In this document: piece after piece, positions 1-64,000 of the stretch | Layout: every line of letters starts with the position of its first letter | How positions within the stretch are numbered: the first letter of the stretch is position 1 | Origin: an uncultured Atopobiaceae bacterium | Lineage (GTDB): Bacteria > Actinomycetota > Coriobacteriia > Coriobacteriales > Atopobiaceae | NCBI GenBank assembly: GCA_947625405.1 | Contig: CANQOF010000002.1 | Span: forward strand, 1-64,000 | Direction of reading: 5' to 3' | Length of the DNA stretch: 64,000 bases | Notes under the pieces: generated by a model | What the model saw: only the letters and a program-made list of their open reading frames with translations | Told to the model about the DNA's origin: nothing | Databases searched by the model: none | Made by a program: the position numbers and the translations under genes

Positions 1-1
1 C

Positions 2-643
2 GTGGGGCCGACCGTGGGAGACCTCGTGGGACGCCACTGCCAGCTCCTCATCACCTCCGTCATGGAGGAGGGCATGAAGGAGCCCGCGAAGATCGTCTAC
101 GACCTCGTGTTCATCTGCTCCGGCAGGCCGGACCCCTACGCGGGCCTCATCCCGATCTATCGCCTCTACAACCCCTACGACGGCCAGCACCTGCTCACCG
201 CCGACAAGGACGAGTACGACGAGCTTTCGAAGATCGGCTGGGAGCAGGAGGGCGTGACCTCGTACCAGAAGGAGATCGAGCTCAGCACCGCCGCCACGAC
301 CCTCGACACCGTGGGCGAGACGCAGGAGAGCGAGGGGCACGTCTACCGCCTCTACAACCCCTTCAACGGCGACCACCTCTACACCGCCGTGCCGAGCGAG
401 GTGAGCGAACTCGCGCGCCTTGGCTGGGAGTTCGAGGGCGCGAAGTTCCAGAGCGCCGACCCGAGCGCCGAGGACGCGATCCCGGTCTACCGCCTCTTCA
501 ACAAGTACATGACCAAGAACGCGGGCCTGGGCGCCCACCTCTACACGCCCGACGAGAACGAGTACGCAGAGCTCGGCAAGCTCGGCTGGAACCAGGAGGA
601 AGCCTGCTGGTACGCCGAAGCCCTGCCGCCTTCGGTTGACTAA
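2..643 (+). CDS. Surface protein, C-terminal part with three DUF5648-like repeats (partial)
   Basis: This is the 3' end of a gene whose start lies before the window; the frame is open from base 2 and ends in TAA at 641-643. The first ~45 residues (VGRHCQLLITS...KIVYDLVFI) resemble the end of the domain that precedes the repeats in the giant protein at 49267-59916. Three repeats of the YRLYNPY..HL.T...EY..L...GW type follow; the third has the GLGAHLYTPDENEY form. Repeats of this type sit at the C-terminus of secreted proteins of Gram-positive anaerobes. No LPXTG motif or C-terminal membrane helix is visible, so the repeats may themselves bind the envelope (inference). A strong terminator follows at 699-735. 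Confidence 0.85.
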   Translation: MGPTVGDLVGRHCQLLITSVMEEGMKEPAKIVYDLVFICSGRPDPYAGLIPIYRLYNPYDGQHLLTADKDEYDELSKIGWEQEGVTSYQKEIELSTAATTLDTVGETQESEGHVYRLYNPFNGDHLYTAVPSEVSELARLGWEFEGAKFQSADPSAEDAIPVYRLFNKYMTKNAGLGAHLYTPDENEYAELGKLGWNQEEACWYAEALPPSVD

Positions 644-698
644 AGACCACACGGCATTCGCCGGCTACGTTATCCCGCTTGCCGCTTGGCAAAACAGC

Positions 699-735
699 CA
701 CCTTGGCCTGCGCAGTGCAGGCCAAGGTGTTTTTT
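699..735 (+). terminator. Rho-independent terminator of the first surface-protein gene
   Basis: A perfect 12-bp stem (699-710 with 718-729, loop CGCAGTG) is followed directly by a run of six T at 730-735. Confidence 0.9.
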
Positions 736-759
736 CGCGTGGAGGATATGAGCAAATGA

Positions 760-786
760 TTGATCGACCATGGGGCGCGCTATACT
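760..786 (+). promoter_or_regulatory. Possible promoter of a short plus-strand RNA
   Basis: TATACT at 781-786 is a good -10 match. TTGATC at 760-765 could be a -35, but the spacer is only 15 bp. A transcript from here would run into the hairpin at 850-876 after roughly 90 nt, convergent with the small toxin-like gene at 863-991. Weak evidence on its own. Confidence 0.3.
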
Positions 787-849
787 GAGCGCGGAAAACG
801 GCGAGGCCCGCGTGTGGTTAACAGGTTGCGGGTGGCGCAGTTTCGTTAG

Positions 850-880
850 GGAGACGGAGATCCTACCTCCGTCTCCTCTT
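850..880. terminator. Hairpin at the 3' end of the small membrane-peptide gene
   Basis: A perfect 10-bp stem (850-859 with 867-876) has a 7-nt loop. On the plus strand TCTTT follows. The stop codon of the minus-strand small gene lies in the loop, so one stem arm encodes part of its arginine tail. It could serve as a shared terminator for converging transcripts, though neither side has a long T run. Confidence 0.45.
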
Positions 881-991
881 TCGTGCCCTGCGTCTCCGCA
901 CGGAACGTTTCGTCCTCCTTTCCAACCAGTCGTAGATACTGATCAGACCAGCGACGATCGTGACGATCGCCGTCAAGAGTTCAACGATCAT
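863..991 (-). CDS. Small toxin-like membrane peptide (42 aa)
   Basis: The 42-residue peptide begins MIVELLTAIVTIVAGLISIY, a single hydrophobic helix, followed by DWLERR and a tail made almost entirely of Arg and Lys. Small size, one helix and a basic tail are the general form of type I toxin-antitoxin toxins such as Fst or AapA. The ATG at 989-991 was chosen because AGAGGGGG lies 7 nt upstream; the same frame is open to 1180 but that upstream part has no protein-like composition. The SD region overlaps a small CTCTC/GAGAG hairpin. A 12-nt segment of the 5' UTR (1018-1029) is complementary within the transcript to a segment beyond the stop (828-839). No family is recognised; it could be a chance reading frame. 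Confidence 0.45.
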   Translation of the reverse strand: MIVELLTAIVTIVAGLISIYDWLERRTKRSVRRRRARKRRRR

Positions 992-1184
992 GGGCTCGCC
1001 CCCTCTCTCATCGAGAGTGCGCCACCCGCGTGCGGACCTCGCCTCGGGAGCATTCTGGGGCTGACAGCCCGAGGAAAACCTTGCAAGGATCCAACACCCG
1101 AGGTCAGTTACAAAATCATCACAAGGCGAAAGGGACGGTTCCTTCGACCCATTTAGCCAGCCGCCATCCGAAGAGCTCAAGACA

Positions 1185-1210
1185 GATCAAGGCCCGAGCC
1201 TTGATCTGCA
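1185..1210. repeat. Perfect 11-bp hairpin
   Basis: The arms are 1185-1195 and 1200-1210 with a CCGA loop. No T run follows on either strand except a short TCTT on the minus strand. It lies just upstream of the surface-protein fragment. Its role is unknown. Confidence 0.4.
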
Positions 1211-1235
1211 GTCAAGCTTCCTGCTGCGAGCGAAT

Positions 1236-1469
1236 GACAACCACGATGGCTCGTTTGAGGGCGCGATCTTCCAGAGCGCGGACCCGGATGAAAGCTCGTC
1301 TGCAAAGCCTGTGTATCGCCTGTATAACCCATATATGGAGAGTACTGGGGGATTGGGGGCTCATCTCTATACGGCGAACGCGGTCGAGTACCATTCGCTC
1401 GCTACCCTTGGCTGGCTGCAAGAGGACGTTTGCTGGTACGCCGCAGCACTTCCCGCTGGCGAAGAGTAG
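1236..1469 (+). pseudogene. Remnant of a DUF5648-repeat surface protein C-terminus
   Basis: The frame ending at TAG 1467-1469 encodes FEGAIFQSADPDE, then [21 protein letters not shown], a GWLQEDVCWYAAALP segment and the stop. It matches the last repeat and the preceding FEGAKFQSADP linker of the partial gene at 2-643 nearly residue for residue. There is no start codon, signal peptide or ribosome-binding site, and the upstream part of the frame is not protein-like. It is best read as a leftover of a duplicated or recombined gene of this family. It could also be a donor sequence for recombination, which is inference. Confidence 0.75.
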
Positions 1470-1673
1470 GATTTCGTGGTAGTGAAGCGAGAACTATGCG
1501 AGTGACGGGAGGCAAGCGGGTTGCCCGGCGCGCGCCGAGGCAATCGAGAACGAGGGACGGACCTATCGGGACGCGTTCTGCTCGCTGAGAAAGCGTCCTC
1601 GCAGGAGCGACGGGGGCTAGGGCCCCATCGCAAAAGGGGAGCGCAAAGGCGCTTCCAGAAGGAAAGGATCCAT

Positions 1674-3176
1674 ATGGACCGCAAGAAAGTGAAGTTCGGC
1701 GTCATTGCCGCGCTCTTCGCTGCGCTCGTGCTGGTCTTTGGCGCGGCCACCGTCGCCAAGGCAGCCGTGGCGGACAACCCGATCAACGGGGTTATCGACC
1801 AGGGCATCGACAAGATCAACGCTAACGTATCCGGTTACGCGAACCTCGCGTGGAAGTCTGAGCCCACGGCAACTGGTGGCACCATCGTCACCACCATCAC
1901 CAAGACCGTTGCCATCACCACCGTGAAGGACAACATCGTCGGCACGCTTGCCTCTGAGCTTGCCGCAAATTCGAACCTCGTGAGCCAGGTGTCCCTCTCG
2001 GGTAACACCATCATGGGTACAGCGGGAAGCGCGACGCTTCAGGTGACTCCCAACGTCACCACCGCTCAGGTAACCCAGTTCGCCAAGGATTGCTTCGGTC
2101 CTGATCAGTATTACGCGGGCGAGGGCATCAATGTCCTCGACGGCAGGAGCTTCACGGTCGTCTGCACGCCTGCCTCTGGGAGTGGCGCGCAGAGGGCTGC
2201 TTACACCATGGAGTTCACCACCACTGCTCCCACCGACAGGCCCACTACGCCCCCCAGCCCTGCTGAGCAGGTCGAGGCGGTCACCGGTCCTATCAGCGCT
2301 GCCATTGAAAATGGCGTGGGTACCGACGCGAAAGTGACCCCGCCGACTGCGGTCGTCGATGGCGCGCTCACTTGGGAAGTCGGCGTCATCAACGCCACCG
2401 CTACCGTCGACGAAATCGGCCCGGTGCTCGTGGGCAACGTCCTGAGCGGCCTCAACACGAGCTCTACGCTCAACAAGGGCGCAACCGCGACCTCCGTTGA
2501 CGATCCCACCATCCCCGCTCTCCAGTTTGATACTGCTTCCGCCACTGATATCGACGACTTCGCCATTACTTGCCTGAAGGCCGCCGCCGCGAAGAGCGCC
2601 TCCTCCACGCAGGCCAACGAGGCTCCCGTGGCCATCAGCAACCTCGCGGGCAAGACCTGCACCATCAAGGTCCAGTTCAACGAGACCACCTCGACGGACT
2701 ACGTCTTCTCCTTCGCGAATGACGAGACGCAGGCTGCGGTCTATCGTCTCTACAACCCGTACGACTACCTGCACCTCTATACGACCGATGCAAACGAGTT
2801 TGACGTGCTCACAGGCCTTGGCTGGAATGACGAGGGTGTTGCGTGGAACGCGCCGCTCACCGCAACCGGTAATACCCCGGTCTACCGCCTCTACAACAAC
2901 TTCAACGGTGACCATTACTACACGACCAACAAGACCGAGGCCGACGGCCTCGTAGCGCTCTTCCCGAACGGGGAGGGCTGGGCCTACGACAACGGCGCCA
3001 AGCCCATCTTCTACAGCTGCCCGGCGAACGGCAATGGCATTTACCAGCTCTTCAACCCGTATCGCTTGGTGGACACCCACATCTGGACGGCCAACAAGCT
3101 CGAGTACGACACCTGCCAGGAGCAGGGCTGGACGGGCGAGAACATCAAGTTCTACGCGCTCTCCATCCCCAAGTAG
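1674..3176 (+). CDS. Secreted surface protein with three DUF5648-like repeats
   Basis: 500 aa. The ATG at 1674 is chosen because GGAAAGG lies 6 nt upstream and a clear signal peptide follows: MDRKK, a hydrophobic core, and a cut site near ATVAKA-AV (~residue 30). Residues ~31-345 hold two related domains of ~110-150 aa, each ending in the same pattern (FAKDCFGP...LDGRSFTVVC...YTMEFT and FAITCLKAA...LAGKTCTIKV...YVFSF), joined by a Thr/Pro linker (TDRPTTPPSP). Residues ~355-500 are three YRLYN/YQLFN repeats. The last 278 bp are almost identical to the 3' end of the gene at 60005-61957. There is no sortase motif. Probably envelope-associated and extracellular; the ligand is unknown. Confidence 0.9.
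   Translation: MDRKKVKFGVIAALFAALVLVFGAATVAKAAVADNPINGVIDQGIDKINANVSGYANLAWKSEPTATGGTIVTTITKTVAITTVKDNIVGTLASELAANSNLVSQVSLSGNTIMGTAGSATLQVTPNVTTAQVTQFAKDCFGPDQYYAGEGINVLDGRSFTVVCTPASGSGAQRAAYTMEFTTTAPTDRPTTPPSPAEQVEAVTGPISAAIENGVGTDAKVTPPTAVVDGALTWEVGVINATATVDEIGPVLVGNVLSGLNTSSTLNKGATATSVDDPTIPALQFDTASATDIDDFAITCLKAAAAKSASSTQANEAPVAISNLAGKTCTIKVQFNETTSTDYVFSFANDETQAAVYRLYNPYDYLHLYTTDANEFDVLTGLGWNDEGVAWNAPLTATGNTPVYRLYNNFNGDHYYTTNKTEADGLVALFPNGEGWAYDNGAKPIFYSCPANGNGIYQLFNPYRLVDTHIWTANKLEYDTCQEQGWTGENIKFYALSIPK
2880..3157 (+). repeat. 278-bp block shared with 61661-61938 (copy 1)
   Basis: Base-by-base reading shows one mismatch (A at 2934, G at 61715) against 61661-61938; synonymous positions are also identical. 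The blocks are in direct orientation, 58.8 kb apart. Flanking parts of the two genes are clearly more diverged. Confidence 0.95.
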
Positions 3177-3215
3177 TGTCGCCAAGGCATTGCTGAGCGA
3201 GTGATCGCTTGAACG

Positions 3216-3248
3216 AAGCCCCTCGGACCTTGCGTCCGGGGGGCTTTT
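3216..3248 (+). terminator. Terminator after the 1674-3176 gene
   Basis: A 13-bp stem (3216-3228 with 3234-3246, one G-T pair) has a CTTGC loop and ends in TTTT. Confidence 0.85.
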
Positions 3249-3377
3249 CACGTGCCGCGCGACCATCGGGCGATGCGATGATGCGAGGAAGGGCGAAAGG
3301 GGTAGAGAGAAGGCAGGAAGTGCGGGGCGCTGAGCATAGCGTGCGAGCGCCCCACCCACGCGCGAAGGGCGGACGCC

Positions 3378-4823
3378 ATGGCAGACACAGCCTCCACGAA
3401 CACGGCTCCGGTGCAAGCGAGTCAAGCGGCTCCGGACGCGAGCGCGAACTCCAAGGCGCCCGCCACGCAGAACGGCGGCTTCAAGGCCACGCTCACCGTC
3501 TTCGACATGGTGATCTACGGCCTCATCTTCATGGTGCCCATCGCGCCGTTCCCCATCTTCGCCTCGGTCTACAACGCCTCGAACGGCATGCCGCTCCTCG
3601 CTTATGGCGTGGGCGGCATCGCGATGCTCTTCACCGCGCTCTCCTTCGGCGTGATGGTGCCGATCTTCCCGTCCTCGGGCTCGATCTTCACCTACACCTC
3701 CGAGGGCATCAACAAAGGCGTGGGCTTCGTCACGGGCTGGCTGATGATCCTCCAGTACATCATCACGCCGGACATCATGTTCATCATGGCGGCGAACTCG
3801 CTCAAGGGCATCCCGGGGCTCGCTGACGTGCCGATTTGGATCTGGTGCCTGCTCTTCCTCGCGTTCTGCACGCTCGTGGCCATACGCGGCATCGGCACGA
3901 CGATGATCCTCGACCGCATCGCGCTCGTGGGCGAGCTCATCGTCCTCGGCCTCTTCATCGGCTTCGCTGTGGCCTACATCATCGCCGGCAAGAACGGCGC
4001 GCACTTCACCCCGACCGCCGTCTTCGACCCCGAGCACTTCAGCGCCCAGGCGATGTTCAGCGCCATCTCGCTCTGCGCGCTCAACTTCGTGGGCTTCGGC
4101 TCGGTGGCCACGCTCACCCAGGAATCGAAGGCCGGCCCCAAGGGCCCGGGCAAGGCCATGGTGATGATCGTCATCGTGCTCGCGGTGCTCTTCTGCTCCA
4201 TGAGCTTCGTCGCCACCTGCGCCGACCCCACGGGCGAGGTCTTCAAGGATCACCCCACCGAGGGCTTCTACATCCTCGCCGGCATGGTGGGCGGCGTCGG
4301 CGGCGGAAGCGGCGAGTGGCTCATGCTCACGTGCGAGATCGCGAACGTGCTCGCGCTCGGCATCTTCACCGGCCTCGCCGCGCAGACCTCCATCGCGCGC
4401 ATCCTCTACGTCATGGGCACCGCTGGCGCCATGCCCAAGAAGCTCGGCGAGATGAACAAGAAGAACGCCACGCCCGTGGTGGCCACGATCTTCGTCGGCA
4501 TCGTGAACCTCGTGGTGCTCTTCCCGATGATCGCCGTCGGCCAGAACGTCTCGGCGGAGATGAGCAACTTCGGCGCGCTCTCCTCGTACTTCCTGCTGAA
4601 CTTCGTGGTGCTGTGGTTCTGCTGGGGCAAGCGCAAGGAGCACAAGTTCTTCCGCCACTTGCTCTTCCCGCTGCTCGGCTGCGTCTTCACCGGCATCTTC
4701 ATCTTCACGCTCGACCTCATCCCGCAGATCGTCGGCGTTGTGTGGCTCGTGCTCGGCATCGTCATCTACCTCGTGGTCACGCGGAAATTCCACCACGAGA
4801 TCGACATGGCGAAAGCCGGCTGA
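3378..4823 (+). CDS. APC-family amino-acid permease
   Basis: 481 aa with about 12 hydrophobic segments, starting after a soluble Ala/Gln/Ser-rich N-terminal tail of ~35 residues. The first helix region reads FDMVIYGLIFMVPIAPFPIF, and a conserved-looking FVGFGSVATLTQESK stretch lies near the middle. This layout fits the amino acid-polyamine-organocation superfamily, which exchanges or symports amino acids across the cytoplasmic membrane. GAAGGGCGG precedes the ATG by 6 nt. It stands alone after a terminator and is convergent with rmlA, with 32 bp between the two stops. The substrate cannot be told from the sequence. Confidence 0.85.
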   Translation: MADTASTNTAPVQASQAAPDASANSKAPATQNGGFKATLTVFDMVIYGLIFMVPIAPFPIFASVYNASNGMPLLAYGVGGIAMLFTALSFGVMVPIFPSSGSIFTYTSEGINKGVGFVTGWLMILQYIITPDIMFIMAANSLKGIPGLADVPIWIWCLLFLAFCTLVAIRGIGTTMILDRIALVGELIVLGLFIGFAVAYIIAGKNGAHFTPTAVFDPEHFSAQAMFSAISLCALNFVGFGSVATLTQESKAGPKGPGKAMVMIVIVLAVLFCSMSFVATCADPTGEVFKDHPTEGFYILAGMVGGVGGGSGEWLMLTCEIANVLALGIFTGLAAQTSIARILYVMGTAGAMPKKLGEMNKKNATPVVATIFVGIVNLVVLFPMIAVGQNVSAEMSNFGALSSYFLLNFVVLWFCWGKRKEHKFFRHLLFPLLGCVFTGIFIFTLDLIPQIVGVVWLVLGIVIYLVVTRKFHHEIDMAKAG

Positions 4824-4855
4824 AGCTCGTCACTGCATCTCGCAGCGTCGACTAG

Positions 4856-5734
4856 TTACTCCCTTGAAAGCGCGAGATGCTTTAAATAGTGGCCGTAGTC
4901 CGTTTTGTCGGACTTGGCGGCGAGGGCGAGGAGTTGCGCGCGGGAGATCCAGCCGGCGTGGTAGGCGATTTCCTCGATCGAGCCCACCTTCACGCCGGTG
5001 TGGTACTCCACCACGCGGATGAACTCAGCCGCGTTGGCGAGCGAGGCCACGGTGCCCGTGTCGAACCACGCGAAGCCGCGCCCGAGGTTCTCCACGGAGA
5101 GCTGGCCCTTCTCGAGGTAGATCTGGTTGAGATCGGTGATCTCGAGCTCGCCGCGGTTCGAGGGCTGGAGCTGCGCCGCGTACTCGCAGGCGTGCTCGTC
5201 GTAGAAGTAGAGGCCCGTCACGCAGTAGTCCGAGCGGGGATGGGTGGGCTTCTCCTCGATGGAGATCGCGCGGCCCTCCTCGTCGAATTCCACGACGCCG
5301 AAGCGCTGCGGGTCGTTCACCTCGCATGCGAAGATCGTGGCGCCGCCCTCCTCGGCGCGCGCGCGAGCGCGCTTGAGCATGCCGGTGAAGCCGCCGCCGT
5401 AGAAGATGTTGTCGCCGAGCACGAGCGCCGAGGGCTCGCCGTGTATGAAGTCCTTGCCGATCACAAACGCCTGCGCGAGGCCGTCCGGCGAATCCTGCAC
5501 CTCGTAGCGAAGGGAAATCCCGAGATCGGAGCCGTCGCCGAGGAGCCTGCGGAAGGCGTCGTGGTCCTCGGGGGTGGTGATGATGAGCACCTCGCGAATG
5601 CCCGCCATGAGGAGCACCGAGAGCGAGTAGTAGATCATCGGCTTGTCGTAGACGGGAAGGAGCTGCTTCGACACGGCCTGGGTGAGCGGATGGAGCCTCG
5701 TGCCATGGCCACCGGCGAGCACGATACCCTTCAT
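4856..5734 (-). CDS. rmlA: Glucose-1-phosphate thymidylyltransferase RmlA
   Basis: 292 aa, the usual family length. RmlA joins dTTP and glucose-1-phosphate to give dTDP-glucose, the first step to dTDP-rhamnose for cell-wall polysaccharides. Visible motifs are the nucleotide-binding [11 protein letters not shown] (residues 6-16), K23 in [12 protein letters not shown], the GDNIFYG segment, and FDTGTVASL near the C-terminus. The ATG at 5732-5734 is preceded by GAAAGGAA at a suitable distance; the frame upstream is arginine-rich shadow sequence. No other rml genes are nearby. Confidence 0.95.
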
Positions 5735-5868
5735 GTCCGTTCCTTTCGAACGAGGTGCGTGAACTGCCACGACGCAAGTATACGTGCCGCGCTCCCCCTG
5801 GGCCCTTTTCGAGGCTGCCCCAATGCGGGGCTGCCCCCTTGCCATCCGAGGGCAGTGGAAGGGTGGCG

Positions 5869-6837
5869 CTACGGGTGGCGCGGGAGGCTCGCGCGGTCGG
5901 CTTCGCTCTCGGCTTCGGTGCCGGTGAAATACGGGCTCAGCGTGTCGACGATGAGGCGGACGGCGGAGGGGACCACCCGCGCCTCGAAGCCGCGGACCTC
6001 GCCATCGAGGGGCTCGCCATCCACCTGCATCGGCACGTCCTTCGAGGCGCGCACGCGCACGTGGTGCGCCTTGAAGCTCTCGATTTGGGGGCGCCCGAGG
6101 TTCTTGCCCGAGGGGTCGAGGAAGCCGAAGAGCACGGGCTTCAGGAGCCCCACGGCGTCCGGCGTCTCGAGCACGATCACGTCGAGGAGGCCGTCGTCGA
6201 GGCGGCAATCGGGCACGATCTCGATGTCGCCTTGGATCATCGCGGTGTTCGCCACGAGGCAGGCGATGCCGTCGCGCTCGATCGTCTCGTCGTCAAGCTC
6301 GATCGTGAAGCGCACGACTGGCGGCTGGGGGTTCGAGAGGGCGGCCATGAAGTAGGCCATCTGGCCCATGGCGTGACGGTTCGAGGCGCCCGCGCGCATG
6401 AGCTCGGCGTCAAAGCCCGTGCCCGCCATGAGCGAGAAGCTCTGGCGCCAGGAGCGCCCGCTCGCGTCTTGCCAGGAGATCTTGCCGAGGTCGGCGGAAA
6501 CCGTGCGCCCCTCGCGGCACGCGTGGGCGAGCGCGAAGGGCTCCGCCGCGCAGCCGAGGCTCGCGAAGAAGAGGTTGATCGGCCCCGAGGGGAAGACGCA
6601 CGCCGTGAGGCCGCGATCGGCCACCGCGGCGAGGAGGCGCGAGACCTCGTAGTCGCCGCCCGAGAGCACCACGAGATCGAAGCGCTCGGCGTTCGCGAGC
6701 GCCTCGTCGTCGTCCCACGTCTCGCCGAGCTGGCGGAACAGGCACTCGTCTCCCGCCTCCAGCAGGTAGCGCTGGAACTGGAAGACGGCGTCCGAGGCAT
6801 AGCCCGTGGCTCCGGCGTGGATGATGAGCGTGCGCAT
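5869..6837 (-). CDS. Diacylglycerol-kinase-like lipid kinase with altered glycine motif
   Basis: 322 aa. The fold signature of the DAGK/YegS/sphingosine-kinase family is clear: LVVLSGGD (residues 55-62), PSGPINLFF in place of the usual [27 protein letters not shown] and VDGEPLDG. These enzymes phosphorylate lipids such as diacylglycerol with ATP. The hallmark GGDGT is GGDYE here (60-64) and the second glycine-rich element is also changed, so nucleotide binding or substrate may differ (inference). The ATG has CGGGAG only 2 nt upstream, a tight SD. The next gene on this strand, rmlA, starts 134 nt downstream. Confidence 0.75.
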
Positions 6838-6943
6838 GGCTCCCGGTTTCTCGAGTATCCTTAGGCAATCGCGGCTCGAGCCCTAAGGGTAGCCCTATCG
6901 CCACCCCTTCGGGCAGGGCATTTCCGAGCGTAGGGATGGTGCA

Positions 6944-8071
6944 GTGTTCCTCAAGACCATGGCGGGGGTGGAGAGTTTCCTCGAGCGCGCGCGCAAGGCG
7001 CCGCTCATAGCCGTGGATACGGAGTTTTTGCGCGAGCGGACGTACTTTCCCATGCTGTGCCTCATCCAGCTCGGCACCCACGAGGAGCAGGTGGCCATCG
7101 ACCCCTTGGCCAAGCTCGATCTCTCGGGGGTGGGCGATCTTCTCGCCGACCCCTCCGTGCCCAAGGTCTTCCACGCCTGCTCGCAAGACATCGAGATCCT
7201 CACCCAAGCCTTCGGAAAGCCCCCCGAGAACGTGTTCGACACGCAGATCGCGGCCGCCTTCCTCGGCCAGCGGCTCCAGCTCGGCTACGCGACGCTCGTG
7301 GAGATCTACTGCGGGGTGCACCTCGACAAGGCCGCCTCGCTCACGGACTGGTCGCGCCGTCCGCTCGACGAGGAGCAGCTCTCCTACGCGCTCGACGACG
7401 TGCGCTACCTTCCTCGCATCTACGACAAGATGGTGAAGAGGCTGAAGAGGCAGGGCCGGCTCGGCTGGGTGCTGCCGGAGTGCGAGGCGGCGCGCCTCCA
7501 CGCGATCGCGGTGCAAAATCCCGACGAGGCCTACCTGCACGTCAAGCGCATAGGAGGCCTCACCCGCCGCCAGCTCGGCGTGCTTCGCGAGGTGGCGCGC
7601 GAGCGCGACACGATCGCCAGGCGAAGGGACATCCCGAGGAAGTGGGTCGTGGGCGACGAGGTGCTCGTGGAGATGGCCAAGCGCATGCCCACGAGCGCGG
7701 ACAGGCTGCGGCGTATTCGCGGGACGGCGCAGCTCTCCGAGGGCGACGCGAGCCTCATGGTCCTCGCGGTGAAGCGGGGGAGGGCCTGCCCGGCGGACAG
7801 GCTCCCCGAGGTGCTCCACCGCCAAAAGCCGAGCCAGGAGGCCGAGAGCGCGGTCGATTTGCTCTACGCGCTCCTTCGGTTGATCGCCGAGGAGAACGGC
7901 ATCGCCGCGCCGCTCATCGCGAATAGGGACGACCTCCTCGACCTCGTGAACCAGCGCATGAACCCGCTTGACGAGGGGTGGCGAAGGGAATTGGCGGGCG
8001 AGCCGCTCAGGCGCCTGCTCGCGGGGGAGATCGGCCTCACGGTGAAGGACGGGAAAGTCGTGAGGGTCTAG
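6944..8071 (+). CDS. rnd: Ribonuclease D
   Basis: 375 aa. RNase D is a 3'-5' exoribonuclease that trims tRNA and other stable RNA ends. The DEDDy exonuclease residues are present: D25 and E27 (AVDTEFL), D82 (HACSQDIEIL), and Y148/D152 (YALDDVRYL). HRDC-like helices follow from about residue 205. The start is GTG at 6944, with TAGGGATGG just upstream; an ATG at 6959 is an alternative. It heads a run of same-strand genes (rnd, Zn peptidase, xseA, xseB, HIT, ackA). Confidence 0.93.
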   Translation: MFLKTMAGVESFLERARKAPLIAVDTEFLRERTYFPMLCLIQLGTHEEQVAIDPLAKLDLSGVGDLLADPSVPKVFHACSQDIEILTQAFGKPPENVFDTQIAAAFLGQRLQLGYATLVEIYCGVHLDKAASLTDWSRRPLDEEQLSYALDDVRYLPRIYDKMVKRLKRQGRLGWVLPECEAARLHAIAVQNPDEAYLHVKRIGGLTRRQLGVLREVARERDTIARRRDIPRKWVVGDEVLVEMAKRMPTSADRLRRIRGTAQLSEGDASLMVLAVKRGRACPADRLPEVLHRQKPSQEAESAVDLLYALLRLIAEENGIAAPLIANRDDLLDLVNQRMNPLDEGWRRELAGEPLRRLLAGEIGLTVKDGKVVRV

Positions 8072-8150
8072 GCGCGCCGCAATTGTCGTGGGGATCGCGC
8101 TCTACACTTAACGCCACGGGCCGCATCGCCCGCTCGCAACAGGAGGTTCC

Positions 8151-8846
8151 ATGTACATCCCGATGTTCTACGGCTTCAACTGGAGCTACCTGCTCCTCGT
8201 GATCGTCTCACTCGTCCTCGGCTTCGCCACCCAGGGCTACATCCACTCCACGTACAACACGTGGAGCAAGGTGCCGCTTCCGGGGAGGAAGTCGGGCGCG
8301 CAGGTGGCGCGCGACATGCTCGCCTTCGACGGCGTGGCCGTGGCGGGCATCCTCGCCACCCCGGGCCAGCTCACCGACCACTACGATCCGCGCGACAACA
8401 CGCTCCACCTCTCGAACGAGAACATGAACGGCGGCTCGGTGGCCTCGGCAGCGGTCGCCTGCCACGAGACGGGCCACGCGGTGCAGACGGCCCGCGGCTA
8501 CGTGCCGGGGAAGATCCGCAGCGCGCTCGTGCCGGTCGTGAACTTCTGCTCGTCGCTTTGGATGATCGTCTTCATCATCGGCGCCTTCATGGCCGTCTCC
8601 GGCCTCATGACCCTCGCGATCATCCTCTTCGCGTTCTCCGTGCTCTTCCAGCTCGTCACGTTGCCGGTGGAGTTCGATGCGTCGCATCGCGCGATCGTCT
8701 ACCTGCAGAAGGCCGGCTACGACGACACCACCCTCCGCGGGGCGAAGAAGGTGCTCACGGCCGCGGCGCTCACGTACGTCGCCGCCGCGCTCACCTCCAT
8801 CATGCAGCTCGTCTACCTCCTCGGCCAAACGAATAGGCGCAGGTAG
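8151..8846 (+). CDS. Membrane zinc metallopeptidase (YugP family)
   Basis: 231 aa. Residues 105-109 are HETGH, the zinc-binding HExxH motif, within SAAVACHETGHAVQ. Hydrophobic helices lie at the N-terminus (~11-28) and in the second half (~125-180 and near the C-terminus). The layout and length fit the neutral zinc metallopeptidase family of Bacillus YugP (Zn_peptidase_2). The function in cells is poorly known; it probably acts at the membrane. AGGAGG lies 5 nt before the ATG. The stop is immediately followed by the xseA start, suggesting co-transcription. Confidence 0.88.
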   Translation: MYIPMFYGFNWSYLLLVIVSLVLGFATQGYIHSTYNTWSKVPLPGRKSGAQVARDMLAFDGVAVAGILATPGQLTDHYDPRDNTLHLSNENMNGGSVASAAVACHETGHAVQTARGYVPGKIRSALVPVVNFCSSLWMIVFIIGAFMAVSGLMTLAIILFAFSVLFQLVTLPVEFDASHRAIVYLQKAGYDDTTLRGAKKVLTAAALTYVAAALTSIMQLVYLLGQTNRRR

Positions 8847-10211
8847 ATGCCCAAGGATCCCCTCAGCGTCGCGCGCGCCGTGGAGGTGGCGAAGGCCACC
8901 TTGAACGGCATGGGCACGTTTCGCGTGGTGGGGGAGATCTCGGGCTTCAAGGGCCCGAACGCGCGCAGCGGCCACTGCTACTTCGAGCTCAAGGACGAAG
9001 AGGCGTCCATGAGCGTGATCGTGTGGCGCTCCACCTTCTCCAGGCTCGACTTCGAGTTGAAGGACGGCCTCGAGGTGGAGTTGAGCGGCGTCTTCGACGT
9101 CTACGTGCGCTCCGGGCGCATGTCCTTCATCGCGAGCAAGGTGGAGGTCACGGGCGAGGGGGCGCTTCGCCAGCGCGTGGCGGCCCTCGCGAAGAAGCTC
9201 GCGGCCGAGGGGCTCATGGACGAGGCGGCGAAGCGCAAGGTGCCCGCGTTCTGCGAGCGCGTGTGCGTGGTGACGTCGCTTTCCGGCTCGGTGAAGGACG
9301 ACGTGGTGCGCACCCTCGCGCGGAGGAACCGCCTCGTGGAGGTCGTGCTCTGCTCCTGCAGCGTGCAGGGTGCCGACGCGCCGCCCACGATCATCTCCGC
9401 CCTGAGGGCCGCGGAGGCGCTGGCCCCCGACGCGATCCTCCTCGTGCGCGGGGGCGGCTCCTACGAGGACCTCATGGCCTTCAACGACGAGGCCCTCGCA
9501 CGCGCGATCGCGGCGCTTCGCGTGCCCGTGGTGACGGGCATCGGGCACGAGCCCGACGTGACGATCGCCGATCTCGTGGCCTCGAGGCGCCAATCGACTC
9601 CCACCTCCGCCGCGGAATCGATCGCCCCTCCGATGAGCCAGCTCTCGGAGGCCCTCATGGAGCGCTCGAAGCGGCTCGAGGCGGTGCTCGCCCGCAGGGT
9701 GGACACCGCGCGCGAGGCGCTTTCGGGCTTCGCCACGCGCCTTCCGCTCTCGCTCTCGCAGGGCTTGCGGCAGCGTCGCGAGCTCCTCGCCGCGCTCGCC
9801 ACCTCGCGGGTGATGCGCGATCCCTCGCTTCTCGTCTTCGATCGCGCGCGCGACCTCGACCGCGCGGAGGAGCGCATCGCCGACGCGCTCCCGCGGGGCC
9901 TCGCGCGCCAAGCGGAGCTCCTCGCGCGCCTTGGGGAGCGCGCCGGGCACGGGGCCCAACGCTCGCTCGAGCGGGCCTCGAGCGGCCTCTCCGCCCTCGG
10001 GGCGCAGCTCCAGGCGCTCTCGCCGCTCGCCGTGCTCGGGCGCGGCTATGCCATCGTGAGGGATTCCGAGGGCCACGTGGTCTCGAGCGCCGCGTCGCTC
10101 TCCGAGGGGCAGCGCGTGCGCGCCATCCTCGGCGAGGGCGCGATAGAGGCCGAGGTGCTCCATGTGGACGCGCCCGAGGCGCCCACGCTCTTCAGGGACA
10201 TCCCCGCGTGA
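8847..10211 (+). CDS. xseA: Exodeoxyribonuclease VII large subunit
   Basis: 454 aa. With XseB this subunit degrades single-stranded DNA to oligonucleotides in both directions and acts in repair. An N-terminal OB-fold (~1-95) is followed by the catalytic domain with LVRGGGSYEDLMAFNDE and VTGIGHEPDVTIADLVAS, then a coiled-coil region and a GRGYAIVRD C-terminal motif. The ATG directly abuts the preceding stop, so translation is likely coupled. xseB follows 23 nt downstream. Confidence 0.95.
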   Translation: MPKDPLSVARAVEVAKATLNGMGTFRVVGEISGFKGPNARSGHCYFELKDEEASMSVIVWRSTFSRLDFELKDGLEVELSGVFDVYVRSGRMSFIASKVEVTGEGALRQRVAALAKKLAAEGLMDEAAKRKVPAFCERVCVVTSLSGSVKDDVVRTLARRNRLVEVVLCSCSVQGADAPPTIISALRAAEALAPDAILLVRGGGSYEDLMAFNDEALARAIAALRVPVVTGIGHEPDVTIADLVASRRQSTPTSAAESIAPPMSQLSEALMERSKRLEAVLARRVDTAREALSGFATRLPLSLSQGLRQRRELLAALATSRVMRDPSLLVFDRARDLDRAEERIADALPRGLARQAELLARLGERAGHGAQRSLERASSGLSALGAQLQALSPLAVLGRGYAIVRDSEGHVVSSAASLSEGQRVRAILGEGAIEAEVLHVDAPEAPTLFRDIPA

Positions 10212-10234
10212 TCGCGGTTTTGGAAAGGATTGCC

Positions 10235-10507
10235 ATGAGCGACGAAAAGCCATTGGAAGAGCTGAGCTATAAAGAGGGCTCGATCGAGCTCGAGCGCATC
10301 GTGCGCTCTCTCGAGACGGGCGATCTCGAGCTCGAGGAGGCCCTCGAGCGCTATGAGCGCGCCTCGGCGCTCCTGAAGATGCTTCGCGCGCGGCTTGCCA
10401 GCGCGGAGCAGAAGGTGAGCGTGCTCATGGCGCAAAACGAAGCCGAGCTCGAGGCGCTTCCCGCGGAGCTCTCGGCGCCCAAGAGCGCGTTTTTGGATGA
10501 GGAGTAG
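10235..10507 (+). CDS. xseB: Exodeoxyribonuclease VII small subunit
   Basis: 90 aa, short and helical. The SYKEGSIELERIVRSLETGDLELEEALERYERA stretch has the pattern seen in XseB, which binds the large subunit and supports its processive ssDNA degradation. GGAAAGG precedes the ATG at 10235 by 6 nt. It lies between xseA and the HIT gene, with only 3 nt to the next start. Confidence 0.95.
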   Translation: MSDEKPLEELSYKEGSIELERIVRSLETGDLELEEALERYERASALLKMLRARLASAEQKVSVLMAQNEAELEALPAELSAPKSAFLDEE

Positions 10508-10510
10508 GGC

Positions 10511-10852
10511 ATGAGCGACTGCATCTTCTGCAAGATCGCGGCGGGGGAGATCCCCGCCACGGTCGTCTTCGAGAACGACGACGTGATTGCCTTCGAGGAC
10601 CTGAACCCGCAGGCGCCCGTGCACGTGCTCGTCGTGCCGAAGGCGCACCACGCGAACATCCTCGACGGCGTCTCGGCCGCGGAACTCGCGGCCGTCGTGG
10701 AGGCGATCGGCGAGGTGGCGCGCGCGAAGGGGCTCTCCGAGCGCGGCTTTCGCGTGATCGCGAACACGGGCGCGGACGCGGGCCAGACGGTGGAGCACCT
10801 GCACTTCCACGTGCTCGGCGGCACGACGCTCGGCGAAGGGCTCATTCCCTAA
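10511..10852 (+). CDS. HIT-family nucleotide hydrolase (HinT-like)
   Basis: 113 aa. The histidine triad HLHFH (H96, H98, H100) followed by VLGG is intact, and the N-terminal CIFCKIAAGEIPA has the two Cys seen in HinT-type proteins. These enzymes hydrolyse purine nucleoside phosphoramidates and related mononucleotides. It is transcribed with xseAB; ackA begins about 100 nt downstream. Confidence 0.93.
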   Translation: MSDCIFCKIAAGEIPATVVFENDDVIAFEDLNPQAPVHVLVVPKAHHANILDGVSAAELAAVVEAIGEVARAKGLSERGFRVIANTGADAGQTVEHLHFHVLGGTTLGEGLIP

Positions 10853-10954
10853 CGCCGCGGACGCACGCCCTCGGGGCCCCGAGGCTCGCATAGAATGAGG
10901 AAAACGCGGTGCGCGTCCGCGCATCGCCCACACTCGATGGTGGGGGAGACATCC

Positions 10955-12124
10955 ATGAACGTACTCGTCATCAACGCCGGTTCATCCTCGCTGAAGTACC
11001 AGCTCATCGACCTCGATACGCAGGAGGTGTACGCGAAGGGCAACTGCGAGCGCATCGGCATCGAAGGCTCCTTCCTCACCCACTCCGAGCACGGGTGCGA
11101 GACGCAGCGCACGCCCGTGCCGTTCCCCACGCACCGCGAGGCCTCGGAGTACGTGCTCGACCTCATCACCGGCCTCGGCCACAAGATAGACGGCATCGGC
11201 CACCGCGTGGTGCAGGGCGGCTGGTACTTCCCCGAGAGCGCCGTCGTGGACGACGACGTGCTCCAGAAGGTGCGCGAGGTGGCGCCCCTCGCGCCGCTCC
11301 ACAACTACGTGGAGGCCGACGTCATCGAGGCCATGCGCAAGGCCATGCCCGAGGTGGGAAACGTCGTCGTGTGCGACACGTCCTTCCACTACCACATGCC
11401 GGAGACCTCGTGGCGCTACGCCCTTCCGCGCGACGTCGTCGATCGTCTCCACATCCGCAAGTACGGTGCCCATGGCACCTCGCACCGCTTCATCTGGCGC
11501 GCTACGAAGGAGTTCACGCACGGCGAGACCAAGAAGCTCATCTCGCTCCATCTCGGCAGCGGCTCCTCGCTCTGCGCCATCGAGGACGGCCGCTCCATGG
11601 ACACGACGATGGGCCTCACCCCGCTCGACGGCCTCATCATGGGCACCCGCACCGGCACGGTCGATCCCGCCACCGTTTTCTACCTGCAGCGCGTGGGCAA
11701 CTACACGGTGGACGAGGTGGACACGATGATGAACAAGCAGTCGGGCCTCCTCGCGCTCTCCGGCATCTCGTCCGACACGCGCGACATCGAGGACGCCGCG
11801 GCCAAGGGCGACGAGCACTGCATCATCGCGCTCGAGATGTTCGGGTATCGCACGGCGCAGCTCACCCTCGAGATGGCGCAGGCCATGGAGGGCTTCGACA
11901 CGATGGCCTTCTCCGCGGGCATCGGCGAGAACTCCCCGCTTTGCCGCGAGAAGATCTGCGAGCGCCTCGCGTGGCAGGGCGTGAAGATCGACAAGGAGAA
12001 GAACGCCGTGCGCTCTGGCGAGGTCCGCGACATCACGGGCGAGGGCTCGAAGGTCCGCGTGCTCGTGGTTCCCACGAACGAGGAACTCATGATCGCCTAC
12101 GACGTGCAGGAGCTCCTCGGGTAG
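10955..12124 (+). CDS. ackA: Acetate kinase
   Basis: 389 aa. AckA converts acetyl phosphate and ADP to acetate and ATP, the energy-yielding end of acetate fermentation. Family motifs are NAGSSSLKYQ (residues 5-14), GAHGTSH, LGSGSSLCAI and FSAGIGENS. GGGGGAG lies 6 nt before the ATG at 10955; the in-frame codons upstream are not part of the protein. Phosphotransacetylase (pta) is not in the window. A bidirectional terminator follows. Confidence 0.96.
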   Translation: MNVLVINAGSSSLKYQLIDLDTQEVYAKGNCERIGIEGSFLTHSEHGCETQRTPVPFPTHREASEYVLDLITGLGHKIDGIGHRVVQGGWYFPESAVVDDDVLQKVREVAPLAPLHNYVEADVIEAMRKAMPEVGNVVVCDTSFHYHMPETSWRYALPRDVVDRLHIRKYGAHGTSHRFIWRATKEFTHGETKKLISLHLGSGSSLCAIEDGRSMDTTMGLTPLDGLIMGTRTGTVDPATVFYLQRVGNYTVDEVDTMMNKQSGLLALSGISSDTRDIEDAAAKGDEHCIIALEMFGYRTAQLTLEMAQAMEGFDTMAFSAGIGENSPLCREKICERLAWQGVKIDKEKNAVRSGEVRDITGEGSKVRVLVVPTNEELMIAYDVQELLG

Positions 12125-12175
12125 GAAAGCTCCCACCGGATTCGTTGATCCACCGTCCTTGCGGAGGGTAAAGAA

Positions 12176-12214
12176 GCAGCTCAGGGCATATGCCTTGAGC
12201 TGCCACGCTTTTAA
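12176..12214. terminator. Bidirectional terminator between ackA and manA
   Basis: A self-complementary stretch (12176-12189 with 12190-12203, one G-T pair) lies between converging genes. CGCTTTT follows on the plus strand, and TTCTTT follows on the minus strand. Confidence 0.8.
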
Positions 12215-12235
12215 TGGCGCCCCAGGCGAGGGGCC

Positions 12236-13243
12236 CTAGCCCCGAGGTGCCGAGAGCACGAGCCTCAGCGTTCCCTCGATCTCGAGCGCGCGGACGGACG
12301 CGGGGGCGATGAGGTGGCTTCCCTTGCGCACGTCCTCGCCGTTGACGCTTCCCATGCCCTCCACGACGGAGACGCAGGTGAAGGGAGCGCTGAGCGGGTG
12401 CGTGATCGCGCCCATCGCCTGCACGAGGTCCACGGTGAAGCGCGGGTTCTCCTCGAGGCGGATGATGCCCGACTGGTGGCGCCCCCAGAGGAGCGGTTCC
12501 TCGGAGATGGGCCCCATCTTCCTCGCCATCGCCTCGTGAGCCTTGAAGCCCTGCGTGGGCGGCTCGAGCGAGAAGTCCACGACCTCCAGCGCCCGCGCCA
12601 CGTGGAGCTCGCGCGTGCGGCCCGTCGAGTCGACGCGATCGTAGTCGTAGAGGCGATAGGTGATGTCGGAGGGCTGCTGGATCTCGAGGAGCATCGTGCC
12701 GGCCTTCACGGCGTGCACCGTTCCCGGCGCGATGGCGAAGAAGTCCCCCGCCGCCACGGGGATCTCGTTCAAGGCCTCGCTCCACTCGCCTCGCTCGATG
12801 CGTCCCGCGAGCTCCTCGACGTCCCTCGCCGTCTGGCCGACGATGATCGTCGCGCCGGGCTCCGCTTCGAGGATGTACCAGCACTCATATTTGCCCCCGT
12901 CCTCGAGCGCGTGCGCCTTTGCGTAGGCGTCATCGGGGTGCACCTGGATGGAGACGTCCTCGGCGGCATCGATGATCTTGATGAGGAGCGGGAAGCGCTC
13001 GGGCATCGCGCCCTTGGGCACGCCGAAGAGCTCGGGCTGGCTTTGCCAGAGCTCGCCGAGCGTCATGCCATCTCCCGGGCCCGCCACCACGCGACTCTCG
13101 CCATGCGGGTGCGCGGAGACCACCCACGCCTCGCCGACGGGGCCATCGGGGATCTGGTAGCCGAACTCGCGCTCGAGCAAGCGACCGCCCCAAATCGTCT
13201 CCTTGAAGAACGGCTCGAGGTGGATGAGGTTGGCGTTGCGCAT
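12236..13243 (-). CDS. manA: Mannose-6-phosphate isomerase, class I
   Basis: 335 aa. It interconverts mannose-6-phosphate and fructose-6-phosphate and uses zinc. IKIIDAAEDVSIQVHPDD carries the zinc-binding QVHPD motif, and later PGTVHAVKAGTMLLEIQQPSDITYRLYDYDR is the second metal and active-site segment typical of the short ~320-aa class. The ATG at 13241-13243 has AGGAGG 6 nt upstream. It diverges from the GntR gene across 367 bp. Confidence 0.93.
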   Translation of the reverse strand: MRNANLIHLEPFFKETIWGGRLLEREFGYQIPDGPVGEAWVVSAHPHGESRVVAGPGDGMTLGELWQSQPELFGVPKGAMPERFPLLIKIIDAAEDVSIQVHPDDAYAKAHALEDGGKYECWYILEAEPGATIIVGQTARDVEELAGRIERGEWSEALNEIPVAAGDFFAIAPGTVHAVKAGTMLLEIQQPSDITYRLYDYDRVDSTGRTRELHVARALEVVDFSLEPPTQGFKAHEAMARKMGPISEEPLLWGRHQSGIIRLEENPRFTVDLVQAMGAITHPLSAPFTCVSVVEGMGSVNGEDVRKGSHLIAPASVRALEIEGTLRLVLSAPRG

Positions 13244-13610
13244 GGCAACCTCCTGAGAACGGGTGCTGGGGAAACGTCTCGCGAAACCTCGCGCACCGGG
13301 CGGCGTCGCGCCACCCGCCCACTTGATACCCGCGGATGACGCCGCTACACGCTTCCCGTGCCCCGTGCGCTCGCATGGTCGCGCGAGCATGCCGGTGGGG
13401 TCGCGCATCCCGCGCGTTCCTGAAAGATCGCGACCCTTCGCGTGGCGTCGGAGCACGAGAAACGTCGGCAATCCATCGAATAGCGTCGGTGGGAGGATTC
13501 TTCTTCTCAGAGGCCCACCGATGGCGATACCATCAACGAAGTTCGATATCAGTCGCTGCGTCCGAGACGGGGCCCCGGCCGCACTGTTCCTAGGTCGGAG
13601 GCCTGGGTCT
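13244..13610. other. Divergent regulatory region between manA and the GntR gene
   Basis: No gene is seen here. An 8-bp inverted repeat (TCGGTGGG at 13486-13493 and CCCACCGA at 13514-13521) lies ~90 nt before the GntR start and could be an operator or hairpin. No convincing -10/-35 pair was found. Confidence 0.4.
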
Positions 13611-14324
13611 ATGCCACTCAAGTACGAAACCGTCACCCGTGATATTGAGTCGAAGATCCGAAGCGGCGCCTACAAGCCCAACCAACAGCTCCCCGTCGCC
13701 GAAGAGCTCTGCCGCATCTATGGCGTGAGCCGCATCACCATCCGCCGCGCGCTCGACCTCCTCGTGGAGAAGGGGCTCGTCGTGAAGCGCCGCGGCGCGG
13801 GCACGTTCGTGAAGGACACGGACGCGCTCGACACCACCGAGGACGACATCTCGATCTCCGGCTACGCGAACTACGCGCGCACGCACGGCGTCTCCGCGGA
13901 GACCGAGGTGAAGGTCTTCGAGGTCGTGGAGGCCGAGGGCCGCGTGGCCGAGCGCCTCCGCGTGCAGGCGGGCACCTTCGTCTACCACATCGTGCGCGTG
14001 CGCCACGTGCACGGCACGCGCGGGCTCGTCTCCTATACGTGGATCCCCATCACGATCCTTCCGGACCTCACGGAAAAGGACGTGTGCGATTCGCTCTACC
14101 AGACCGTCGCGAAGGTGACGGGCCTCACGGTGGCGAGCGCGCACCGATCGATCCGCGCCGTCATGCCCGACGACTTCGAGCGCGAGGCGCTGAACCTTCC
14201 GCCCGAGGTGCCGCTTTTGGAGATCGACCAGGTGGTCTACCTGCGCGATGGCCAGCTCTTCGAATACTCCGTGCTCCACCGCGACACGCGCGACTACTCA
14301 TTCGAGGTCGTCCAGACGTCGTAG
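13611..14324 (+). CDS. GntR-family regulator (HutC/UbiC ligand domain)
   Basis: 237 aa. Residues ~4-70 form the winged helix: YETVTRDIESKIRSGAY, then LCRIYGVSRITIRRALDLLVEKGLV and RRGAGTFV. The C-terminal ~160 residues resemble the UTRA effector domain, including the family ending LFEYSVLHRDTRDYSFEV. Such proteins usually repress sugar or amino-sugar genes until a small molecule binds. GGAGG lies 9 nt before the ATG. Neighbours (manA, an aldose epimerase) suggest a sugar-related ligand, which is inference. Confidence 0.9.
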   Translation: MPLKYETVTRDIESKIRSGAYKPNQQLPVAEELCRIYGVSRITIRRALDLLVEKGLVVKRRGAGTFVKDTDALDTTEDDISISGYANYARTHGVSAETEVKVFEVVEAEGRVAERLRVQAGTFVYHIVRVRHVHGTRGLVSYTWIPITILPDLTEKDVCDSLYQTVAKVTGLTVASAHRSIRAVMPDDFEREALNLPPEVPLLEIDQVVYLRDGQLFEYSVLHRDTRDYSFEVVQTS

Positions 14325-14350
14325 CCTTCTATTCCCTCTGTTTTGGCGAG

Positions 14351-14411
14351 GCCCGAACGAACCCGCTTGCCGCGCACGCTTCGCGCGCACCGCAAGCGGG
14401 TTCGTTCGGGC
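14351..14411. terminator. Perfect 20-bp stem between convergent genes
   Basis: The arms 14351-14370 and 14392-14411 are exact reverse complements of 20 nt; the 21-nt loop can fold further (CGCGC/GCGCG). No T run follows on either side. Its position between converging genes favours a bidirectional terminator, but it is unusually long. Confidence 0.6.
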
Positions 14412-14444
14412 AAATGAAATCGGCGTCCTTTCGGGCACGTGAAC

Positions 14445-15341
14445 CTAGAACGGCTTGATCGTGAAGGCGCGCTCGAAGGTGCCGCCGGGGGCGAGCATCG
14501 TCATGCCGCGCTTGCCCTCGAGCGTCTCGTCCTCGTCGGTGGAGGTGGCGCAGCCGGTCCACGGCTCGAGCGCCACGAAGGGGGCCTTGCGCTCGTAGGA
14601 CCACACGCCCAAATACGGGAAGCCGTCGAAGCGCACGGTGATGCCGAGGCCGCTCTTCGTGCCCACGAGCGAGACGGTCGAATCGGGCACGTCGGTGAAG
14701 CAGAGCGTGTCGCTGTCGAAGAGGTGGCGGGTGAGGGGCACGGTGGCGCTTTCCCTCACGACCTCCATGGGATGCTGCCAATCCCAAAGCCCCGTGGCCA
14801 CGAGGATGGGGGAGGACGCGGTCCACGGCTTCTCGAAGCGCAGCTCATAGTCCTCGAAGACCTCGCCCGTGGCGGGGTTCAAGGGCACGTTGAAGGCGGG
14901 GTGCCCGCCGATCACGAAGGGAAGGTCCACGTCGCCCGTGTTCTTCACGAGGAAGCGCTGCTCGAGGCTCTCGTCCCCAAGCGCGGTGTAGGTCATCGTG
15001 AGCGAGAAGTCGAAGGGGTAGAGCGCGCGGGTGTCGTCGTTGGAGACGAGCGTGAGCTGGATCTTGTCCTCCACCGCCTCGTCGATGGCGAAGGGGGAGA
15101 TGCGCGCGACGCCGTGGCGCTTCATCGGCGCGGGGCCGCGGGAGGTCTCGCACCAGTCGTCGCGAAGGCGCCCGACGATGGGGAAGAGCACGGGCGATTG
15201 GCCGTGCCACCACGTGCTATCGCCCTGCCAGAGGTACTCGATGCCCTCGCGCTTGATGCTCGTCACCTGCGCGCCAAAGGAATCGACCTTCACCTCGAGC
15301 GCTCCCCTTGAGATGGTGGTGATGGTGGAATCGTGGTCCAT
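14445..15341 (-). CDS. Aldose 1-epimerase family protein (LacX-like)
   Basis: 298 aa. The fold of galactose mutarotases is indicated by LWQGDSTWWHGQSPVLFPIVGRL, MKRHGVAR, FVIGGHPAFNVPL and the C-terminal VALEPWTGCATS. Such enzymes interconvert alpha and beta anomers of aldoses; LacX-like members have uncertain substrates. GGGAGG lies ~5 nt before the ATG. It is convergent with the GntR gene. Confidence 0.85.
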   Translation of the reverse strand: MDHDSTITTISRGALEVKVDSFGAQVTSIKREGIEYLWQGDSTWWHGQSPVLFPIVGRLRDDWCETSRGPAPMKRHGVARISPFAIDEAVEDKIQLTLVSNDDTRALYPFDFSLTMTYTALGDESLEQRFLVKNTGDVDLPFVIGGHPAFNVPLNPATGEVFEDYELRFEKPWTASSPILVATGLWDWQHPMEVVRESATVPLTRHLFDSDTLCFTDVPDSTVSLVGTKSGLGITVRFDGFPYLGVWSYERKAPFVALEPWTGCATSTDEDETLEGKRGMTMLAPGGTFERAFTIKPF

Positions 15342-15551
15342 GGTGCCTCCCTGCGTGTGGCGTCGTATGGTGCGTGATTAAAAACCCGAGCGTGCGTGCC
15401 TTGGGAAAAGTCTAGGAGGCCCGCGCCCGCGTGCCGTCGGGCAATCGGCGAGCTTGTGTGGAGGCTCGCCTGGAGGCTCCCCGTCCCGCGCGCGCAGGGC
15501 TAGAATATCGCGCGATTGGTTGTAGCTTCATCTTGGGCGCCGCGGGGGATC

Positions 15552-18500
15552 ATGCTCGAGCTCCATTCCATTGCGAAGACCTATGAAACGGGCGACCTCT
15601 CGCAGGTGGCGCTCGACGGGGTCTCGCTTGCGTTTCGCGACAACGAATTCGTGGCGATCCTCGGCCCCTCGGGCTCGGGCAAGACGACGCTCCTGAACAT
15701 CATCGGCGGGCTCGACCACGCCGATTCGGGCGACCTTTTGATCGACGGCATCTCTACGAAGAACTACCGCTCGAAGGATTGGGACACCTTCCGCAACAAC
15801 CGCGTGGGGTTCATCTTCCAGCGCTATAACCTCATCCCGCACCAGTCGGTCCTCGCGAACGTTGAACTCGCGCTCACGCTCTCCGGCGTGGGGCGCGAGG
15901 AGAGGCGCGCGCGGGCGATGGAGGCGCTCGAGAAGGTGGGCCTCGCCGAGCACGCGAAGAAGCGGCCGAACCAGCTCTCCGGCGGCCAGGCCCAGCGTGT
16001 GGCCATCGCGCGCGCCCTCGTGAACGATCCCGAGATCGTGCTCGCGGACGAGCCGACGGGCGCCCTCGATTCGAAGACCTCCACGCAGATCATGGACATC
16101 CTGCGAGAGATCGCCGAGGACCGCCTCGTGGTGATGGTGACCCACAACCCCGACCTCGCCGAGGAGTACGCCACGCGCATCGTCTCGCTCGCGGACGGGC
16201 AAATCACCTCGGATTCGGCGCCCTACGACCCCGAGACGGAGGGCGTGGAGCCTCGCGAGAAGTCGATCCGTCGCGCGCGCATGGGCTTTCTCACGGCGCT
16301 CTCGCTCTCCTTCAACAACCTCATGACGAAGAAGGGCCGCACCATCATGACGGCCTTCGCGGGGTCGATCGGCATCATCGGCATCGCCGCGATCCTCGCG
16401 CTCGCGAACGGCGTGAACGACTACATCGCGAGCGTCGAGGAGGACACGCTCTCCTCGTATCCGATCCAAATCACCTCGTCGAGCTTCGACATGACCTCGA
16501 TGATGGGGATCTCCATGGACCTCAACGCAGACGATGAACCCGAGGAGGCGGGCGAGCTCCGCGAGGTGAGCGTGATCGACCGCATGTTCTCGAGCTTCGG
16601 GAACAACGACCTCGCCTCGCTCAAGGAGTTCCTCGACGAGGACGCGGGGGAAATGGGGCGCTACGCGCGCTCGGTGGAATACCGCTACAACGTCGTGCCG
16701 CAGGTCTACAACGCGGACACCTCGGAGGGCGTCGACAAGATCAACCCCGACGAGACCTTCAGCGCGCTCGGCATCGGCCTCGGCTCCTCGCAGTTCATGG
16801 CGCAGCTCATGACGACGGACATCTTCTCCGAGCTTCCGAGCAACCTCGAGCTCGTGCAGGAGCAATACGACCTCGTGAGCGGGACGTGGCCCGAGGAGCC
16901 CACCGACTTGCTCATGGTCCTCGGCCGCGACGGCACCATCTCAGACTTCGAGCTCTACGTGCTCGGCCTTCGCGATGGCGACCAATTGGACGCGATGGTG
17001 CGCCAGCTCGCAAACGAGGAGACGGTGGAGGTCATCGAGGACGACGCCACCTACACCGTCGAAGACCTCATGGGCGTGAAGATGAAGCTCGTCCTCGCCG
17101 CGGACTACTACACCTACGACTCCGAGCACGAGGTGTGGATGGACAAGTCGGACGACGAGGCCTACATGAAGGACCTCATCGCGAACGGCGAGGACCTGAA
17201 CGTCGTGGGCGTGATCCAGCCGAACGAGGAGGCCACCTCGGCCTTCCTCACGGCGGGCGTCTACTACACGCCGGCGCTCGTGGACCACCTCATCGACGAG
17301 GCCTCCGAGACGGAGATCGTGAAGGCGCAGGTGAATGATCCCAAGGTGGACGTCTTCAACGGCCTCACCTTCGAGGAGGAGCAGGAGGGCACCGGCGAAG
17401 ACGGCTTCGATCCGGAATCGCTCTTCTCCATCGACGAGGACGCGATGCAGGACGCCTTCCAATTCGACGAGGCGGCGCTCGACATCGACACCTCGGCGCT
17501 CGGTGGCGTCGACCTCTCGGGGCTCGACCTCTCCGGCCTCGGCGGCCCGGGGTCGGCCGAGGTGCCCGATATGCACTTCACGCTCGAGGATCTCGGCATC
17601 GACCCCTCCACGCTCGTGCCGGAGATGCCCGAGGAGACCGTCGACCAGATGACACAGGCGCTCGCGGGAGGTTACGCGGCTTACCTCCAGCAATGGGCGC
17701 AGGAGGGCGGCCAGGCGTCGGGCGAGGAGCCGATGCCCTTCGAGGAGTGGATGGACACCGAGCCCGCTCAGGCGATCGTCTCGCAGTTCGTGGACGGCTA
17801 CACTACGACCGTGACGACGGCGGTGATGAACCAGCTCACGGATGCCATGGGCGACTATATGAACGAAGTGATGACCTCCTACGCCACCGCCGTCCAGCAG
17901 CAGATGCAGGCGCAGATGCAGCTCCTCACCAGTCAGATCTCCTCGCAGATCGAGCAGCAGATGACGCAGCTCATGAGCAACGTCACGACGCAGCTCGCGG
18001 AGAACCTGCAAAACGCCATCTCCATCGATGCCGACGCCTTCGCCGGCGCCTTCCAGATGAACGTGGACGAGGAGACGCTCTCCGACCTCATCCTCGCGAT
18101 GCTCTCGAACAGCGACACGAGCTATGAGGGCAATCTCGCCACGCTTGGCTACGCGAAGCTTTCCGAGCCCTCGGAGATCGAGATCTACCCGCGCGACTTC
18201 GAGGCGAAGCAGTCCATCATCGACATCCTCGACGGCTACAACCAGCGCATGGTGGACGAGGGCACGGACGAGAAATCCATCTCCTACACCGACGTCGTGG
18301 GCACGCTCATGACCTCCGTGACCACCATCATCAACATGATCTCGATGATGCTCATCGCCTTCGTGTCGATTTCGCTCGTCGTGAGCTCGATCATGATCGG
18401 CATCATCACCTACATCTCCGTGCTCGAGCGCACGAAGGAGATCGGCATCCTGCGCGCCGTCGGCGCGAGCCGGGGCGACGTCTCCGCGATCTTCGACGCG

Positions 18501-18740
18501 GAAACCGTGATCGAGGGCCTCGCCGCGGGCCTCATCGGCGTCGGCGTGACGCTCTTCGCCTCGATCTTCGTGAACATCGCGGTGCTCGACATCTTCGACG
18601 TGCCGAACATCATGCAGCTCTCGCCGGTGGCCGCGATCGTGCTCATCGCCATCAGCGTCGCGCTCTCCCTCATTGCCGGCCTCATCCCCGCCTCGTCGGC
18701 GGCGCGGAAAGATCCCGTCGAGGCCCTCCGAACCGAATAG
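15552..18740 (+). CDS. ABC transporter ATPase-permease fusion, MacB/FtsX type, with large external domain
   Basis: 1062 aa. Residues ~1-230 are an ATPase with Walker A GPSGSGKT (38-45), LSGGQAQR and Walker B VLADEPTGALD, closest to LolD/MacB-type cassettes. TM1 lies near 265-290, then ~630 residues outside the membrane, then three helices near the C-terminus ending in PASSAARKDPVEALRTE, the usual FtsX-domain end. MacB-type proteins are mechanotransmitters that move peptides or envelope substrates rather than import solutes. The external part has acidic segments and a Gln/Met-rich, probably coiled stretch (17890-18010). The ATG at 15552 has GGGGGAT upstream. No separate partner gene is adjacent. 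Confidence 0.88.
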   Translation: MLELHSIAKTYETGDLSQVALDGVSLAFRDNEFVAILGPSGSGKTTLLNIIGGLDHADSGDLLIDGISTKNYRSKDWDTFRNNRVGFIFQRYNLIPHQSVLANVELALTLSGVGREERRARAMEALEKVGLAEHAKKRPNQLSGGQAQRVAIARALVNDPEIVLADEPTGALDSKTSTQIMDILREIAEDRLVVMVTHNPDLAEEYATRIVSLADGQITSDSAPYDPETEGVEPREKSIRRARMGFLTALSLSFNNLMTKKGRTIMTAFAGSIGIIGIAAILALANGVNDYIASVEEDTLSSYPIQITSSSFDMTSMMGISMDLNADDEPEEAGELREVSVIDRMFSSFGNNDLASLKEFLDEDAGEMGRYARSVEYRYNVVPQVYNADTSEGVDKINPDETFSALGIGLGSSQFMAQLMTTDIFSELPSNLELVQEQYDLVSGTWPEEPTDLLMVLGRDGTISDFELYVLGLRDGDQLDAMVRQLANEETVEVIEDDATYTVEDLMGVKMKLVLAADYYTYDSEHEVWMDKSDDEAYMKDLIANGEDLNVVGVIQPNEEATSAFLTAGVYYTPALVDHLIDEASETEIVKAQVNDPKVDVFNGLTFEEEQEGTGEDGFDPESLFSIDEDAMQDAFQFDEAALDIDTSALGGVDLSGLDLSGLGGPGSAEVPDMHFTLEDLGIDPSTLVPEMPEETVDQMTQALAGGYAAYLQQWAQEGGQASGEEPMPFEEWMDTEPAQAIVSQFVDGYTTTVTTAVMNQLTDAMGDYMNEVMTSYATAVQQQMQAQMQLLTSQISSQIEQQMTQLMSNVTTQLAENLQNAISIDADAFAGAFQMNVDEETLSDLILAMLSNSDTSYEGNLATLGYAKLSEPSEIEIYPRDFEAKQSIIDILDGYNQRMVDEGTDEKSISYTDVVGTLMTSVTTIINMISMMLIAFVSISLVVSSIMIGIITYISVLERTKEIGILRAVGASRGDVSAIFDAETVIEGLAAGLIGVGVTLFASIFVNIAVLDIFDVPNIMQLSPVAAIVLIAISVALSLIAGLIPASSAARKDPVEALRTE

Positions 18741-18837
18741 GCCGATGCCTCTCGCTGGCGTTTCGCTGGTACGAGATCTCTTCTCATTAATCGAAATGGC
18801 AAAAGCTACACTTTCCCCGACGTGGAAAGGAAGCGAT

Positions 18838-19893
18838 ATGACTGACCGCAAGAGCTCGAAGCTCACGCTCGCCTCTCGAATCTTCGCCGCCTTCGCGGTG
18901 CTCGCGATTGCCTGCGCCGGCCTCGCGCTCGCGGCGTGCGCGCCCGCGGAAAGCGCGCCCGCGGAAAGCGAGGCGTCGACCGACATCGGTACCGCGCAGG
19001 CTCCCACGGAGGTCTCCGTGATGTCCATGACGGGCCCCACGTCCATCGGCCTCCTCGATCTCATGGAGAAGGCGGAAAACGGCGAGACCACGGACACGTA
19101 CTCCTTCGACATCGTGGGCACCGCCGACGAGATCACGGGGAAGGTCGTCTCCGGCGACGTGGACATCGCCCTCGTGCCGGCGAATGTGGCCTCGGTCCTC
19201 TACAACAAGACCGAGGGCGCCATCTCCGTGATCGACATCAACACGCTCTCCGTGCTCTACCTCGTGACGGGCGACCCCGCCATCACGAGCTTCGACGACA
19301 TCGCGGGAAAGACCGTCTACCTCACGGGCAAGGGGACCACGCCCGAATACGTCACGCGCTACCTCATCGAGCAGAAGGAGCTTTCCGGCGTGGACCTCGA
19401 GTTCAAGAGCGAGGCGCAGGAGCTCGCGAGCGTGCTCGCGGCCGACCCCACGGCGATCGCCATCCTTCCGCAGCCCTTCGCCACGGCCGCCATGGCAAAG
19501 AACGCCGAGCTCAAGAGCGTCGTGAACCTCGGCGACGTGTGGAAGGAAGTGGCGCCCGAGGGCTCCGAACTCGTCACGGGCGTGACGATCGTGCAAAACG
19601 AATTCGCCGAGGAGCATCCCGACGCCGTGACACGCTTTATCGAGGGCCAGACGGCGAGCGTGCAGGCCGTGCTCGCGGATCCCGCGGCCTTCAGCCAGAT
19701 GGTCGTGGACAAGGGCATCATCGCGAACGCGCAGGTGGCCGAGAAGGCGATCGGGCAGTGCTCGCTCGTGTGCGTCTCCGGCGCGGACATGAAGGCCGCC
19801 CTCGAGGGCTATCTCAACGTGCTGAACACCTTCGACCCGGCGAGCATCGGAGGGAAGCTGCCCGAGGAGAGCTTCTACTACGAGGCCAGCTAG
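18838..19893 (+). CDS. ABC transporter substrate-binding lipoprotein (NMT1/SsuA-like)
   Basis: 351 aa. A signal sequence ends in the lipobox LALAAC, so the protein is tethered at the outer membrane face. The mature part follows the NMT1/TauA/SsuA pattern: VDIALVPANVASVLYNK, then IAGKTVYLTGKGTTPEYVTRYL, and AILPQPFATAAM. GGAAAGGAAG precedes the ATG at 18838. The next gene, 19 nt downstream, supplies permease and ATPase in one chain, so the two form a complete importer. The family handles taurine, sulfonates, nitrate or thiamine precursors; which applies here cannot be said. Confidence 0.88.
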   Translation: MTDRKSSKLTLASRIFAAFAVLAIACAGLALAACAPAESAPAESEASTDIGTAQAPTEVSVMSMTGPTSIGLLDLMEKAENGETTDTYSFDIVGTADEITGKVVSGDVDIALVPANVASVLYNKTEGAISVIDINTLSVLYLVTGDPAITSFDDIAGKTVYLTGKGTTPEYVTRYLIEQKELSGVDLEFKSEAQELASVLAADPTAIAILPQPFATAAMAKNAELKSVVNLGDVWKEVAPEGSELVTGVTIVQNEFAEEHPDAVTRFIEGQTASVQAVLADPAAFSQMVVDKGIIANAQVAEKAIGQCSLVCVSGADMKAALEGYLNVLNTFDPASIGGKLPEESFYYEAS

Positions 19894-19912
19894 CCCTCGC
19901 GAAGGACGTGCG

Positions 19913-21322
19913 GTGGGCGCGAGCGGGCGAGGGGCATCAACAGCCGCGCGCGGGGGGAGCGCCTCGCGCGCGAGGCTTCGCTTCGCGCTCTCCGTGCTCA
20001 TCTGGCTCGCCCTCTGGCAGGTGGTGGCGGCCCTGGCGAACCAGCCGCTCCTCCTTCCCGGGCCCTGGCAGACACTCGTCGCCTTCGTGGGGCTCGCGGG
20101 CTCCGGTACCTTCTGGGCCACGGTGGGAGCCTCCTTCGCCACGATCGCCATCGCCTTCATAGGCGCGTTCCTCGTCGCGCTCGTGCTCGGGGCGCTCGCC
20201 GCGAGCCATCCCGTGCTCGCCGACCTCATCCACCCGCTCGCGCTCGTGGTGAAGGCCACTCCCGTGGCCTGCATCGTCGTGGTGCTCCTGCTCTGGCTGG
20301 GCGCCGAGGGCGTGCCCGTGGCGGCGGTGGCACTCGTGGTCTTCCCCGCGTACTACTTCTCCACGCTCGAGGGGGTGCGTCAGGTGGACCCCGGCCTCGC
20401 GGACGCGCTCCGCGTGATGGGCGTGGGCCCCGGGCGTCTCTGGCTCGCGCACACGTGGCCGAGCGTCGTGCCGTATCTCGTGGCCACGAGCAAGAACGCC
20501 GTGGGCATGGCCTGGAAGGCCGGCGTGGCGGCCGAGCTCATCTCCATGGCGCTCAACACGCTCGGGGAGAAGGTCTACCAGGCGAAGCTCCTCCTCGAGA
20601 CGCCGGAGCTCTTCGCGTGGACGCTCACGATCATCCTCTGCGCGTTCGCCTGCGAGAAGGCGTTCCTCTGGCTCCTCGCGAGGAGCGGGAGCGCCTCGCT
20701 CTCGCTTGCCGTGAGGAGCGCGCCGAGGGAGCCTGCGCGCTCGGTTGTGGATGAGGACTCGCGCATCACGGTGCTCGACCTCACGATCGAGCGCGGGGGC
20801 AAGAGGATCCTCTCGAATCTCTCCTTCAGGGTCGAGGGGGGAGAGGCGATCTGCCTACGCGGCCCTTCGGGCGAGGGCAAGACCTCGCTCCTCTTGGCGC
20901 TCATGGGGCTCGTCCCCGTGGAATCGGGCATCATCAAGCGACCCGCTCGGCTCTCGGCGGTCTTCCAGGAGGCGCGACTCGTGGAGACGCTCTCGATGGA
21001 GGACAACGTGCGCCTCGTGGCGTGCGGCGTTCCGCGCGAGGACGTGCGCGCGGCGCTCGACGCCCTCCTCCCCGGCGTGGAGCGCGAACGGCTCGCGAGG
21101 GATCTCTCGGGCGGGCAGCGAAGGCGGCTCGAGCTCGCGCGGGCGCTCCTCTGCCCGAGCGCGGCGGTGCTCCTCGACGAGCCGTTCGCCGGGCTCGACG
21201 AGCAGGCGCGAAAGCGCGCGATCGCCTTCATCGCCGAGCGCCTTGGGGGACGGAGCCTCGTGATTTCCACCCATAACGAAGACGATGGCGATGAGCTCGG
21301 GGCCGTCTGCCTTCGGTTGTAG
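19913..21322 (+). CDS. Single-chain ABC permease-ATPase (SsuC-SsuB-like fusion)
   Basis: 469 aa. Residues ~20-265 are a multi-helix permease with the BPD-type inner-membrane component region (VAWKAGVAAELISM, LGEKVYQAK). From ~285 an ATPase follows: Walker A GPSGEGKT (317-324), LSGGQRRRLELARALL, Walker B VLLDEPFAGLD and ISTHNEDD. In most genomes these are two proteins; here the frame is continuous with no stop between the domains. The start is GTG at 19913, with GAAGGA 6 nt upstream. It works with the lipoprotein just upstream; the ATPase part is short (~180 aa). Confidence 0.88.
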   Translation: MGASGRGASTAARGGSASRARLRFALSVLIWLALWQVVAALANQPLLLPGPWQTLVAFVGLAGSGTFWATVGASFATIAIAFIGAFLVALVLGALAASHPVLADLIHPLALVVKATPVACIVVVLLLWLGAEGVPVAAVALVVFPAYYFSTLEGVRQVDPGLADALRVMGVGPGRLWLAHTWPSVVPYLVATSKNAVGMAWKAGVAAELISMALNTLGEKVYQAKLLLETPELFAWTLTIILCAFACEKAFLWLLARSGSASLSLAVRSAPREPARSVVDEDSRITVLDLTIERGGKRILSNLSFRVEGGEAICLRGPSGEGKTSLLLALMGLVPVESGIIKRPARLSAVFQEARLVETLSMEDNVRLVACGVPREDVRAALDALLPGVERERLARDLSGGQRRRLELARALLCPSAAVLLDEPFAGLDEQARKRAIAFIAERLGGRSLVISTHNEDDGDELGAVCLRL

Positions 21323-21335
21323 GTTTGTTGCCGTT

Positions 21336-21365
21336 TTGGCCGTAGTCTCGCGGACGGGCTACACT
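21336..21365 (+). promoter_or_regulatory. Probable pckA promoter
   Basis: TTGGCC (21336-21341) and TACACT (21360-21365) are spaced by 18 bp, ~130 nt before the pckA start. The preceding gene ends at 21322. Confidence 0.45.
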
Positions 21366-21496
21366 GGTGTCGCAGCCATGAATCGCACTCCTCAAACGCA
21401 GTCTGCACACATGCCAGCCCAATGCCCCCACGCGGGCATTTTCTATGAAACGGGGCGGCCGGGCGCCACGCGCCGGGGCCGCGCGCAGGAGGACCG

Positions 21497-23317
21497 ATGT
21501 TTGACGAGAAGCTCGCCGAGGTCGGTGTTCGCGTCCAGGAAGAAGACGTCCACTGGGATCTCTCGGTTCCCGAGCTCGTGGAAGAATCGCTTTCGCGCAA
21601 GGAGGGCGAACTCGCCTCGAACGGCTCGCTCGTCGTGCTCACCGGCGAGCGCACCGGCCGCTCGCCCAAGGATCGTTTCGTCGTCGACACGCCGAACGTG
21701 CACAACCGCATCGCCTGGGGCGAGGTGAACCGCCCGATCACGCCCGAGCACTATCGCCGCATCAAGCGCGGCATCTGCGAGCGCCTCTCCGAGCGCGACC
21801 CGTTCGTGGTGCGTGGGCTCGTGGGCGCCGATCGCAAGCACGCGCGCAAGTTCATGGTGATCGCCGAGGAGGCGCACCAAGCCCTCTTCGCGCGCCAGAT
21901 GATGGTGCGGCCGAACCGCTTCGAGCTCTGGCGCTATGGCGAGCCCGACTTCATCGTGCTCGCCGCCCCGGGCTTCAAGTGCGACCCCGTGGCGCACGGC
22001 ACGAACTCCGAGGTGGCGGTCGTGCTCAACTTCGAGGAGCGGGTGATCCTCGTCGCCGGCACCGGCTACTCGGGCGAGATCAAGAAGTCCATCTTCAGCG
22101 CGATGAACTACGTGCTCCCCGTGGAGGACAACGTCCTCACGATGCACTGCTCGGCCAACGTCGACCCCACGACGAACTCCTCCGCGGTCTTCTTCGGCCT
22201 CTCCGGCACGGGAAAGACGACCCTTTCGGCCGACCCGCGCCGCCAGCTCATCGGCGACGACGAACATGGATGGTCGGAGGAGGGCGTCTTCAACCTCGAG
22301 GGCGGCTGCTACGCGAAGACGATCGGCCTCACGCGCTATCGCGAGCCCGAGATCTACGGCGCCATCCGCTTCGGGAGCCTCTGCGAGAACGTGATCTTGA
22401 ACCGCAACACGCGCAGGCCCGACTACAACGATGATTCGGTGACGGAGAACACGCGCGTGTCCTACCCCGTGGAGTACATCGACAACGCCGTGCTCACGGG
22501 CCAAGACGGCGTTCCCGAGGTGATCATCTTCCTCACGGCCGACGCCTTCGGCGTGCTGCCGCCGATCGCGCGCCTCACCCCCGAGGCGGCGAAGTACCAG
22601 TTCCTCACCGGCTTCACCTCGAAGGTCGCCGGCACGGAGGAGGGCATCGAGGAGCCCCAGCCCACCTTCTCGTCGATGTTCGGCGAGCCCTTCATGCCAC
22701 TCAAGCCCACGGTCTACGCCAACATGCTGGGCGAGCGCATCGGGCGCCACCACGTGCGCTGCTACCTCGTGAACACCGGCTGGACGGGCGGCCCCTACGG
22801 CATCGGCCACCGCATGGACCTCGGAGCCACGCGCGCGATCGTGGAGGCGGCGCTCGACGGGTCGGTGGAGGAGAGCACCTTCGTGCACAACGAGCTCTTC
22901 AACTTCGACGTGCCGCTCACGTGCCCCGGCGTGTCGTCGCAGATCCTCGACGCGCGCTCCACCTGGGCGGATCCGTCCGCCTACGACGAGGCGGCGATCA
23001 AGCTCGCCGGCATGTTCCAGGAGAACTTCGCGAAGCGCTTCCCCGAGATGCCCGAGGTGGCGGCGAAGGGCGGCCCCGTGGTCCCCGCGGGCGCGCTCTC
23101 GCAGCTCCATCAGGCGGCGCGCGCCGGCAACGCCCCCTACACCGCCGAAGTGGAACGCGTCCCGCCCGCGCCGAGACGCACGAACGCGCACACCCGCGGC
23201 ACGAAGCCTCATCAGAAGAACGTGAATCGCGTGCACGAGCCAGCCGCGCATGGCACCTCCAAGCCGGGCCGCGCGCGCAAGGCCGGCTCGAGGAAGCGCC
23301 GCTCGCAGCGGGATTAG
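21497..23317 (+). CDS. pckA: Phosphoenolpyruvate carboxykinase (ATP)
   Basis: 606 aa. It interconverts oxaloacetate + ATP and PEP + CO2 + ADP; in fermenters it often runs toward oxaloacetate to make ATP. Motifs are GERTGRSPKDRFVVD, the P-loop GLSGTGKT (234-241), DDEHGWSEEGVFNLEGGCYAK and RISYP-like RVSYPVEYI. AGGAGG precedes the ATG. The ATP-type family is usually about 530-550 aa; the extra ~55 residues at the C-terminus (from about 555) are rich in Arg, Lys, His, Pro and Gly and look disordered. This tail has no recognised counterpart. Confidence 0.95.
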   Translation: MFDEKLAEVGVRVQEEDVHWDLSVPELVEESLSRKEGELASNGSLVVLTGERTGRSPKDRFVVDTPNVHNRIAWGEVNRPITPEHYRRIKRGICERLSERDPFVVRGLVGADRKHARKFMVIAEEAHQALFARQMMVRPNRFELWRYGEPDFIVLAAPGFKCDPVAHGTNSEVAVVLNFEERVILVAGTGYSGEIKKSIFSAMNYVLPVEDNVLTMHCSANVDPTTNSSAVFFGLSGTGKTTLSADPRRQLIGDDEHGWSEEGVFNLEGGCYAKTIGLTRYREPEIYGAIRFGSLCENVILNRNTRRPDYNDDSVTENTRVSYPVEYIDNAVLTGQDGVPEVIIFLTADAFGVLPPIARLTPEAAKYQFLTGFTSKVAGTEEGIEEPQPTFSSMFGEPFMPLKPTVYANMLGERIGRHHVRCYLVNTGWTGGPYGIGHRMDLGATRAIVEAALDGSVEESTFVHNELFNFDVPLTCPGVSSQILDARSTWADPSAYDEAAIKLAGMFQENFAKRFPEMPEVAAKGGPVVPAGALSQLHQAARAGNAPYTAEVERVPPAPRRTNAHTRGTKPHQKNVNRVHEPAAHGTSKPGRARKAGSRKRRSQRD

Positions 23318-23359
23318 CGCGAGCCGCGCGTTCCCAAGGCAAGAGCGAAAGGAACGACC

Positions 23360-24616
23360 ATGGCAAAGGCCCTTGCCCAGGCGAAGCTCGCGCGCGACGC
23401 CGCCCCCTCGCTCGCCTCCGCGGGCGCTGAGCTGCGCTCTGAGGCCATTCGACGCGCCGCGGCCGAGGTGCGCGCCTCGCGCGCGACCATCATCGACGCC
23501 AACGTGGAGGATATGGCGGAGGGCCAGCTGAAGGGCCTGCCGGCGCCGCTTCTCGATCGTCTTCTCCTCGACGAGGCGCGGATCGTCGGCATCGTGGACG
23601 CCATGGAGGAGGTCGCGCGGCAGGAGGATCCCCTCGGGCGCGTGCTCGGGGGAAGGACGCTTCCAAACGGCCTTCGCCTGGAGCAGGTGAGCGTGCCGCT
23701 CGGCGTGGTCGCGATCATCTACGAGGCGCGTCCGAACGTGACCGCGGATTCAATCGCGCTGTGCCTGCGCTCGGGAAACGCGTGCGTGCTGCGCGGTGGC
23801 TCGGCCGCGAGGAGATCCTGCGCGGCCATCGCCGCGGCGTGCCGGAGGGGCATTGCGAAGGCGGGGCTTCCCGAAGACGCGATACAGCTGGTCGCATCCG
23901 ACGATCACGCGGACGCCGTCGAGCTCATGGGCGCGACGGGCGTCATCGACGTGCTCATCCCGCGCGGGGGCGCCTCGCTCATCAAGACCTGCGTGGAGCA
24001 GTCGAAGGTTCCCGTAATCGAGACCGGCACGGGGAACTGCCACATCTACCTCGAAAAGTCCGCCGATCCCGAGATGGCGGTGAAGGTCTGCGTGAACGCG
24101 AAGTGCCAGCGGCCGGGCGTCTGCAACGCCGCGGAATCGCTTCTCGTGGACGACGTGGCCGCCGAGGCCCTCCTTCCGAAGGTGCTCGTCGCGCTTGCGG
24201 AAGGCGGCGTCGAGCTTGTGGGCGACGCGCACGCGCGCACCATCGCCCAAGAAGTGGGCGTGGCGATGGGAAAGGCCACCGACGCGGATTGGGGCACGGA
24301 GTACCTCGATTTGAAGATGAGCGTGAAGTGCGTGGCCGGCCTCGAGGAGGCCATCGCCCACATCAACCGCTATGGCACCCGCCACTCCGAGGCCATCCTC
24401 ACCTCGTCCTACGCCGCGGCCGAGCGGTTCCTCGAGGGAGTGGACGCGGCGGCCGTGTATGTGAACGCCTCGACCCGCTTCACGGATGGCGGCGTCTTCG
24501 GCCTCGGGGCGGAAATCGGCATCTCCACCCAAAAGCTCCACGCACGCGGCCCCATGGGGGCCTCCACGCTCACCACGACGAAATACCTCCTGCGCGGCGA
24601 GGGGCAGGTGCGATGA
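23360..24616 (+). CDS. proA: Gamma-glutamyl phosphate reductase
   Basis: 418 aa, the usual length. ProA reduces gamma-glutamyl phosphate to the semialdehyde with NADPH in proline synthesis. Recognised segments are PLGVVAIIYEARPNVTADSIALCLRSGN, IPRGGASLI, and the catalytic-Cys region RPGVCNAAE. GAAAGGAACG precedes the ATG. proB, its usual partner, is not adjacent. The stop overlaps the nadD start (ATGA). Confidence 0.95.
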   Translation: MAKALAQAKLARDAAPSLASAGAELRSEAIRRAAAEVRASRATIIDANVEDMAEGQLKGLPAPLLDRLLLDEARIVGIVDAMEEVARQEDPLGRVLGGRTLPNGLRLEQVSVPLGVVAIIYEARPNVTADSIALCLRSGNACVLRGGSAARRSCAAIAAACRRGIAKAGLPEDAIQLVASDDHADAVELMGATGVIDVLIPRGGASLIKTCVEQSKVPVIETGTGNCHIYLEKSADPEMAVKVCVNAKCQRPGVCNAAESLLVDDVAAEALLPKVLVALAEGGVELVGDAHARTIAQEVGVAMGKATDADWGTEYLDLKMSVKCVAGLEEAIAHINRYGTRHSEAILTSSYAAAERFLEGVDAAAVYVNASTRFTDGGVFGLGAEIGISTQKLHARGPMGASTLTTTKYLLRGEGQVR

Positions 24617-25305
24617 TCCCCTCTCCCGGCGAGCGCGCGGCGCAGACGCCAGAAGACTCGGTTGCGCCCGACCTCGGGGCCGACCCCGGGCGCACGTATC
24701 GTCTCGGCATCATGGGCGGCACCTTCGACCCGATCCACAACGGCCATCTCGTGACGGCCCAACAGGCCTCCGACGACCTCAATCTCGACCTCGTGCTCTT
24801 CATGCCCGCGGGTTCGCCCGCCTTCAAGCAGGATCGCGACGTCTCGGGCCCCGAGGACCGCTTCGCCATGACGCTCCTCGCCACGGCCGACAACCCGCTC
24901 TTCATGGCGAGCCGCCTCGAGATAGACCGCGAGGGCATCACCTACACCGTCGATACGCTCGAGGAACTGCGCAAGCGCTGCCCCGAGAACGTCGAGCTCT
25001 ACTTCATCACCGGCGCTGACGCCATCATCGACATCATCAGCTGGCACCGCGCGGAGCGCATCGCGGAGATCGCGACGCTCGTGGGCGCCACGCGCCCCGG
25101 CTACGACCTCGCCTGGGCAAAGGCCGCCATCGAAGGCTCGGGCATCCCCTTCGACGTGCGCTACCTCGAGGTGCCCGCCCTCGCGATCTCATCCTCCTAC
25201 CTGCGCGATCGCACGCATTCCGGCCAGTCGATCCGCTATCTCACGAAGGATTCCGTGATCGGCTACATCCAGAAGCGCGGGCTCTATCGCGGGGCGCGCG
25301 CATGA
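24613..25305 (+). CDS. nadD: Nicotinate-mononucleotide adenylyltransferase
   Basis: 230 aa. NadD makes nicotinate adenine dinucleotide from NaMN and ATP in NAD synthesis. The nucleotidyltransferase motif GGTFDPIHNGH lies at residues 35-45, and ISSSYLRDR is the second conserved site. The start ATG overlaps the proA stop in an ATGA, which fixes the start and implies translational coupling; it gives ~27 extra N-terminal residues before the core. Its own stop overlaps yqeK in the same way. Confidence 0.95.
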   Translation: MIPSPGERAAQTPEDSVAPDLGADPGRTYRLGIMGGTFDPIHNGHLVTAQQASDDLNLDLVLFMPAGSPAFKQDRDVSGPEDRFAMTLLATADNPLFMASRLEIDREGITYTVDTLEELRKRCPENVELYFITGADAIIDIISWHRAERIAEIATLVGATRPGYDLAWAKAAIEGSGIPFDVRYLEVPALAISSSYLRDRTHSGQSIRYLTKDSVIGYIQKRGLYRGARA

Positions 25306-25925
25306 GCGGGGAGGGGGAGGTCCCCTTCACGCACGAGCAGGAGCGAACGATCGCAGCCCTCGAGGCGGATCTCGCCCAGCAGCTCGCCAGGAAGCCTCAT
25401 CGTCTCGCGCATTCGCTGAGCGTCGGGCATGAGGCGGAGCGCCTTGCGCGCGTCTACGGCGTGGACCCCTATCTCGCCCGCATCGCGGGCATCCTCCATG
25501 ATTGGGAGAAGGCCGTGCCCGATTCAGAGCTCGTGGACGTGGCGCGCGACCTCGGCATCGATCTCGAAGGCGACGACCTCGCGCAGGTGGCCCCGCTGCT
25601 CCATGGCTACGTGGCCGCGAGGACGCTTCCCGCTCGCTATCCGTGGCTTCCCCGCGAGGTGCTCCGGGCAATCGAGCGACACACCATCGGCGCCGCGGAC
25701 ATGAGCCCGCTCGACATGGTGCTCTTCATCGCCGATGGCATCGAGCCCACGCGCGGGAGCGTGCCCGCGCTCGACGCGCAGCGCGCACTCGTGGGCGAGG
25801 TGGCGCTCGACGAGCTCTGGTGGCGCACCTTCCGCGACACGATCGTCTACGTGGTGGAGACCGGGCGCCACCTCTATCCGGGCACGATCGAGATCTACAA
25901 CGAAGTGGCCGCTCGGCGCGCCTGA
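25302..25925 (+). CDS. yqeK: HD-domain Ap4A hydrolase YqeK
   Basis: 207 aa. The HD metal site is visible as H37 and HD at 66-67 (GILHDWEKA), with a later HT in ERHTIG. YqeK proteins symmetrically hydrolyse diadenosine tetraphosphate. The ATGA overlap with nadD and the nadD-yqeK-rsfS order support the assignment. The order is interrupted downstream by a lipoprotein gene. Confidence 0.9.
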   Translation: MSGEGEVPFTHEQERTIAALEADLAQQLARKPHRLAHSLSVGHEAERLARVYGVDPYLARIAGILHDWEKAVPDSELVDVARDLGIDLEGDDLAQVAPLLHGYVAARTLPARYPWLPREVLRAIERHTIGAADMSPLDMVLFIADGIEPTRGSVPALDAQRALVGEVALDELWWRTFRDTIVYVVETGRHLYPGTIEIYNEVAARRA

Positions 25926-26039
25926 TCCGCACCTTCGCAAAAGAGAAATCGAATATGCGACGCCGCACCCGTTTCGTGGGGTACATAGCCCACGAACGAA
26001 TGGGCACGGGGATCCATTCCCGCAATGGAGGGGACAACC

Positions 26040-26663
26040 ATGAAACGGTTCACGAAGATACTCGCACTCGGCATCGCCTGCCTCGCGCTCGCCGGCTGTG
26101 CCTCGATGGGATACGGGCTTGATGACGCCGTGGAGGTGGGCATCACCGACGAAAGCGGCTACGCGCTCTTGAAGTACCCCTCGGCGTGGACCTTCTCGGG
26201 CATCGAGGGCACCGTCACCGACCAAAGCACCGACGTCGAGCCCGTCACGCAGCCCGAATCGGGCACGTACTATCGCTCGGTCATCGTGGCCCCGTCTGAC
26301 ACCTCCGAGACCGCGCCCGCGGTGCAGGTGATGGCGGGGTGCTCCGAAAACTCCTTCGGCGTGCATCCGGGCTCTTCCGATGACAAGGTCTACCAGGTCT
26401 TCGACGGCCTCATGACCATGACCTTCGGCGAGAACGCGCAGGTGACGAACAAGCAGATCACCCGTGAGGGCGACACCATGACCGTCATCTACGACTACAC
26501 CTATCCCTATAACGACACCGACGTGACCGTGGAAATGAAATACATCTTCAACGGCGACTACGTGTACTACTCGCAGGGCACCACGACGGGCAACGCCGAG
26601 GAGATGGACGTGGCCACCATGAAGGCGATGGTGAACGAGTTCGGCCTCTCCGCGCTCTCCTAG
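26040..26663 (+). CDS. Predicted lipoprotein of unknown function
   Basis: 207 aa. The signal sequence MKRFTKILALGIACLALAGC has a canonical lipobox (LAGC, Cys20), so it should be lipid-anchored outside the cell. The mature part (YALLKYPSAWTF..., GTYYRSVIVAPSDTSE, YIFNGDYVYYSQG) looks like a compact beta-rich domain; I do not recognise a family. GGAGGGG lies before the ATG at 26040. It sits between yqeK and rsfS, a place where these two are usually adjacent, with ~110 bp upstream for its own promoter. Confidence 0.8.
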   Translation: MKRFTKILALGIACLALAGCASMGYGLDDAVEVGITDESGYALLKYPSAWTFSGIEGTVTDQSTDVEPVTQPESGTYYRSVIVAPSDTSETAPAVQVMAGCSENSFGVHPGSSDDKVYQVFDGLMTMTFGENAQVTNKQITREGDTMTVIYDYTYPYNDTDVTVEMKYIFNGDYVYYSQGTTTGNAEEMDVATMKAMVNEFGLSALS

Positions 26664-26726
26664 CCACTCCCAGTCGCTATCCTCTTTGGAGGCAGTTCGC
26701 ATCGTGCGTCAAGAGCAAGGAGTTCC

Positions 26727-27107
26727 ATGACCGAGCCCCTCGACCTCGCCCGTGAGATCGCCCGCGCCGCGGCCGATCGCAAGGCAACCGAGCTCGTCGT
26801 CCTCGACCTCACCGGCGTCTCGGACGTGACCGACTACTTCGTCATCTGCTCCGCGAACACCGCGCGCCAGGCGGATGCCGTGATGGACGCCATCGAAGAG
26901 CGTTGCCGCGAGGATCTCGGCCAGAAGCCCTACGCGATCGAGGGTCGCGAGAACAAGAACTGGATCCTCATGGACTACGGAAGCGTGGTGGTGCACGTCT
27001 TCTTGCCGGAGGTGCGCGAGTACTACCGCCTCGAGCGCCTCTGGGGCGACGCGCCTCGCCTCGAGCTCAGCGAAGGCGAAGAGGAGCTCGTCCCCGCTGG
27101 GGAATAG
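26727..27107 (+). CDS. rsfS: Ribosomal silencing factor RsfS
   Basis: 126 aa. RsfS binds ribosomal protein L14 and blocks subunit joining when nutrients are scarce. Family sequence: KATELVVLDLTGVSDVTDYFVICSANTARQADAV, GRENKNWILMDYGSVVVHVFLPEVREYYRLERLWGDA. AAGGAG precedes the ATG. It ends the proA-nadD-yqeK group. Confidence 0.95.
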   Translation: MTEPLDLAREIARAAADRKATELVVLDLTGVSDVTDYFVICSANTARQADAVMDAIEERCREDLGQKPYAIEGRENKNWILMDYGSVVVHVFLPEVREYYRLERLWGDAPRLELSEGEEELVPAGE

Positions 27108-27139
27108 TCAACTTTCATCGTCCCGCATGGGAAAGCAGC

Positions 27140-27170
27140 CATCTGGCCTCGCGCAGCGCGGGGCCAGATG
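27140..27170 (+). terminator. Hairpin after rsfS
   Basis: A 14-bp stem (27140-27153 with 27157-27170, one G-T pair) with a 3-nt loop. ATTCTC follows rather than a T run, so termination strength is uncertain. Confidence 0.6.
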
Positions 27171-27291
27171 ATTCTCGCCCTCTCGCGTGGCGTACGCACT
27201 TTTTGCGAAGGCGCGCGTGACCTCCCCGCGCGCAGGCGCTCTCCTTCAAAATAGCTCCAAACGGCATTTCAGCCGAGAGAGAGGAGACTAG

Positions 27292-29121
27292 ATGGCACGA
27301 CTGACCCTGCCATCAACCGACCAGGCGCTCGAAACCGTCCAGGGCCTTCTCGAGGACCTCGAGCGTCGGGCGGCCGTGAGCCAGCCGGGGCTCTGCCCCG
27401 TCTCCATGGCTCGGGCGTTCCTCGCGCTCTGCAAGGCGCAGAGTTGCGGAAAGTGCGTGCCCTGCCACGTGGGGCTCGACGTGCTCGAGGGCATGCTCGA
27501 CGACGTGCTCGAGGGCAACGCGAGCGAGGAAACGCTCCAGCTCATCGAGCGCACCGCCGAGGACATCCAGCTCACGAGCGATTGCGCGATCGGCGTCGAG
27601 GCGGCGCGCATGGTCCTCGAGGGCCTGCGCGGGTTTCGCGACGACTACCTGTCGCATATCCACGACAACCGCTGCCTCGCGCACCTCGAGCTCCCGGTGC
27701 CCTGCGTGGCGCTCTGCCCCGCGCACGTGGACATCCCCGGCTACATCGCGTGCATCGAGGACGGGCGCCCGGACGACGCGGTTCGCCAGATTCGCCGCGA
27801 CAACCCGTTCCCGAGCGTCTGCGCCTACATCTGCGAGCATCCCTGTGAGGAGCGCTGCCGCCGCGGCTCGATCGACGCGCCCGTCGGCATCCGCACCCTC
27901 AAGCGCTACGCGGTGGATCACGCGGGCTACGTGGCTCCGCCCGAGAAGGCGCCCGCCACGGGCAAGAAGGTGGCCATCGTGGGCGGCGGCCCCGGTGGCA
28001 TGACCTGCGCGTACTACCTCGCGCTCATGGGCCACTCGGTGAAGGTCTACGAGCAGCGCGACAAGCTCGGCGGCATGCTGCGCTACGGCATCCCCGACTA
28101 TCGCCTCCCGCAGAGGGTGCTCGACGACGAGATGGCCGTCATCACCTCGCTCGGCGTCGAGGTGGAATACCACGTGGCCGTGGGTAAGGACGTGTTCGTC
28201 GAGGATCTCCAAAGGGACTACGACGCCGTGTTCGTGTCAATTGGCGCGCACCTCGATCGCTCGCTCGGCGCGGAGGGCGAGGACCTCGACGGCGTCATCA
28301 GCGCCGTGGAGCTCCTGCGCGACTGCGGCGAGCTGAAGCGCCCGGACTTCACGGGCAAGAGCGTCGCCGTCATCGGCGGCGGCAACGTGGCCATGGACTG
28401 CGCGCGCACGGCGGTGCGCCTCGGTGCTCGCGAGGTGAACATCGTCTACCGCCGCCGCATCGCCGACATGACGGCGCTTCCCGAGGAGATCGCCGGCGCC
28501 CAGGCCGAGGGCTGCGAGGTCATGGAGCTCATGGCCCCCGTGGGCTTCGTGGGCGAGGATGGCAAGCTCACCGGCGTGGTGGCGCAGCCGCAGGTGATCG
28601 GCCCCTTCAAGTGGGGCCGCCCGGCGCCTCGGAACGCCGATGCCCCGCAGGAGGTCATTCCCGCCGACATCGCGCTCATCGCTATCGGCCAGGCCATCGA
28701 GAGCGACCCCTTCGCGCGCGCGGGCTATCCCACGAAGCGCGACCGCATCGTGGCCGATGAAGCCACCTACATCGAGACCGCGGGCAACGTGTTCGCCGGC
28801 GGCGACTGCGTCACCGGCCCCGCGACCGTCATCAAGGCCATCGCCGGCGGCAAGGTGGCGGCGGCCAACATCGACGAGTACCTCGGCTTCCACCATCCCA
28901 TCGGCACCGATGTCCGCATTCCCGAACCAAAGCCCACGAACATGGCCCCGTGCGGGCGCGTGGAGCCCAAGGAGCGCCCGGCTGAGGAGCGCAAGCACGA
29001 CTTCGAGCTCATGGAGCTCTGCATGTCCGACGAGGAAGCCGCCCAGGAATGCGGCCGCTGCCTGCGTTGCGACCACTACGGCTACGGCATCTTCAGGCGC
29101 GGGAGGGTCGAGGAATGGTAA
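27292..29121 (+). CDS. Iron-sulfur flavoprotein, NuoF-tail plus GltD-like; partner of the hydrogenase
   Basis: 609 aa. Residues ~1-110 resemble the 4Fe-4S tail of NuoF/HydB (C52, C55, C58 in SCGKCVPC, then SDCAIG); the FMN/NADH-binding core of NuoF is absent. From ~125 a GltD-like region follows: Cys clusters CVALCPAHVDIPGYI and VCAYICEHPCEERCRR, an FAD site VAIVGGGPGG (227-236) and a pyridine-nucleotide site VAVIGGGNVA (358-367). Four cysteines near the C-terminus (CMSDEEAAQECGRCLRC) add another cluster. It probably passes electrons between NAD(P)H, other carriers and the hydrogenase encoded by the next gene, whose start overlaps its stop by 7 nt. GAGGAG precedes the ATG. Confidence 0.85.
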   Translation: MARLTLPSTDQALETVQGLLEDLERRAAVSQPGLCPVSMARAFLALCKAQSCGKCVPCHVGLDVLEGMLDDVLEGNASEETLQLIERTAEDIQLTSDCAIGVEAARMVLEGLRGFRDDYLSHIHDNRCLAHLELPVPCVALCPAHVDIPGYIACIEDGRPDDAVRQIRRDNPFPSVCAYICEHPCEERCRRGSIDAPVGIRTLKRYAVDHAGYVAPPEKAPATGKKVAIVGGGPGGMTCAYYLALMGHSVKVYEQRDKLGGMLRYGIPDYRLPQRVLDDEMAVITSLGVEVEYHVAVGKDVFVEDLQRDYDAVFVSIGAHLDRSLGAEGEDLDGVISAVELLRDCGELKRPDFTGKSVAVIGGGNVAMDCARTAVRLGAREVNIVYRRRIADMTALPEEIAGAQAEGCEVMELMAPVGFVGEDGKLTGVVAQPQVIGPFKWGRPAPRNADAPQEVIPADIALIAIGQAIESDPFARAGYPTKRDRIVADEATYIETAGNVFAGGDCVTGPATVIKAIAGGKVAAANIDEYLGFHHPIGTDVRIPEPKPTNMAPCGRVEPKERPAEERKHDFELMELCMSDEEAAQECGRCLRCDHYGYGIFRRGRVEEW

Positions 29122-30905
29122 ACATCACGATCGATGGACGAAACGTCCAGGTAGAAGAGGGCCTCACCATCCTCGAAGCCGCGGGAGTCGCCGGCGTGCG
29201 CATCCCCTCGCTCTGCTTCATGGAGTCTTTGAACGACGTGGGCGCGTGCAGGGTGTGCTGCGTCGAGGTGGAGGGCGAGAATCGCCTCGTGGCCGCCTGC
29301 AACACCTGCGTGTGGGACGGCATGGTCATCCACACCGACAGCCCGAAGGCGCACCGCGCTCGCGTGACGAACGTCGAACTCATGCTCTCGCGGCATAACT
29401 GCAACTGCCCGACGTGCGTGCGCTCCGGCAACTGCGAGCTCCAGCGCCTCGCCAACGACCTCGGCCTCGTGACGGAGCTCTTCGAGAAGGAGCTCTCGCC
29501 GCTCAAGGACGATCCCACCTTCCCGCTCCAGCGCGCCTACGATAAGTGCGTGAGCTGCCTGCGCTGCGTGAACGTCTGCGACAAGATGCAGGGCGTGCAC
29601 GTGTGGGACCTCATCAACTCCGGCCCCGAGGCGCGCGTGGACGTGGCCGACCACCTGAGCGTGACGGAGAGCGACTGCACCCTCTGCGGCCAGTGCATCA
29701 CGCACTGCCCGGTGGGCTGTCTCACCGCGCGCGACGACACGGGAGTCGTGGAGGCCGCGATCGCCGACCCCGAGACGATCGTGCTCGCGCAGATCGCCCC
29801 CGCGGTGCGCACGAGCTGGCACGAGGGCATCGGGCTCGATAAGGAGCTCGCGACCACGGGCCGTATGGTGGCCGCCGCGAAGGGGCTCGGCTTCGATTAC
29901 GTGTTCGACACGGACTTCTCCGCCGACGTCACCATCATGGAGGAGGGCTACGAACTCCTCCACAAGCTCCAGCATCGCGACGAGTACGAGTGGCCCATGT
30001 TCACGAGCTGCTGCCCGGGCTGGGTGCGCTACGCCAAGGGCAAGGCGCCTGATTTCGTGGATCGCATCTCCTCCACCAAGAGCCCGCAGCAGATCTTCGG
30101 CGCGCTCGCGAAGACGTACTTCGCCGAGAAGGCGGGCATCGACCCCTCGAAGCTCTTCCTCGTGTCGATCATGCCGTGCGTGGCGAAGAAGGCCGAGGCG
30201 GATTACGAGTCCATGCGCGGCGCGACCGGCTCGCCCGACGTGGACGCCGTGCTCACCGTGCGTGAGTTCGACCGCATGATCCGCGCGCACCACCTCGACG
30301 TGGCGAAGATGGGCGAGGCGTCCTTCGACGATCCCATGGGCGTCGCCACGGGCGCGGGCCACATCTTCGGCGTGACCGGCGGCGTGATGGAGGCTGCGCT
30401 TCGCACCGCGTATTCCGTGGTGACGGGCGAGAACCCCGATCCCGAGGCGCTCGCGGCCCTTCGTGCGCGCGACGGGTGGCGCATGGGCACCTTCGACATG
30501 GGCGGCACGAAGGTGCGCGTGGGCGTGGCCCACGGCCTCGTGAACGCGGAGAAGCTGCTCCAGGCCATACGCGACGGCAAGGAGAGGCTCGACTTCGTGG
30601 AGATAATGGCGTGCCCCGGCGGCTGCACGGGCGGTGGCGGCAACCCCATCCACGATGGCCAAGAGCTCGCGGCGGATCGCGCTGGCACGCTCTACGCGCT
30701 CGACGAGGACGCCGAGCTGCGCTTCTCGCACGAGAATCCGCAGGTTAAGCAGTGCTATGAGGAATTCCTCGGCGAGCCCAACTCCGAGCTCGCGGAGAAG
30801 CTCCTCCACACCAACCACCACACGTGGACGATGCCAAACGAGGCGCCCCTTCCGAAGTACGAGGAGGTGCCGGGCGACTACAAGCGCGAACCCGCGACGT
30901 ACTAA
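29115..30905 (+). CDS. [FeFe]-hydrogenase, group A
   Basis: 596 aa. The H-cluster motifs are complete: TSCCPGW (297-303), MPCVAKKAE (from 353) and EIMACPGGCTGGGGNP (496-511). The N-terminus holds a 2Fe-2S domain (C34, C45, C48, C62), a His-ligated 4Fe-4S segment (HNCNCPTCVRSGNCELQ) and two 4Fe-4S clusters (CVSCLRCVNVC, CTLCGQCITHCPVGC). The C-terminal small-subunit-like part follows. The enzyme evolves or oxidises H2 in the cytoplasm. The ATG at 29115 overlaps the flavoprotein stop, so the two are made together. Maturases HydEFG are not in the window. Confidence 0.95.
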   Translation: MVNITIDGRNVQVEEGLTILEAAGVAGVRIPSLCFMESLNDVGACRVCCVEVEGENRLVAACNTCVWDGMVIHTDSPKAHRARVTNVELMLSRHNCNCPTCVRSGNCELQRLANDLGLVTELFEKELSPLKDDPTFPLQRAYDKCVSCLRCVNVCDKMQGVHVWDLINSGPEARVDVADHLSVTESDCTLCGQCITHCPVGCLTARDDTGVVEAAIADPETIVLAQIAPAVRTSWHEGIGLDKELATTGRMVAAAKGLGFDYVFDTDFSADVTIMEEGYELLHKLQHRDEYEWPMFTSCCPGWVRYAKGKAPDFVDRISSTKSPQQIFGALAKTYFAEKAGIDPSKLFLVSIMPCVAKKAEADYESMRGATGSPDVDAVLTVREFDRMIRAHHLDVAKMGEASFDDPMGVATGAGHIFGVTGGVMEAALRTAYSVVTGENPDPEALAALRARDGWRMGTFDMGGTKVRVGVAHGLVNAEKLLQAIRDGKERLDFVEIMACPGGCTGGGGNPIHDGQELAADRAGTLYALDEDAELRFSHENPQVKQCYEEFLGEPNSELAEKLLHTNHHTWTMPNEAPLPKYEEVPGDYKREPATY

Positions 30906-30936
30906 GCGCTCAACTGGAGTAGCGCAATAGCCTCGT

Positions 30937-30973
30937 TGAGCCCCCATTTCGCTTTGCGAGATGGGGGCTCACG
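30937..30973. terminator. Terminator between hydrogenase and dinB
   Basis: A long stem (30937-30952 with 30956-30971, one G-T pair) with a TTT loop lies between converging genes. CGATTTCTT follows on the plus strand. Confidence 0.7.
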
Positions 30974-30999
30974 ATTTCTTGGCCCGCGATCGTCCCGCG

Positions 31000-32313
31000 T
31001 TACTCGATATCACGGTGCATTGGCTGGGTGTCGCTCGTGCGGTGCTTGAAGCGAAGATCGTGGCCGAAGGCGAGGGCGTCCTCTCCGAAGCGCTCGCGTA
31101 CCGCATCGCGCACGCGTCCGAGGTTCGCCTTTGCTCGGGGATTCGGGGAGGCGGCCTCGACGCCTTTCGAAGGCGAGGCGTCCTCATCGAAGAGCGAGGC
31201 TTGGCGCGGCGCGTCCTCCTCGTTGAAGCGCGAGATGCCAACCCCGATCAAGCGCACGGGCATGCCCTCGTGCCAGATCTCGTCGAGAAGCTCGAGGGCG
31301 ACGGGCGCGAACTCGGCCTCGTCGTCGGCGGGCGAGGGGAGGGCGCGCTGGATGGTGCGCCCATGTTCGAAGTCGAAGCGGATCTTCAACGTGACCTCGC
31401 GACCCTTGAGGCCCTTCTTGCGCAGGCGCCGGCCCACGACGCCCGAGACGTGCCGGATCGCGGCGCGGATCTCGTCGCGATCGGTGAGGTCTTGGGCGAA
31501 GGTCCGCTCGTTTGAGACGGACTTCACCTCGCGCGCGACCGCGCGCTCGCGCACGGGAGAGTGGTCGACGCCACGCGCGCGATCGACCATGCGCGGCCCC
31601 ATGACCCCGAAGCGCTCTCGCATCTCTTGCGGGCTTTGCATGGCGAGGTCTCCGAGCGTGCGGATGCCGAGTGCCGCGAGCTTGCGCTCGGTGGCGGCGC
31701 CGATGCCGGAGAGCGCGCGAAGGGGGAGCGGCGCGAGGAAGGCGGCCTCCGTGCCGGGATAGACCACGGTGAGGCCGCGTGGCTTGTCGATCTCGCTCGC
31801 GATCTTCGCGACGGTCTTCGAGGTCGAAAGCCCAATCGAGCAGGTGACGCCGAGCCTTGCCACGCGCGCTTGGATGCGCTCGCAGATGTCCACGGGGTTT
31901 TCCGCGGAGTAGCACCCGGGCGTGACGTCGAAGAACGCCTCGTCGATCGACACTTGCTCCAAGCGCGGAGTCTCCTGGCCGATGATGTCCATCACCTCGC
32001 CGGAGAGCTCGCGGTAGCGATCGAATCTCCCTTGGGTGAAGATCCCCCGCGGGCAGAGGCGCCGCGCCTCGGCGGCGGGCATGGCCGAGTGCACGCCATA
32101 GGGGCGCGCCTCGTAGGAGGCGGTGGAGACGACACCTCGCATCTCGGGAGATCCTCCCACGATCACCGGCTTCCCGCGCCATTCGGGATGGTCGAGCTGT
32201 TCCACCGAGGCGAAGAAGGCGTCGAGATCCAGCAAGGCGATCGCCGGACCCCTCCAGCGCTCAAACGACGCCCCGAACGAGAAGTCGCGCGAGGATTGCT
32301 CGGAGCCTCGCAT
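31000..32313 (-). CDS. dinB: DNA polymerase IV (Y family)
   Basis: 437 aa. It performs translesion synthesis and lacks proofreading. Catalytic acidic residues are in LLDLDAFFASVEQ (D29) and SIDEAFFDV; STASYEARPYGVHSAMP is the conserved finger region and the little-finger domain follows. The ATG at 32311-32313 overlaps the stop of the histidine-kinase gene (TGATG); a GTG one codon earlier is possible. The C-terminus extends ~60 residues after the QASLFDED motif, which resembles the beta-clamp-binding peptide QLSLF. Confidence 0.93.
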   Translation of the reverse strand: MRGSEQSSRDFSFGASFERWRGPAIALLDLDAFFASVEQLDHPEWRGKPVIVGGSPEMRGVVSTASYEARPYGVHSAMPAAEARRLCPRGIFTQGRFDRYRELSGEVMDIIGQETPRLEQVSIDEAFFDVTPGCYSAENPVDICERIQARVARLGVTCSIGLSTSKTVAKIASEIDKPRGLTVVYPGTEAAFLAPLPLRALSGIGAATERKLAALGIRTLGDLAMQSPQEMRERFGVMGPRMVDRARGVDHSPVRERAVAREVKSVSNERTFAQDLTDRDEIRAAIRHVSGVVGRRLRKKGLKGREVTLKIRFDFEHGRTIQRALPSPADDEAEFAPVALELLDEIWHEGMPVRLIGVGISRFNEEDAPRQASLFDEDASPSKGVEAASPNPRAKANLGRVRDAVRERFGEDALAFGHDLRFKHRTSDTQPMHRDIE

Positions 32314-33572
32314 CACGATTGCTCGCGATCAAGGGGAAGCGTGAGCGTGAAGGTGGTGCCCTCCTCGGCGCTCGAGGCGCAGGTGATGTCGCCGTCGAGC
32401 GCGAGCATCGTCGTCTTTGCGATGGCCAACCCGAGGCCGAATCCGCCGGTAGAGCGGCTCCGCGAGGAATCCGAGCGGTAGAAGCGGTCGAAGATGTGGT
32501 CCACGTCCTCTTGGGTGAGGGGTTCCGCGCGGTTGTTCACGGAGAAGGTCGCGGTGGCGCGTCCCTCCACCTTGAGGACGACGTTGATGGTCGAGCCCTT
32601 CTCGGCGTACTTCACCGCGTTATCGAGCAGGATGCGCACTACGCGATTGAGCGCGTCGTGATCCGAGCGCACCCAGAGGTGGGGCGTGAGGTCCTCCGCG
32701 AAGGCGCGCCCGTGCTCGAAGGCCATGACCTCGAACTCCAGGCAGGCCTCCTCGACGAGCGCGGAGAAGTCGAGGAGGTCCCTCCGAAAGACCGCGTCGC
32801 TCACGAGGCCGGCCTCGTCGGCCTTCGAGAGCTCGAGGAGATCGTTCACGAGCACCTGCATGCGCTTCGCCTCGTCGTCGGTGGAGAGGATCCAGCGATG
32901 GTCGTCGTCGGGAATGGAGCCCAGGTGCTCCTCGAGGATCCGCGTATTGGCGCGAATCACGGATAGCGGGGTCTTGAGCTCGTGCGACGCGTCCGAGGTG
33001 AAGCGGCTCTGGGCCTCCCACATGAGGCGCACCGGCTCCACGATCATCTCCGAGAGCTTCCAGACGAAGAGCGAGGCGATGGCGAGGACGAGTATGGCGA
33101 CCCCAATGCTCGTCACGACCTGCTGGAGGCGCACGTGGCTCGTGGCCACGGTGCTCACCATCGCGATGCGCTCGCCCGAGGGGATGGGGCCCTTGCGCCA
33201 GATGACCCCGTAATCCTCGATCGTGCCCTCGGTGGCGTCCCCCGAGGCGGCGTCGATCACCTGCTGGAGGGCGCGCGGGCCGATGATGGCCGCGGAATCG
33301 TTCAGCTCGACTTCGCCGGTGTCGGCATCGACGTCCACCCACACCACGGCTCGCTGGCCGTAGATGGTCTCGTCCTCGTCGGGCGCGGTGCTCACGCCGA
33401 TGTAGGGGCGGGTGGGCGTGGTCGTGTTCAGCACGCGATTCAGCGAGCTGTCCACGAAGCGGTCGAGGTTCTCGGAGCTTGCGGTGTAGGTGACGAAGAG
33501 GGTGCCGAAGAGCACGAGCGCGAGGAACGACATGGTGATGACCATGAAGCGCCTTTGGAGTCGCTCGAGCAT
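32313..33572 (-). CDS. Sensor histidine kinase
   Basis: 419 aa. TM1 (~10-30) and TM2 (~152-172) enclose a ~120-residue external sensor domain. The phosphorylated His is H197 in SDASHELKTPLSVIRAN; the ATPase domain has NAVKYAEKGS and GFGLGLAI. It should phosphorylate the response regulator encoded 39 nt upstream in the same operon. The signal is unknown. Its stop overlaps the dinB start. Confidence 0.93.
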   Translation of the reverse strand: MLERLQRRFMVITMSFLALVLFGTLFVTYTASSENLDRFVDSSLNRVLNTTTPTRPYIGVSTAPDEDETIYGQRAVVWVDVDADTGEVELNDSAAIIGPRALQQVIDAASGDATEGTIEDYGVIWRKGPIPSGERIAMVSTVATSHVRLQQVVTSIGVAILVLAIASLFVWKLSEMIVEPVRLMWEAQSRFTSDASHELKTPLSVIRANTRILEEHLGSIPDDDHRWILSTDDEAKRMQVLVNDLLELSKADEAGLVSDAVFRRDLLDFSALVEEACLEFEVMAFEHGRAFAEDLTPHLWVRSDHDALNRVVRILLDNAVKYAEKGSTINVVLKVEGRATATFSVNNRAEPLTQEDVDHIFDRFYRSDSSRSRSTGGFGLGLAIAKTTMLALDGDITCASSAEEGTTFTLTLPLDREQS

Positions 33573-33611
33573 GGACCCTCCGTCGTCGTGCGCGCGTGCG
33601 CGCCCCTCCCG

Positions 33612-34301
33612 CTAGAAGCGCTGGTCGCGTCCGTCGGGCTCCTCGAGACGGTAGCCGAGCATGCGGTAGGTGGTGATCTGGCTCAAGGAGTTGATGTGCG
33701 CGAGCTTCTTCCGCAAAAACGAGATGTAGGCCTCGGCGCTGTTCTCCGTCACATCCTCGCCATCGTGCCAGGCGGACTTCAGGAGGTCGTTCTTCGAGAC
33801 CACGCCCTTCGCCTCCATGAGGAGCTTCAGCACCTCGTACTCCTTCTGGGAGAGGTGCACCTGGCGATCGTTGCACACGAGATCGTGCGTCACGAGGTCA
33901 AGCGTGAGATCGCCGAAGCTGCGCGTTTCGAGATCCGCCTCGCCGTGGCGTCGCGTGAGGGCGCGGATCCTCGCGAGAAGCTCGTCGGTGTCGATGGGCT
34001 TTGTCATGTAGTCGTCGGCGCCGTGATCGAGCCCCTCGATCTTGTCCGCGGTGGTGGCCTTGGCGGTGACCATGATCACCGGCGTCTCGACGGATTGCTC
34101 GCGCAGCCGCGAGACGACGTCGAACCCGCTCATGCCGGGAAGCATCACGTCGAGCATGATCACGTCGAAATGCTCCCCGAGCGCCGCGTCGAGCCCCGAG
34201 GGCCCGTCAAACGCCTGCGAGGCGTTGTAGCCCGCCTCTCCGAGAATGTGGCTGATCGCATCGCTGAGATTACGTTCGTCTTCAACGACCAAGACGTTCA
34301 T
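33612..34301 (-). CDS. OmpR-family response regulator
   Basis: 229 aa. The receiver domain has the acidic pair ED (7-8), phosphoacceptor D51 (VIMLDVMLPG), VTAK and the DDYMTKPID lysine. The C-terminal winged helix contains LSQKEYEVLKLLMEAKGVVSKNDLL and the TYRMLGYRLE end. TAGGAGC precedes the ATG. It is the first gene of the minus-strand regulator-kinase-dinB group. Confidence 0.95.
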   Translation of the reverse strand: MNVLVVEDERNLSDAISHILGEAGYNASQAFDGPSGLDAALGEHFDVIMLDVMLPGMSGFDVVSRLREQSVETPVIMVTAKATTADKIEGLDHGADDYMTKPIDTDELLARIRALTRRHGEADLETRSFGDLTLDLVTHDLVCNDRQVHLSQKEYEVLKLLMEAKGVVSKNDLLKSAWHDGEDVTENSAEAYISFLRKKLAHINSLSQITTYRMLGYRLEEPDGRDQRF

Positions 34302-34558
34302 GTAGCTCCTACCCTTGGTGCTTCGGCAGTCAAAAAAACGACCTACCCCGCCCCATGAACCAGTCTAGGGTCGGTGCAAGCGTATGGGGCCCTCGGATCC
34401 GCGCACGGCGCGATAGCCGGACGGACGGCGTGTGGAGCGCGCTCGCGAGGGGTGCAGAACCGCGACGGCTTGGCTACTATGGGAGCTTGCTCAAGAGCAC
34501 AGGCGTGCGCTCTCGCTTCGAAGGCACCCTGTGACACCACGCAACAAAGGAGATTTCG

Positions 34559-35017
34559 TTGGCAGTCAAGATTCGCCTGGCCCGCCATGGTGCCAAGAAG
34601 CGCCCTTACTATCGCATCGTCGTCGCCGATTCGCGCATGAGGCGCGATGGCCGCTTCATCGAGCAGGTGGGCCGCTACGATCCCATCCCCGATCCCCACG
34701 TGATTGAGGTCAATCTCGAGAAGGTTGACGAGTGGATCGGCAAGGGCGCCCAGCCCACGAACGCCGTGGCGCACCTCATCGACATCGCGCGCGCCGGCGC
34801 GGAGGGCACGCCGCAGGCTGAGAAGCCCAAGCCCGAGCCGAAGGTCCCGGAGGCCTATGCCGTGCCCGAGGATGAGGTTGCCGAGGTCGAGGAGGCTGTG
34901 GCCGCCGAGGTCGCCGAGAGCGCGGTCGAGGCCGTCGAGGACACCGAAATCGCCGAGGCCGCGCGCGACGACGCGGCTCGCGCGGATGCCGCCAACGCAG
35001 CCGCCGACGAGGCTTAA
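34559..35017 (+). CDS. rpsP: 30S ribosomal protein S16
   Basis: 152 aa. The S16 core ([35 protein letters not shown]) spans ~80 residues; the rest is an Ala/Glu-rich acidic tail, as seen in many actinobacteria. The start is TTG at 34559, with AAAGGAG 7 nt upstream. A possible -10 (TACTAT at 34475-34480) lies ~80 nt before the start, without a clear -35. First gene of rpsP-khpA-rimM-trmD-lepB. Confidence 0.96.
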
Positions 35018-35034
35018 CTCACACCGAGGCTCAC

Positions 35035-35406
35035 ATGAACGATCTGAATGTCGCCTCACGCGGCGCTGATGCCTCTGGCGAGGACGAGGCCCTCGTCGAA
35101 GAGCTCGAGGTCGATGAGGTCGAAGCGCTCGATGACGCTGAGCCCCTCGACGCGGAGGAGCTTCCCTCCGATCGCATCGCCGACCTCGTGGAGCTCATCG
35201 TCTTGGGACTCGTTGACCACGTTGACGCCGTGGCGCTCGACGTCACCGACAGCGCCGAAGGCTCCTTGATCGAGATCACCGTCGCCCCCGACGACGTGGG
35301 CAAGGTGATCGGGAGAAGGGGCCGCACCATCAAATCCATCCGCACTCTCGCGCGGGCCCTGGGCCAGCGACTCGACACCGAGGTCGAGGTCGAGGTCCTC
35401 GATTAG
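35035..35406 (+). CDS. khpA: KH-domain RNA-binding protein KhpA
   Basis: 123 aa. The KH core ends in ITVAPDDVGKVIGRRGRTIKSIRTLARALG, with the GxxG loop as GRRG. It binds RNA with KhpB and affects cell size in Gram-positives. Unlike the usual ~75-80-aa protein it has an acidic N-terminal extension of ~45 residues. Its place between rpsP and rimM is standard. Confidence 0.93.
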   Translation: MNDLNVASRGADASGEDEALVEELEVDEVEALDDAEPLDAEELPSDRIADLVELIVLGLVDHVDAVALDVTDSAEGSLIEITVAPDDVGKVIGRRGRTIKSIRTLARALGQRLDTEVEVEVLD

Positions 35407-35412
35407 CGCGCC

Positions 35413-35922
35413 ATGGGCAGCGCCTACCGCCCCATAGCGACGATCGTCCGCGCTCGCGGCACGAAAGGCGAGCTCGTCTGCCGTCCCTGGCACGCGGGCT
35501 CGCCGCTGCTTCGCGAAGGGCTCCCCGTGGCCATCCTCCCTCCGAACTTCTCGGTGGAGCGCTTCCAGACGGTGGCGAGCGCCACCTTCGACGGCTCCGA
35601 CCAGCGCGTGCGCTTCTCGGGCATCGCCGATCTCGACGCCGCGACCCACTGCGTGGGCGCCCGCGTGCTCGCGCCCGAGGACGAGCTTCCCGAAGAGGCC
35701 GGGGAGGAAGGCCCCCGGGCTTGGATCGGCCTCCTTGCCGTGGACGAGACGTTGGGCGAGCTTGGCCGCGTGGTCGACGTCGAAGAGGGGCCCGCGCAAG
35801 CGCTCCTCGTGATCGCCCACGAGGGTCGCGAGGTCCTCGTGCCCGCCGTGGAGCCGATTCTCGTTTCCGCTGACGAGGAGGCGGTGCACCTTGCGTGCCC
35901 GCCCGGCCTCTTGGGCATCTAG
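35413..35922 (+). CDS. rimM: Ribosome maturation factor RimM
   Basis: 169 aa. RimM binds S19 and helps assemble the 30S head. The N-terminal beta-barrel has ATIVRARGTKGELVCRPW; the PRC-like C-terminal part has ARVLAPE-type ARVLAPEDELP and VPAVEPILVS. The ATG is 7 nt after khpA with no strong SD, so translation is probably coupled. Confidence 0.9.
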   Translation: MGSAYRPIATIVRARGTKGELVCRPWHAGSPLLREGLPVAILPPNFSVERFQTVASATFDGSDQRVRFSGIADLDAATHCVGARVLAPEDELPEEAGEEGPRAWIGLLAVDETLGELGRVVDVEEGPAQALLVIAHEGREVLVPAVEPILVSADEEAVHLACPPGLLGI

Positions 35923-35935
35923 GGGAGGGGAGACG

Positions 35936-36634
35936 ATGGACATCCACTTTCTCTCCGTCATCCCCGAGGTGTTTTCGCCATATCTCGACGCGTCGATCAT
36001 GGGACGGGCGCAGGCGGGCGGGTATGTGCGCTTCTTCGCGCACAACCTTCGCGACTGGACCCACGATCGCCATCGCACCGTGGACGACGCGCCCTTCGGT
36101 GGCGGCCAGGGCATGCTCATGAAGCCCGAGCCCTTCTTCGAGGCCATTTCCGAGATCAAGGCGAGCTCCGAGGTGCCACTCAAGGTGCTCTTCCTCTCGC
36201 CACACGGCACGCCGTTTTCCCAGGCGATGGCTCGGGAGCTCTCGGGAGAATCAGGGCTTCTCCTCGTCTCGGGACGCTACGAGGGCATGGACGAGCGCGT
36301 GTTCTCCCTCGCGGACGAGGTCATCTCGCTCGGCGATTTCGTGCTCACGGGAGGCGAGCTCGCGGCGATGGCGGTGGCCGATGCGTGCGTGAGACTCATA
36401 CCGGGCGTCTTGGGAAACGAGCGTTCAGCGGCAGACGAATCCTTCGAGGACGGCCTTCTCGAATGCGCGCAGTACACGCGCCCGGCGGTCTTCCAGGGCA
36501 TGGCCGTGCCCGAGGTGCTCCTCTCAGGGGACCACGGGAAAGTCGAGCTCTGGCGCCGTGAAAACGCCCTCGAGCGCACGAGGCGCCTTCGCCCGGACCT
36601 GCTCGAGGAAAGGGAGGTGAGCTCGCATGCCTGA
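35936..36634 (+). CDS. trmD: tRNA (guanine-N1)-methyltransferase
   Basis: 232 aa. TrmD makes m1G37 in tRNA and prevents frameshifting. Trefoil-knot segments are visible: PFGGGQGMLMKPEPFFEAI, LLVSGRYEGMDERV, and EVISLGDFVLTGGELAAMAVADACVRLIPGVLG. GGGGAGGGG precedes the ATG at 35936. Its last 8 nt overlap the lepB start. Confidence 0.96.
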   Translation: MDIHFLSVIPEVFSPYLDASIMGRAQAGGYVRFFAHNLRDWTHDRHRTVDDAPFGGGQGMLMKPEPFFEAISEIKASSEVPLKVLFLSPHGTPFSQAMARELSGESGLLLVSGRYEGMDERVFSLADEVISLGDFVLTGGELAAMAVADACVRLIPGVLGNERSAADESFEDGLLECAQYTRPAVFQGMAVPEVLLSGDHGKVELWRRENALERTRRLRPDLLEEREVSSHA

Positions 36635-37565
36635 GGAAACGCCCTGGGAGGGCCCCGAACCCGAAGAACCGACCATCTCCGAGCCGCGCCCCCTTGGCCA
36701 GCTCCCCACGGAGCAGGAGCCCGTCGAGGCGCAGCAGGCGCAGCCGCAATTCATCGAACCACTGGCCGTTGACCCGCAGCCCGCGCAACCCCGTCCCACG
36801 GGCGAGCGCCACGCTCCCAAGCACCTCGCGGAGCCTCCCGCGGGCAAGCATTTCCTCTCGCGAAGCGAAAAGGACGACACGAGCGAGCGCACCTACCAAA
36901 GCCGCCACATGGCCGTGGGAACGGTGAGCCCCTATACGCGCCCCGCCTATCCGCAGCCATGGCAGACGGGCACCGCGGACTGGCCGAAGGACCTCATCGA
37001 CGAAGACGACGAGCCCAAGCGCTCGCTCGCGAAGAGCCTCGTGGAGTGGGCGATCGTCATCGCCTGCGCCGTGGGCGTGGCGCTCCTCGTGCGCAACTTC
37101 GTGGTGGAGCCCTTCACCATTCCCTCGGAGTCGATGCTCGAGACCATCCAAGTGGGGGATCGCGTGCTCGGCGAGAAGCTCAGCTATCTCGTGCGCGCTC
37201 CCGAGGCGGGCGACATCGTCACGTTCGCAGACCCCGAGGATCCGGAGACGACCCTCATCAAGCGCGTGATCGCCACGCCGGGCCAGACGCTCGATCTCCA
37301 AGACGGCCAGGTCGTGGTGGATGGGGAGCCGCTCGACGAGCCCTATGCCGTGGGGCAATCGTGGCCGCTTCCCACGAACTCGGCCACGGTCGACGAGCCC
37401 ATTTCCTACCCCTACACGCTCGGCGCGGATGAGATCTGGGTGATGGGCGACAACCGCGAGAACTCGCTCGATTCGCGCTATTTCGGGCCAATCGAGCTCG
37501 AGGACGTGAGCTCGAGGGCATGGCTGAAGTTCTGGCCACTCTCCGAGATCGGCGTCCTATCCTAA
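36627..37565 (+). CDS. lepB: Signal peptidase I
   Basis: 312 aa. Cleaves signal peptides from exported proteins, including the surface proteins encoded here. Catalytic Ser169 is in PSESML and Lys212 in [20 protein letters not shown] is the third family motif. One helix (~141-157) anchors it. The ~130-residue cytoplasmic N-terminus is rich in Pro, Gln and Glu and looks unstructured. GGGAGGTGAG precedes the ATG. Confidence 0.95.
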
Positions 37566-37620
37566 GCACCCGTGCACGCCTTGGGGCGTGGAGAACGATA
37601 TGAACGACGAGAGGAACGCC

Positions 37621-38514
37621 ATGGTCAAGGCGCAAGCGCCCACGTTCCAAGAGATGATCTTTGCCCTCCAGCGCTATTGGGCCGCCCAAGGCTGCGCGGT
37701 CATGCAGCCCGTGGACACCGAGGTGGGCGCGGGCACGTTCCACACGGCCACCACGCTGCGTTCGCTCGGCCCGAAGCCTTGGGCGGCGTGCTACGCGCAG
37801 CCGTGCCGCCGCCCGACTGACGGCCGCTACGGTGAGAACCCGAACCGCCTCCAGCACTACTACCAGTTCCAGGTGCTCATGAAGCCCTCGCCGGTGAACG
37901 CGCAGGAGCTCTACCTCGGCTCCCTCGCGGAAATCGGCCTCGACGCGACGGCACACGACGTGCGCTTCGTCGAGGACGACTGGGAGAGCCCGACGCTTGG
38001 CGCCTGGGGCCTTGGCTGGGAGGTGTGGATCGACGGCATGGAGGTGACGCAGTTCACCTACTTCCAGCAGGTGGGGGGCATCGAATGCGCGCCCGTGCCC
38101 GTGGAGATCACCTACGGTCTCGAGAGGCTCGCGATGTACGCGCAGGACGTGGATAGCTGCTTCGACGTGGTGTGGTGCCGCGATCCCGAGGGCCGCGAGC
38201 TCACCTACGGCGAGGTCTTCCATGAGAACGAGCGCGAGTTCTCCACCTATAACTTCGAGGTCGCCGATGTGGCGGCGCTCCGCCAGCACTTCGACGACTA
38301 CGAGCTCCAGTGCCAGGCGTGCCTCGATCGCAAGCTCCCGCTTGTGGCCTATGACTGCGCGCTCAAGTGCTCCCACGCGTTCAACCTCCTCGACGCGCGG
38401 GGCGCGCTCTCCCAGACGGAGCGCATGAACTACATCCTGCGGGTGCGCAGCGTGGCGAAGGCCGCCTGCGTGGCGTGGATGGAAGCGAGCGACACGAAAG
38501 CCGAGGTGGCGTAG
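37621..38514 (+). CDS. glyQ: Glycyl-tRNA synthetase alpha subunit
   Basis: 297 aa. Carries the class II catalytic core of the alpha2beta2 enzyme: [58 protein letters not shown]-like [29 protein letters not shown]. The ATG at 37621 is preferred because the protein then begins ([12 protein letters not shown]) like known GlyQ; ATG 37600 and GTG 37588 are in frame. Its stop overlaps the glyS start by 1 nt. Confidence 0.95.
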
Positions 38515-40595
38515 TGATCACGAAAGACTTCCTCCTCGAGATCGGTTCGGAAGAGCTTCCGAGCGCGCCGCTCGACGCCGCGAGCGCAGAGCTCCCGAAG
38601 CTCCTCGGCGCCGCGCTGGACGAAGCGGGCCTTGCCCACGGCGAGATCCGGGTGGTCTCGAGTCCGAGGCGCCTCGCCGCGCTCGTCTCCGATACGGCGT
38701 GTGCCACCGAGGCCTCCACGCAGGTCTTTCGTGGCCCAAAGGTCGCGCAGGCCTTTGACGCCGATGGCAACCCCACCAAAGCCGCGTTGGGCTTTTGCCG
38801 CGGCAAGGGCGTTGACGTGGGCGCGCTCGAGGTCGTCGAGTTCAAGGGCGAGAAGCACGTCGCGGTGACGCTGCGCGAGCCCGCCAAGCAAGCGAGCGAG
38901 CTTCTCGGGCCCCTCTCAGAAGGCGTGATCGCGAAGCTCTCGTGGCCGCGCTCCATGCGCTGGGGCTCCACCACCGAGCGCTATTGCCGGCCCGTGCGTT
39001 GGATCGTCTGCCTCTTCGGCGACGACGTCGTGGACGTGCGCTTCGCGAACATCGCCTCCGGCCGCGCCACGTGGGGCCATCGCGTCCTCGCGCCAGGCGA
39101 GCACGAAGTGCCGAATCCCTCCGCCTACCTCGAGGTGCTCGAACATGCCTTCGTGCTCGACCACGATGCGCGCGCCGAGCGCATTCGCGCGGGCATCTCC
39201 GAGCTCGAGGGGGAGCTTGGGCTCAAGGTGGACACGCCGGCCTCCACGTTCGCCGAGGTCGTGAACCTCTGCGAGTGGCCGACCGTGCTCGCCGGCCACT
39301 TCGACGAGCGCTTCCTCGAGGTGCCGCAGGAGATCATCTGCGAGGCCATGCTCAAGCACCAGCGCTGCTTTCCGGCCTTCAACGCCGACGGAAGCCTTTC
39401 GCGCACTTTCATCCTCGTCTCGAATGGCGATCCCGCGCATAGCGATGCCATCGTCGAGGGCAACGAGCGCGTGGTGCGCGCCCGCCTCGACGACGCCGCG
39501 TTCTTCTTCGCGGAGGACCTCAAGGTCTCGATGGAGGACTGGCTTGAGGACCTCGCGCAGGTCACGTTCCAGGAGAAGCTCGGCACGCTTCGCCAGAAGG
39601 TGGCGCGCATGGAGGAGCTCGCGGGCGAGGTGGCGCGGCTCGCGGGCGAGGATGACGTGACGATCGAGCGGGCCAAGCGCGCGGCGCACCTCTCGAAGGC
39701 CGACCTCGTGTCGCAGGCGGTGGTGGAGTTCACGAGCCAGCAGGGCGTGATGGGCGGCCACTACGCGCGCGCGGCGGGGGAGGACGAGGTGGTCGCGGAG
39801 GCTGTGGCCGAGCACTATCGTCCGCGCTACGCCGGCGACGAGCTTCCGGGAAGCGTCGTGGGCTCTGCGGTGGCCATTTCCGACAAGCTCGACACCATTT
39901 GCGGCATGTTCGCGATCGGCGAGCCGCCGACCGGCTCGAAAGACCCCTTTGCGCAGCGTCGCGGCGCCATCGGCGTGATTCGCCTCCTCGAGCGGATGCC
40001 GAGCGCCTCCCTTCGCGCGCTCATCGACACCGCGCTCGGGCTCTACCAAGCGCAAGGACTCGAATTCGATCGCGCCGAAGTCGCGCGGGCGGTGGCGGAC
40101 TTCTTCTCCGGGCGCCTCCAGACGATGGCGAGGGAGGAGGGCGCGCAGCCCGATGCGGTGGCGGCGATCGCCCACACGGGCGTCGTCGATCCCGCGGAGT
40201 TCCTCGCGCGCGTCCGCGCCCTCGAGGCGGCGCGTGCGGAGGCGGCCGAGCTCATGGACGACCTCGCGCAGGCGTTCCTGCGCGCGACGCACCTCGCCGA
40301 TCCCTCGCTGGGCACCGACGTGGAACGCGAGGCCCTTGAAGGCGCCGAGCTTTCGCTCTACGAGGCCACTGAGGCCGCGGAGCGCGACGTGGACGCCGCG
40401 CTCGCCGACAATCGCTTCGCGGACGCCCTCGCGGCGCTCGCCGCGCTTCGCGGGCCGATCGATCGCTTCTTCGAGGACGTGCTCGTGATGGACGAGGACC
40501 CGCGCGCGCGTACTCGCCGCCTTGTGCTGCTCAATCGCTTTGCCGCGCCCTTCGCGGGCGTGGCGGACTTCGCCGCGCTTGCGAAGACGTCGTAA
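38514..40595 (+). CDS. glyS: Glycyl-tRNA synthetase beta subunit
   Basis: 693 aa. Binds tRNA-Gly and completes the tetramer. Conserved features include FLLEIGSEELP at the start, ISDKLDTICGMFAIGEPPTGSKDPFAQRRGAIGVIRL, and the C-terminal FFEDVLVMDEDPRARTRRLVLL segment. The start is GTG at 38514-38516, sharing a base with the glyQ TAG, which fixes it. Confidence 0.95.
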   Translation: MITKDFLLEIGSEELPSAPLDAASAELPKLLGAALDEAGLAHGEIRVVSSPRRLAALVSDTACATEASTQVFRGPKVAQAFDADGNPTKAALGFCRGKGVDVGALEVVEFKGEKHVAVTLREPAKQASELLGPLSEGVIAKLSWPRSMRWGSTTERYCRPVRWIVCLFGDDVVDVRFANIASGRATWGHRVLAPGEHEVPNPSAYLEVLEHAFVLDHDARAERIRAGISELEGELGLKVDTPASTFAEVVNLCEWPTVLAGHFDERFLEVPQEIICEAMLKHQRCFPAFNADGSLSRTFILVSNGDPAHSDAIVEGNERVVRARLDDAAFFFAEDLKVSMEDWLEDLAQVTFQEKLGTLRQKVARMEELAGEVARLAGEDDVTIERAKRAAHLSKADLVSQAVVEFTSQQGVMGGHYARAAGEDEVVAEAVAEHYRPRYAGDELPGSVVGSAVAISDKLDTICGMFAIGEPPTGSKDPFAQRRGAIGVIRLLERMPSASLRALIDTALGLYQAQGLEFDRAEVARAVADFFSGRLQTMAREEGAQPDAVAAIAHTGVVDPAEFLARVRALEAARAEAAELMDDLAQAFLRATHLADPSLGTDVEREALEGAELSLYEATEAAERDVDAALADNRFADALAALAALRGPIDRFFEDVLVMDEDPRARTRRLVLLNRFAAPFAGVADFAALAKTS

Positions 40596-40604
40596 GGCAT
40601 GCTC

Positions 40605-40631
40605 GATGCCCCCGCCCACGGGCGGGGCATC
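40605..40631 (+). terminator. Hairpin after glyS
   Basis: GATG and CCCCGCC pair with GGCGGGG and CATC (40605-40616 with 40621-40631, one bulged C). No T run follows; weak terminator or mRNA-stabilising hairpin. Confidence 0.5.
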
Positions 40632-40726
40632 TCCGATGGGAGACCGTCTGCCCAATCCCGCGCGGTCTCGGCGCGTTCATGGACTACCATCGTCGTAGCG
40701 ACGAGCGACCTTTTTAGGAGGAGCCT

Positions 40727-41104
40727 GTGCGAACCTTCGATTCCGACGACATCGAATACTGCGACGATTGCGCCCTTATCCACGTGATTTCCGATTCCGA
40801 GGGCGACACCGCGGCGGGCGTCGTCGCGGCTGCGGCGTCGCAGTTCGACGTGGGCTGCGTCAAGATCTCCCGCTTGCCGAAGGTGCGGAGCCTTGATCAG
40901 GTGATCGCCTATCTCGACGAGAACCAGACCAGCGAGCATCCCACGGCCGTCTTCCACACGATCGTGGACACGGACCTTCGCAACGACATCCGTCGCGAGC
41001 TCGAGGCGCGCCAGATCTTCTCGATCGACATCATCGGCCCCGCCATCAACGTCATCTCCACCCTCACGCAGTCCGACCCGAAGAACATCCCCGGCGGCGT
41101 GTAG
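40727..41104 (+). CDS. PPDK-regulator-like protein, N-terminal domain only
   Basis: 125 aa. ALIHVISDSEGDTAAGVVAAAASQF and the following ~80 residues match the N-terminal half of the bifunctional PPDK/PEP-synthase regulatory proteins (DUF299, ~270 aa), which phosphorylate and dephosphorylate the target Thr. The P-loop half of that family (GVSR.GKTPTS) is missing: the frame ends in TAG and a strong terminator follows. The start is GTG with TTAGGAGGAGCCT upstream. It lies 245 bp before ppdK, the likely partner. Whether this short form is active, acts as a sensor only, or has its other half elsewhere cannot be seen. Confidence 0.75.
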   Translation: MRTFDSDDIEYCDDCALIHVISDSEGDTAAGVVAAAASQFDVGCVKISRLPKVRSLDQVIAYLDENQTSEHPTAVFHTIVDTDLRNDIRRELEARQIFSIDIIGPAINVISTLTQSDPKNIPGGV

Positions 41105-41136
41105 TAGGCGAGCGCCCTCATACGATGCGTTGCGAA

Positions 41137-41169
41137 GCGCCCTCTCCGCGTGCCGGGGAGGGTGTTTTT
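41137..41169 (+). terminator. Terminator between the short regulator gene and ppdK
   Basis: A 9-bp stem (41140-41148 with 41154-41162, one T-G pair), extendable outward, followed by TTTTT at 41165-41169. Confidence 0.85.
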
Positions 41170-41230
41170 CTCGAGCCCCGCGCCTCCTCCCGCTTAGCTG
41201 ATGGAGCGTGCGCGATGGGCTCGAAATCGT

Positions 41231-41259
41231 TTGATGAAGCACCCCCTATGGGCTAGCAT
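41231..41259 (+). promoter_or_regulatory. Probable ppdK promoter
   Basis: TTGATG (41231-41236) and TAGCAT (41254-41259) are spaced by 17 bp, ~90 nt before the start codon and just after the upstream terminator. Confidence 0.6.
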
Positions 41260-41348
41260 TCTTTCGACTGTGTTCGACCCGGACGCTGCGCCAAGGCGTC
41301 CTCATAGGAGGCCGTCAGATGTGGCGCGCCCAAGGAAGAAGGAGCGGT

Positions 41349-44111
<2,763 letters not shown>

Positions 44112-44138
44112 CGCTCGAAGCTCGCACGCCTCGAGAGC

Positions 44139-44172
44139 AAAGGAGGGGTCGCTCGCGCGGCCCCTCCTTTTT
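44139..44172 (+). terminator. ppdK terminator
   Basis: A 14-bp stem (44139-44152 with 44157-44170, one G-T pair) with a TCGC loop ends in TTTTT. Confidence 0.9.
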
Positions 44173-44197
44173 ACGTGACGATTTCGTCCTCGGAAAT

Positions 44198-44743
44198 CTA
44201 CTGCAGCGTGAACGTCTTCTGGGCGAGGAGCTCATCTCCGAAGCTGAAGAGCTCTCCCACCTCCACGTCGACGGGAGAGGTGGTGTCCTGCAAGTTGTAC
44301 AGGAGTTCGCAGGAGCTGGTGGCGCCGGGCTTCACCTTCTGCATGTAGCCGCCTGATTCATAATCGGTGCCAAAGCCCATAGAGCATTCGACGCCGTTTT
44401 GGTAGACGGTTTCGTTGCATGCGGTGGCAAACGATTGCGTTTCATCTGAGTTGTTGGTGAAGGTGTAGGTGATCACGACCGCGGGATTTCCATCGTAGTC
44501 GGTGGTCACGCGCGCGTTGTCGATACTCACGACATAGGGGCTGTCAGTAGCGGGGGCGGGCTGTCCCTCGGACTCATCGGTGTTCTCGGCTTGATCCGTG
44601 GTTTGGGCGGGTTCGGCGATGCTTGCCTGCTCATCTTGAGAGGAATTGCCTGAGGAAGCCGAGCTTCCGCATCCGTAGAGTGGCGTGGTAATGCAAGCTG
44701 CGGCTATGAGGGCCAAAAGGCCATTCGCGAGAATACGTTTCAC
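44198..44743 (-). CDS. Lipoprotein with DUF5067-like domain
   Basis: 181 aa. The start is GTG at 44743 with AAGGAG 5-6 nt upstream. A signal sequence ends at PLYGC, a likely lipobox. A Ser/Gln/Glu/Thr-rich linker (~30-70) leads to a ~110-aa beta domain: YVVSIDNARVTTDYDGNPAVVITYTFTNNSDETQSF..., QNGVECSMG, KPGATSSCELLYNL, TSPVDVEVGELFSF. This agrees with DUF5067, found in lipoproteins of Firmicutes and Coriobacteriia and of unknown function. It lies 138 bp downstream of a Ser/Thr kinase gene on the same strand. Confidence 0.8.
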   Translation of the reverse strand: MKRILANGLLALIAAACITTPLYGCGSSASSGNSSQDEQASIAEPAQTTDQAENTDESEGQPAPATDSPYVVSIDNARVTTDYDGNPAVVITYTFTNNSDETQSFATACNETVYQNGVECSMGFGTDYESGGYMQKVKPGATSSCELLYNLQDTTSPVDVEVGELFSFGDELLAQKTFTLQ

Positions 44744-44881
44744 GGGTTCTCCTTCCAAAGGGGCAGGGCGCTTGAGCCGGTAGGTCTCGATCTATCGGCA
44801 TACTAGGAAGGCCGCAAAGCGCTTTCCTCAACTCGGAGTGGAATTCGGCTGGATGGAGGACGTGCAGGGCGCCGAATGATG

Positions 44882-46171
44882 CTAAACGGTGATGCGAGCG
44901 AGGCCGCTCGTCGCCATGAGGATGCCGAAGCACACGCCCCACCAGAGCGCGACGCGCTTCGCGCAACGTGTGCGTGGTGCCGGATCGCGTTCGTAGCCGC
45001 CTCGCAGGAGGAGGCAGGAGACGATTTCATAGCCTGCGGCGAAGTTGCCGAGGATGCCCATGGAGAGGCCATAGATGATGTTTCCCCAGAGGGGGAGTGA
45101 TTGGCTTGGGCCGAAGAATCCCTCTATGCAAAACAGCATGCCGAACCCGAGGGCGTCTATTGCGACTGCCCATGCAGCGCCACGATGCGTGGTATGCGTT
45201 GGCGGTTGAACCCCTATGGTGGGCGGGAGAGATTTGCCTGTTGACGCCTGAGCGGGCCGCATCGTAGATGGCCGCAGGGGATTGGGCGGCGCGTCGACGC
45301 TTGGCTGCCTCGACGGCGCGGTCCAACCCTGCGAAGTGCCGCCTCCGCTCGTTTCAGATGCACGGAGAGCTTGCACGAGTTCCGCTTGGAGTTGCGTCGC
45401 GCCCATGGGCCTCGACGAGGGCTCGAGTGCGCAACAACGATCCACGAGTGCTGCGATGGGAGTGGGAACCATTAAGGGATCGTGGAGAAGCTCGTGGTAG
45501 CTCCGCTCGGTGGGAGAGATCGCGCACAGCATGAATCCGAGGACACGCCCGAGGGAAAACACGTCGCTCTGGGCGGTGGTCTCGGCGTAGCCCACCTGCT
45601 CCGGCGAAGCATAGCCAAGACTTCCGAGGATGATCGTGTCGTGGCGCTTGGGCTCTCCCTCGCCAGCGATGCGCGCGATCCCTGGGTCGATCAACGACGC
45701 ACCGTCGAAGGAAAGAATGACGTTCGATGGCTTGATGTCTCGATGCACGATCCTTGCGGCGGCGAGCGCTGCATCCGCTTCGCAGAGGTCGCTTAGGATG
45801 CGTGCTGCCTCATGCACTTCTAGACGACCCTTGCGAGCGACGTAGTCGTGGAGGTCCTCGCCGGGCACGTATTCGAGGGCGACGGACACCTTGTCCTCGC
45901 GCTCGAACACGTCGAGCACCTTTGGGAGATGCGGGTTGTCGATCATCGCATAGCGCCGCCAGAGCACCTCGTTGAAGAGCGGCCTGTCGAACGTCTTCAA
46001 GATGGCGGTTTGCTCGGATCCGTCATCGAGATACCGCGTCGCGAGCTCCGTCGACATGCCCGCTTTCGACGCGAGTACGCGCTGCATGACGTAGGCGCCA
46101 GATCGCACGTCCACGCGGCGCGCATCCTCCGATTCGACCGCGGGGCGCGGATTCTTTGGATCACCAACCAC
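44882..46171 (-). CDS. Membrane-attached Ser/Thr protein kinase
   Basis: 429 aa from GTG 46171. Kinase features are Lys59 (AILKTF), HRDIKPSN (143-150), DPG in place of DFG (162-164) and a GYASPEQ activation-segment end. The N-terminal glycine loop is not recognisable. Two or three helices near the C-terminus (AVAIDALGFGMLFCIEGFF, NIIYGLSMGILGNFAAGY, ALWWGVCFGILMATSGL) would hold the kinase at the inner membrane face with no external sensor. An ATG at 46201, overlapping the upstream XRE gene by 20 nt, is the alternative start; the GTG has a better SD (AGGG). It probably forms an operon with that regulator. Confidence 0.85.
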   Translation of the reverse strand: MVGDPKNPRPAVESEDARRVDVRSGAYVMQRVLASKAGMSTELATRYLDDGSEQTAILKTFDRPLFNEVLWRRYAMIDNPHLPKVLDVFEREDKVSVALEYVPGEDLHDYVARKGRLEVHEAARILSDLCEADAALAAARIVHRDIKPSNVILSFDGASLIDPGIARIAGEGEPKRHDTIILGSLGYASPEQVGYAETTAQSDVFSLGRVLGFMLCAISPTERSYHELLHDPLMVPTPIAALVDRCCALEPSSRPMGATQLQAELVQALRASETSGGGTSQGWTAPSRQPSVDAPPNPLRPSTMRPAQASTGKSLPPTIGVQPPTHTTHRGAAWAVAIDALGFGMLFCIEGFFGPSQSLPLWGNIIYGLSMGILGNFAAGYEIVSCLLLRGGYERDPAPRTRCAKRVALWWGVCFGILMATSGLARITV

Positions 46172-46181
46172 GAGCCCTGGC

Positions 46182-46616
46182 CTAACCGTCCAGTAGCACA
46201 TCGAAGCCGAGCCGGTAGAGTTCGTCATCCGTCTCTTGGCGGGAGAGCCCGGAGACGATCGCGCGGATGATGATGGCATCGCGAGGATCTTTCGGCCAGA
46301 GGCGCGACTGGCCCGCGCGGGTGAGGAGACGTTGCGTCTCTTGGAGATCGAGGCCCAAGCCGAAGGCGAGCTTGAGGGCGGTATCGCGCCCGCATCCACG
46401 GTCTCCGGCGAAGATGTAGTAGCCGAACGTGCTGCCAATGCCCGCCGCTGATATCACGTCTGCGCGAGTGAGCCCTCTCTCCTCGAGGAGTTGGCGAAGG
46501 TAGCCATCGAGCGACGTATCCACTTTGGGCAGGGACTCGAGGTAGGCCTCGGTGGAGACGGCGTGCAGAAGATCGTCTAGGAGCTTGTCTGAATCGGGCT
46601 CAGCGATGTGGCTCAT
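46182..46616 (-). CDS. XRE-like helix-turn-helix protein
   Basis: 144 aa. Residues ~36-80 (LRQLLEERGLTRADVISAAGIGSTFGYYIFAG...DTALKLAFGLGLDLQETQRLL) have the layout of a lambda-repressor-like HTH, although the turn is unusual (GSTFGYYIF). The C-terminal DAIIIRAIVSGLSRQETDDELYRLG looks like a conserved partner-binding helix. GAGGA precedes the ATG at 46616. Its end overlaps or abuts the kinase start, so the kinase may regulate it, or the pair may act as one unit (inference). Confidence 0.8.
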   Translation of the reverse strand: MSHIAEPDSDKLLDDLLHAVSTEAYLESLPKVDTSLDGYLRQLLEERGLTRADVISAAGIGSTFGYYIFAGDRGCGRDTALKLAFGLGLDLQETQRLLTRAGQSRLWPKDPRDAIIIRAIVSGLSRQETDDELYRLGFDVLLDG

Positions 46617-46998
46617 AGATTCCTCGGTTGGCGTATGCGAAAGGATGCGAGGGGGCCCAGAGCCAGGCTTGGCCATCTCGCGTGCTTTGGTGCATTGTGC
46701 CATGCGATCTTCACAAGTTTTAGGTGTGCGTGCGCGGTGCGTGTCCGCTTGCGCTCCCACGCGCTCCGATGCGAACCGGGGACGCCGTCCGCTTCGAAAA
46801 CGGCGTATTGCCGAGGTATCCACCAGGCCCGCCTCCTTGCGACGCGTTCTGCCATGCTGAGCCTAGAAACGAGATGCCGGCGTTTCCTCAACTACCAGTT
46901 GTATTCCGCGTGATGAATAGCTCAGTGGAGGAGTAGACAGTCGGAGACCGGGAGCTCGTGGATATCCGCATCGCGGTTTCTCTCATGGTCTCCTTGCC
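46617..46998. other. Intergenic region, no gene seen
   Basis: 382 bp between the XRE gene and the AAA ATPase gene, both on the minus strand. It should hold the promoter of the XRE-kinase group; no clear -35/-10 pair was found. Confidence 0.5.
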
Positions 46999-48183
46999 TC
47001 AGACTTCCATCGCGCCCGAGAGGAACGATTCGAGCGGGCAATCCGGGCTGCCGACGACGAGCGTTCTCGCTTGCGGGTAGCGGAGGAGGAAGGCCGTGAG
47101 GCCGTCGGTGCCCTTCACCCGACCGCTCTTGACCTCGATGGCGGTCACCTCACCGTCGCTCTCGACGACGAAGTCGACTTCCTTCGCCTTGCCACGATCC
47201 ATCTCGCGCCACGAGAAGACCTCGAGCTCGCCCGTGTAGCTGCGGTTCAGCAGGTAGGCGCCCACGGCGCTCTCAACGAGGTGGCCCTTGAGCTCGGGAT
47301 CCGTGAGAAGCGAGGAGCGCCTGCGACCGAAGGCTGCGCTCATGAGGCCCGTGTCGTGCACGAGGAGCCTCGGGGAGCTCGATCGTTCTCGTAGGAGCTT
47401 GGGATCGTACTTGTGGATGCCGCTCATGATGCCGGCGTTTCCCAAGATGGAGAGATAGCGCGCGATGGTTTCGGTGTTCCCGCGATCGTCGAGCTGGCCC
47501 AGGATCTTTCGATAGGAGATCTCCTGCGCCGAATACGGTGCGCCGAGCGAGAAGAGCCTGCGCATGAGCTCTGGCTTTCGCACATCGGCAAGCATGAGGG
47601 CATCGTTGGTGATGCTTGGTTCTATGACGGAGTTGCGCATGTAGCTGAGCCAGCGTCGCGGCTCGTCGATGAGCGGTGCGGCGCCAGGATAGCCGCCGTA
47701 GAGGAGGAAGTCGTCGAGGGAATACCCAAACGCCTCCTTGCACTCATCGAACGTCCAGTGGGTGCACTCGATAAGCTCGAACCTTCCCATGAGTGATTCG
47801 TGGAGACCCTCCTGGATGAGCGTGCTGGAGGAGCCGGTGAGCAGCACCTTGACTGGGAGGCCTTGGGCGGTGTCCTCATCCCAGAGCGTCTTCACGATGC
47901 CTGACCAGTTCTGCACGTATTGGATCTCATCGACGACGAGCAGGGCGCATGCATCGTCATCTGCGAGTTGGCGTGCCCGGTACCAGTTGGCACGGAGCCA
48001 ATCAGCATTCGATTCGTGCTTCGTCGCCTCCGCGACGAGGTGGGGGATCGAGAGCTTTGCCAACGCTTGGCGAACGGCCGTCGTCTTTCCCGTCTGCCGA
48101 GGGCCGACGACGATCTGGATGAAGCGCCGTGGCTCGGACATCCGGTGTGCGATGCGGTCGACGATGTTGCGCTCGAATGTCAT
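46999..48183 (-). CDS. AAA ATPase with DUF4143 domain
   Basis: 394 aa. Walker A is GPRQTGKTT (27-35) and Walker B LLVVDEIQ (81-88), with GSSS sensor-like TGSSSTLIQ; this is the AAA_14 family. The C-terminal DUF4143 part ends with WREMDRGKAKEVDFVVESDGEVTAIEVKSG, which has the D...EVK layout of PD-(D/E)XK nucleases. Such proteins are widespread and mobile in gut anaerobes; the role is unknown. The ATG lacks a good SD. The upstream region is AT-rich and has an 18-bp palindrome. Confidence 0.88.
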   Translation of the reverse strand: MTFERNIVDRIAHRMSEPRRFIQIVVGPRQTGKTTAVRQALAKLSIPHLVAEATKHESNADWLRANWYRARQLADDDACALLVVDEIQYVQNWSGIVKTLWDEDTAQGLPVKVLLTGSSSTLIQEGLHESLMGRFELIECTHWTFDECKEAFGYSLDDFLLYGGYPGAAPLIDEPRRWLSYMRNSVIEPSITNDALMLADVRKPELMRRLFSLGAPYSAQEISYRKILGQLDDRGNTETIARYLSILGNAGIMSGIHKYDPKLLRERSSSPRLLVHDTGLMSAAFGRRRSSLLTDPELKGHLVESAVGAYLLNRSYTGELEVFSWREMDRGKAKEVDFVVESDGEVTAIEVKSGRVKGTDGLTAFLLRYPQARTLVVGSPDCPLESFLSGAMEV

Positions 48184-49266
48184 GTTCGCTCGCTATCTCG
48201 CAAATATTGGGAGCTAGCTCCCAAAAATAACACTAGTTACCAGCAAAAACGGAATTCTCGAGCCGGAAGCACGCATTTGGCATTGCCTTGATCGCGAACG
48301 GCATTCGAAGAGCGACGCGGTCACGTTTTGGTACGTGGTTCTCACAGTGGGCATCTACGACCATTCCACGCTGCCAGGGTGATGGTTGCAGCGCGTCTGC
48401 CACGCCGTGGAGCACATCCTCGAACTGTGAGCTGAGAGCTAATGAGCCCCCATCGGGCAGCTTCTAGCATTCCAAAAAGGTAGGGGAGGCGTGGGCTCTA
48501 GGCTCCGTTTTGGAGCAGGGAGGTCGATGACATGGTCTTCTTCTGGATCGTTCTCGCAGTGCTCGGCGCACTCTTCTTCCTGCCCGCCCTCGTGGCGATC
48601 GGCGGCTTTGCGGTTACCGTTCAATCCTTCGGGCGGTACGCTCGGCATTTTGGTCTGTGTAGATATGGTCGAGGGCATGGATGTCTGCGTGGTTCGATGA
48701 TAGTTTGTCCCGCTAACATGCGATGACATTCGATATGTCCTGCGCGGATTTGGGACAGAGGATCTGGTTCTGGACAGCGCAGAGGCCTGTCGATCGGTCG
48801 CATGGGCGCTGAGCGAATGCTGCGGTCCCCGGGGCTTCCATGGGGACGGCGGGCTCGGGGTCTACTCCCTGGCGGAGTGCCCGTTCCGCCACTGCGCGAT
48901 GCCTGGCGCCGCAAAGGTCTCGCGCTGGTGGGAAGGCGCGCAGAGACGGGAAGATGGCATGACGCGAATCGACACAGGCACCACTGGTATTCGAACGGCG
49001 TGGCCGCATGTCGAGTGCGTGGCCGATCCCGCACCGTTCCCCCTCACGACAGTCCCCATGAGGTCTGCTATGCACGGTCCCGCAGTCAGAAAAATGCGGG
49101 GGGGGGTCCGCTCCTAAGCCGTCGCCGCTTTCCGCTGCAGCCCAATTCGAACAACCTAGCCAACCGCAAGCCCGGTCGTGACGTGTCGTATCTCGGCGCG
49201 TCACGCGTAGGCAGTGGTCTCTCTCGTCTACCTCACTCAAACCCCCGAAGAGACGGTCGGTGAATC
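48184..49266. other. Gene-poor region with decayed sequence
   Basis: 1083 bp with no convincing gene. A reading frame at 48532-48726 starts with a hydrophobic stretch (MVFFWIVLAVLGALFFLPALV) and then becomes Arg/Gly-rich. A second frame is open from ~48704 to 49117 with no suitable start. Both look like fragments. A run of nine G lies at 49098-49106. The region separates the DUF4143 ATPase from the giant surface gene and may mark an insertion boundary. Confidence 0.5.
48207..48224. promoter_or_regulatory. 18-bp perfect palindrome upstream of the AAA ATPase gene
   Basis: TTGGGAGCTAGCTCCCAA is fully self-complementary and centred 32 nt before the ATG at 48183. It lies in an AT-rich stretch; TGTTAT (48227-48232 on the minus strand) could be a -10, which would put the palindrome around the transcription start, as for a repressor operator. 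Confidence 0.5.
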
Positions 49267-52200
49267 ATGGTGTTCCATCTCCACTCACGTCATAGCGAAC
49301 AAGATGCTCCGCGCTCGCGGGCGCAGGCTCCAGCAGCCGGTGCGTCAGCCTCTCGGAAGAGGCTTACCATTGGCCACCGCATGCGCTGGATTCTCGTTCT
49401 AGCAGTGGTAATGATTGCCTCGCTTCTATCGGCTACTCCGGCACTGGCTAGTCAGAAAACCCTTGCGTGCACTGTCACTATGAATCTGGGTAAAGATGCA
49501 AAGAATTCAGATGTGAGGTCGGGAAGTATTGGAGTCAAGAATATATTTACTGATAAATGGGTGGGCGCAATTAAGGAATTCAGTTCGTATAATATTTCAA
49601 ATAGGGGTACTTCTGATGATCCCTACACCTTGGATTTTAGTGAGAAAAAGAGTTTCATTGATGCGGGATTAACCGCTATCCAAGATCTTGGGCTAAATGA
49701 CCAAGGTTGGTTGTTCAAGTGTCCTTGCGGTGACGACGGTGCGGATTTGAAAACGGACTGCGATGCGGCGTTGACGATTCAAAACAGAGAAGGGAATGCC
49801 AATAACCATTTAAAACTCTTGAATCTTTCCGTTTCTATTGTTAATCCAACAAGTGGAGGTGGAAAGTTCAAACAAAATGGGAAGTATCTATACGGTGATG
49901 AATTCGATGTTCTTGGGATAAAAGACAGCAACGTGATTTTTGCCGATGGCCTTAAGCTGTCCAACGCCACTCCATCTCAGCTACGAGATGATCCCGATCT
50001 CGGGACAATAAAACTGGGGTGCGTTTCAGTCGATGCGAAAAGCACCCTTGTTCTCGAGGCTAAGGATGAGGGAAAGGCTCCGAAAGTCCAGGGTCGTGTC
50101 AGGAACAAAGGCTCATTCACAAACGTGAATGGCGTGATCAGCGGTGGCCCGGAGAATAACAACGTCGCCCTCCTCAACGAGGGCGGGACTGCGCGCATCG
50201 AGGGCGGGAACGTCAAGGGCAACATCGTGGTCAAGGGTGGAACCCTGACGCTGGCAGGCGGGACGATCACGGGAGACATCACCGTGAGCGGCGGGAAGCT
50301 AGTTCTCGAGGGAGCCGCTACCGTGACGGGGAAGATAACCGTCGAGAGTGGGACGGCCGTTTTCTCATCCGGTACGGTGAATGGTGAAGTATCGAATAGC
50401 GGCGGCACGCTCGATATTTCCGACTCCATCAACGTTAAAGGACGTGTTTCCACCTCGGCGGGCTCGACCAACATCTCTGGAGGAACCCTCGCTAACGTGG
50501 CCACCTCCGGGAGCGGAACGACCACGATAACTGGGAACGCGAAGATCACGGGGAACGTGTCCACTTCGGGCGGGACGACCACGATCACCGGCGGGTCCGT
50601 GGATGGTGACGTCACAAATAATGGCGGCGGTAGCACCGTCGTTTCCGGCGGATCGTTCAAGAATCCCGTCGACCCCCGCTTCCTCTCGAACGTCGAGCAC
50701 CTTTCGATTTCCGGGACCGATTCGGCCAGTGTGCGATACGCGTATTCCAAGGAGAAGCTCGCTGATGGCCATGACGTGGCCATCGATGTGAAGGACGCCC
50801 AGGACGGTCTCCTCATTCTTGATATGGGGTTCAAATCTGGCCAGAAGGATGCCGGGAGCGCAATCGAGGCATCAATGGTGTCCCTCGTCCCGGGTTGGAA
50901 ATACACCCAGACGACGCAGCCGAAGGGCAACAACACGATGTGGGTTGTCCTCTACGGCGCAACTGGCACCTATACGGCGGACTTCAGTGAGAGCGGAAAC
51001 TCCGTGTGGCAGAGCGACGACTACTACCAAGTCGAGTGCAAGAAGCCCGGATTTGGCGTTATCCAGTTCTCCTTCGACAAGGAAAGCAAGACAGATCGCC
51101 TGACCGCCTCCAACTACACGGCGTCGCTCACGCAGGTGGATGGAGAGGCGTCCACCTCGGCCACGATTGCCATATCGAGCGTCGAGTACGACCTCGCGGG
51201 GGGCAGTAAGACTGCACAGCTCCCGCCCAAGACGTTCCTGGGGCCGAGGGAGACGGTGACCATCACCAACGTGGAGCCAACCAAGGACTACGAGAGCTTC
51301 AAGGGGTCTTGGAACGTCGACGGCGAGGAATACAAGGCCGGCCAGACGTTCAAAACGACTGACATTCCCAAGGAATACAAGGTGATGGCGAACTGGAATC
51401 TCGTCGCCCCCGAGTTCGATCTCGAACTGAGCGAGAACCTCTCGGGCATCAAGGCAGGAGAGAGTTGCCGCCTCACGGCCACGATTAGCAACACCGCCGC
51501 GAACAGCCATACGAAGAACGTCACGCTCAAGTTCTACCTTCCCATCCACGTCCGGCTCGCCAAAGGCCAGGACTCGGTGACGTTCGACGCGAAAAACTAC
51601 AGTTTGAGCGCCGCGGGGAACGTCCAGGTGAGCGATACCGGAGACTTCACCGTGACGGTGCCGGACCTCAAGAGCGACGAAAGCATCGCGATCACCTATG
51701 AGCTGAAGGTCGACGGCGACGCGCCCACGGACGAATACGCGGTCCAGGTGAACGCGGTGCCCGAGATCGGCAATGAGGTAAACAAGGCCCAGACCATCGG
51801 CGTCATTGCGAAGCCCGTGCTCGCGCTCGAGATGGCTTCGAAAGCCGAAGGATCCGTGGACGCCGGATCCGCACTCGAGCTCAGCGCCGTCCTCGCCAAC
51901 ACGGCCGCCGGCAGCGATGCCGGGAGCACGACGGTCACCTTCGAGCTGCCGGAGGACATGTCGCTTTCGGGCGAGCCGTCGTCGGTCGAAGTGGCTGACG
52001 CTTCGGGCGCCCCCATCGAGGACGTCGCGACGTCGACGGCGGAGCGCGGCTTCAAGGTCACCGTACCGAACGTCGAAGGCGAGAACCCCATCACCATCGC
52101 CTACGCCGTCGTCATCGACCGAGAAGCCCCGACCGGGGACAAGACCATCAAGGCCTCCGCTGCGCCCGCAGAGGGCAACGACACGAGCGGATCGACGATG

Positions 52201-55200
52201 GTCCACGTCGTGGCGCTCCCGAAGCTCACGATCGAGACGCCGGACGTCGAGCTCGTCCAGGGACGCGGCAAGGTCGTCGCCACCACCGTCTCGAACACGA
52301 TCGAGAGCACGGGCGCGACGACCGTCGACTTCAGGCTCCCGCAGGGCGTGACGCTCGCGAGCGGCGACGTATCGACCATCAGCGCCAAGAGCGGCGCGAG
52401 CTCGCTGGACGCAACCGGCATCGCGACGACCGATCAGGGCTTCACCGTCAAGGTCGACGACATCACGCCCGAACGGCCTCTGGTGGTCACCTACACCGTG
52501 ATGGCCTCCAACGAGGCCAGTGATTCCGGCCGGATCGAGGTCATCGCGTCTCCGACGAGGAGGCCGGCGGGCGAGGAGGACTTCACCTTCTCGGGCGCCG
52601 CCAACCTGTCGATAGGGCTGGCCCCGGCCATCTCCATCGTCGCGGGGGCCGCCACCCTGCAGCAGGGTCTCGCCAAGGAGCTCGCGTACACCGTCAAGAA
52701 CACCGTCGCGGGCAGCAACGCGGGTCAAACGACGATCACCCTCACGCTCCCGGCCGGCGTACGCGTCGAAGGCGGCAAGGATGGCGTCGAGACCTCTCCA
52801 AATGCCACAGACGTGAAGGTAGATGAAGGCGGACCCGCGACGACGGTCACCGTGACGGTTCCGGACATCACGTCCAAAGAACCTCTCGGCATCACCCTTA
52901 GGCTCGAGGCGGACGCGAGCGCCGCATCGTCCTCATCCATCGACATCCTGGCCGAAACGAGGGACGACTTCACCGCCGAGGCGTCGCAGCCGCTCACCGT
53001 AATCGCGAGGCCCGAGCTCACCTTGGCCGTCAGCCCGTCCGACGCCCCATCCGTCGAGCAGGGTTCGAGGACCACGTTCGAGGTCACCGTCGCGAATACC
53101 GTCCCGAGCAGCGAGACGGGGAGGACGACCGTGATCTTCACGCTGCCCGAGGGCGGCGAGCTTACGGGTAGCGCCTCCGTCACGTCCGGCACCGGCACCG
53201 TGGCAGTCGACGGCCACACGGTCACCGTCACGGCCGAGCAGGGCGTAGCCCACCGCGCGCCACTTGGGATAGCGCTCGCGGTCGAGGCGGCGAACGGGGC
53301 GAAGCCCGGGGAGAAGTCCGTCGACATCAGCGTGACGTCCGCGAACGCGGCGACGCAGACGACGACGTCGAAGGTAAACGTCGTCGCCAAGCCGGTACTT
53401 CAACTCGCCATGGCGGGTCCGGACGCGGAGACGACCATCGACGCGGGCTCGACCCTGAACCTCACCACCAAGCTGGAGAACATCGCCTCCGGGAGCAGCG
53501 CCGGCAAGACCACCATCGACGTGAGCCTCCCGAAGGGCGTCATGGCGCTCAAGGGGGACGTCTCCGCCGTCACGGTCGTGGACGAGTGGGGCTCTGCCGT
53601 CGAGGCCGTCGAGAGGCGGCTCACGGCCAATGGCTTCTCGATCTCGATCGAGGACCTCAAGGGCGACGCGTCCATCGCCATCGGCTATGAGGTCGAGGTC
53701 GACGACACGGCCCCGACCCAAGAGGTGACCGTTGCGGCGAACGCTCGCACGGACAGGGGTGTCGAAGCCGAGAGCGCCTCACTCACCATCCACGTCGTGG
53801 CCCTTCCGAAACTCGCGTTCGCGACCCCGGAGGCCTTCGTGCTCCAGGGCCACGGAACGCAGATGCAAACCACCGTGCGCAACGAGGCCGAGGGAAGCGC
53901 CACCGGCAATACGACCATCACGTTCACGCTGCCCGAAGGCGTGACGCTGGACGGCGGCGTCGTGGCGAAGATCGGCGAGGAGATCCAGTCGGTGCGCCAG
54001 AGCACGAGCGACTTTACGGTCACGATCCCGGACGGCATCGAGGCGGAGACTCCCCTCGTCGTCACCTATGGCGTGCAAGCGGGCTCCGAGGTGACTCCGG
54101 GTGAGCAAGATGTGCGCATAGATGCGAGCTACAGGAATGGGATGACCGCGAGCTCGACGGCGCGCCTCAACGTCGAGACGGCCCCCAAGCTCGCCATAGA
54201 TACTCCGGGCATCGCCATCCAACAGGGCCGGGAGGCCACGCTCAGCTACGTCGTGAAGAACCAGGTCCCGGGCACCGAAACCGGCAAGGTGAAGGTCACC
54301 TTCGAACTGCCGCGGGGCTTGAGCTTGGTGGACGGAGCGAGCGGCGTCAACGCGACGCGCAACGACGGACAGAACGTCAAGGTCAGCGTTGCCGACAACA
54401 CGATCACGGTCACGACCGAGAACCTTTCCCAGGCGTCGCCCCTCACGGTGAAGATGGCCGTGCGGGCGGACGACGAGGCAGATCCGGGCGACGCGTCCGT
54501 CAAGATCGTCGCCAATACGCACGTCGAGGACGAGGGCAAGAGCGACGGGATCACCGCGCAGGGCAACATCACGGTCATCGCAAAATCGAAGCTCGCCATC
54601 AAGACCGATCCCGACGCGAGGCTGTCGCTGGAGCAGGGCACCTCGTCAACTCTCACGGCCACCGTGGAGAACGTCGTCGAGGAAAGCTCGACCGGTCCGG
54701 CGACGGTGACGTTCGCGTTCCCGCAGGGCGCGGGGCTCAACGTCTCGGCGACCGTCAAGAGCGGCGATGCCGATGTGGCGACGATGGGCGATTCCATCAA
54801 AGTCACGGCTCAGAGTGGCGTCGTCCACGGAAGGCCCCTCGAGATCGAGCTCACCGTCGAGGCCGAGGACGCGGCTCCGGCCGGGACGCGAGTCCTGGCC
54901 ATCGCGGCAGAGCCGACCGAGGGCATGGGCGCCGGCACGACGAAGGACGTGGAGATCGAGACCATCGCCAAGCCCGTGCTCACGCTCGCGACCACGAAAC
55001 CGCAGGTGGGGACCGTCGATGCGGGGTCCACGCAGACCCTCGAGACCACGCTGTCGAACACGGCGGCGGGGAGCCACGCGGGTCGGACCACGATCGAGTT
55101 CCGGCTCTCGGAGCAAATGAGCCTCGCCAACGGCACGAGCAGCGTCCGCGTCACCGGGAGCTCCGGAGAGCCCGTCGAGGGCGCCGAGGTGCGCGCAGAT

Positions 55201-58200
55201 GGTCGCGATTTCACCGTGATGCTCTCCTCCTTCGAGGGCGGCGCATCGGTGGTCGTCAGCTACGACGTGACCGTCGACGCGACGTCCGCGACGGGGACCC
55301 AAAAGATCAACGCGACGGCTACCTGCGAAAAGGACGTCTCGGCGAACGAGGCGATATCCCTCGGTGTCACGGCGCTCCCCTCGATTGCCATCGAGACCCG
55401 GCCCGCCGCGGTCACCAAGGGCCATGGCGCGCGGGTGACGACCACCATCGCCAATGAGGCGGCGGGGGGTCCCACCGGTCGCACGACCGTGACCTTCGCG
55501 CTCCCCAAGGGCCTCGCTCTGGCAGATGGCGTCGCGCCGGTGAAAGCGACGGTCGGGGGCACTCCCGAAGCCGTGGAGATGACGAACGGGGGTTTCAAGG
55601 TATCGGTCGACGACATCCCGGCTGGCAGTTCCCTCAAGGTCATCTACGACGTGACGGCGGGAGCCGAGGCCGAGGTCGGGCAAAACAAGATTGAGGTCGC
55701 CGTGGATCCCGCAAGGAGACCTGCTGATGAGGCCACACTGCGGGCCAGGGGCGACATCCTCGTCTCTCCGAGACCCGTGCTCGCCATCGCCGCGTCCGGC
55801 GACAAGGTGCAACAGGGCCTCACCAAGACGCTCGCCTACGTCGTGAGCAACGGCACCCCTGATAGCGATACCGGGGCGACGACCGTCACCCTCACGCTCC
55901 CCGAGGGTTTGGTTCTCGAGGGCGAGGGCGCCGTCAAGGCGACCCCCGCTGCAACGTCCGTCACGGTGGGCGAGGACGGCAGGACGGTGACCCTCGTGGC
56001 CCCGAAGATCGCCCATGGTGCCGACCTCTTCATCACGATGGACGTTGCGGCAGAGGACACGGCCAAACCCGGCCCCACAACCCTCGGCATCGCGGCGAAG
56101 ACGGCCGAGGGCGACGAAGCGACGGCAACCCAGCGCCTCACGATCATCGCGAAGCCCTCCCTGGAGCTCACCCTGGACCCCGCCGAGACCATCTCCCTGC
56201 GGCAGGGCGAGGAGACCTACCTCACCGCCACCCTGGCGAACGCCGTGCAAGACAGCGAGACCGGCCAGACGGAGATCGCCTTCGAGCTTCCCGAGGACTC
56301 TGGCCTCACCGTCGAGGCGACGGATTTGGCCAGTGGCGAGACCGCGACGCCGAAGGGCAGCGCCGTCACCGTGACCGCGGACGGCGTCGCTTCCGGCGAT
56401 CCCGTCGTCGTGAGGCTCGCCGTGAAGGCCAGCGAGGACGCCCGGGCCGTCCAGCGGACGCTAGGCGTCAAGGTGTCGCCCAAATATGGCGCGGATACCA
56501 GCGCGAACGTCACGATCGAGGTCGAGGAGGAGCTCGGACTGGCCATCGCGACGATGGAGCCGCCGACCATCCAGCAGGGCTGCGACGAGCAGTTCACGGC
56601 GACCGTGACCAATACGGTTCCGAGGAACAAGACGGGCGAGACCACGGTCACCTTCACGCTCCCCGAGGGAGTCTCCCTCGCCAGTGACGAAGCCACGGAC
56701 ATCGCGGCATCCGGCGCGTCGGCCACGGTCACGCGCCTGGACGACCACGCCTTCAAGGTGACGGCTTCGAACATCCCGGGCGACCTGCCCCTCACCATCA
56801 CGTACCTCGTGCGGGTTGACGGGGACGCGACCGTCGACGGAAAGACCATCGGCATCGCGGCCTCTTCGACGAAGCACGTCACGGCGCAGGCCGACCAGGC
56901 GCTGAGCGTCTCCCCGATGCCGATGCTCTCCATCGAGGCGACGAAGTCCGCCATCCAGCAGGGCACCGACTCGAAGCTCATCGCTACCGTCGATAACGCG
57001 GTCGATGGCAGCTCAACGGGTCCCATCTCCGTGACCTTCGCGCCGCTCCCCGAGGGCATGGGCTTGAAGGGGACTGATGGCGCAGTGAGCGTAAAGGGCG
57101 GCAAGAACGCTCGGGTCGAGATCGGTGACGGATCCTTCACGATCCTCGCGGACGATCTAAAGGGCGGGGGCACCCTGAGCATCACGTACACGGTGGAGGC
57201 CGCCGAGGACGCTCCCGTCGACGCGTGCGCCATCCCCATCGCCATCGACGCCAGGAACCCCTTCAAGGGATCGAATTCGGCGCAGGTGGACCTTTCCATC
57301 ACCCAGAAGCCGCAGCTCGCGATCGCAAACGCCGAGAACGCAGACGGGGTCGAGGTACAGCAGGGCCTCGAGGTCGAGCTCGAGGGCTCGGTGAGCAACG
57401 AGGTCGACGGGAGCAGTACGGGCCCCGCCACCGTCACGGTCAGTCTTCCCGAAGGGGTGCTGATGGCGGGAGGACTCGACGATTCGGTGCGGGCCACCTG
57501 CGGCGATGTCTCCGTCGAGACGAGGAGCCTAAGCGCCGGCAACGGCTTCAGCCTCATGCTTCCCGACGGTTTGGATAGCCGCACCGACCTCGCGTTCGAC
57601 TATCGGGTGAAGGTGACCAGCGAGGCCGCGGTCGACAAGATCCCCATCACCATCACGGCCACCCCCCTCCAGGGCGACGGGGACACGTCCACGACCTACC
57701 TCGACGTCATCGGCGAGCCCGCGCTCGCACTCGGGGTCGGCTCCACCGACATGACCTATATCCAGCAGGGCGAGGCGCAGACCTTCGAACTCTCGCTCCT
57801 GAACGACACCGCGAGGAGCAAGACCGGCGCCGTCAAGGTCGACGTGAAGCTTCCGAACGGCATCCTCTTCACGGGCGATTCCCGTGTGGAGGGCGTCGAC
57901 GGGGCCGAGGTGGAGACCTGGGATGGCGCCAAGGGACTCACCTTCGAGCTCGCCGACTTGCCAGACGAGACTCCCGCGACCCTGCGCTTCGACGTCAGGG
58001 CGGAGGACGACTCGACGCCGAACAAGCCGTATGAGATTGGGGTCTCGGCGACCCTCGACGAGATGAGCGGTACGGGCGATGAGGGCGCCATTGACGTGAC
58101 TATCGTCCATAAGCCGGTGCTAGCCATCTCCGGCCAGGGCGCATCCGTGCAGCAGGGCAAGGCCGCCACGCTCGATGCCACCATCGAGAACCGCACCGAG

Positions 58201-59916
58201 CGCAGCCGGACGGGCGAGACGACGCTCAGCTTCTCGCTCCCGAAGGACGTGAGGCTCGACGGGGACGCCGCCAATGCGGTTTCCGCCCATGCGGGCGATG
58301 TGGTCCTACCGGTGACGTCCACGGATGGCGGGTTCTCCGTCACGGTGGATGAACTGCGTCCCGGGACCCCAATCGACGTCGCCTATGACGTGACCGTCGC
58401 GGATGATGCGACGCTCGGCATGAAGATCATCGAGATGCGCGCCGTGCCCGAGAAGGGCGCCGAGGCCGTCGCCCGCACCAGCGTCGACGTCACAGCGAAC
58501 GGCCGTCTAGCGATCGACGCGGAAGACGCCACCATCGAGGTCGGCCACGTGGGTCGCCTCGGCGCCACCATCTCGAACGAGACGCCCGGTGCCCAGATCG
58601 GCAGGACGACGGTCACGTTCACGCTGCCGGAGGGCATCGAGCTCGATGGCGACCTCGCGAGCGCCGTCAGCGCGGCCTACGGGTCGACCAGGCTCACCCC
58701 CAAGGCGCTCACCAGCGGCTTCTCCGTGACCGTGGACGACCTCGCCTACGGCGAGATGCTTGGCGTGGGTCTCAACGTGCACGTCGCGGAGGACGCGGAG
58801 CCGGGCGCGAAGACCATAACCATCCTCGCGGATCCGGCCACGACGGGCCTCGCCTCCACGGAGGCCGAGCTCACCGTTACCGTCCCAGAGGAGGTCTCCG
58901 AAGGACCCCTAGCCGAAGTGGTCGCCGAGTCCGCCGTGACCGACGCGACCGAAGTCTCGACCAATGTCGAGGAGGCGACCGGAGGACTCGCCAGTATGGA
59001 CGAGCCCCTGACGCAGGTTGGCGAGGACGCAAGGACCGCGACGGTGGCTTGGACGGTGCGCCTCGCCGTCGAAGCCGACAGCAGTGAGGCGGATGCCGGG
59101 AGTTTTAATGACGAAACCGTCGGCGCCGTCGCCGTCGCCAGCGTGTTCAGGGACGCAAGGGTGCCCCTGATCCGCGCGAAGACCTCCGTCGCCCAGAGCT
59201 ACGACGACCCGGGGATCGTCCTCGAGGACCTCGGCAACGCCTCCGACGAGGCCATCGCCGACTTCGGGCACCGCTGCGTCGCCGCCGTGCTGCCGGGTAC
59301 CTCCCGTGCGCTGGACCTCGACGCAGGGACGCAAACCTCACTGCTCCTCGGCAAGAAGATGACAATCCTCGTCACCACCGACGAGGGGACGGCCGACGAG
59401 TCAATCATCACCTATACCTTCTCGTTCGAGGCCAAGTCCTCGAAGGAGGAGGCCGCGACCGGCGAGGTCAGCGTCTACAGGCTCTACAACCCCTACGACG
59501 GCCAGCACCTCTTCACGGCCGACGCCAACGAGTACGAGAGCCTGTCCGAGCTCACGGCCGGTGGGTGGGTCCAGGAGGGCGAGCGCTACGTGTTGCCCGC
59601 CGACTCATCGGTGGAGATCCACCGCCTCTATAACCCCAACAACGGCGACCACCTCTACAGCACGGACCCCAATGAGGTGTCGGACCTCCAGGGCGCCGGC
59701 TGGGTGGACGAGGGCGTGAAGCTCCATGGAGCCGAGGGCGAGGGTACCGTGCCCATCTTCCGCCTCTGGAACCGCTTCATGACCGGCGACGGCGGCCTCG
59801 GCAGCCATCTCTGGACTGGGAGCGCCGACGAGTACAACGAGCTCCCCGGACTCGCCGTGGGCGGCTGGCTCCAAGAGGGCGAGGTCTGGCGGGCCCTCCG
59901 GCTCGCACAGGGATAG
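49267..59916 (+). CDS. Giant repetitive surface protein (3549 aa)
   Basis: The ATG at 49267 has only a weak SD and gives a long positive n-region before the signal peptide (hydrophobic core, cut near ATPALA-SQ, base ~49449); ATG 49381 is an alternative. Order: AT-rich head (to ~50040); Gly/Thr/Ser-rich beta-solenoid repeats (50150-50660); a domain ending in a Flg_new-like motif (51180-51400); 19 Ig-like repeats of ~131 aa (51406-58890) with pattern QG....TV.N...TG.TTVTFTLPEG; a shared pre-repeat domain (~59000-59450); three DUF5648-like repeats to the end. No sortase signal or transmembrane helix is present. Probably a long stalk adhesin; its ligand is unknown. The head has visibly lower GC than the rest, a sign of mosaic origin. 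Confidence 0.9.
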   Translation: MVFHLHSRHSEQDAPRSRAQAPAAGASASRKRLTIGHRMRWILVLAVVMIASLLSATPALASQKTLACTVTMNLGKDAKNSDVRSGSIGVKNIFTDKWVGAIKEFSSYNISNRGTSDDPYTLDFSEKKSFIDAGLTAIQDLGLNDQGWLFKCPCGDDGADLKTDCDAALTIQNREGNANNHLKLLNLSVSIVNPTSGGGKFKQNGKYLYGDEFDVLGIKDSNVIFADGLKLSNATPSQLRDDPDLGTIKLGCVSVDAKSTLVLEAKDEGKAPKVQGRVRNKGSFTNVNGVISGGPENNNVALLNEGGTARIEGGNVKGNIVVKGGTLTLAGGTITGDITVSGGKLVLEGAATVTGKITVESGTAVFSSGTVNGEVSNSGGTLDISDSINVKGRVSTSAGSTNISGGTLANVATSGSGTTTITGNAKITGNVSTSGGTTTITGGSVDGDVTNNGGGSTVVSGGSFKNPVDPRFLSNVEHLSISGTDSASVRYAYSKEKLADGHDVAIDVKDAQDGLLILDMGFKSGQKDAGSAIEASMVSLVPGWKYTQTTQPKGNNTMWVVLYGATGTYTADFSESGNSVWQSDDYYQVECKKPGFGVIQFSFDKESKTDRLTASNYTASLTQVDGEASTSATIAISSVEYDLAGGSKTAQLPPKTFLGPRETVTITNVEPTKDYESFKGSWNVDGEEYKAGQTFKTTDIPKEYKVMANWNLVAPEFDLELSENLSGIKAGESCRLTATISNTAANSHTKNVTLKFYLPIHVRLAKGQDSVTFDAKNYSLSAAGNVQVSDTGDFTVTVPDLKSDESIAITYELKVDGDAPTDEYAVQVNAVPEIGNEVNKAQTIGVIAKPVLALEMASKAEGSVDAGSALELSAVLANTAAGSDAGSTTVTFELPEDMSLSGEPSSVEVADASGAPIEDVATSTAERGFKVTVPNVEGENPITIAYAVVIDREAPTGDKTIKASAAPAEGNDTSGSTMVHVVALPKLTIETPDVELVQGRGKVVATTVSNTIESTGATTVDFRLPQGVTLASGDVSTISAKSGASSLDATGIATTDQGFTVKVDDITPERPLVVTYTVMASNEASDSGRIEVIASPTRRPAGEEDFTFSGAANLSIGLAPAISIVAGAATLQQGLAKELAYTVKNTVAGSNAGQTTITLTLPAGVRVEGGKDGVETSPNATDVKVDEGGPATTVTVTVPDITSKEPLGITLRLEADASAASSSSIDILAETRDDFTAEASQPLTVIARPELTLAVSPSDAPSVEQGSRTTFEVTVANTVPSSETGRTTVIFTLPEGGELTGSASVTSGTGTVAVDGHTVTVTAEQGVAHRAPLGIALAVEAANGAKPGEKSVDISVTSANAATQTTTSKVNVVAKPVLQLAMAGPDAETTIDAGSTLNLTTKLENIASGSSAGKTTIDVSLPKGVMALKGDVSAVTVVDEWGSAVEAVERRLTANGFSISIEDLKGDASIAIGYEVEVDDTAPTQEVTVAANARTDRGVEAESASLTIHVVALPKLAFATPEAFVLQGHGTQMQTTVRNEAEGSATGNTTITFTLPEGVTLDGGVVAKIGEEIQSVRQSTSDFTVTIPDGIEAETPLVVTYGVQAGSEVTPGEQDVRIDASYRNGMTASSTARLNVETAPKLAIDTPGIAIQQGREATLSYVVKNQVPGTETGKVKVTFELPRGLSLVDGASGVNATRNDGQNVKVSVADNTITVTTENLSQASPLTVKMAVRADDEADPGDASVKIVANTHVEDEGKSDGITAQGNITVIAKSKLAIKTDPDARLSLEQGTSSTLTATVENVVEESSTGPATVTFAFPQGAGLNVSATVKSGDADVATMGDSIKVTAQSGVVHGRPLEIELTVEAEDAAPAGTRVLAIAAEPTEGMGAGTTKDVEIETIAKPVLTLATTKPQVGTVDAGSTQTLETTLSNTAAGSHAGRTTIEFRLSEQMSLANGTSSVRVTGSSGEPVEGAEVRADGRDFTVMLSSFEGGASVVVSYDVTVDATSATGTQKINATATCEKDVSANEAISLGVTALPSIAIETRPAAVTKGHGARVTTTIANEAAGGPTGRTTVTFALPKGLALADGVAPVKATVGGTPEAVEMTNGGFKVSVDDIPAGSSLKVIYDVTAGAEAEVGQNKIEVAVDPARRPADEATLRARGDILVSPRPVLAIAASGDKVQQGLTKTLAYVVSNGTPDSDTGATTVTLTLPEGLVLEGEGAVKATPAATSVTVGEDGRTVTLVAPKIAHGADLFITMDVAAEDTAKPGPTTLGIAAKTAEGDEATATQRLTIIAKPSLELTLDPAETISLRQGEETYLTATLANAVQDSETGQTEIAFELPEDSGLTVEATDLASGETATPKGSAVTVTADGVASGDPVVVRLAVKASEDARAVQRTLGVKVSPKYGADTSANVTIEVEEELGLAIATMEPPTIQQGCDEQFTATVTNTVPRNKTGETTVTFTLPEGVSLASDEATDIAASGASATVTRLDDHAFKVTASNIPGDLPLTITYLVRVDGDATVDGKTIGIAASSTKHVTAQADQALSVSPMPMLSIEATKSAIQQGTDSKLIATVDNAVDGSSTGPISVTFAPLPEGMGLKGTDGAVSVKGGKNARVEIGDGSFTILADDLKGGGTLSITYTVEAAEDAPVDACAIPIAIDARNPFKGSNSAQVDLSITQKPQLAIANAENADGVEVQQGLEVELEGSVSNEVDGSSTGPATVTVSLPEGVLMAGGLDDSVRATCGDVSVETRSLSAGNGFSLMLPDGLDSRTDLAFDYRVKVTSEAAVDKIPITITATPLQGDGDTSTTYLDVIGEPALALGVGSTDMTYIQQGEAQTFELSLLNDTARSKTGAVKVDVKLPNGILFTGDSRVEGVDGAEVETWDGAKGLTFELADLPDETPATLRFDVRAEDDSTPNKPYEIGVSATLDEMSGTGDEGAIDVTIVHKPVLAISGQGASVQQGKAATLDATIENRTERSRTGETTLSFSLPKDVRLDGDAANAVSAHAGDVVLPVTSTDGGFSVTVDELRPGTPIDVAYDVTVADDATLGMKIIEMRAVPEKGAEAVARTSVDVTANGRLAIDAEDATIEVGHVGRLGATISNETPGAQIGRTTVTFTLPEGIELDGDLASAVSAAYGSTRLTPKALTSGFSVTVDDLAYGEMLGVGLNVHVAEDAEPGAKTITILADPATTGLASTEAELTVTVPEEVSEGPLAEVVAESAVTDATEVSTNVEEATGGLASMDEPLTQVGEDARTATVAWTVRLAVEADSSEADAGSFNDETVGAVAVASVFRDARVPLIRAKTSVAQSYDDPGIVLEDLGNASDEAIADFGHRCVAAVLPGTSRALDLDAGTQTSLLLGKKMTILVTTDEGTADESIITYTFSFEAKSSKEEAATGEVSVYRLYNPYDGQHLFTADANEYESLSELTAGGWVQEGERYVLPADSSVEIHRLYNPNNGDHLYSTDPNEVSDLQGAGWVDEGVKLHGAEGEGTVPIFRLWNRFMTGDGGLGSHLWTGSADEYNELPGLAVGGWLQEGEVWRALRLAQG
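51811..56526 (+). repeat. Three copies of a four-domain super-repeat inside the giant gene
   Basis: Units 51811-53388, 53389-54969 and 54970-56526 (1578, 1581, 1557 bp). In each, the four Ig-like domains start with the same class signatures: KPVL...DAGS; LP...QG.G...TT; P...QQG...L.Y.V.N; S..QG with an added T..SG..A insert. Domains 1 and 14-19 lie outside the pattern. Confidence 0.85.
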
Positions 59917-60004
59917 TGAACCACCGACCGCAACGCGACCCACGAGGTCGCACACGGACGGATAAATGGAGGGGCTGAAGGCCCCACAACGAAAGGAAGG
60001 TTCA

Positions 60005-61957
60005 ATGAACCATCGGAAAGCACGGAAGCGCGTCCTCGGGGGCGTCCTCGTCGCGCTCATGGCGCTCATGGGCATCCTCGTCGCTGCGACTCCTGCCAGG
60101 GCAGCGAGCGGCGACACCTTCACGGTGGTGAACCACCTCACCATCACGCTCGACCCGTCTAACATGAGCAAGTCGACGATCTCAGGTCCATCCGTGGGTG
60201 GTACCGTGACCTTCGCTGATGCGAACTCGATGTTCGCGGACGCCGGCGGCACCGGCTCGTTCGTCACCTACGCGAACGGCGTCTACACTGCCAACTTTGA
60301 GAACGCCGCCGTCAAGGACAAGGTGAATGGCGAGAACGTCTACTTCAACCTCGGCCACATGCTTCTCGGCGATCCGTACAACACCCTCTTCGAGGGCGGC
60401 AACGCCATCACCGTCCAGGGGAGCGGCTCGATCGTCTTCAAGAACCTCGACGTCTCCATCCTCGGTGATACGGCCGGCAGCGGCACCGACGGCACCGACA
60501 CCACCGAGGGCGGCAACATCGCCAACGGCCTCCTCACCGGCACGAACACGATCTTCGGCGTGGGCTCCGGCTGCACCGTGACCCTGGGCGATGGCGTCGA
60601 CATCGACACCGCGACCCCCGTCAACGACAACAGCGGCAAGACCGTCAAGTGCAACGCCATCCTCGCGAGCAGCGGTGGCACCATCAACATCGGCTCGCCC
60701 ACCGGCAGCGCGCAGGCCCAGGCAATCGCCACGTCCAGCGAGGGCGCCGTCATCGACGGCACCGCCCGCGCCACCGGCAACGGCAAGATCGTCGTCTACA
60801 AGGGCATCGTTGCCTCCGCGGGCGACGGCGTGACGGCCGGCAACAGCGTCATCACCGCCACTGTCGGCGGCCAGACGGTCATGGGCTCCACCCCGATGTA
60901 CCTCAACGACGTGACCATCCCCTCCGGCACGGTGACCGTTACCTCTGCTCCCAAGGGCGCGACCATCTACACCAACTCCAGCACGACCGTCAGGAACGGC
61001 ACGACCTCCACGGACATCTCCGTCGGCGTCACGGGCGGCGCGACGCAGATCGTGAAGCCGAACGGCACTCTCACGCCCTCCAAGCTCAGCGCCAAGGAGG
61101 CCCTCCAGCTCGCCGTGACCAACGCCGAAACCGACAACCCGGCCTCCGCCAGCTCCAAATATACAAAGGCCTCCTGGGATGCCTACCAGAAGGCCCTGAC
61201 CGCAGCTAAGGACCTGCTCGCCAGCACCCAGACGGTGACGAATAACCAGTACGAGCAGGCCGCCACGGCACTCCAGACCGCCATCGACGGCCTCGTGGTG
61301 AACGGGCCCAACCTCGCTGCGCTCCAGCAGGCCGTCGACGACGCCCAGCGTCTCGTGGGCACCGACTCCACCGTCTACCCCGCAAACGAGTGGCAGGCCT
61401 ACCAGACCGCTCTCAATGCGGCGCAGGCCATCCTCGACAATCCCGCCGGCTCCACCTCGGCCGATATGAACGGTGCCCGCAGCGATCTCCAGAAGGCCGT
61501 CGCCGCCCTGGTCAGCGTGGTTTACCGCCTCTACAACCCCTATGACGAGCTGCACCTCTTCACCACCGACGCCAACGAGTACGAGACCCTCCTCGGGTAC
61601 GGCTGGAACGACGAGGGCGTGGCGTGGAACGCACCCGCCGGTGCCGCCGGCAACACTGCGGTCTACCGCCTCTACAACAACTTCAACGGTGACCATTACT
61701 ACACGACCAACAAGGCCGAGGCCGACGGCCTCGTAGCGCTCTTCCCGAACGGGGAGGGCTGGGCCTACGACAACGGCGCCAAGCCCATCTTCTACAGCTG
61801 CCCGGCGAACGGCAATGGCATTTACCAGCTCTTCAACCCGTATCGCTTGGTGGACACCCACATCTGGACGGCCAACAAGCTCGAGTACGACACCTGCCAG
61901 GAGCAGGGCTGGACGGGCGAGAACATCAAGTTCTACGCCATCTCCCTCCCCGAGTAG
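60005..61957 (+). CDS. Secreted surface protein with beta-solenoid, two FIVAR-like domains and three DUF5648-like repeats
   Basis: 650 aa. The ATG at 60005 follows AAGGAAGG. Signal peptide: [10 protein letters not shown], hydrophobic core, cut near ATPARA-AS. Residues ~30-355 are Gly/Thr/Ser/Asn-rich beta repeats. Residues ~363-435 and ~438-503 are two related three-helix units ([38 protein letters not shown]), like FIVAR domains of Gram-positive adhesins. From ~507 three YRLYN/YQLFN repeats follow; the last 278 bp are nearly identical to the gene at 1674. It starts 88 nt after the giant gene, so the two may be co-transcribed. Confidence 0.92.
61661..61938 (+). repeat. 278-bp block shared with 2880-3157 (copy 2)
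   Basis: Identical to 2880-3157 except G at 61715. It covers the second and third C-terminal repeats of the 60005 gene. Confidence 0.95.
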
Positions 61958-62017
61958 GGGCCGCCAAATAGAAGACCGGACTGCAGAAGAGCCCGGGACT
62001 CGCACCAAGCAGGACAG

Positions 62018-62050
62018 CCCCCGCCAGCGAGCAATCGCCGGCGGGGGATT
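62018..62050 (+). terminator. Terminator after the surface-protein cluster
   Basis: CCCCCGCC (62018-62025) pairs with GGCGGGGG (62040-62047); inner GCGA/TCGC pairs add 4 bp. ATTTG follows. Confidence 0.7.
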
Positions 62051-62075
62051 TGCACTGCCCATCGCATGTCCGTCC

Positions 62076-62104
62076 TTGCAACGCCCTTTCGTAGCAGCTA
62101 GAGT
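62076..62104 (+). promoter_or_regulatory. Probable rplS promoter
   Basis: TTGCAA (62076-62081) and TAGAGT (62099-62104) are spaced by exactly 17 bp, 73 nt before the rplS start. Confidence 0.6.
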
Positions 62105-62177
62105 AGCAAAGTTGCAAAAGCACCCCACGTACCGTTCGGCGTGCCGTCGGGACCTCTGGGCAACCGAAAGAGGAAGC

Positions 62178-62519
62178 ATGAACGTCATCGAAGAGATCGA
62201 AAAGCAGCAGCTCAAGAGCGATGTCCCTCAGCTCGAGCCGGGCGACAACGTGAAAGTGCACTACCGCATCCGCGAGGGCGATCGCGAGCGCATCCAGGTG
62301 TTCCAGGGCGACGTGATCCGCATCGCCGGCCACGGCGCGCGCGAGACCTTCACCGTGCGCAAGACGAGCTTCGGCGTGGGCGTGGAGCGCACGTTCCCGC
62401 TGCATAGCCCCAAGATCGCAAAGCTCGAGGTCGTGCGCCACGGCCAGGTGCGTCGCGCGAAGCTCTACTACCTGCGCGAGCGCTCCGGCAAGTCCGCGCG
62501 CATCCGCGAGCGTCGCTAG
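62178..62519 (+). CDS. rplS: 50S ribosomal protein L19
   Basis: 113 aa. L19 lies at the 30S-50S interface. The family sequence is clear: [48 protein letters not shown], ending [30 protein letters not shown] precedes the ATG at 62178. In many bacteria it follows trmD; here it is 25 kb away with its own promoter and terminator. Confidence 0.97.
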
Positions 62520-62542
62520 TTCTCGCATCGGATTGCTTGCAA

Positions 62543-62577
62543 GCGGGCCGCCCTTCGGGGCGGCCCGCTTTTCTTTT
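62543..62577 (+). terminator. rplS terminator with UUCG tetraloop
   Basis: A perfect 12-bp stem (62543-62554 with 62559-62570), a TTCG loop and the tail TTTTCTTTT. Confidence 0.95.
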
Positions 62578-62591
62578 GCGAGAATAGGGCC

Positions 62592-63392
62592 ATGGATACG
62601 CAGCCCACCATCGCGTCGATTGCCGCGGAACTCCGCCACGCGCATGGCACGGAGCTCGAGGCGCTTGTCACCGCGCACGCCGCGGATCCTCGCGAGCGCG
62701 TGCAGGAGCTTCTCGGAGGGGCGATCCGCCGCCTCGAGCGGGAGCGCGCGGAGGAAGCCCGGGTTCGAAGCATGTACGAGCTCGCCGAGGAGCTTGGAGG
62801 AAGCGGGCTCATCCTCGGCGTGGACGAGGTGGGACGCGGGGCCGTGGCGGGACCGCTCACGGTGGCGGCGGTGGCGCTTCCGATGGAGCCCCCCATCATC
62901 GGTTTGAACGATTCGAAGAAGCTGAGCGCTGCTCGGCGCGAGCTGCTCTCCGAAAAGATCCACGAGGTAGCGCGGGCAATTGGCATCTACCATGTGCCGC
63001 CCACGCGCATCGATGCGATCGGCATGGCGCGTGCGATTCGCGAGGCCATGGCGGGTGCCGTTCGGCAAGCGACGAAGGCCGCGGGCGCCGAGCCCGACGC
63101 CGTGCTCATCGATGGCAACCCGGTGCATGTCCATCCACGTGAGATTTGCGTGGTGAGGGGCGACGCCATGATCGCCCCCATTGCCGGCGCGTCGATCGTG
63201 GCCAAGGTGTGCCGCGATGCCATCATGGTCGAGGCCGAAAAGACGTGGCCGGGTTATGGCTTCGCCTCATGCAAGGGATACGCCGCAGCGAGCCACATCG
63301 CGGCCATTCGCGAGCACGGCCTCACGCCCTACCACCGCGCCACGTTCTGCACCCGCTTCGCTGGCGAGCAAGCGCAGCAAACGCTCTTCTAG
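62592..63392 (+). CDS. rnhB: Ribonuclease HII
   Basis: 266 aa. Removes ribonucleotides and RNA primers from RNA-DNA hybrids. The catalytic start of the domain is GVDEVGRGAVAGPL (D77, E78), then LNDSKKLSAARRELL, AVLIDGNP and GASIVAKVCRD. The ~75 residues before the core are longer than in E. coli and mostly helical, as in other Gram-positive RNase HII. Its stop overlaps the stop of the convergent MFS gene. Confidence 0.94.
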   Translation: MDTQPTIASIAAELRHAHGTELEALVTAHAADPRERVQELLGGAIRRLERERAEEARVRSMYELAEELGGSGLILGVDEVGRGAVAGPLTVAAVALPMEPPIIGLNDSKKLSAARRELLSEKIHEVARAIGIYHVPPTRIDAIGMARAIREAMAGAVRQATKAAGAEPDAVLIDGNPVHVHPREICVVRGDAMIAPIAGASIVAKVCRDAIMVEAEKTWPGYGFASCKGYAAASHIAAIREHGLTPYHRATFCTRFAGEQAQQTLF

Positions 63393-64000
63393 CTCGCGCT
63401 TTCTGCGGTTTCCGCGTCGAGCGCCCGAATGTCGCGCATGCTAAGCGCGATCACGCCGGAGACGATGCAGATGAGGCTCGCGAGCGCGAACATCGCGGGA
63501 AGGCCAATCACGTCGCCCAATGGTCCCAAGAGCGCCACGCCGACTGGCGCACCCACGCCTGAAGCGGCGGTGATGAGGCCCATCGCGCGACCGAGTTGTT
63601 CACTCGGTACCTCGCGCTGCACGATCGTCATGAGCGGGCCGTTGAAGCCCGCTTCGAAGGCACCCGCGATGACGTTCAGCACGAGGAAGAGCCAGAAGAG
63701 CTCTGGCGGGAGATAGCCCATGGGAAGGCAGAGCAGCCCCACCGTGAGGTAGGAGAGAGCGATGAGCGTGGCGAGGTGGGAGCCGCCGCCCCACGCGAGC
63801 AGTACGACTGAGCCGAGGACGAGCCCGCCTCCGTAGCACGCCTCGACGATGGAGGCCATGAAGCCATCGCCGAGGTAGTGCTCGGCGGTGATGAGCGGAA
63901 ACGTTGCACCGATCGGCGCCATCGCGGCCCAGCAGATGAGCATGAGCCAGAGGAGCTTGAAGAGCGCGCGGTTCTTGGCAAGGGCATCCCAGCCCACTTT
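63389..64000 (-). CDS. MFS transporter, C-terminal part (partial)
   Basis: The gene runs off the right edge; ~203 codons are visible. Six hydrophobic segments match the second half of a 12-helix major-facilitator protein, with LGRAMGLITAASGVGAPVGVALLGPLGDVIG resembling the family's motif around helices 10-11. The closest general type is the DHA3-like or enterobactin-exporter-like group, but the substrate cannot be told. Tail-to-tail with rnhB, overlapping by 4 nt. Confidence 0.85.
   Translation of the reverse strand, partial: KVGWDALAKNRALFKLLWLMLICWAAMAPIGATFPLITAEHYLGDGFMASIVEACYGGGLVLGSVVLLAWGGGSHLATLIALSYLTVGLLCLPMGYLPPELFWLFLVLNVIAGAFEAGFNGPLMTIVQREVPSEQLGRAMGLITAASGVGAPVGVALLGPLGDVIGLPAMFALASLICIVSGVIALSMRDIRALDAETAESAS

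Follow-up and report, generated by a model that had tools for sequence, protein, structure and literature searches.

A 278-bp tract shared by the DUF5648 modules of two surface-protein genes points to recent gene conversion in an uncultured Atopobiaceae bacterium

The window analyzed here, a stretch of 64,000 nucleotides from an uncultured Atopobiaceae bacterium, contains two genes for secreted proteins, P1 and P2, that both end in a DUF5648 (PF18885) module. These genes, the repeat units (blades) of their modules and the neighboring features are listed below by position in the window:

2..643, plus strand: gene X (3′ end), for a third protein with a DUF5648 module (152-616), lying upstream of P1
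1254..1469, plus strand: orphan 3′ DUF5648 fragment (blade 3 and stop codon, preceded by the end of blade 2)
1674..3176, plus strand: gene P1, a secreted protein of about 500 aa from the ATG at 1674
2739..3161, plus strand: DUF5648 (PF18885) module of P1, by profile match
2739..2879, plus strand: first blade of the P1 module, diverged relative to that of P2
2880..3157, plus strand: shared tract, copy 1, blades 2 and 3 in P1
3378..4823, plus strand: amino-acid permease following P1
41319..44111, plus strand: pyruvate phosphate dikinase (ppdK)
49267..59916, plus strand: P3, a giant surface protein of 3549 aa upstream of P2
59473-59895, plus strand: the different DUF5648 module of P3 itself
60005..61957, plus strand: gene P2, a secreted protein with FIVAR domains (the ORF opens at 59966; likely start 60005)
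61520..61939, plus strand: DUF5648 module of P2, by profile match
61520..61660, plus strand: blade 1 of the P2 module
61661..61938, plus strand: shared tract, copy 2, blades 2 and 3 in P2, the probable donor
62181..62519, plus strand: rplS (L19), following P2
62592-63389: rnhB, next after rplS

P1 has no known domain, and among relatives in the genus its N-terminal region has one weak partial match only (G002, 38%). P2 contains FIVAR domains and has orthologs in the sister genome G001 (66%) and in G002 (60%). P3 has many tandem Ig-like repeats, with a GBS104-like match in Pfam. Gene X continues at the right end of contig C29 of the same genome. Its close paralogs, at the right end of C12 and the left end of C29, are 89-96% alike before the module and 82-88% inside it, the reverse of the pattern in P1 and P2. 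The orphan fragment between gene X and P1 is in-frame and has no 5′ part. On the minus strand at 868-991, a possible short ORF for a membrane peptide with a basic C-terminus was spotted by eye and, again by eye, recalls type I toxin or holin-like small proteins.

The modules of P1 and P2 score 117 and 113.8 bits against the PF18885 profile, for which the curated cut-off is 25. Modeled with AlphaFold2 (pLDDT 95), the P2 module folds into three beta-beta-alpha-beta units, which fits the (beta3-alpha)3 architecture, also called a three-bladed beta-alpha propeller, given in the DUF5648 passages of two papers (PMC11299179, PMC12853789). Relatives of solved structure were not found in the PDB by sequence search or by Foldseek. 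The same passages propose glycan binding (PMC12853789) or hint at it (PMC11299179), and we therefore treat the domain in P1 and P2 as a putative glycan binder. Since the shared tract opens at the second unit and closes about five codons before the stop codon, it corresponds to blades 2 and 3 of the propeller, so that the first-pass annotation, made from this DNA alone, was exact in equating it with the C-terminal portion of the repeat module.

Direct comparison confirmed the near-identity of the two blocks. Positions 2880-3157 and 61661-61938 match at 277 of 278 bases, in direct orientation and at an offset of 58,781 bp. The lone mismatch (A at 2934, G at 61715) lies 54 bp from the 5′ edge of the tract and is non-synonymous, as it changes an ACC codon to GCC and threonine to alanine. 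Apart from this base the exact match runs from 2878 and stops at 3157 in P1 coordinates, and the longest mismatch-free run is 223 bp. At the same fixed offset, identity falls abruptly on both sides: to 100/141 in blade 1 (2739-2879; 71%), to 51/159 upstream of the module, which is the random level, to 15/19 bp in the last codons after the tract, and to the chance level of 28/124 past the stop codon. The identity extends to synonymous sites, as had been claimed. Counting over codons that belong to a common fourfold-degenerate family in both genes, 13 of 20 fourfold sites differ in blade 1 and none of 35 in the tract. When the observed differences between the P1 and P2 modules were redistributed 20,000 times over the 438-bp module, no stretch with one mismatch or none exceeded 128 bp, versus 280 bp observed. 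Elsewhere in the genome, the next-closest copy of the tract is 68% identical. The first-pass annotation also described the rest of the two genes as widely diverged. Outside the module this is too mild, as the N-terminal parts have no detectable similarity on comparison, and the C-terminal module is thus all that the two genes have in common.

We consider recent ectopic gene conversion, as one instance of a recurrent habit of the genus, to be the best explanation and a probable one, judging from sequence comparison. Homologous recombination within the genome would recently have copied about 278 bp between P1 and P2, probably from P2 (at 61.7 kb) into P1 (at 2.9 kb), and the 5′ end of the converted tract would fall at the border between blades 1 and 2. 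More generally, DUF5648 modules may serve as cassettes at the 3′ ends of surface-protein genes, made uniform or exchanged between the genes of one genome. Both copies lie on one contig of the short-read assembly (C2) with the intervening 58.8 kb kept, and we infer a conversion without exchange of flanks. Two more specialized mechanisms were considered and rejected. A 15-mer, TACCGCCTCTACAAC, lies at the 5′ border of the tract in both genes and was a candidate for a dedicated recombination site, but it occurs in just 7 of the 31 modules of the genome. As for a mobile element carrying the tract, matches to plasmid and phage proteins never exceed 41% identity.

A census of DUF5648 modules in six genomes of the genus, one genome per species, places the pair in a wider context. 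The window's genome (G000; 1.72 Mb in 33 contigs) holds about 31 substantial modules, 24 of which end within 11 residues of the stop codon. Across the genus, module tails compared within genomes (n=1339 pairs) have a mean identity of 52%, and five pairs exceed 99%: P1/P2, one pair on contig C17 of G001 and three on contig C41 of G001. The C17 pair consists of adjacent RCC1-repeat and RHS-repeat genes that are identical over 510 bp while their bodies are 64% identical. Three genes of papain/lectin type on C41 have about 590 bp in common at 98-99%, their modules being 99.5-100% identical and their bodies 69-75%. In these two cases, paralogous modules within one species are thus 99-100% identical where the bodies are at 64-75%. 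The three-gene cluster of C41 is also present in the window's genome (C27 plus C32), and between these orthologs the relation is reversed, with bodies 85-91% and modules 73.5-77% identical. Module similarity is thus set by the genome and body similarity by the gene, which indicates concerted evolution of the 3′ cassette. This comparison with related genomes supports the earlier proposal of recent conversion or exchange of C-terminal cassettes. The orphan fragment at 1254-1469 is a further trace of module turnover.

Contig C27 of the window's genome runs at either end, by exact overlaps of 77 bases, into the one module assembled on C32. The outer genes of the cluster therefore have 77 bp or more in common, apparently the module, and are homogenised at least to that extent. 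These two outer genes diverge in both genomes, and as their terminal DUF5648 modules are near-identical, lie in inverted orientation and are separated by about 10 kb, recombination between the modules could invert the cluster. A separate similarity links C20 and C13, which share 260 bp at 97% identity located 440-700 bp downstream of their DUF5648 modules.

The direction of copying was probably from P2 into P1, for which codon endings and sequence matches provide moderate evidence. In the tract, 6 of 92 codons end in A or T, a count compatible with the third-position expectation of P2 (10.6%; P=0.13) and not with that of P1 (20.6%; P=0.0002). For comparison, 14 of the 47 codons in blade 1 of P1 end in A or T (30%; Fisher P=0.0005 versus the tract). 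Outside the window's genome, blade 3 has its closest counterpart in G001, in the P2 ortholog (72-74%), and the only P1 relative, a weak one on contig C80 of G002, has a different blade 3. Together, the P2-like codon endings and the affinity of blade 3 point to P2 as the donor. The picture is complicated by blade 1 of P1 and blade 1 of P2, which are mutual best matches (71%) and make an older exchange likely, and by a part of blade 3 (VDTHIWTAN) that resembles another subfamily (L067).

The first-pass annotation had preferred conversion to a crossover, because recombination between direct repeats would delete most of the window. This argument is sound against a simple deletion. It does not account for gene order, which at both copies varies between species, so that an exchange of flanks is possible, though not needed. 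In G001, the P2 ortholog stands directly before the ortholog (94% identical) of the permease found downstream of P1, whereas in G003 an ilv operon, with gene names read from translations, occupies the position before the permease. A kinase gene, not P2, precedes rplS in both G001 and G004. One could therefore propose that recombination with flank exchange, or relocation of a surface-gene island, made the shared tract. P2 would once have stood before the permease; on its move to the rplS site it would have taken along its own copy, while blades 2 and 3 stayed behind and joined the 5′ part of P1. Comparison of the window with G001 agrees with this to some extent, as the spacer 5′ of the permease is homologous, near the permease only, and no homology links the 3′ flanks of P2 and of its ortholog. 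We nevertheless regard such an origin as rather improbable. The 58.8-kb segment itself has not moved: the distance between ppdK and rnhB is about 0.7-6 kb in 7 of the 8 other family genomes searched, and the two genes are near neighbors in most well-assembled members of the family, which puts the segment from permease to rplS in its ancestral place with its backbone order kept. The parts that change are the surface-gene islands at the two ends of the segment. The last five codons and the 3′ flanks of P1 and P2 also differ, so two breakpoints within about 280 bp would be required anyway. Moreover, the difference in gene order lies between species and is older than a tract with a single mutation, which is far younger. 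Two specific versions were tried and set aside. The idea that the 3′ flank of P1 is the old 3′ flank of P2 met with the limited homology of the G001 spacer near the permease, which is not decisive, and a translocation of the 58.8 kb as a circle through a crossover at the tract, to which the P2-permease adjacency in G001 had pointed, is contradicted by the adjacency of ppdK and rnhB in most family genomes.

Horizontal transfer, in which another strain or species supplied the tract to one locus or to both and homologous recombination inserted it, is less probable still, and we give it little credence. The family has many DUF5648 genes, mosaic in makeup, and with one genome per species transfer is inseparable from internal copying. 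However, the tract is at most 74% identical in every other genome searched, the plasmid and phage matches (at most 41% at the protein level) offer no closer source, and an exact donor within the same genome is the simpler origin.

An assembly artefact, such as a collapsed or misjoined repeat or a mixture of strains, also has to be weighed. Many contig ends overlap by exactly 77 bases, as expected when short reads are assembled on a de Bruijn graph at k=77, and because the 223-bp exact run exceeds this k, links across the tract rest on read pairs. The presence of the tract in two contexts on each side is independent of this linking. Drawing both copies needs reads over all four junctions. Furthermore, one base, 54 bp from the 5′ edge, tells the copies apart, an alternative join would leave 58.8 kb of backbone genes as a circle of their own, and other assemblies have the same pattern. 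We therefore judge an artefact to be very unlikely. DUF5648 genes do break short-read assemblies: 7 of 66 contig ends lie in them versus 1.1 expected, an excess that we also count in favor of the conversion habit, although the ends are not all independent. Contig ends and DUF5648 genes are also often adjoined by a dispersed non-coding repeat of several hundred bp (L339:4280-4800) that has strong palindromes and copies about 87-95% alike. It occurs at the ends of C4, C9, C14, C26 and C31 and also on C27 and C1, and it has no Rfam match.

Finally, the idea that strong purifying selection holds the tract identical everywhere at the DNA level, which by the first-pass annotation would have made conversion unnecessary, can be dismissed, as no point in its support was found, the next copies in the genome are just 68% identical, and orthologous modules (74-77%) are less conserved than the rest of the gene (85-91%), which excludes silent-site conservation as the cause.

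Recent ectopic conversion between P1 and P2 would document a recurrent homogenisation of 3′ cassettes across a large secreted-protein family, with about 31 substantial modules in a 1.7-Mb genome, and the unit of exchange coincides with blades of the fold. Should the domain prove to be a binding head, a commensal could by this route reassort its binding modules. A bolder hypothesis, that in these gut actinobacteria whole modules or single blades are repeatedly moved by ectopic recombination between secreted proteins whose N-termini are unrelated, as a cassette system that reshuffles presumed glycan-binding heads, is at present speculative and seems unlikely to us.

The two DUF5648 papers (PMC11299179, PMC12853789) agree with our findings, in their passages on the domain, in fold, C-terminal position and proposed glycan binding; unlike the present analysis, those passages do not treat recombination between modules. 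Likewise, a literature search with little subscription coverage returned no account of gene conversion in Coriobacteria or of exchange of DUF5648 modules. There are several known systems with which the tract can be compared. Ectopic conversion of dispersed repeats with the DNA between them kept is known from rRNA operons and tufA/tufB (PMC8022953), but those are near-identical housekeeping copies, whereas here the flanks are 71% identical or unrelated. In the programmed antigenic variation of pilE/pilS, silent cassettes feed an expression locus at a high rate; in the genomes considered here the donors are mostly complete genes, and a single orphan fragment (1254-1469) was found. In the tpsA/tpsC genes of Neisseria meningitidis, the 3′ end of a secreted-protein gene is replaced from related genomic cassettes and orphan cassettes lie nearby (PMC3848433). 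There, the tpsC cassettes form an array behind tpsA, while the mostly complete donor genes here are spread genome-wide. The babA/babB and homA/homB genes of Helicobacter pylori are likewise surface-protein genes whose 3′ segments are alike within a strain and whose 5′ segments are alike between strains, so that paralogs exceed orthologs in identity at the 3′ part and the reverse holds at the 5′ part, a pattern attributed to intragenomic gene conversion (PMC3960876, PMC2795765). It is known there from series of strains and is read here from one genome per species. The bab and hom paralogs are homologous over their full length; here the N-terminal parts are often unrelated and the shared piece is the DUF5648 propeller. 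We therefore regard the tract in P1 and P2 as a further, probable case of the gene conversion already known among genes for surface proteins, one that is distinct from bab/hom in its domain, its lineage and its partners, which often share nothing but the module.

Follow-up and report, generated by a model that had tools for sequence, protein, structure and literature searches.

A solo N-terminal domain of the DUF299 regulator, conserved beside ppdK in Atopobiaceae, is probably a small sensor

Introduction

Pyruvate phosphate dikinase (PPDK) and PEP synthase are regulated by proteins of the DUF299 type, which Pfam describes as the Kinase-PPPase family PF03618. According to the part of a review that treats the PPDK regulator PDRP (PMC9138534, section 8.2), its N- and C-terminal domains share one fold and each carries a P-loop, a name that the review also gives to the glycine-rich loop of the N-domain. 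The same portion of the review places a single active site for both reactions in the C-domain, notes that this domain has been superposed on HPr kinase/phosphorylase, and mentions a proposed allosteric part for the N-domain. As presented there, "allosteric" is so far only a proposal for what the N-terminal half of this PPDK/PEP-synthase regulator does. Throughout this work, NTD denotes the N-terminal domain and CTD the catalytic C-terminal domain of the PF03618/DUF299 regulator. In the maize PDRP structure, Jiang et al. in 2016 reportedly found AMP at the N-domain loop, and this loop is said to have been suggested to take part in the contact with PPDK.

Here we describe a gene from a 64-kb window, meaning the whole stretch of DNA that was analysed, whose product corresponds to the NTD of this regulator. 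It resembles PDRP/PSRP (DUF299, PF03618, NF003742) in its NTD homology over the whole length, its ppdK neighbour and its predicted fold, which is that of the maize PDRP NTD, but differs in being without the entire catalytic CTD. Its likeness to HPr kinase/phosphorylase is one of concept, namely that a carbon enzyme is controlled according to the energy state; the structural parallel belongs to the PDRP C-domain, which is absent from the solo NTD. Stand-alone allosteric sensor domains such as the CBS and ACT proteins take up a metabolite and influence an enzyme through direct contact. They are an unrelated family, and the solo NTD would resemble them in principle only, if our reading is right. 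As far as literature listings go, an NTD-only DUF299 form in one bacterial family is unreported: a search of open-licence papers, which is no proof of absence, returned no report of a solo NTD.

Results

The solo NTD gene is located at positions 40727–41104 of the plus strand and encodes 125 residues, from a GTG start to a TAG stop. A Shine-Dalgarno sequence, AGGAGG, precedes it at 40716–40721 (+), and comparable ribosome sites are found in front of the solo genes of relatives. Its assignment to the DUF299/PDRP regulators is based on PF03618, alignments and a structural model. Residues 18–123 match profile positions 1–104 of the 256 positions of PF03618 with 67 bits (cut-off 23.5; E 2.7e-18), and this ORF is the single PF03618 match in the window genome (G000; 1.72 Mb, 98.5% complete). 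Against the NCBIfam profile NF003742, the protein scores 63.8 bits, below the cut-off of 225, whereas the full-length relative L153 reaches 271.4. The ORF stops at the domain border, and the CTD motifs HDDG and GVSRTSKT(P) are absent from the 125-residue protein. Because two defining features are lacking, the CTD and a score above the NCBIfam cut-off, the solo NTD is by its sequence not a PDRP kinase/phosphorylase, though it may work like part of a PDRP. The profile match, together with ppdK downstream, bears out the preliminary description of this locus as a regulator cut to its NTD beside ppdK.

The predicted model of the protein (pLDDT 88.3, pTM 0.81) contains four beta-alpha units in order, and the 125 residues are predicted to make up a whole Rossmann-like domain, as in the NTD of maize PDRP. 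The PDB entry that matches the model best by far, 5d0n, has the title "maize PDRP bound with AMP". The two were aligned by Foldseek with E 1.3e-5 and TMq 0.76, and by VIA with Z 13.4 and an rmsd of 2.9 over 112 residues (chain 128–251), the next best match having Z 8.2. A putative nucleotide/phosphate-binding loop, S-D-x-x-G-x-T, occupies codons 22–28 (40790–40810, +) between strand 1 (E16–22) and helix 1 (H27–37). Two further conserved sites are found at strand ends: His-Thr at codons 77–78 (40955–40960, +) at the end of strand 3, with T78 in all forms and H77 in all solo types, and an Asp at codon 101 (41027–41029, +) at the end of strand 4, conserved across all forms. S22, D23, G26, T28, T78 and D101 are each the commonest residue, in 91–100% of rows, in every one of four form groups (35 full-length rows and 55, 5 and 7 rows of solo types I, II and III, respectively; type I is linked to ppdK, and types II and III are described below). 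The pocket residues are thus intact in the solo forms and, judged from secondary structure, the conserved loop and strand-end residues would lie on the side of such a sheet where ligands usually bind. The protein had been called P-loop-free, which holds for the catalytic P-loop of the lost CTD but not for the NTD, which keeps its conserved glycine-rich loop SDxxGxT.

This loop bears on the idea of a minimal kinase/phosphorylase, in which a homodimer of the solo NTD would still catalyse phosphoryl transfer on PPDK by means of its own P-loop-like loop. Conservation of the loop and the position of the gene beside ppdK are compatible with such an enzyme, as is the single fold with one P-loop per domain reported for PDRP in the part of the review cited above (PMC9138534). 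However, the NTD loop reads SDxxGxT and not GVSRTSKTP as in the CTD, neither HDDG nor GVSRTSKT is present, and according to the same part of the review (PMC9138534) the only active site is that of the C-domain. We therefore regard a minimal enzyme as very improbable.

The presumed partner gene, ppdK, extends over 41319–44111 (+) as the longest ORF; an ATG at 41349, preceded by AAGGAG, is a likelier start than that of the longest ORF. The GGKTSH loop of its product is intact, with the Thr-Ser-His codons at 42774–42782 (+). Numbered from 41319, the loop contains Thr486 and His488, taken as the regulatory Thr and the catalytic His by homology to maize Thr527 and His529, which are given in the part of the review that covers PPDK (PMC9138534). 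The intact Thr and His, to which attention had been drawn earlier, are uninformative on the regulator, because all of the 56 PPDKs compared have the loop SHGGKTSHAAV, those with a full-length and those with a solo regulator alike; as a discriminator between the two it was discarded as useless.

Between the solo gene and ppdK, a stem-loop followed by a U-run resembles an intrinsic terminator (41134–41168, +; −25.7 kcal/mol, z −2.88). Given this terminator-like hairpin, the two genes need not be co-transcribed. What had been described as a strong terminator is therefore present as a hairpin with a U-run, but it is missing from the terminators returned by a simple consensus scan. Upstream of the solo gene are glyQ and glyS (37588–40595, +), named from their translations, and these genes also precede the regulator gene in other loci, such as L113. 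In genus g5 (L113 4582–5415 and L114 5096–5929), a divergent full-length regulator stands behind glyS, with ppdK elsewhere in the genome. Among the solo loci in named records, ppdK is directly downstream on the same strand in 70 of 73, with a gap of 89–466 bp (median 189). As for the other three, one has ppdK in the same orientation at a distance of about 1.1 kb downstream, the sequence ends 554 bp past the solo gene in another, and the third shows no ppdK within nearly 6 kb downstream.

The 125-residue query matched an NTD in 132 of 140 Atopobiaceae genomes. The number of residues following the domain is bimodal, with 97 distinct solo forms (defined as having at most 15), 15 full-length forms with at least 152, and none between. 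These counts were made on fetched loci after leaving out the Collinsella record L225, dropping one open or short match and merging 66 duplicates. The named records (L149–L228) overlap with the genomes (G numbers), and the two sets are not independent. Named isolates among the family records belong to Olsenella, Thermophilibacter, Parafannyhessea, Tractidigestivibacter, Olegusella and Atopobium; the closest relatives of the window are MAGs of uncultured bacteria. Within the genus of the window, g1, the short form occurs in five of six genomes and a real CTD match in none; the sixth genome, G303, is 69% complete and gave no match. The short form is thus conserved in related genomes, a point that the preliminary description had left to be checked. 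In a sample of the phylum, all 38 PF03618 matches outside Atopobiaceae are in frames of at least 268 residues, which fits a full-length form outside the family. Among the matches listed for the class outside Atopobiaceae, frames are likewise full-length, except for a 119-residue frame at a contig end (G097:C25) and a 208-residue frame (G123:C103).

It had been argued beforehand that a C-terminal half just downstream in close relatives would mark the gene of the window as simply truncated. No such half was found in g1, but the sister genera g2, g7 and g16 have a full-length regulator gene at the same place, from which we conclude that the short form arose by losing its C-terminal half. Such an origin would also suit a degenerating remnant or an assembly or sequencing artefact without function. 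Against this, dN/dS is 0.03–0.26 in all 18 pairs of type I genes, and the 97 distinct solo sequences have clean ends and come from named isolates and single-contig genomes as well. Type III pairs gave dN/dS values of 0.17–0.30 (3 of 3), and the one type II pair gave 0.43. Judged by these ratios, the solo genes are under purifying selection, and the solo form is therefore not a dead fragment but has been kept under selection since the CTD was lost. An assembly or sequencing error is ruled out by the 97 distinct sequences, in agreement with the earlier view that no sequencing frameshift is involved, and we give a functionless remnant or artefact next to no credence.

To locate the missing half, a CTD query from a full-length relative was used. 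It found no match in G000. A CTD remnant was likewise not found in the window, where the best hits near the solo gene (40301–44300; E 0.20) and across the whole 64 kb (E 0.23) are at chance level. Of the 140 Atopobiaceae genomes, 15 contain a CTD (E 1e-36 or better), always in one frame with an NTD; six further matches with E 0.01–0.1 were taken as chance-level noise. With an NTD in 132 genomes and a fused CTD in 15, 117 genomes bear an NTD without a detectable CTD, and none of these 117 yielded a separate one. The catalytic half was thus not found, and neither was the second protein encoded elsewhere that the preliminary description had considered. A split regulator, with the catalytic half supplied in trans by another gene, would have some precedent, since two-domain enzymes are in general commonly split and inter-protomer domain contacts (Cys128–Cys417) are reported for maize PDRP1 in the part of PMC6019023 that describes them. 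The empty result in G000, the exclusively fused copies, the chance-level E values of the other six matches and the presence of several single-contig assemblies among the genomes searched all weigh against it. On the CTD search of the 140 genomes we rejected a split gene in trans, and we consider this arrangement highly improbable.

To assess how often the CTD was lost, we compared trees of PPDK and of the NTD. The PPDK tree was built from the 56 loci for which over 800 residues were aligned. It unites the window genus with the full-length lineages g7, g16 and g2 (support 98) and separates it from the other 31 solo rows. One clade holding all solo PPDKs and that of L100 was just rejected (p-AU 0.044), and without L100 the value was p 5e-7. 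For the NTD tree, 102 of 159 rows were kept after dropping within-family rows more than 0.93 alike and thinning outgroup rows. One clade for all solo NTDs gave p 0.034 and a single clade for type I alone was not rejected (p-AU 0.177). The NTD alignment is short, at 129 columns, and the p-values carry limited weight. On these trees, the ppdK-linked gene probably underwent at least two CTD losses, and types II and III probably lost the domain independently of these.

Two full-length regulators with a divergent C-domain, L100 (841–1680) and L099 (1245–2093), occur in MAGs and nest among the solo lineages, L099 by its N-domain and L100, from a MAG that is 79% complete, by its PPDK. Their nesting may reflect a regain, a transfer, a late loss elsewhere or contamination.

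In the family, 22 genomes hold two or more NTD matches. Twelve copies with no ppdK nearby were assigned to type II, to type III or to no class; the genes around them were called roughly, by a codon score. Type II copies lie less than 2 kb from a DeoC-type aldolase gene in five of five loci (L075, L084, L091, L097 and L123), some of which also have transaldolase-like, RpiB-like or DUF218 genes or a GntR-like regulator nearby; the neighbour families were tested on L075 (4181–8938) and L097. Type III copies follow a radical-SAM glycyl-radical-enzyme activase in six of six loci (L080, L089, L110, L111, L126 and L127), the activase being only partly called in L111 and L127. On the other side, genes for a PFL-like (PFL2-like) glycyl radical enzyme and a fructose-6-phosphate-aldolase-like protein are divergently oriented, with neighbour families tested on L110, whose positions 5188–9856 provide the reference arrangement. 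The type III loci may be linked to radical-mediated glycolysis. G304 has, besides a type II copy, a full-length type I copy at another locus, and in G347 (90% complete) a type III solo form was found but no ppdK. PPDK is therefore not the partner of every solo form, and from these two genomes we conclude that types II and III are paralogues, probably with tasks of their own.

Among good-quality Atopobiaceae genomes, an NTD is present in 100 of 101, and ppdK likewise in 100 of 101. Four genomes, G044, G056, G173 and G240 of genera g4 and g21, contain both genes in unlinked positions. Of the 40 genomes of the class without PF03618, 20 were listed by name; G248 and G287, which belong to the family itself, were left out, and 15 of the 18 others are also missing ppdK. 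As a rule, regulator and enzyme are thus either both retained or both missing, and in this the solo NTD resembles the regulator. Three genomes of the same order as the window (G162, G184 and G188) contain ppdK and no PF03618 match; PPDK can therefore persist without a regulator of the PF03618 family.

These patterns also bear on whether the solo NTD has left PPDK regulation altogether, for instance for moonlighting metabolite binding or transcriptional co-regulation, with its place beside ppdK being inherited synteny. The paralogous solo forms near deoC/transaldolase and glycyl-radical-enzyme genes, as well as the type III copy of G347, would fit such a departure. Yet the genomes in which the two genes are unlinked (g4 and g21) have retained type I along with ppdK, and elsewhere in the class ppdK is mostly gone where the regulator is, as in the 15 of 18 genomes above. 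A departure from PPDK regulation is a possibility to be taken seriously, and one that we hold to be unlikely.

Discussion

The non-catalytic half of the regulator is retained next to ppdK and also beside other sugar-metabolism genes, and is therefore probably a small sensor rather than a switch enzyme. More specifically, we hypothesize that the solo NTD is a small, non-catalytic regulatory protein that senses a nucleotide or phosphate and acts on PPDK by binding, which on balance we think is the case. Kinase/phosphorylase activity of the solo NTD is very unlikely. In the proposed mechanism, the NTD pocket would bind an adenylate, with AMP as the best guess, or another phosphorylated small molecule. 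Occupancy of the pocket would then decide whether the solo NTD binds PPDK and alters its activity without phosphorylation. Compared with the classical regulator, the energy-state sensor and the docking part would have been retained and the covalent switch dropped. More tentatively, the paralogues in other operons might apply the same sensor to other carbon enzymes.

Two comparisons were made in relation to this mechanism and to the loss of the CTD. Amino-acid changes common to the PPDKs of both solo lineages number 9, against 0–7 in six control sets of one or two rows each, a slight excess that does not point clearly to altered docking. A pyruvate kinase was found in 136 of the 140 genomes, in those with solo and those with full-length regulators alike. 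This rules out that the CTD was lost for want of pyruvate kinase, and no simple metabolic explanation of the loss emerged.

With the NTD detached from its kinase half, apparently on more than one occasion, and retained by selection, the role of this domain becomes testable on a protein of 125 residues. If the solo NTD detects AMP and works through contact, a simple sensor has replaced a covalent switch at the PEP–pyruvate node in gut and oral bacteria, and reading "kinase/pyrophosphorylase" from PF03618 would misannotate the protein in more than a hundred species.

A broader proposal is that the solo NTDs constitute a new family of small sensors of the energy state, produced by repeated CTD loss in Atopobiaceae and acting by ligand-dependent binding, in which type I would serve PPDK, type II the deoC/transaldolase cluster and type III the glycyl radical enzyme and its activase. 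We put this forward as a rather unlikely extension.

Among the copies distant from ppdK, L079 carries a solo N-domain gene of 139 residues (4952–5368, −) with neither type II nor type III neighbours, and this gene is one of three copies in genome G290.
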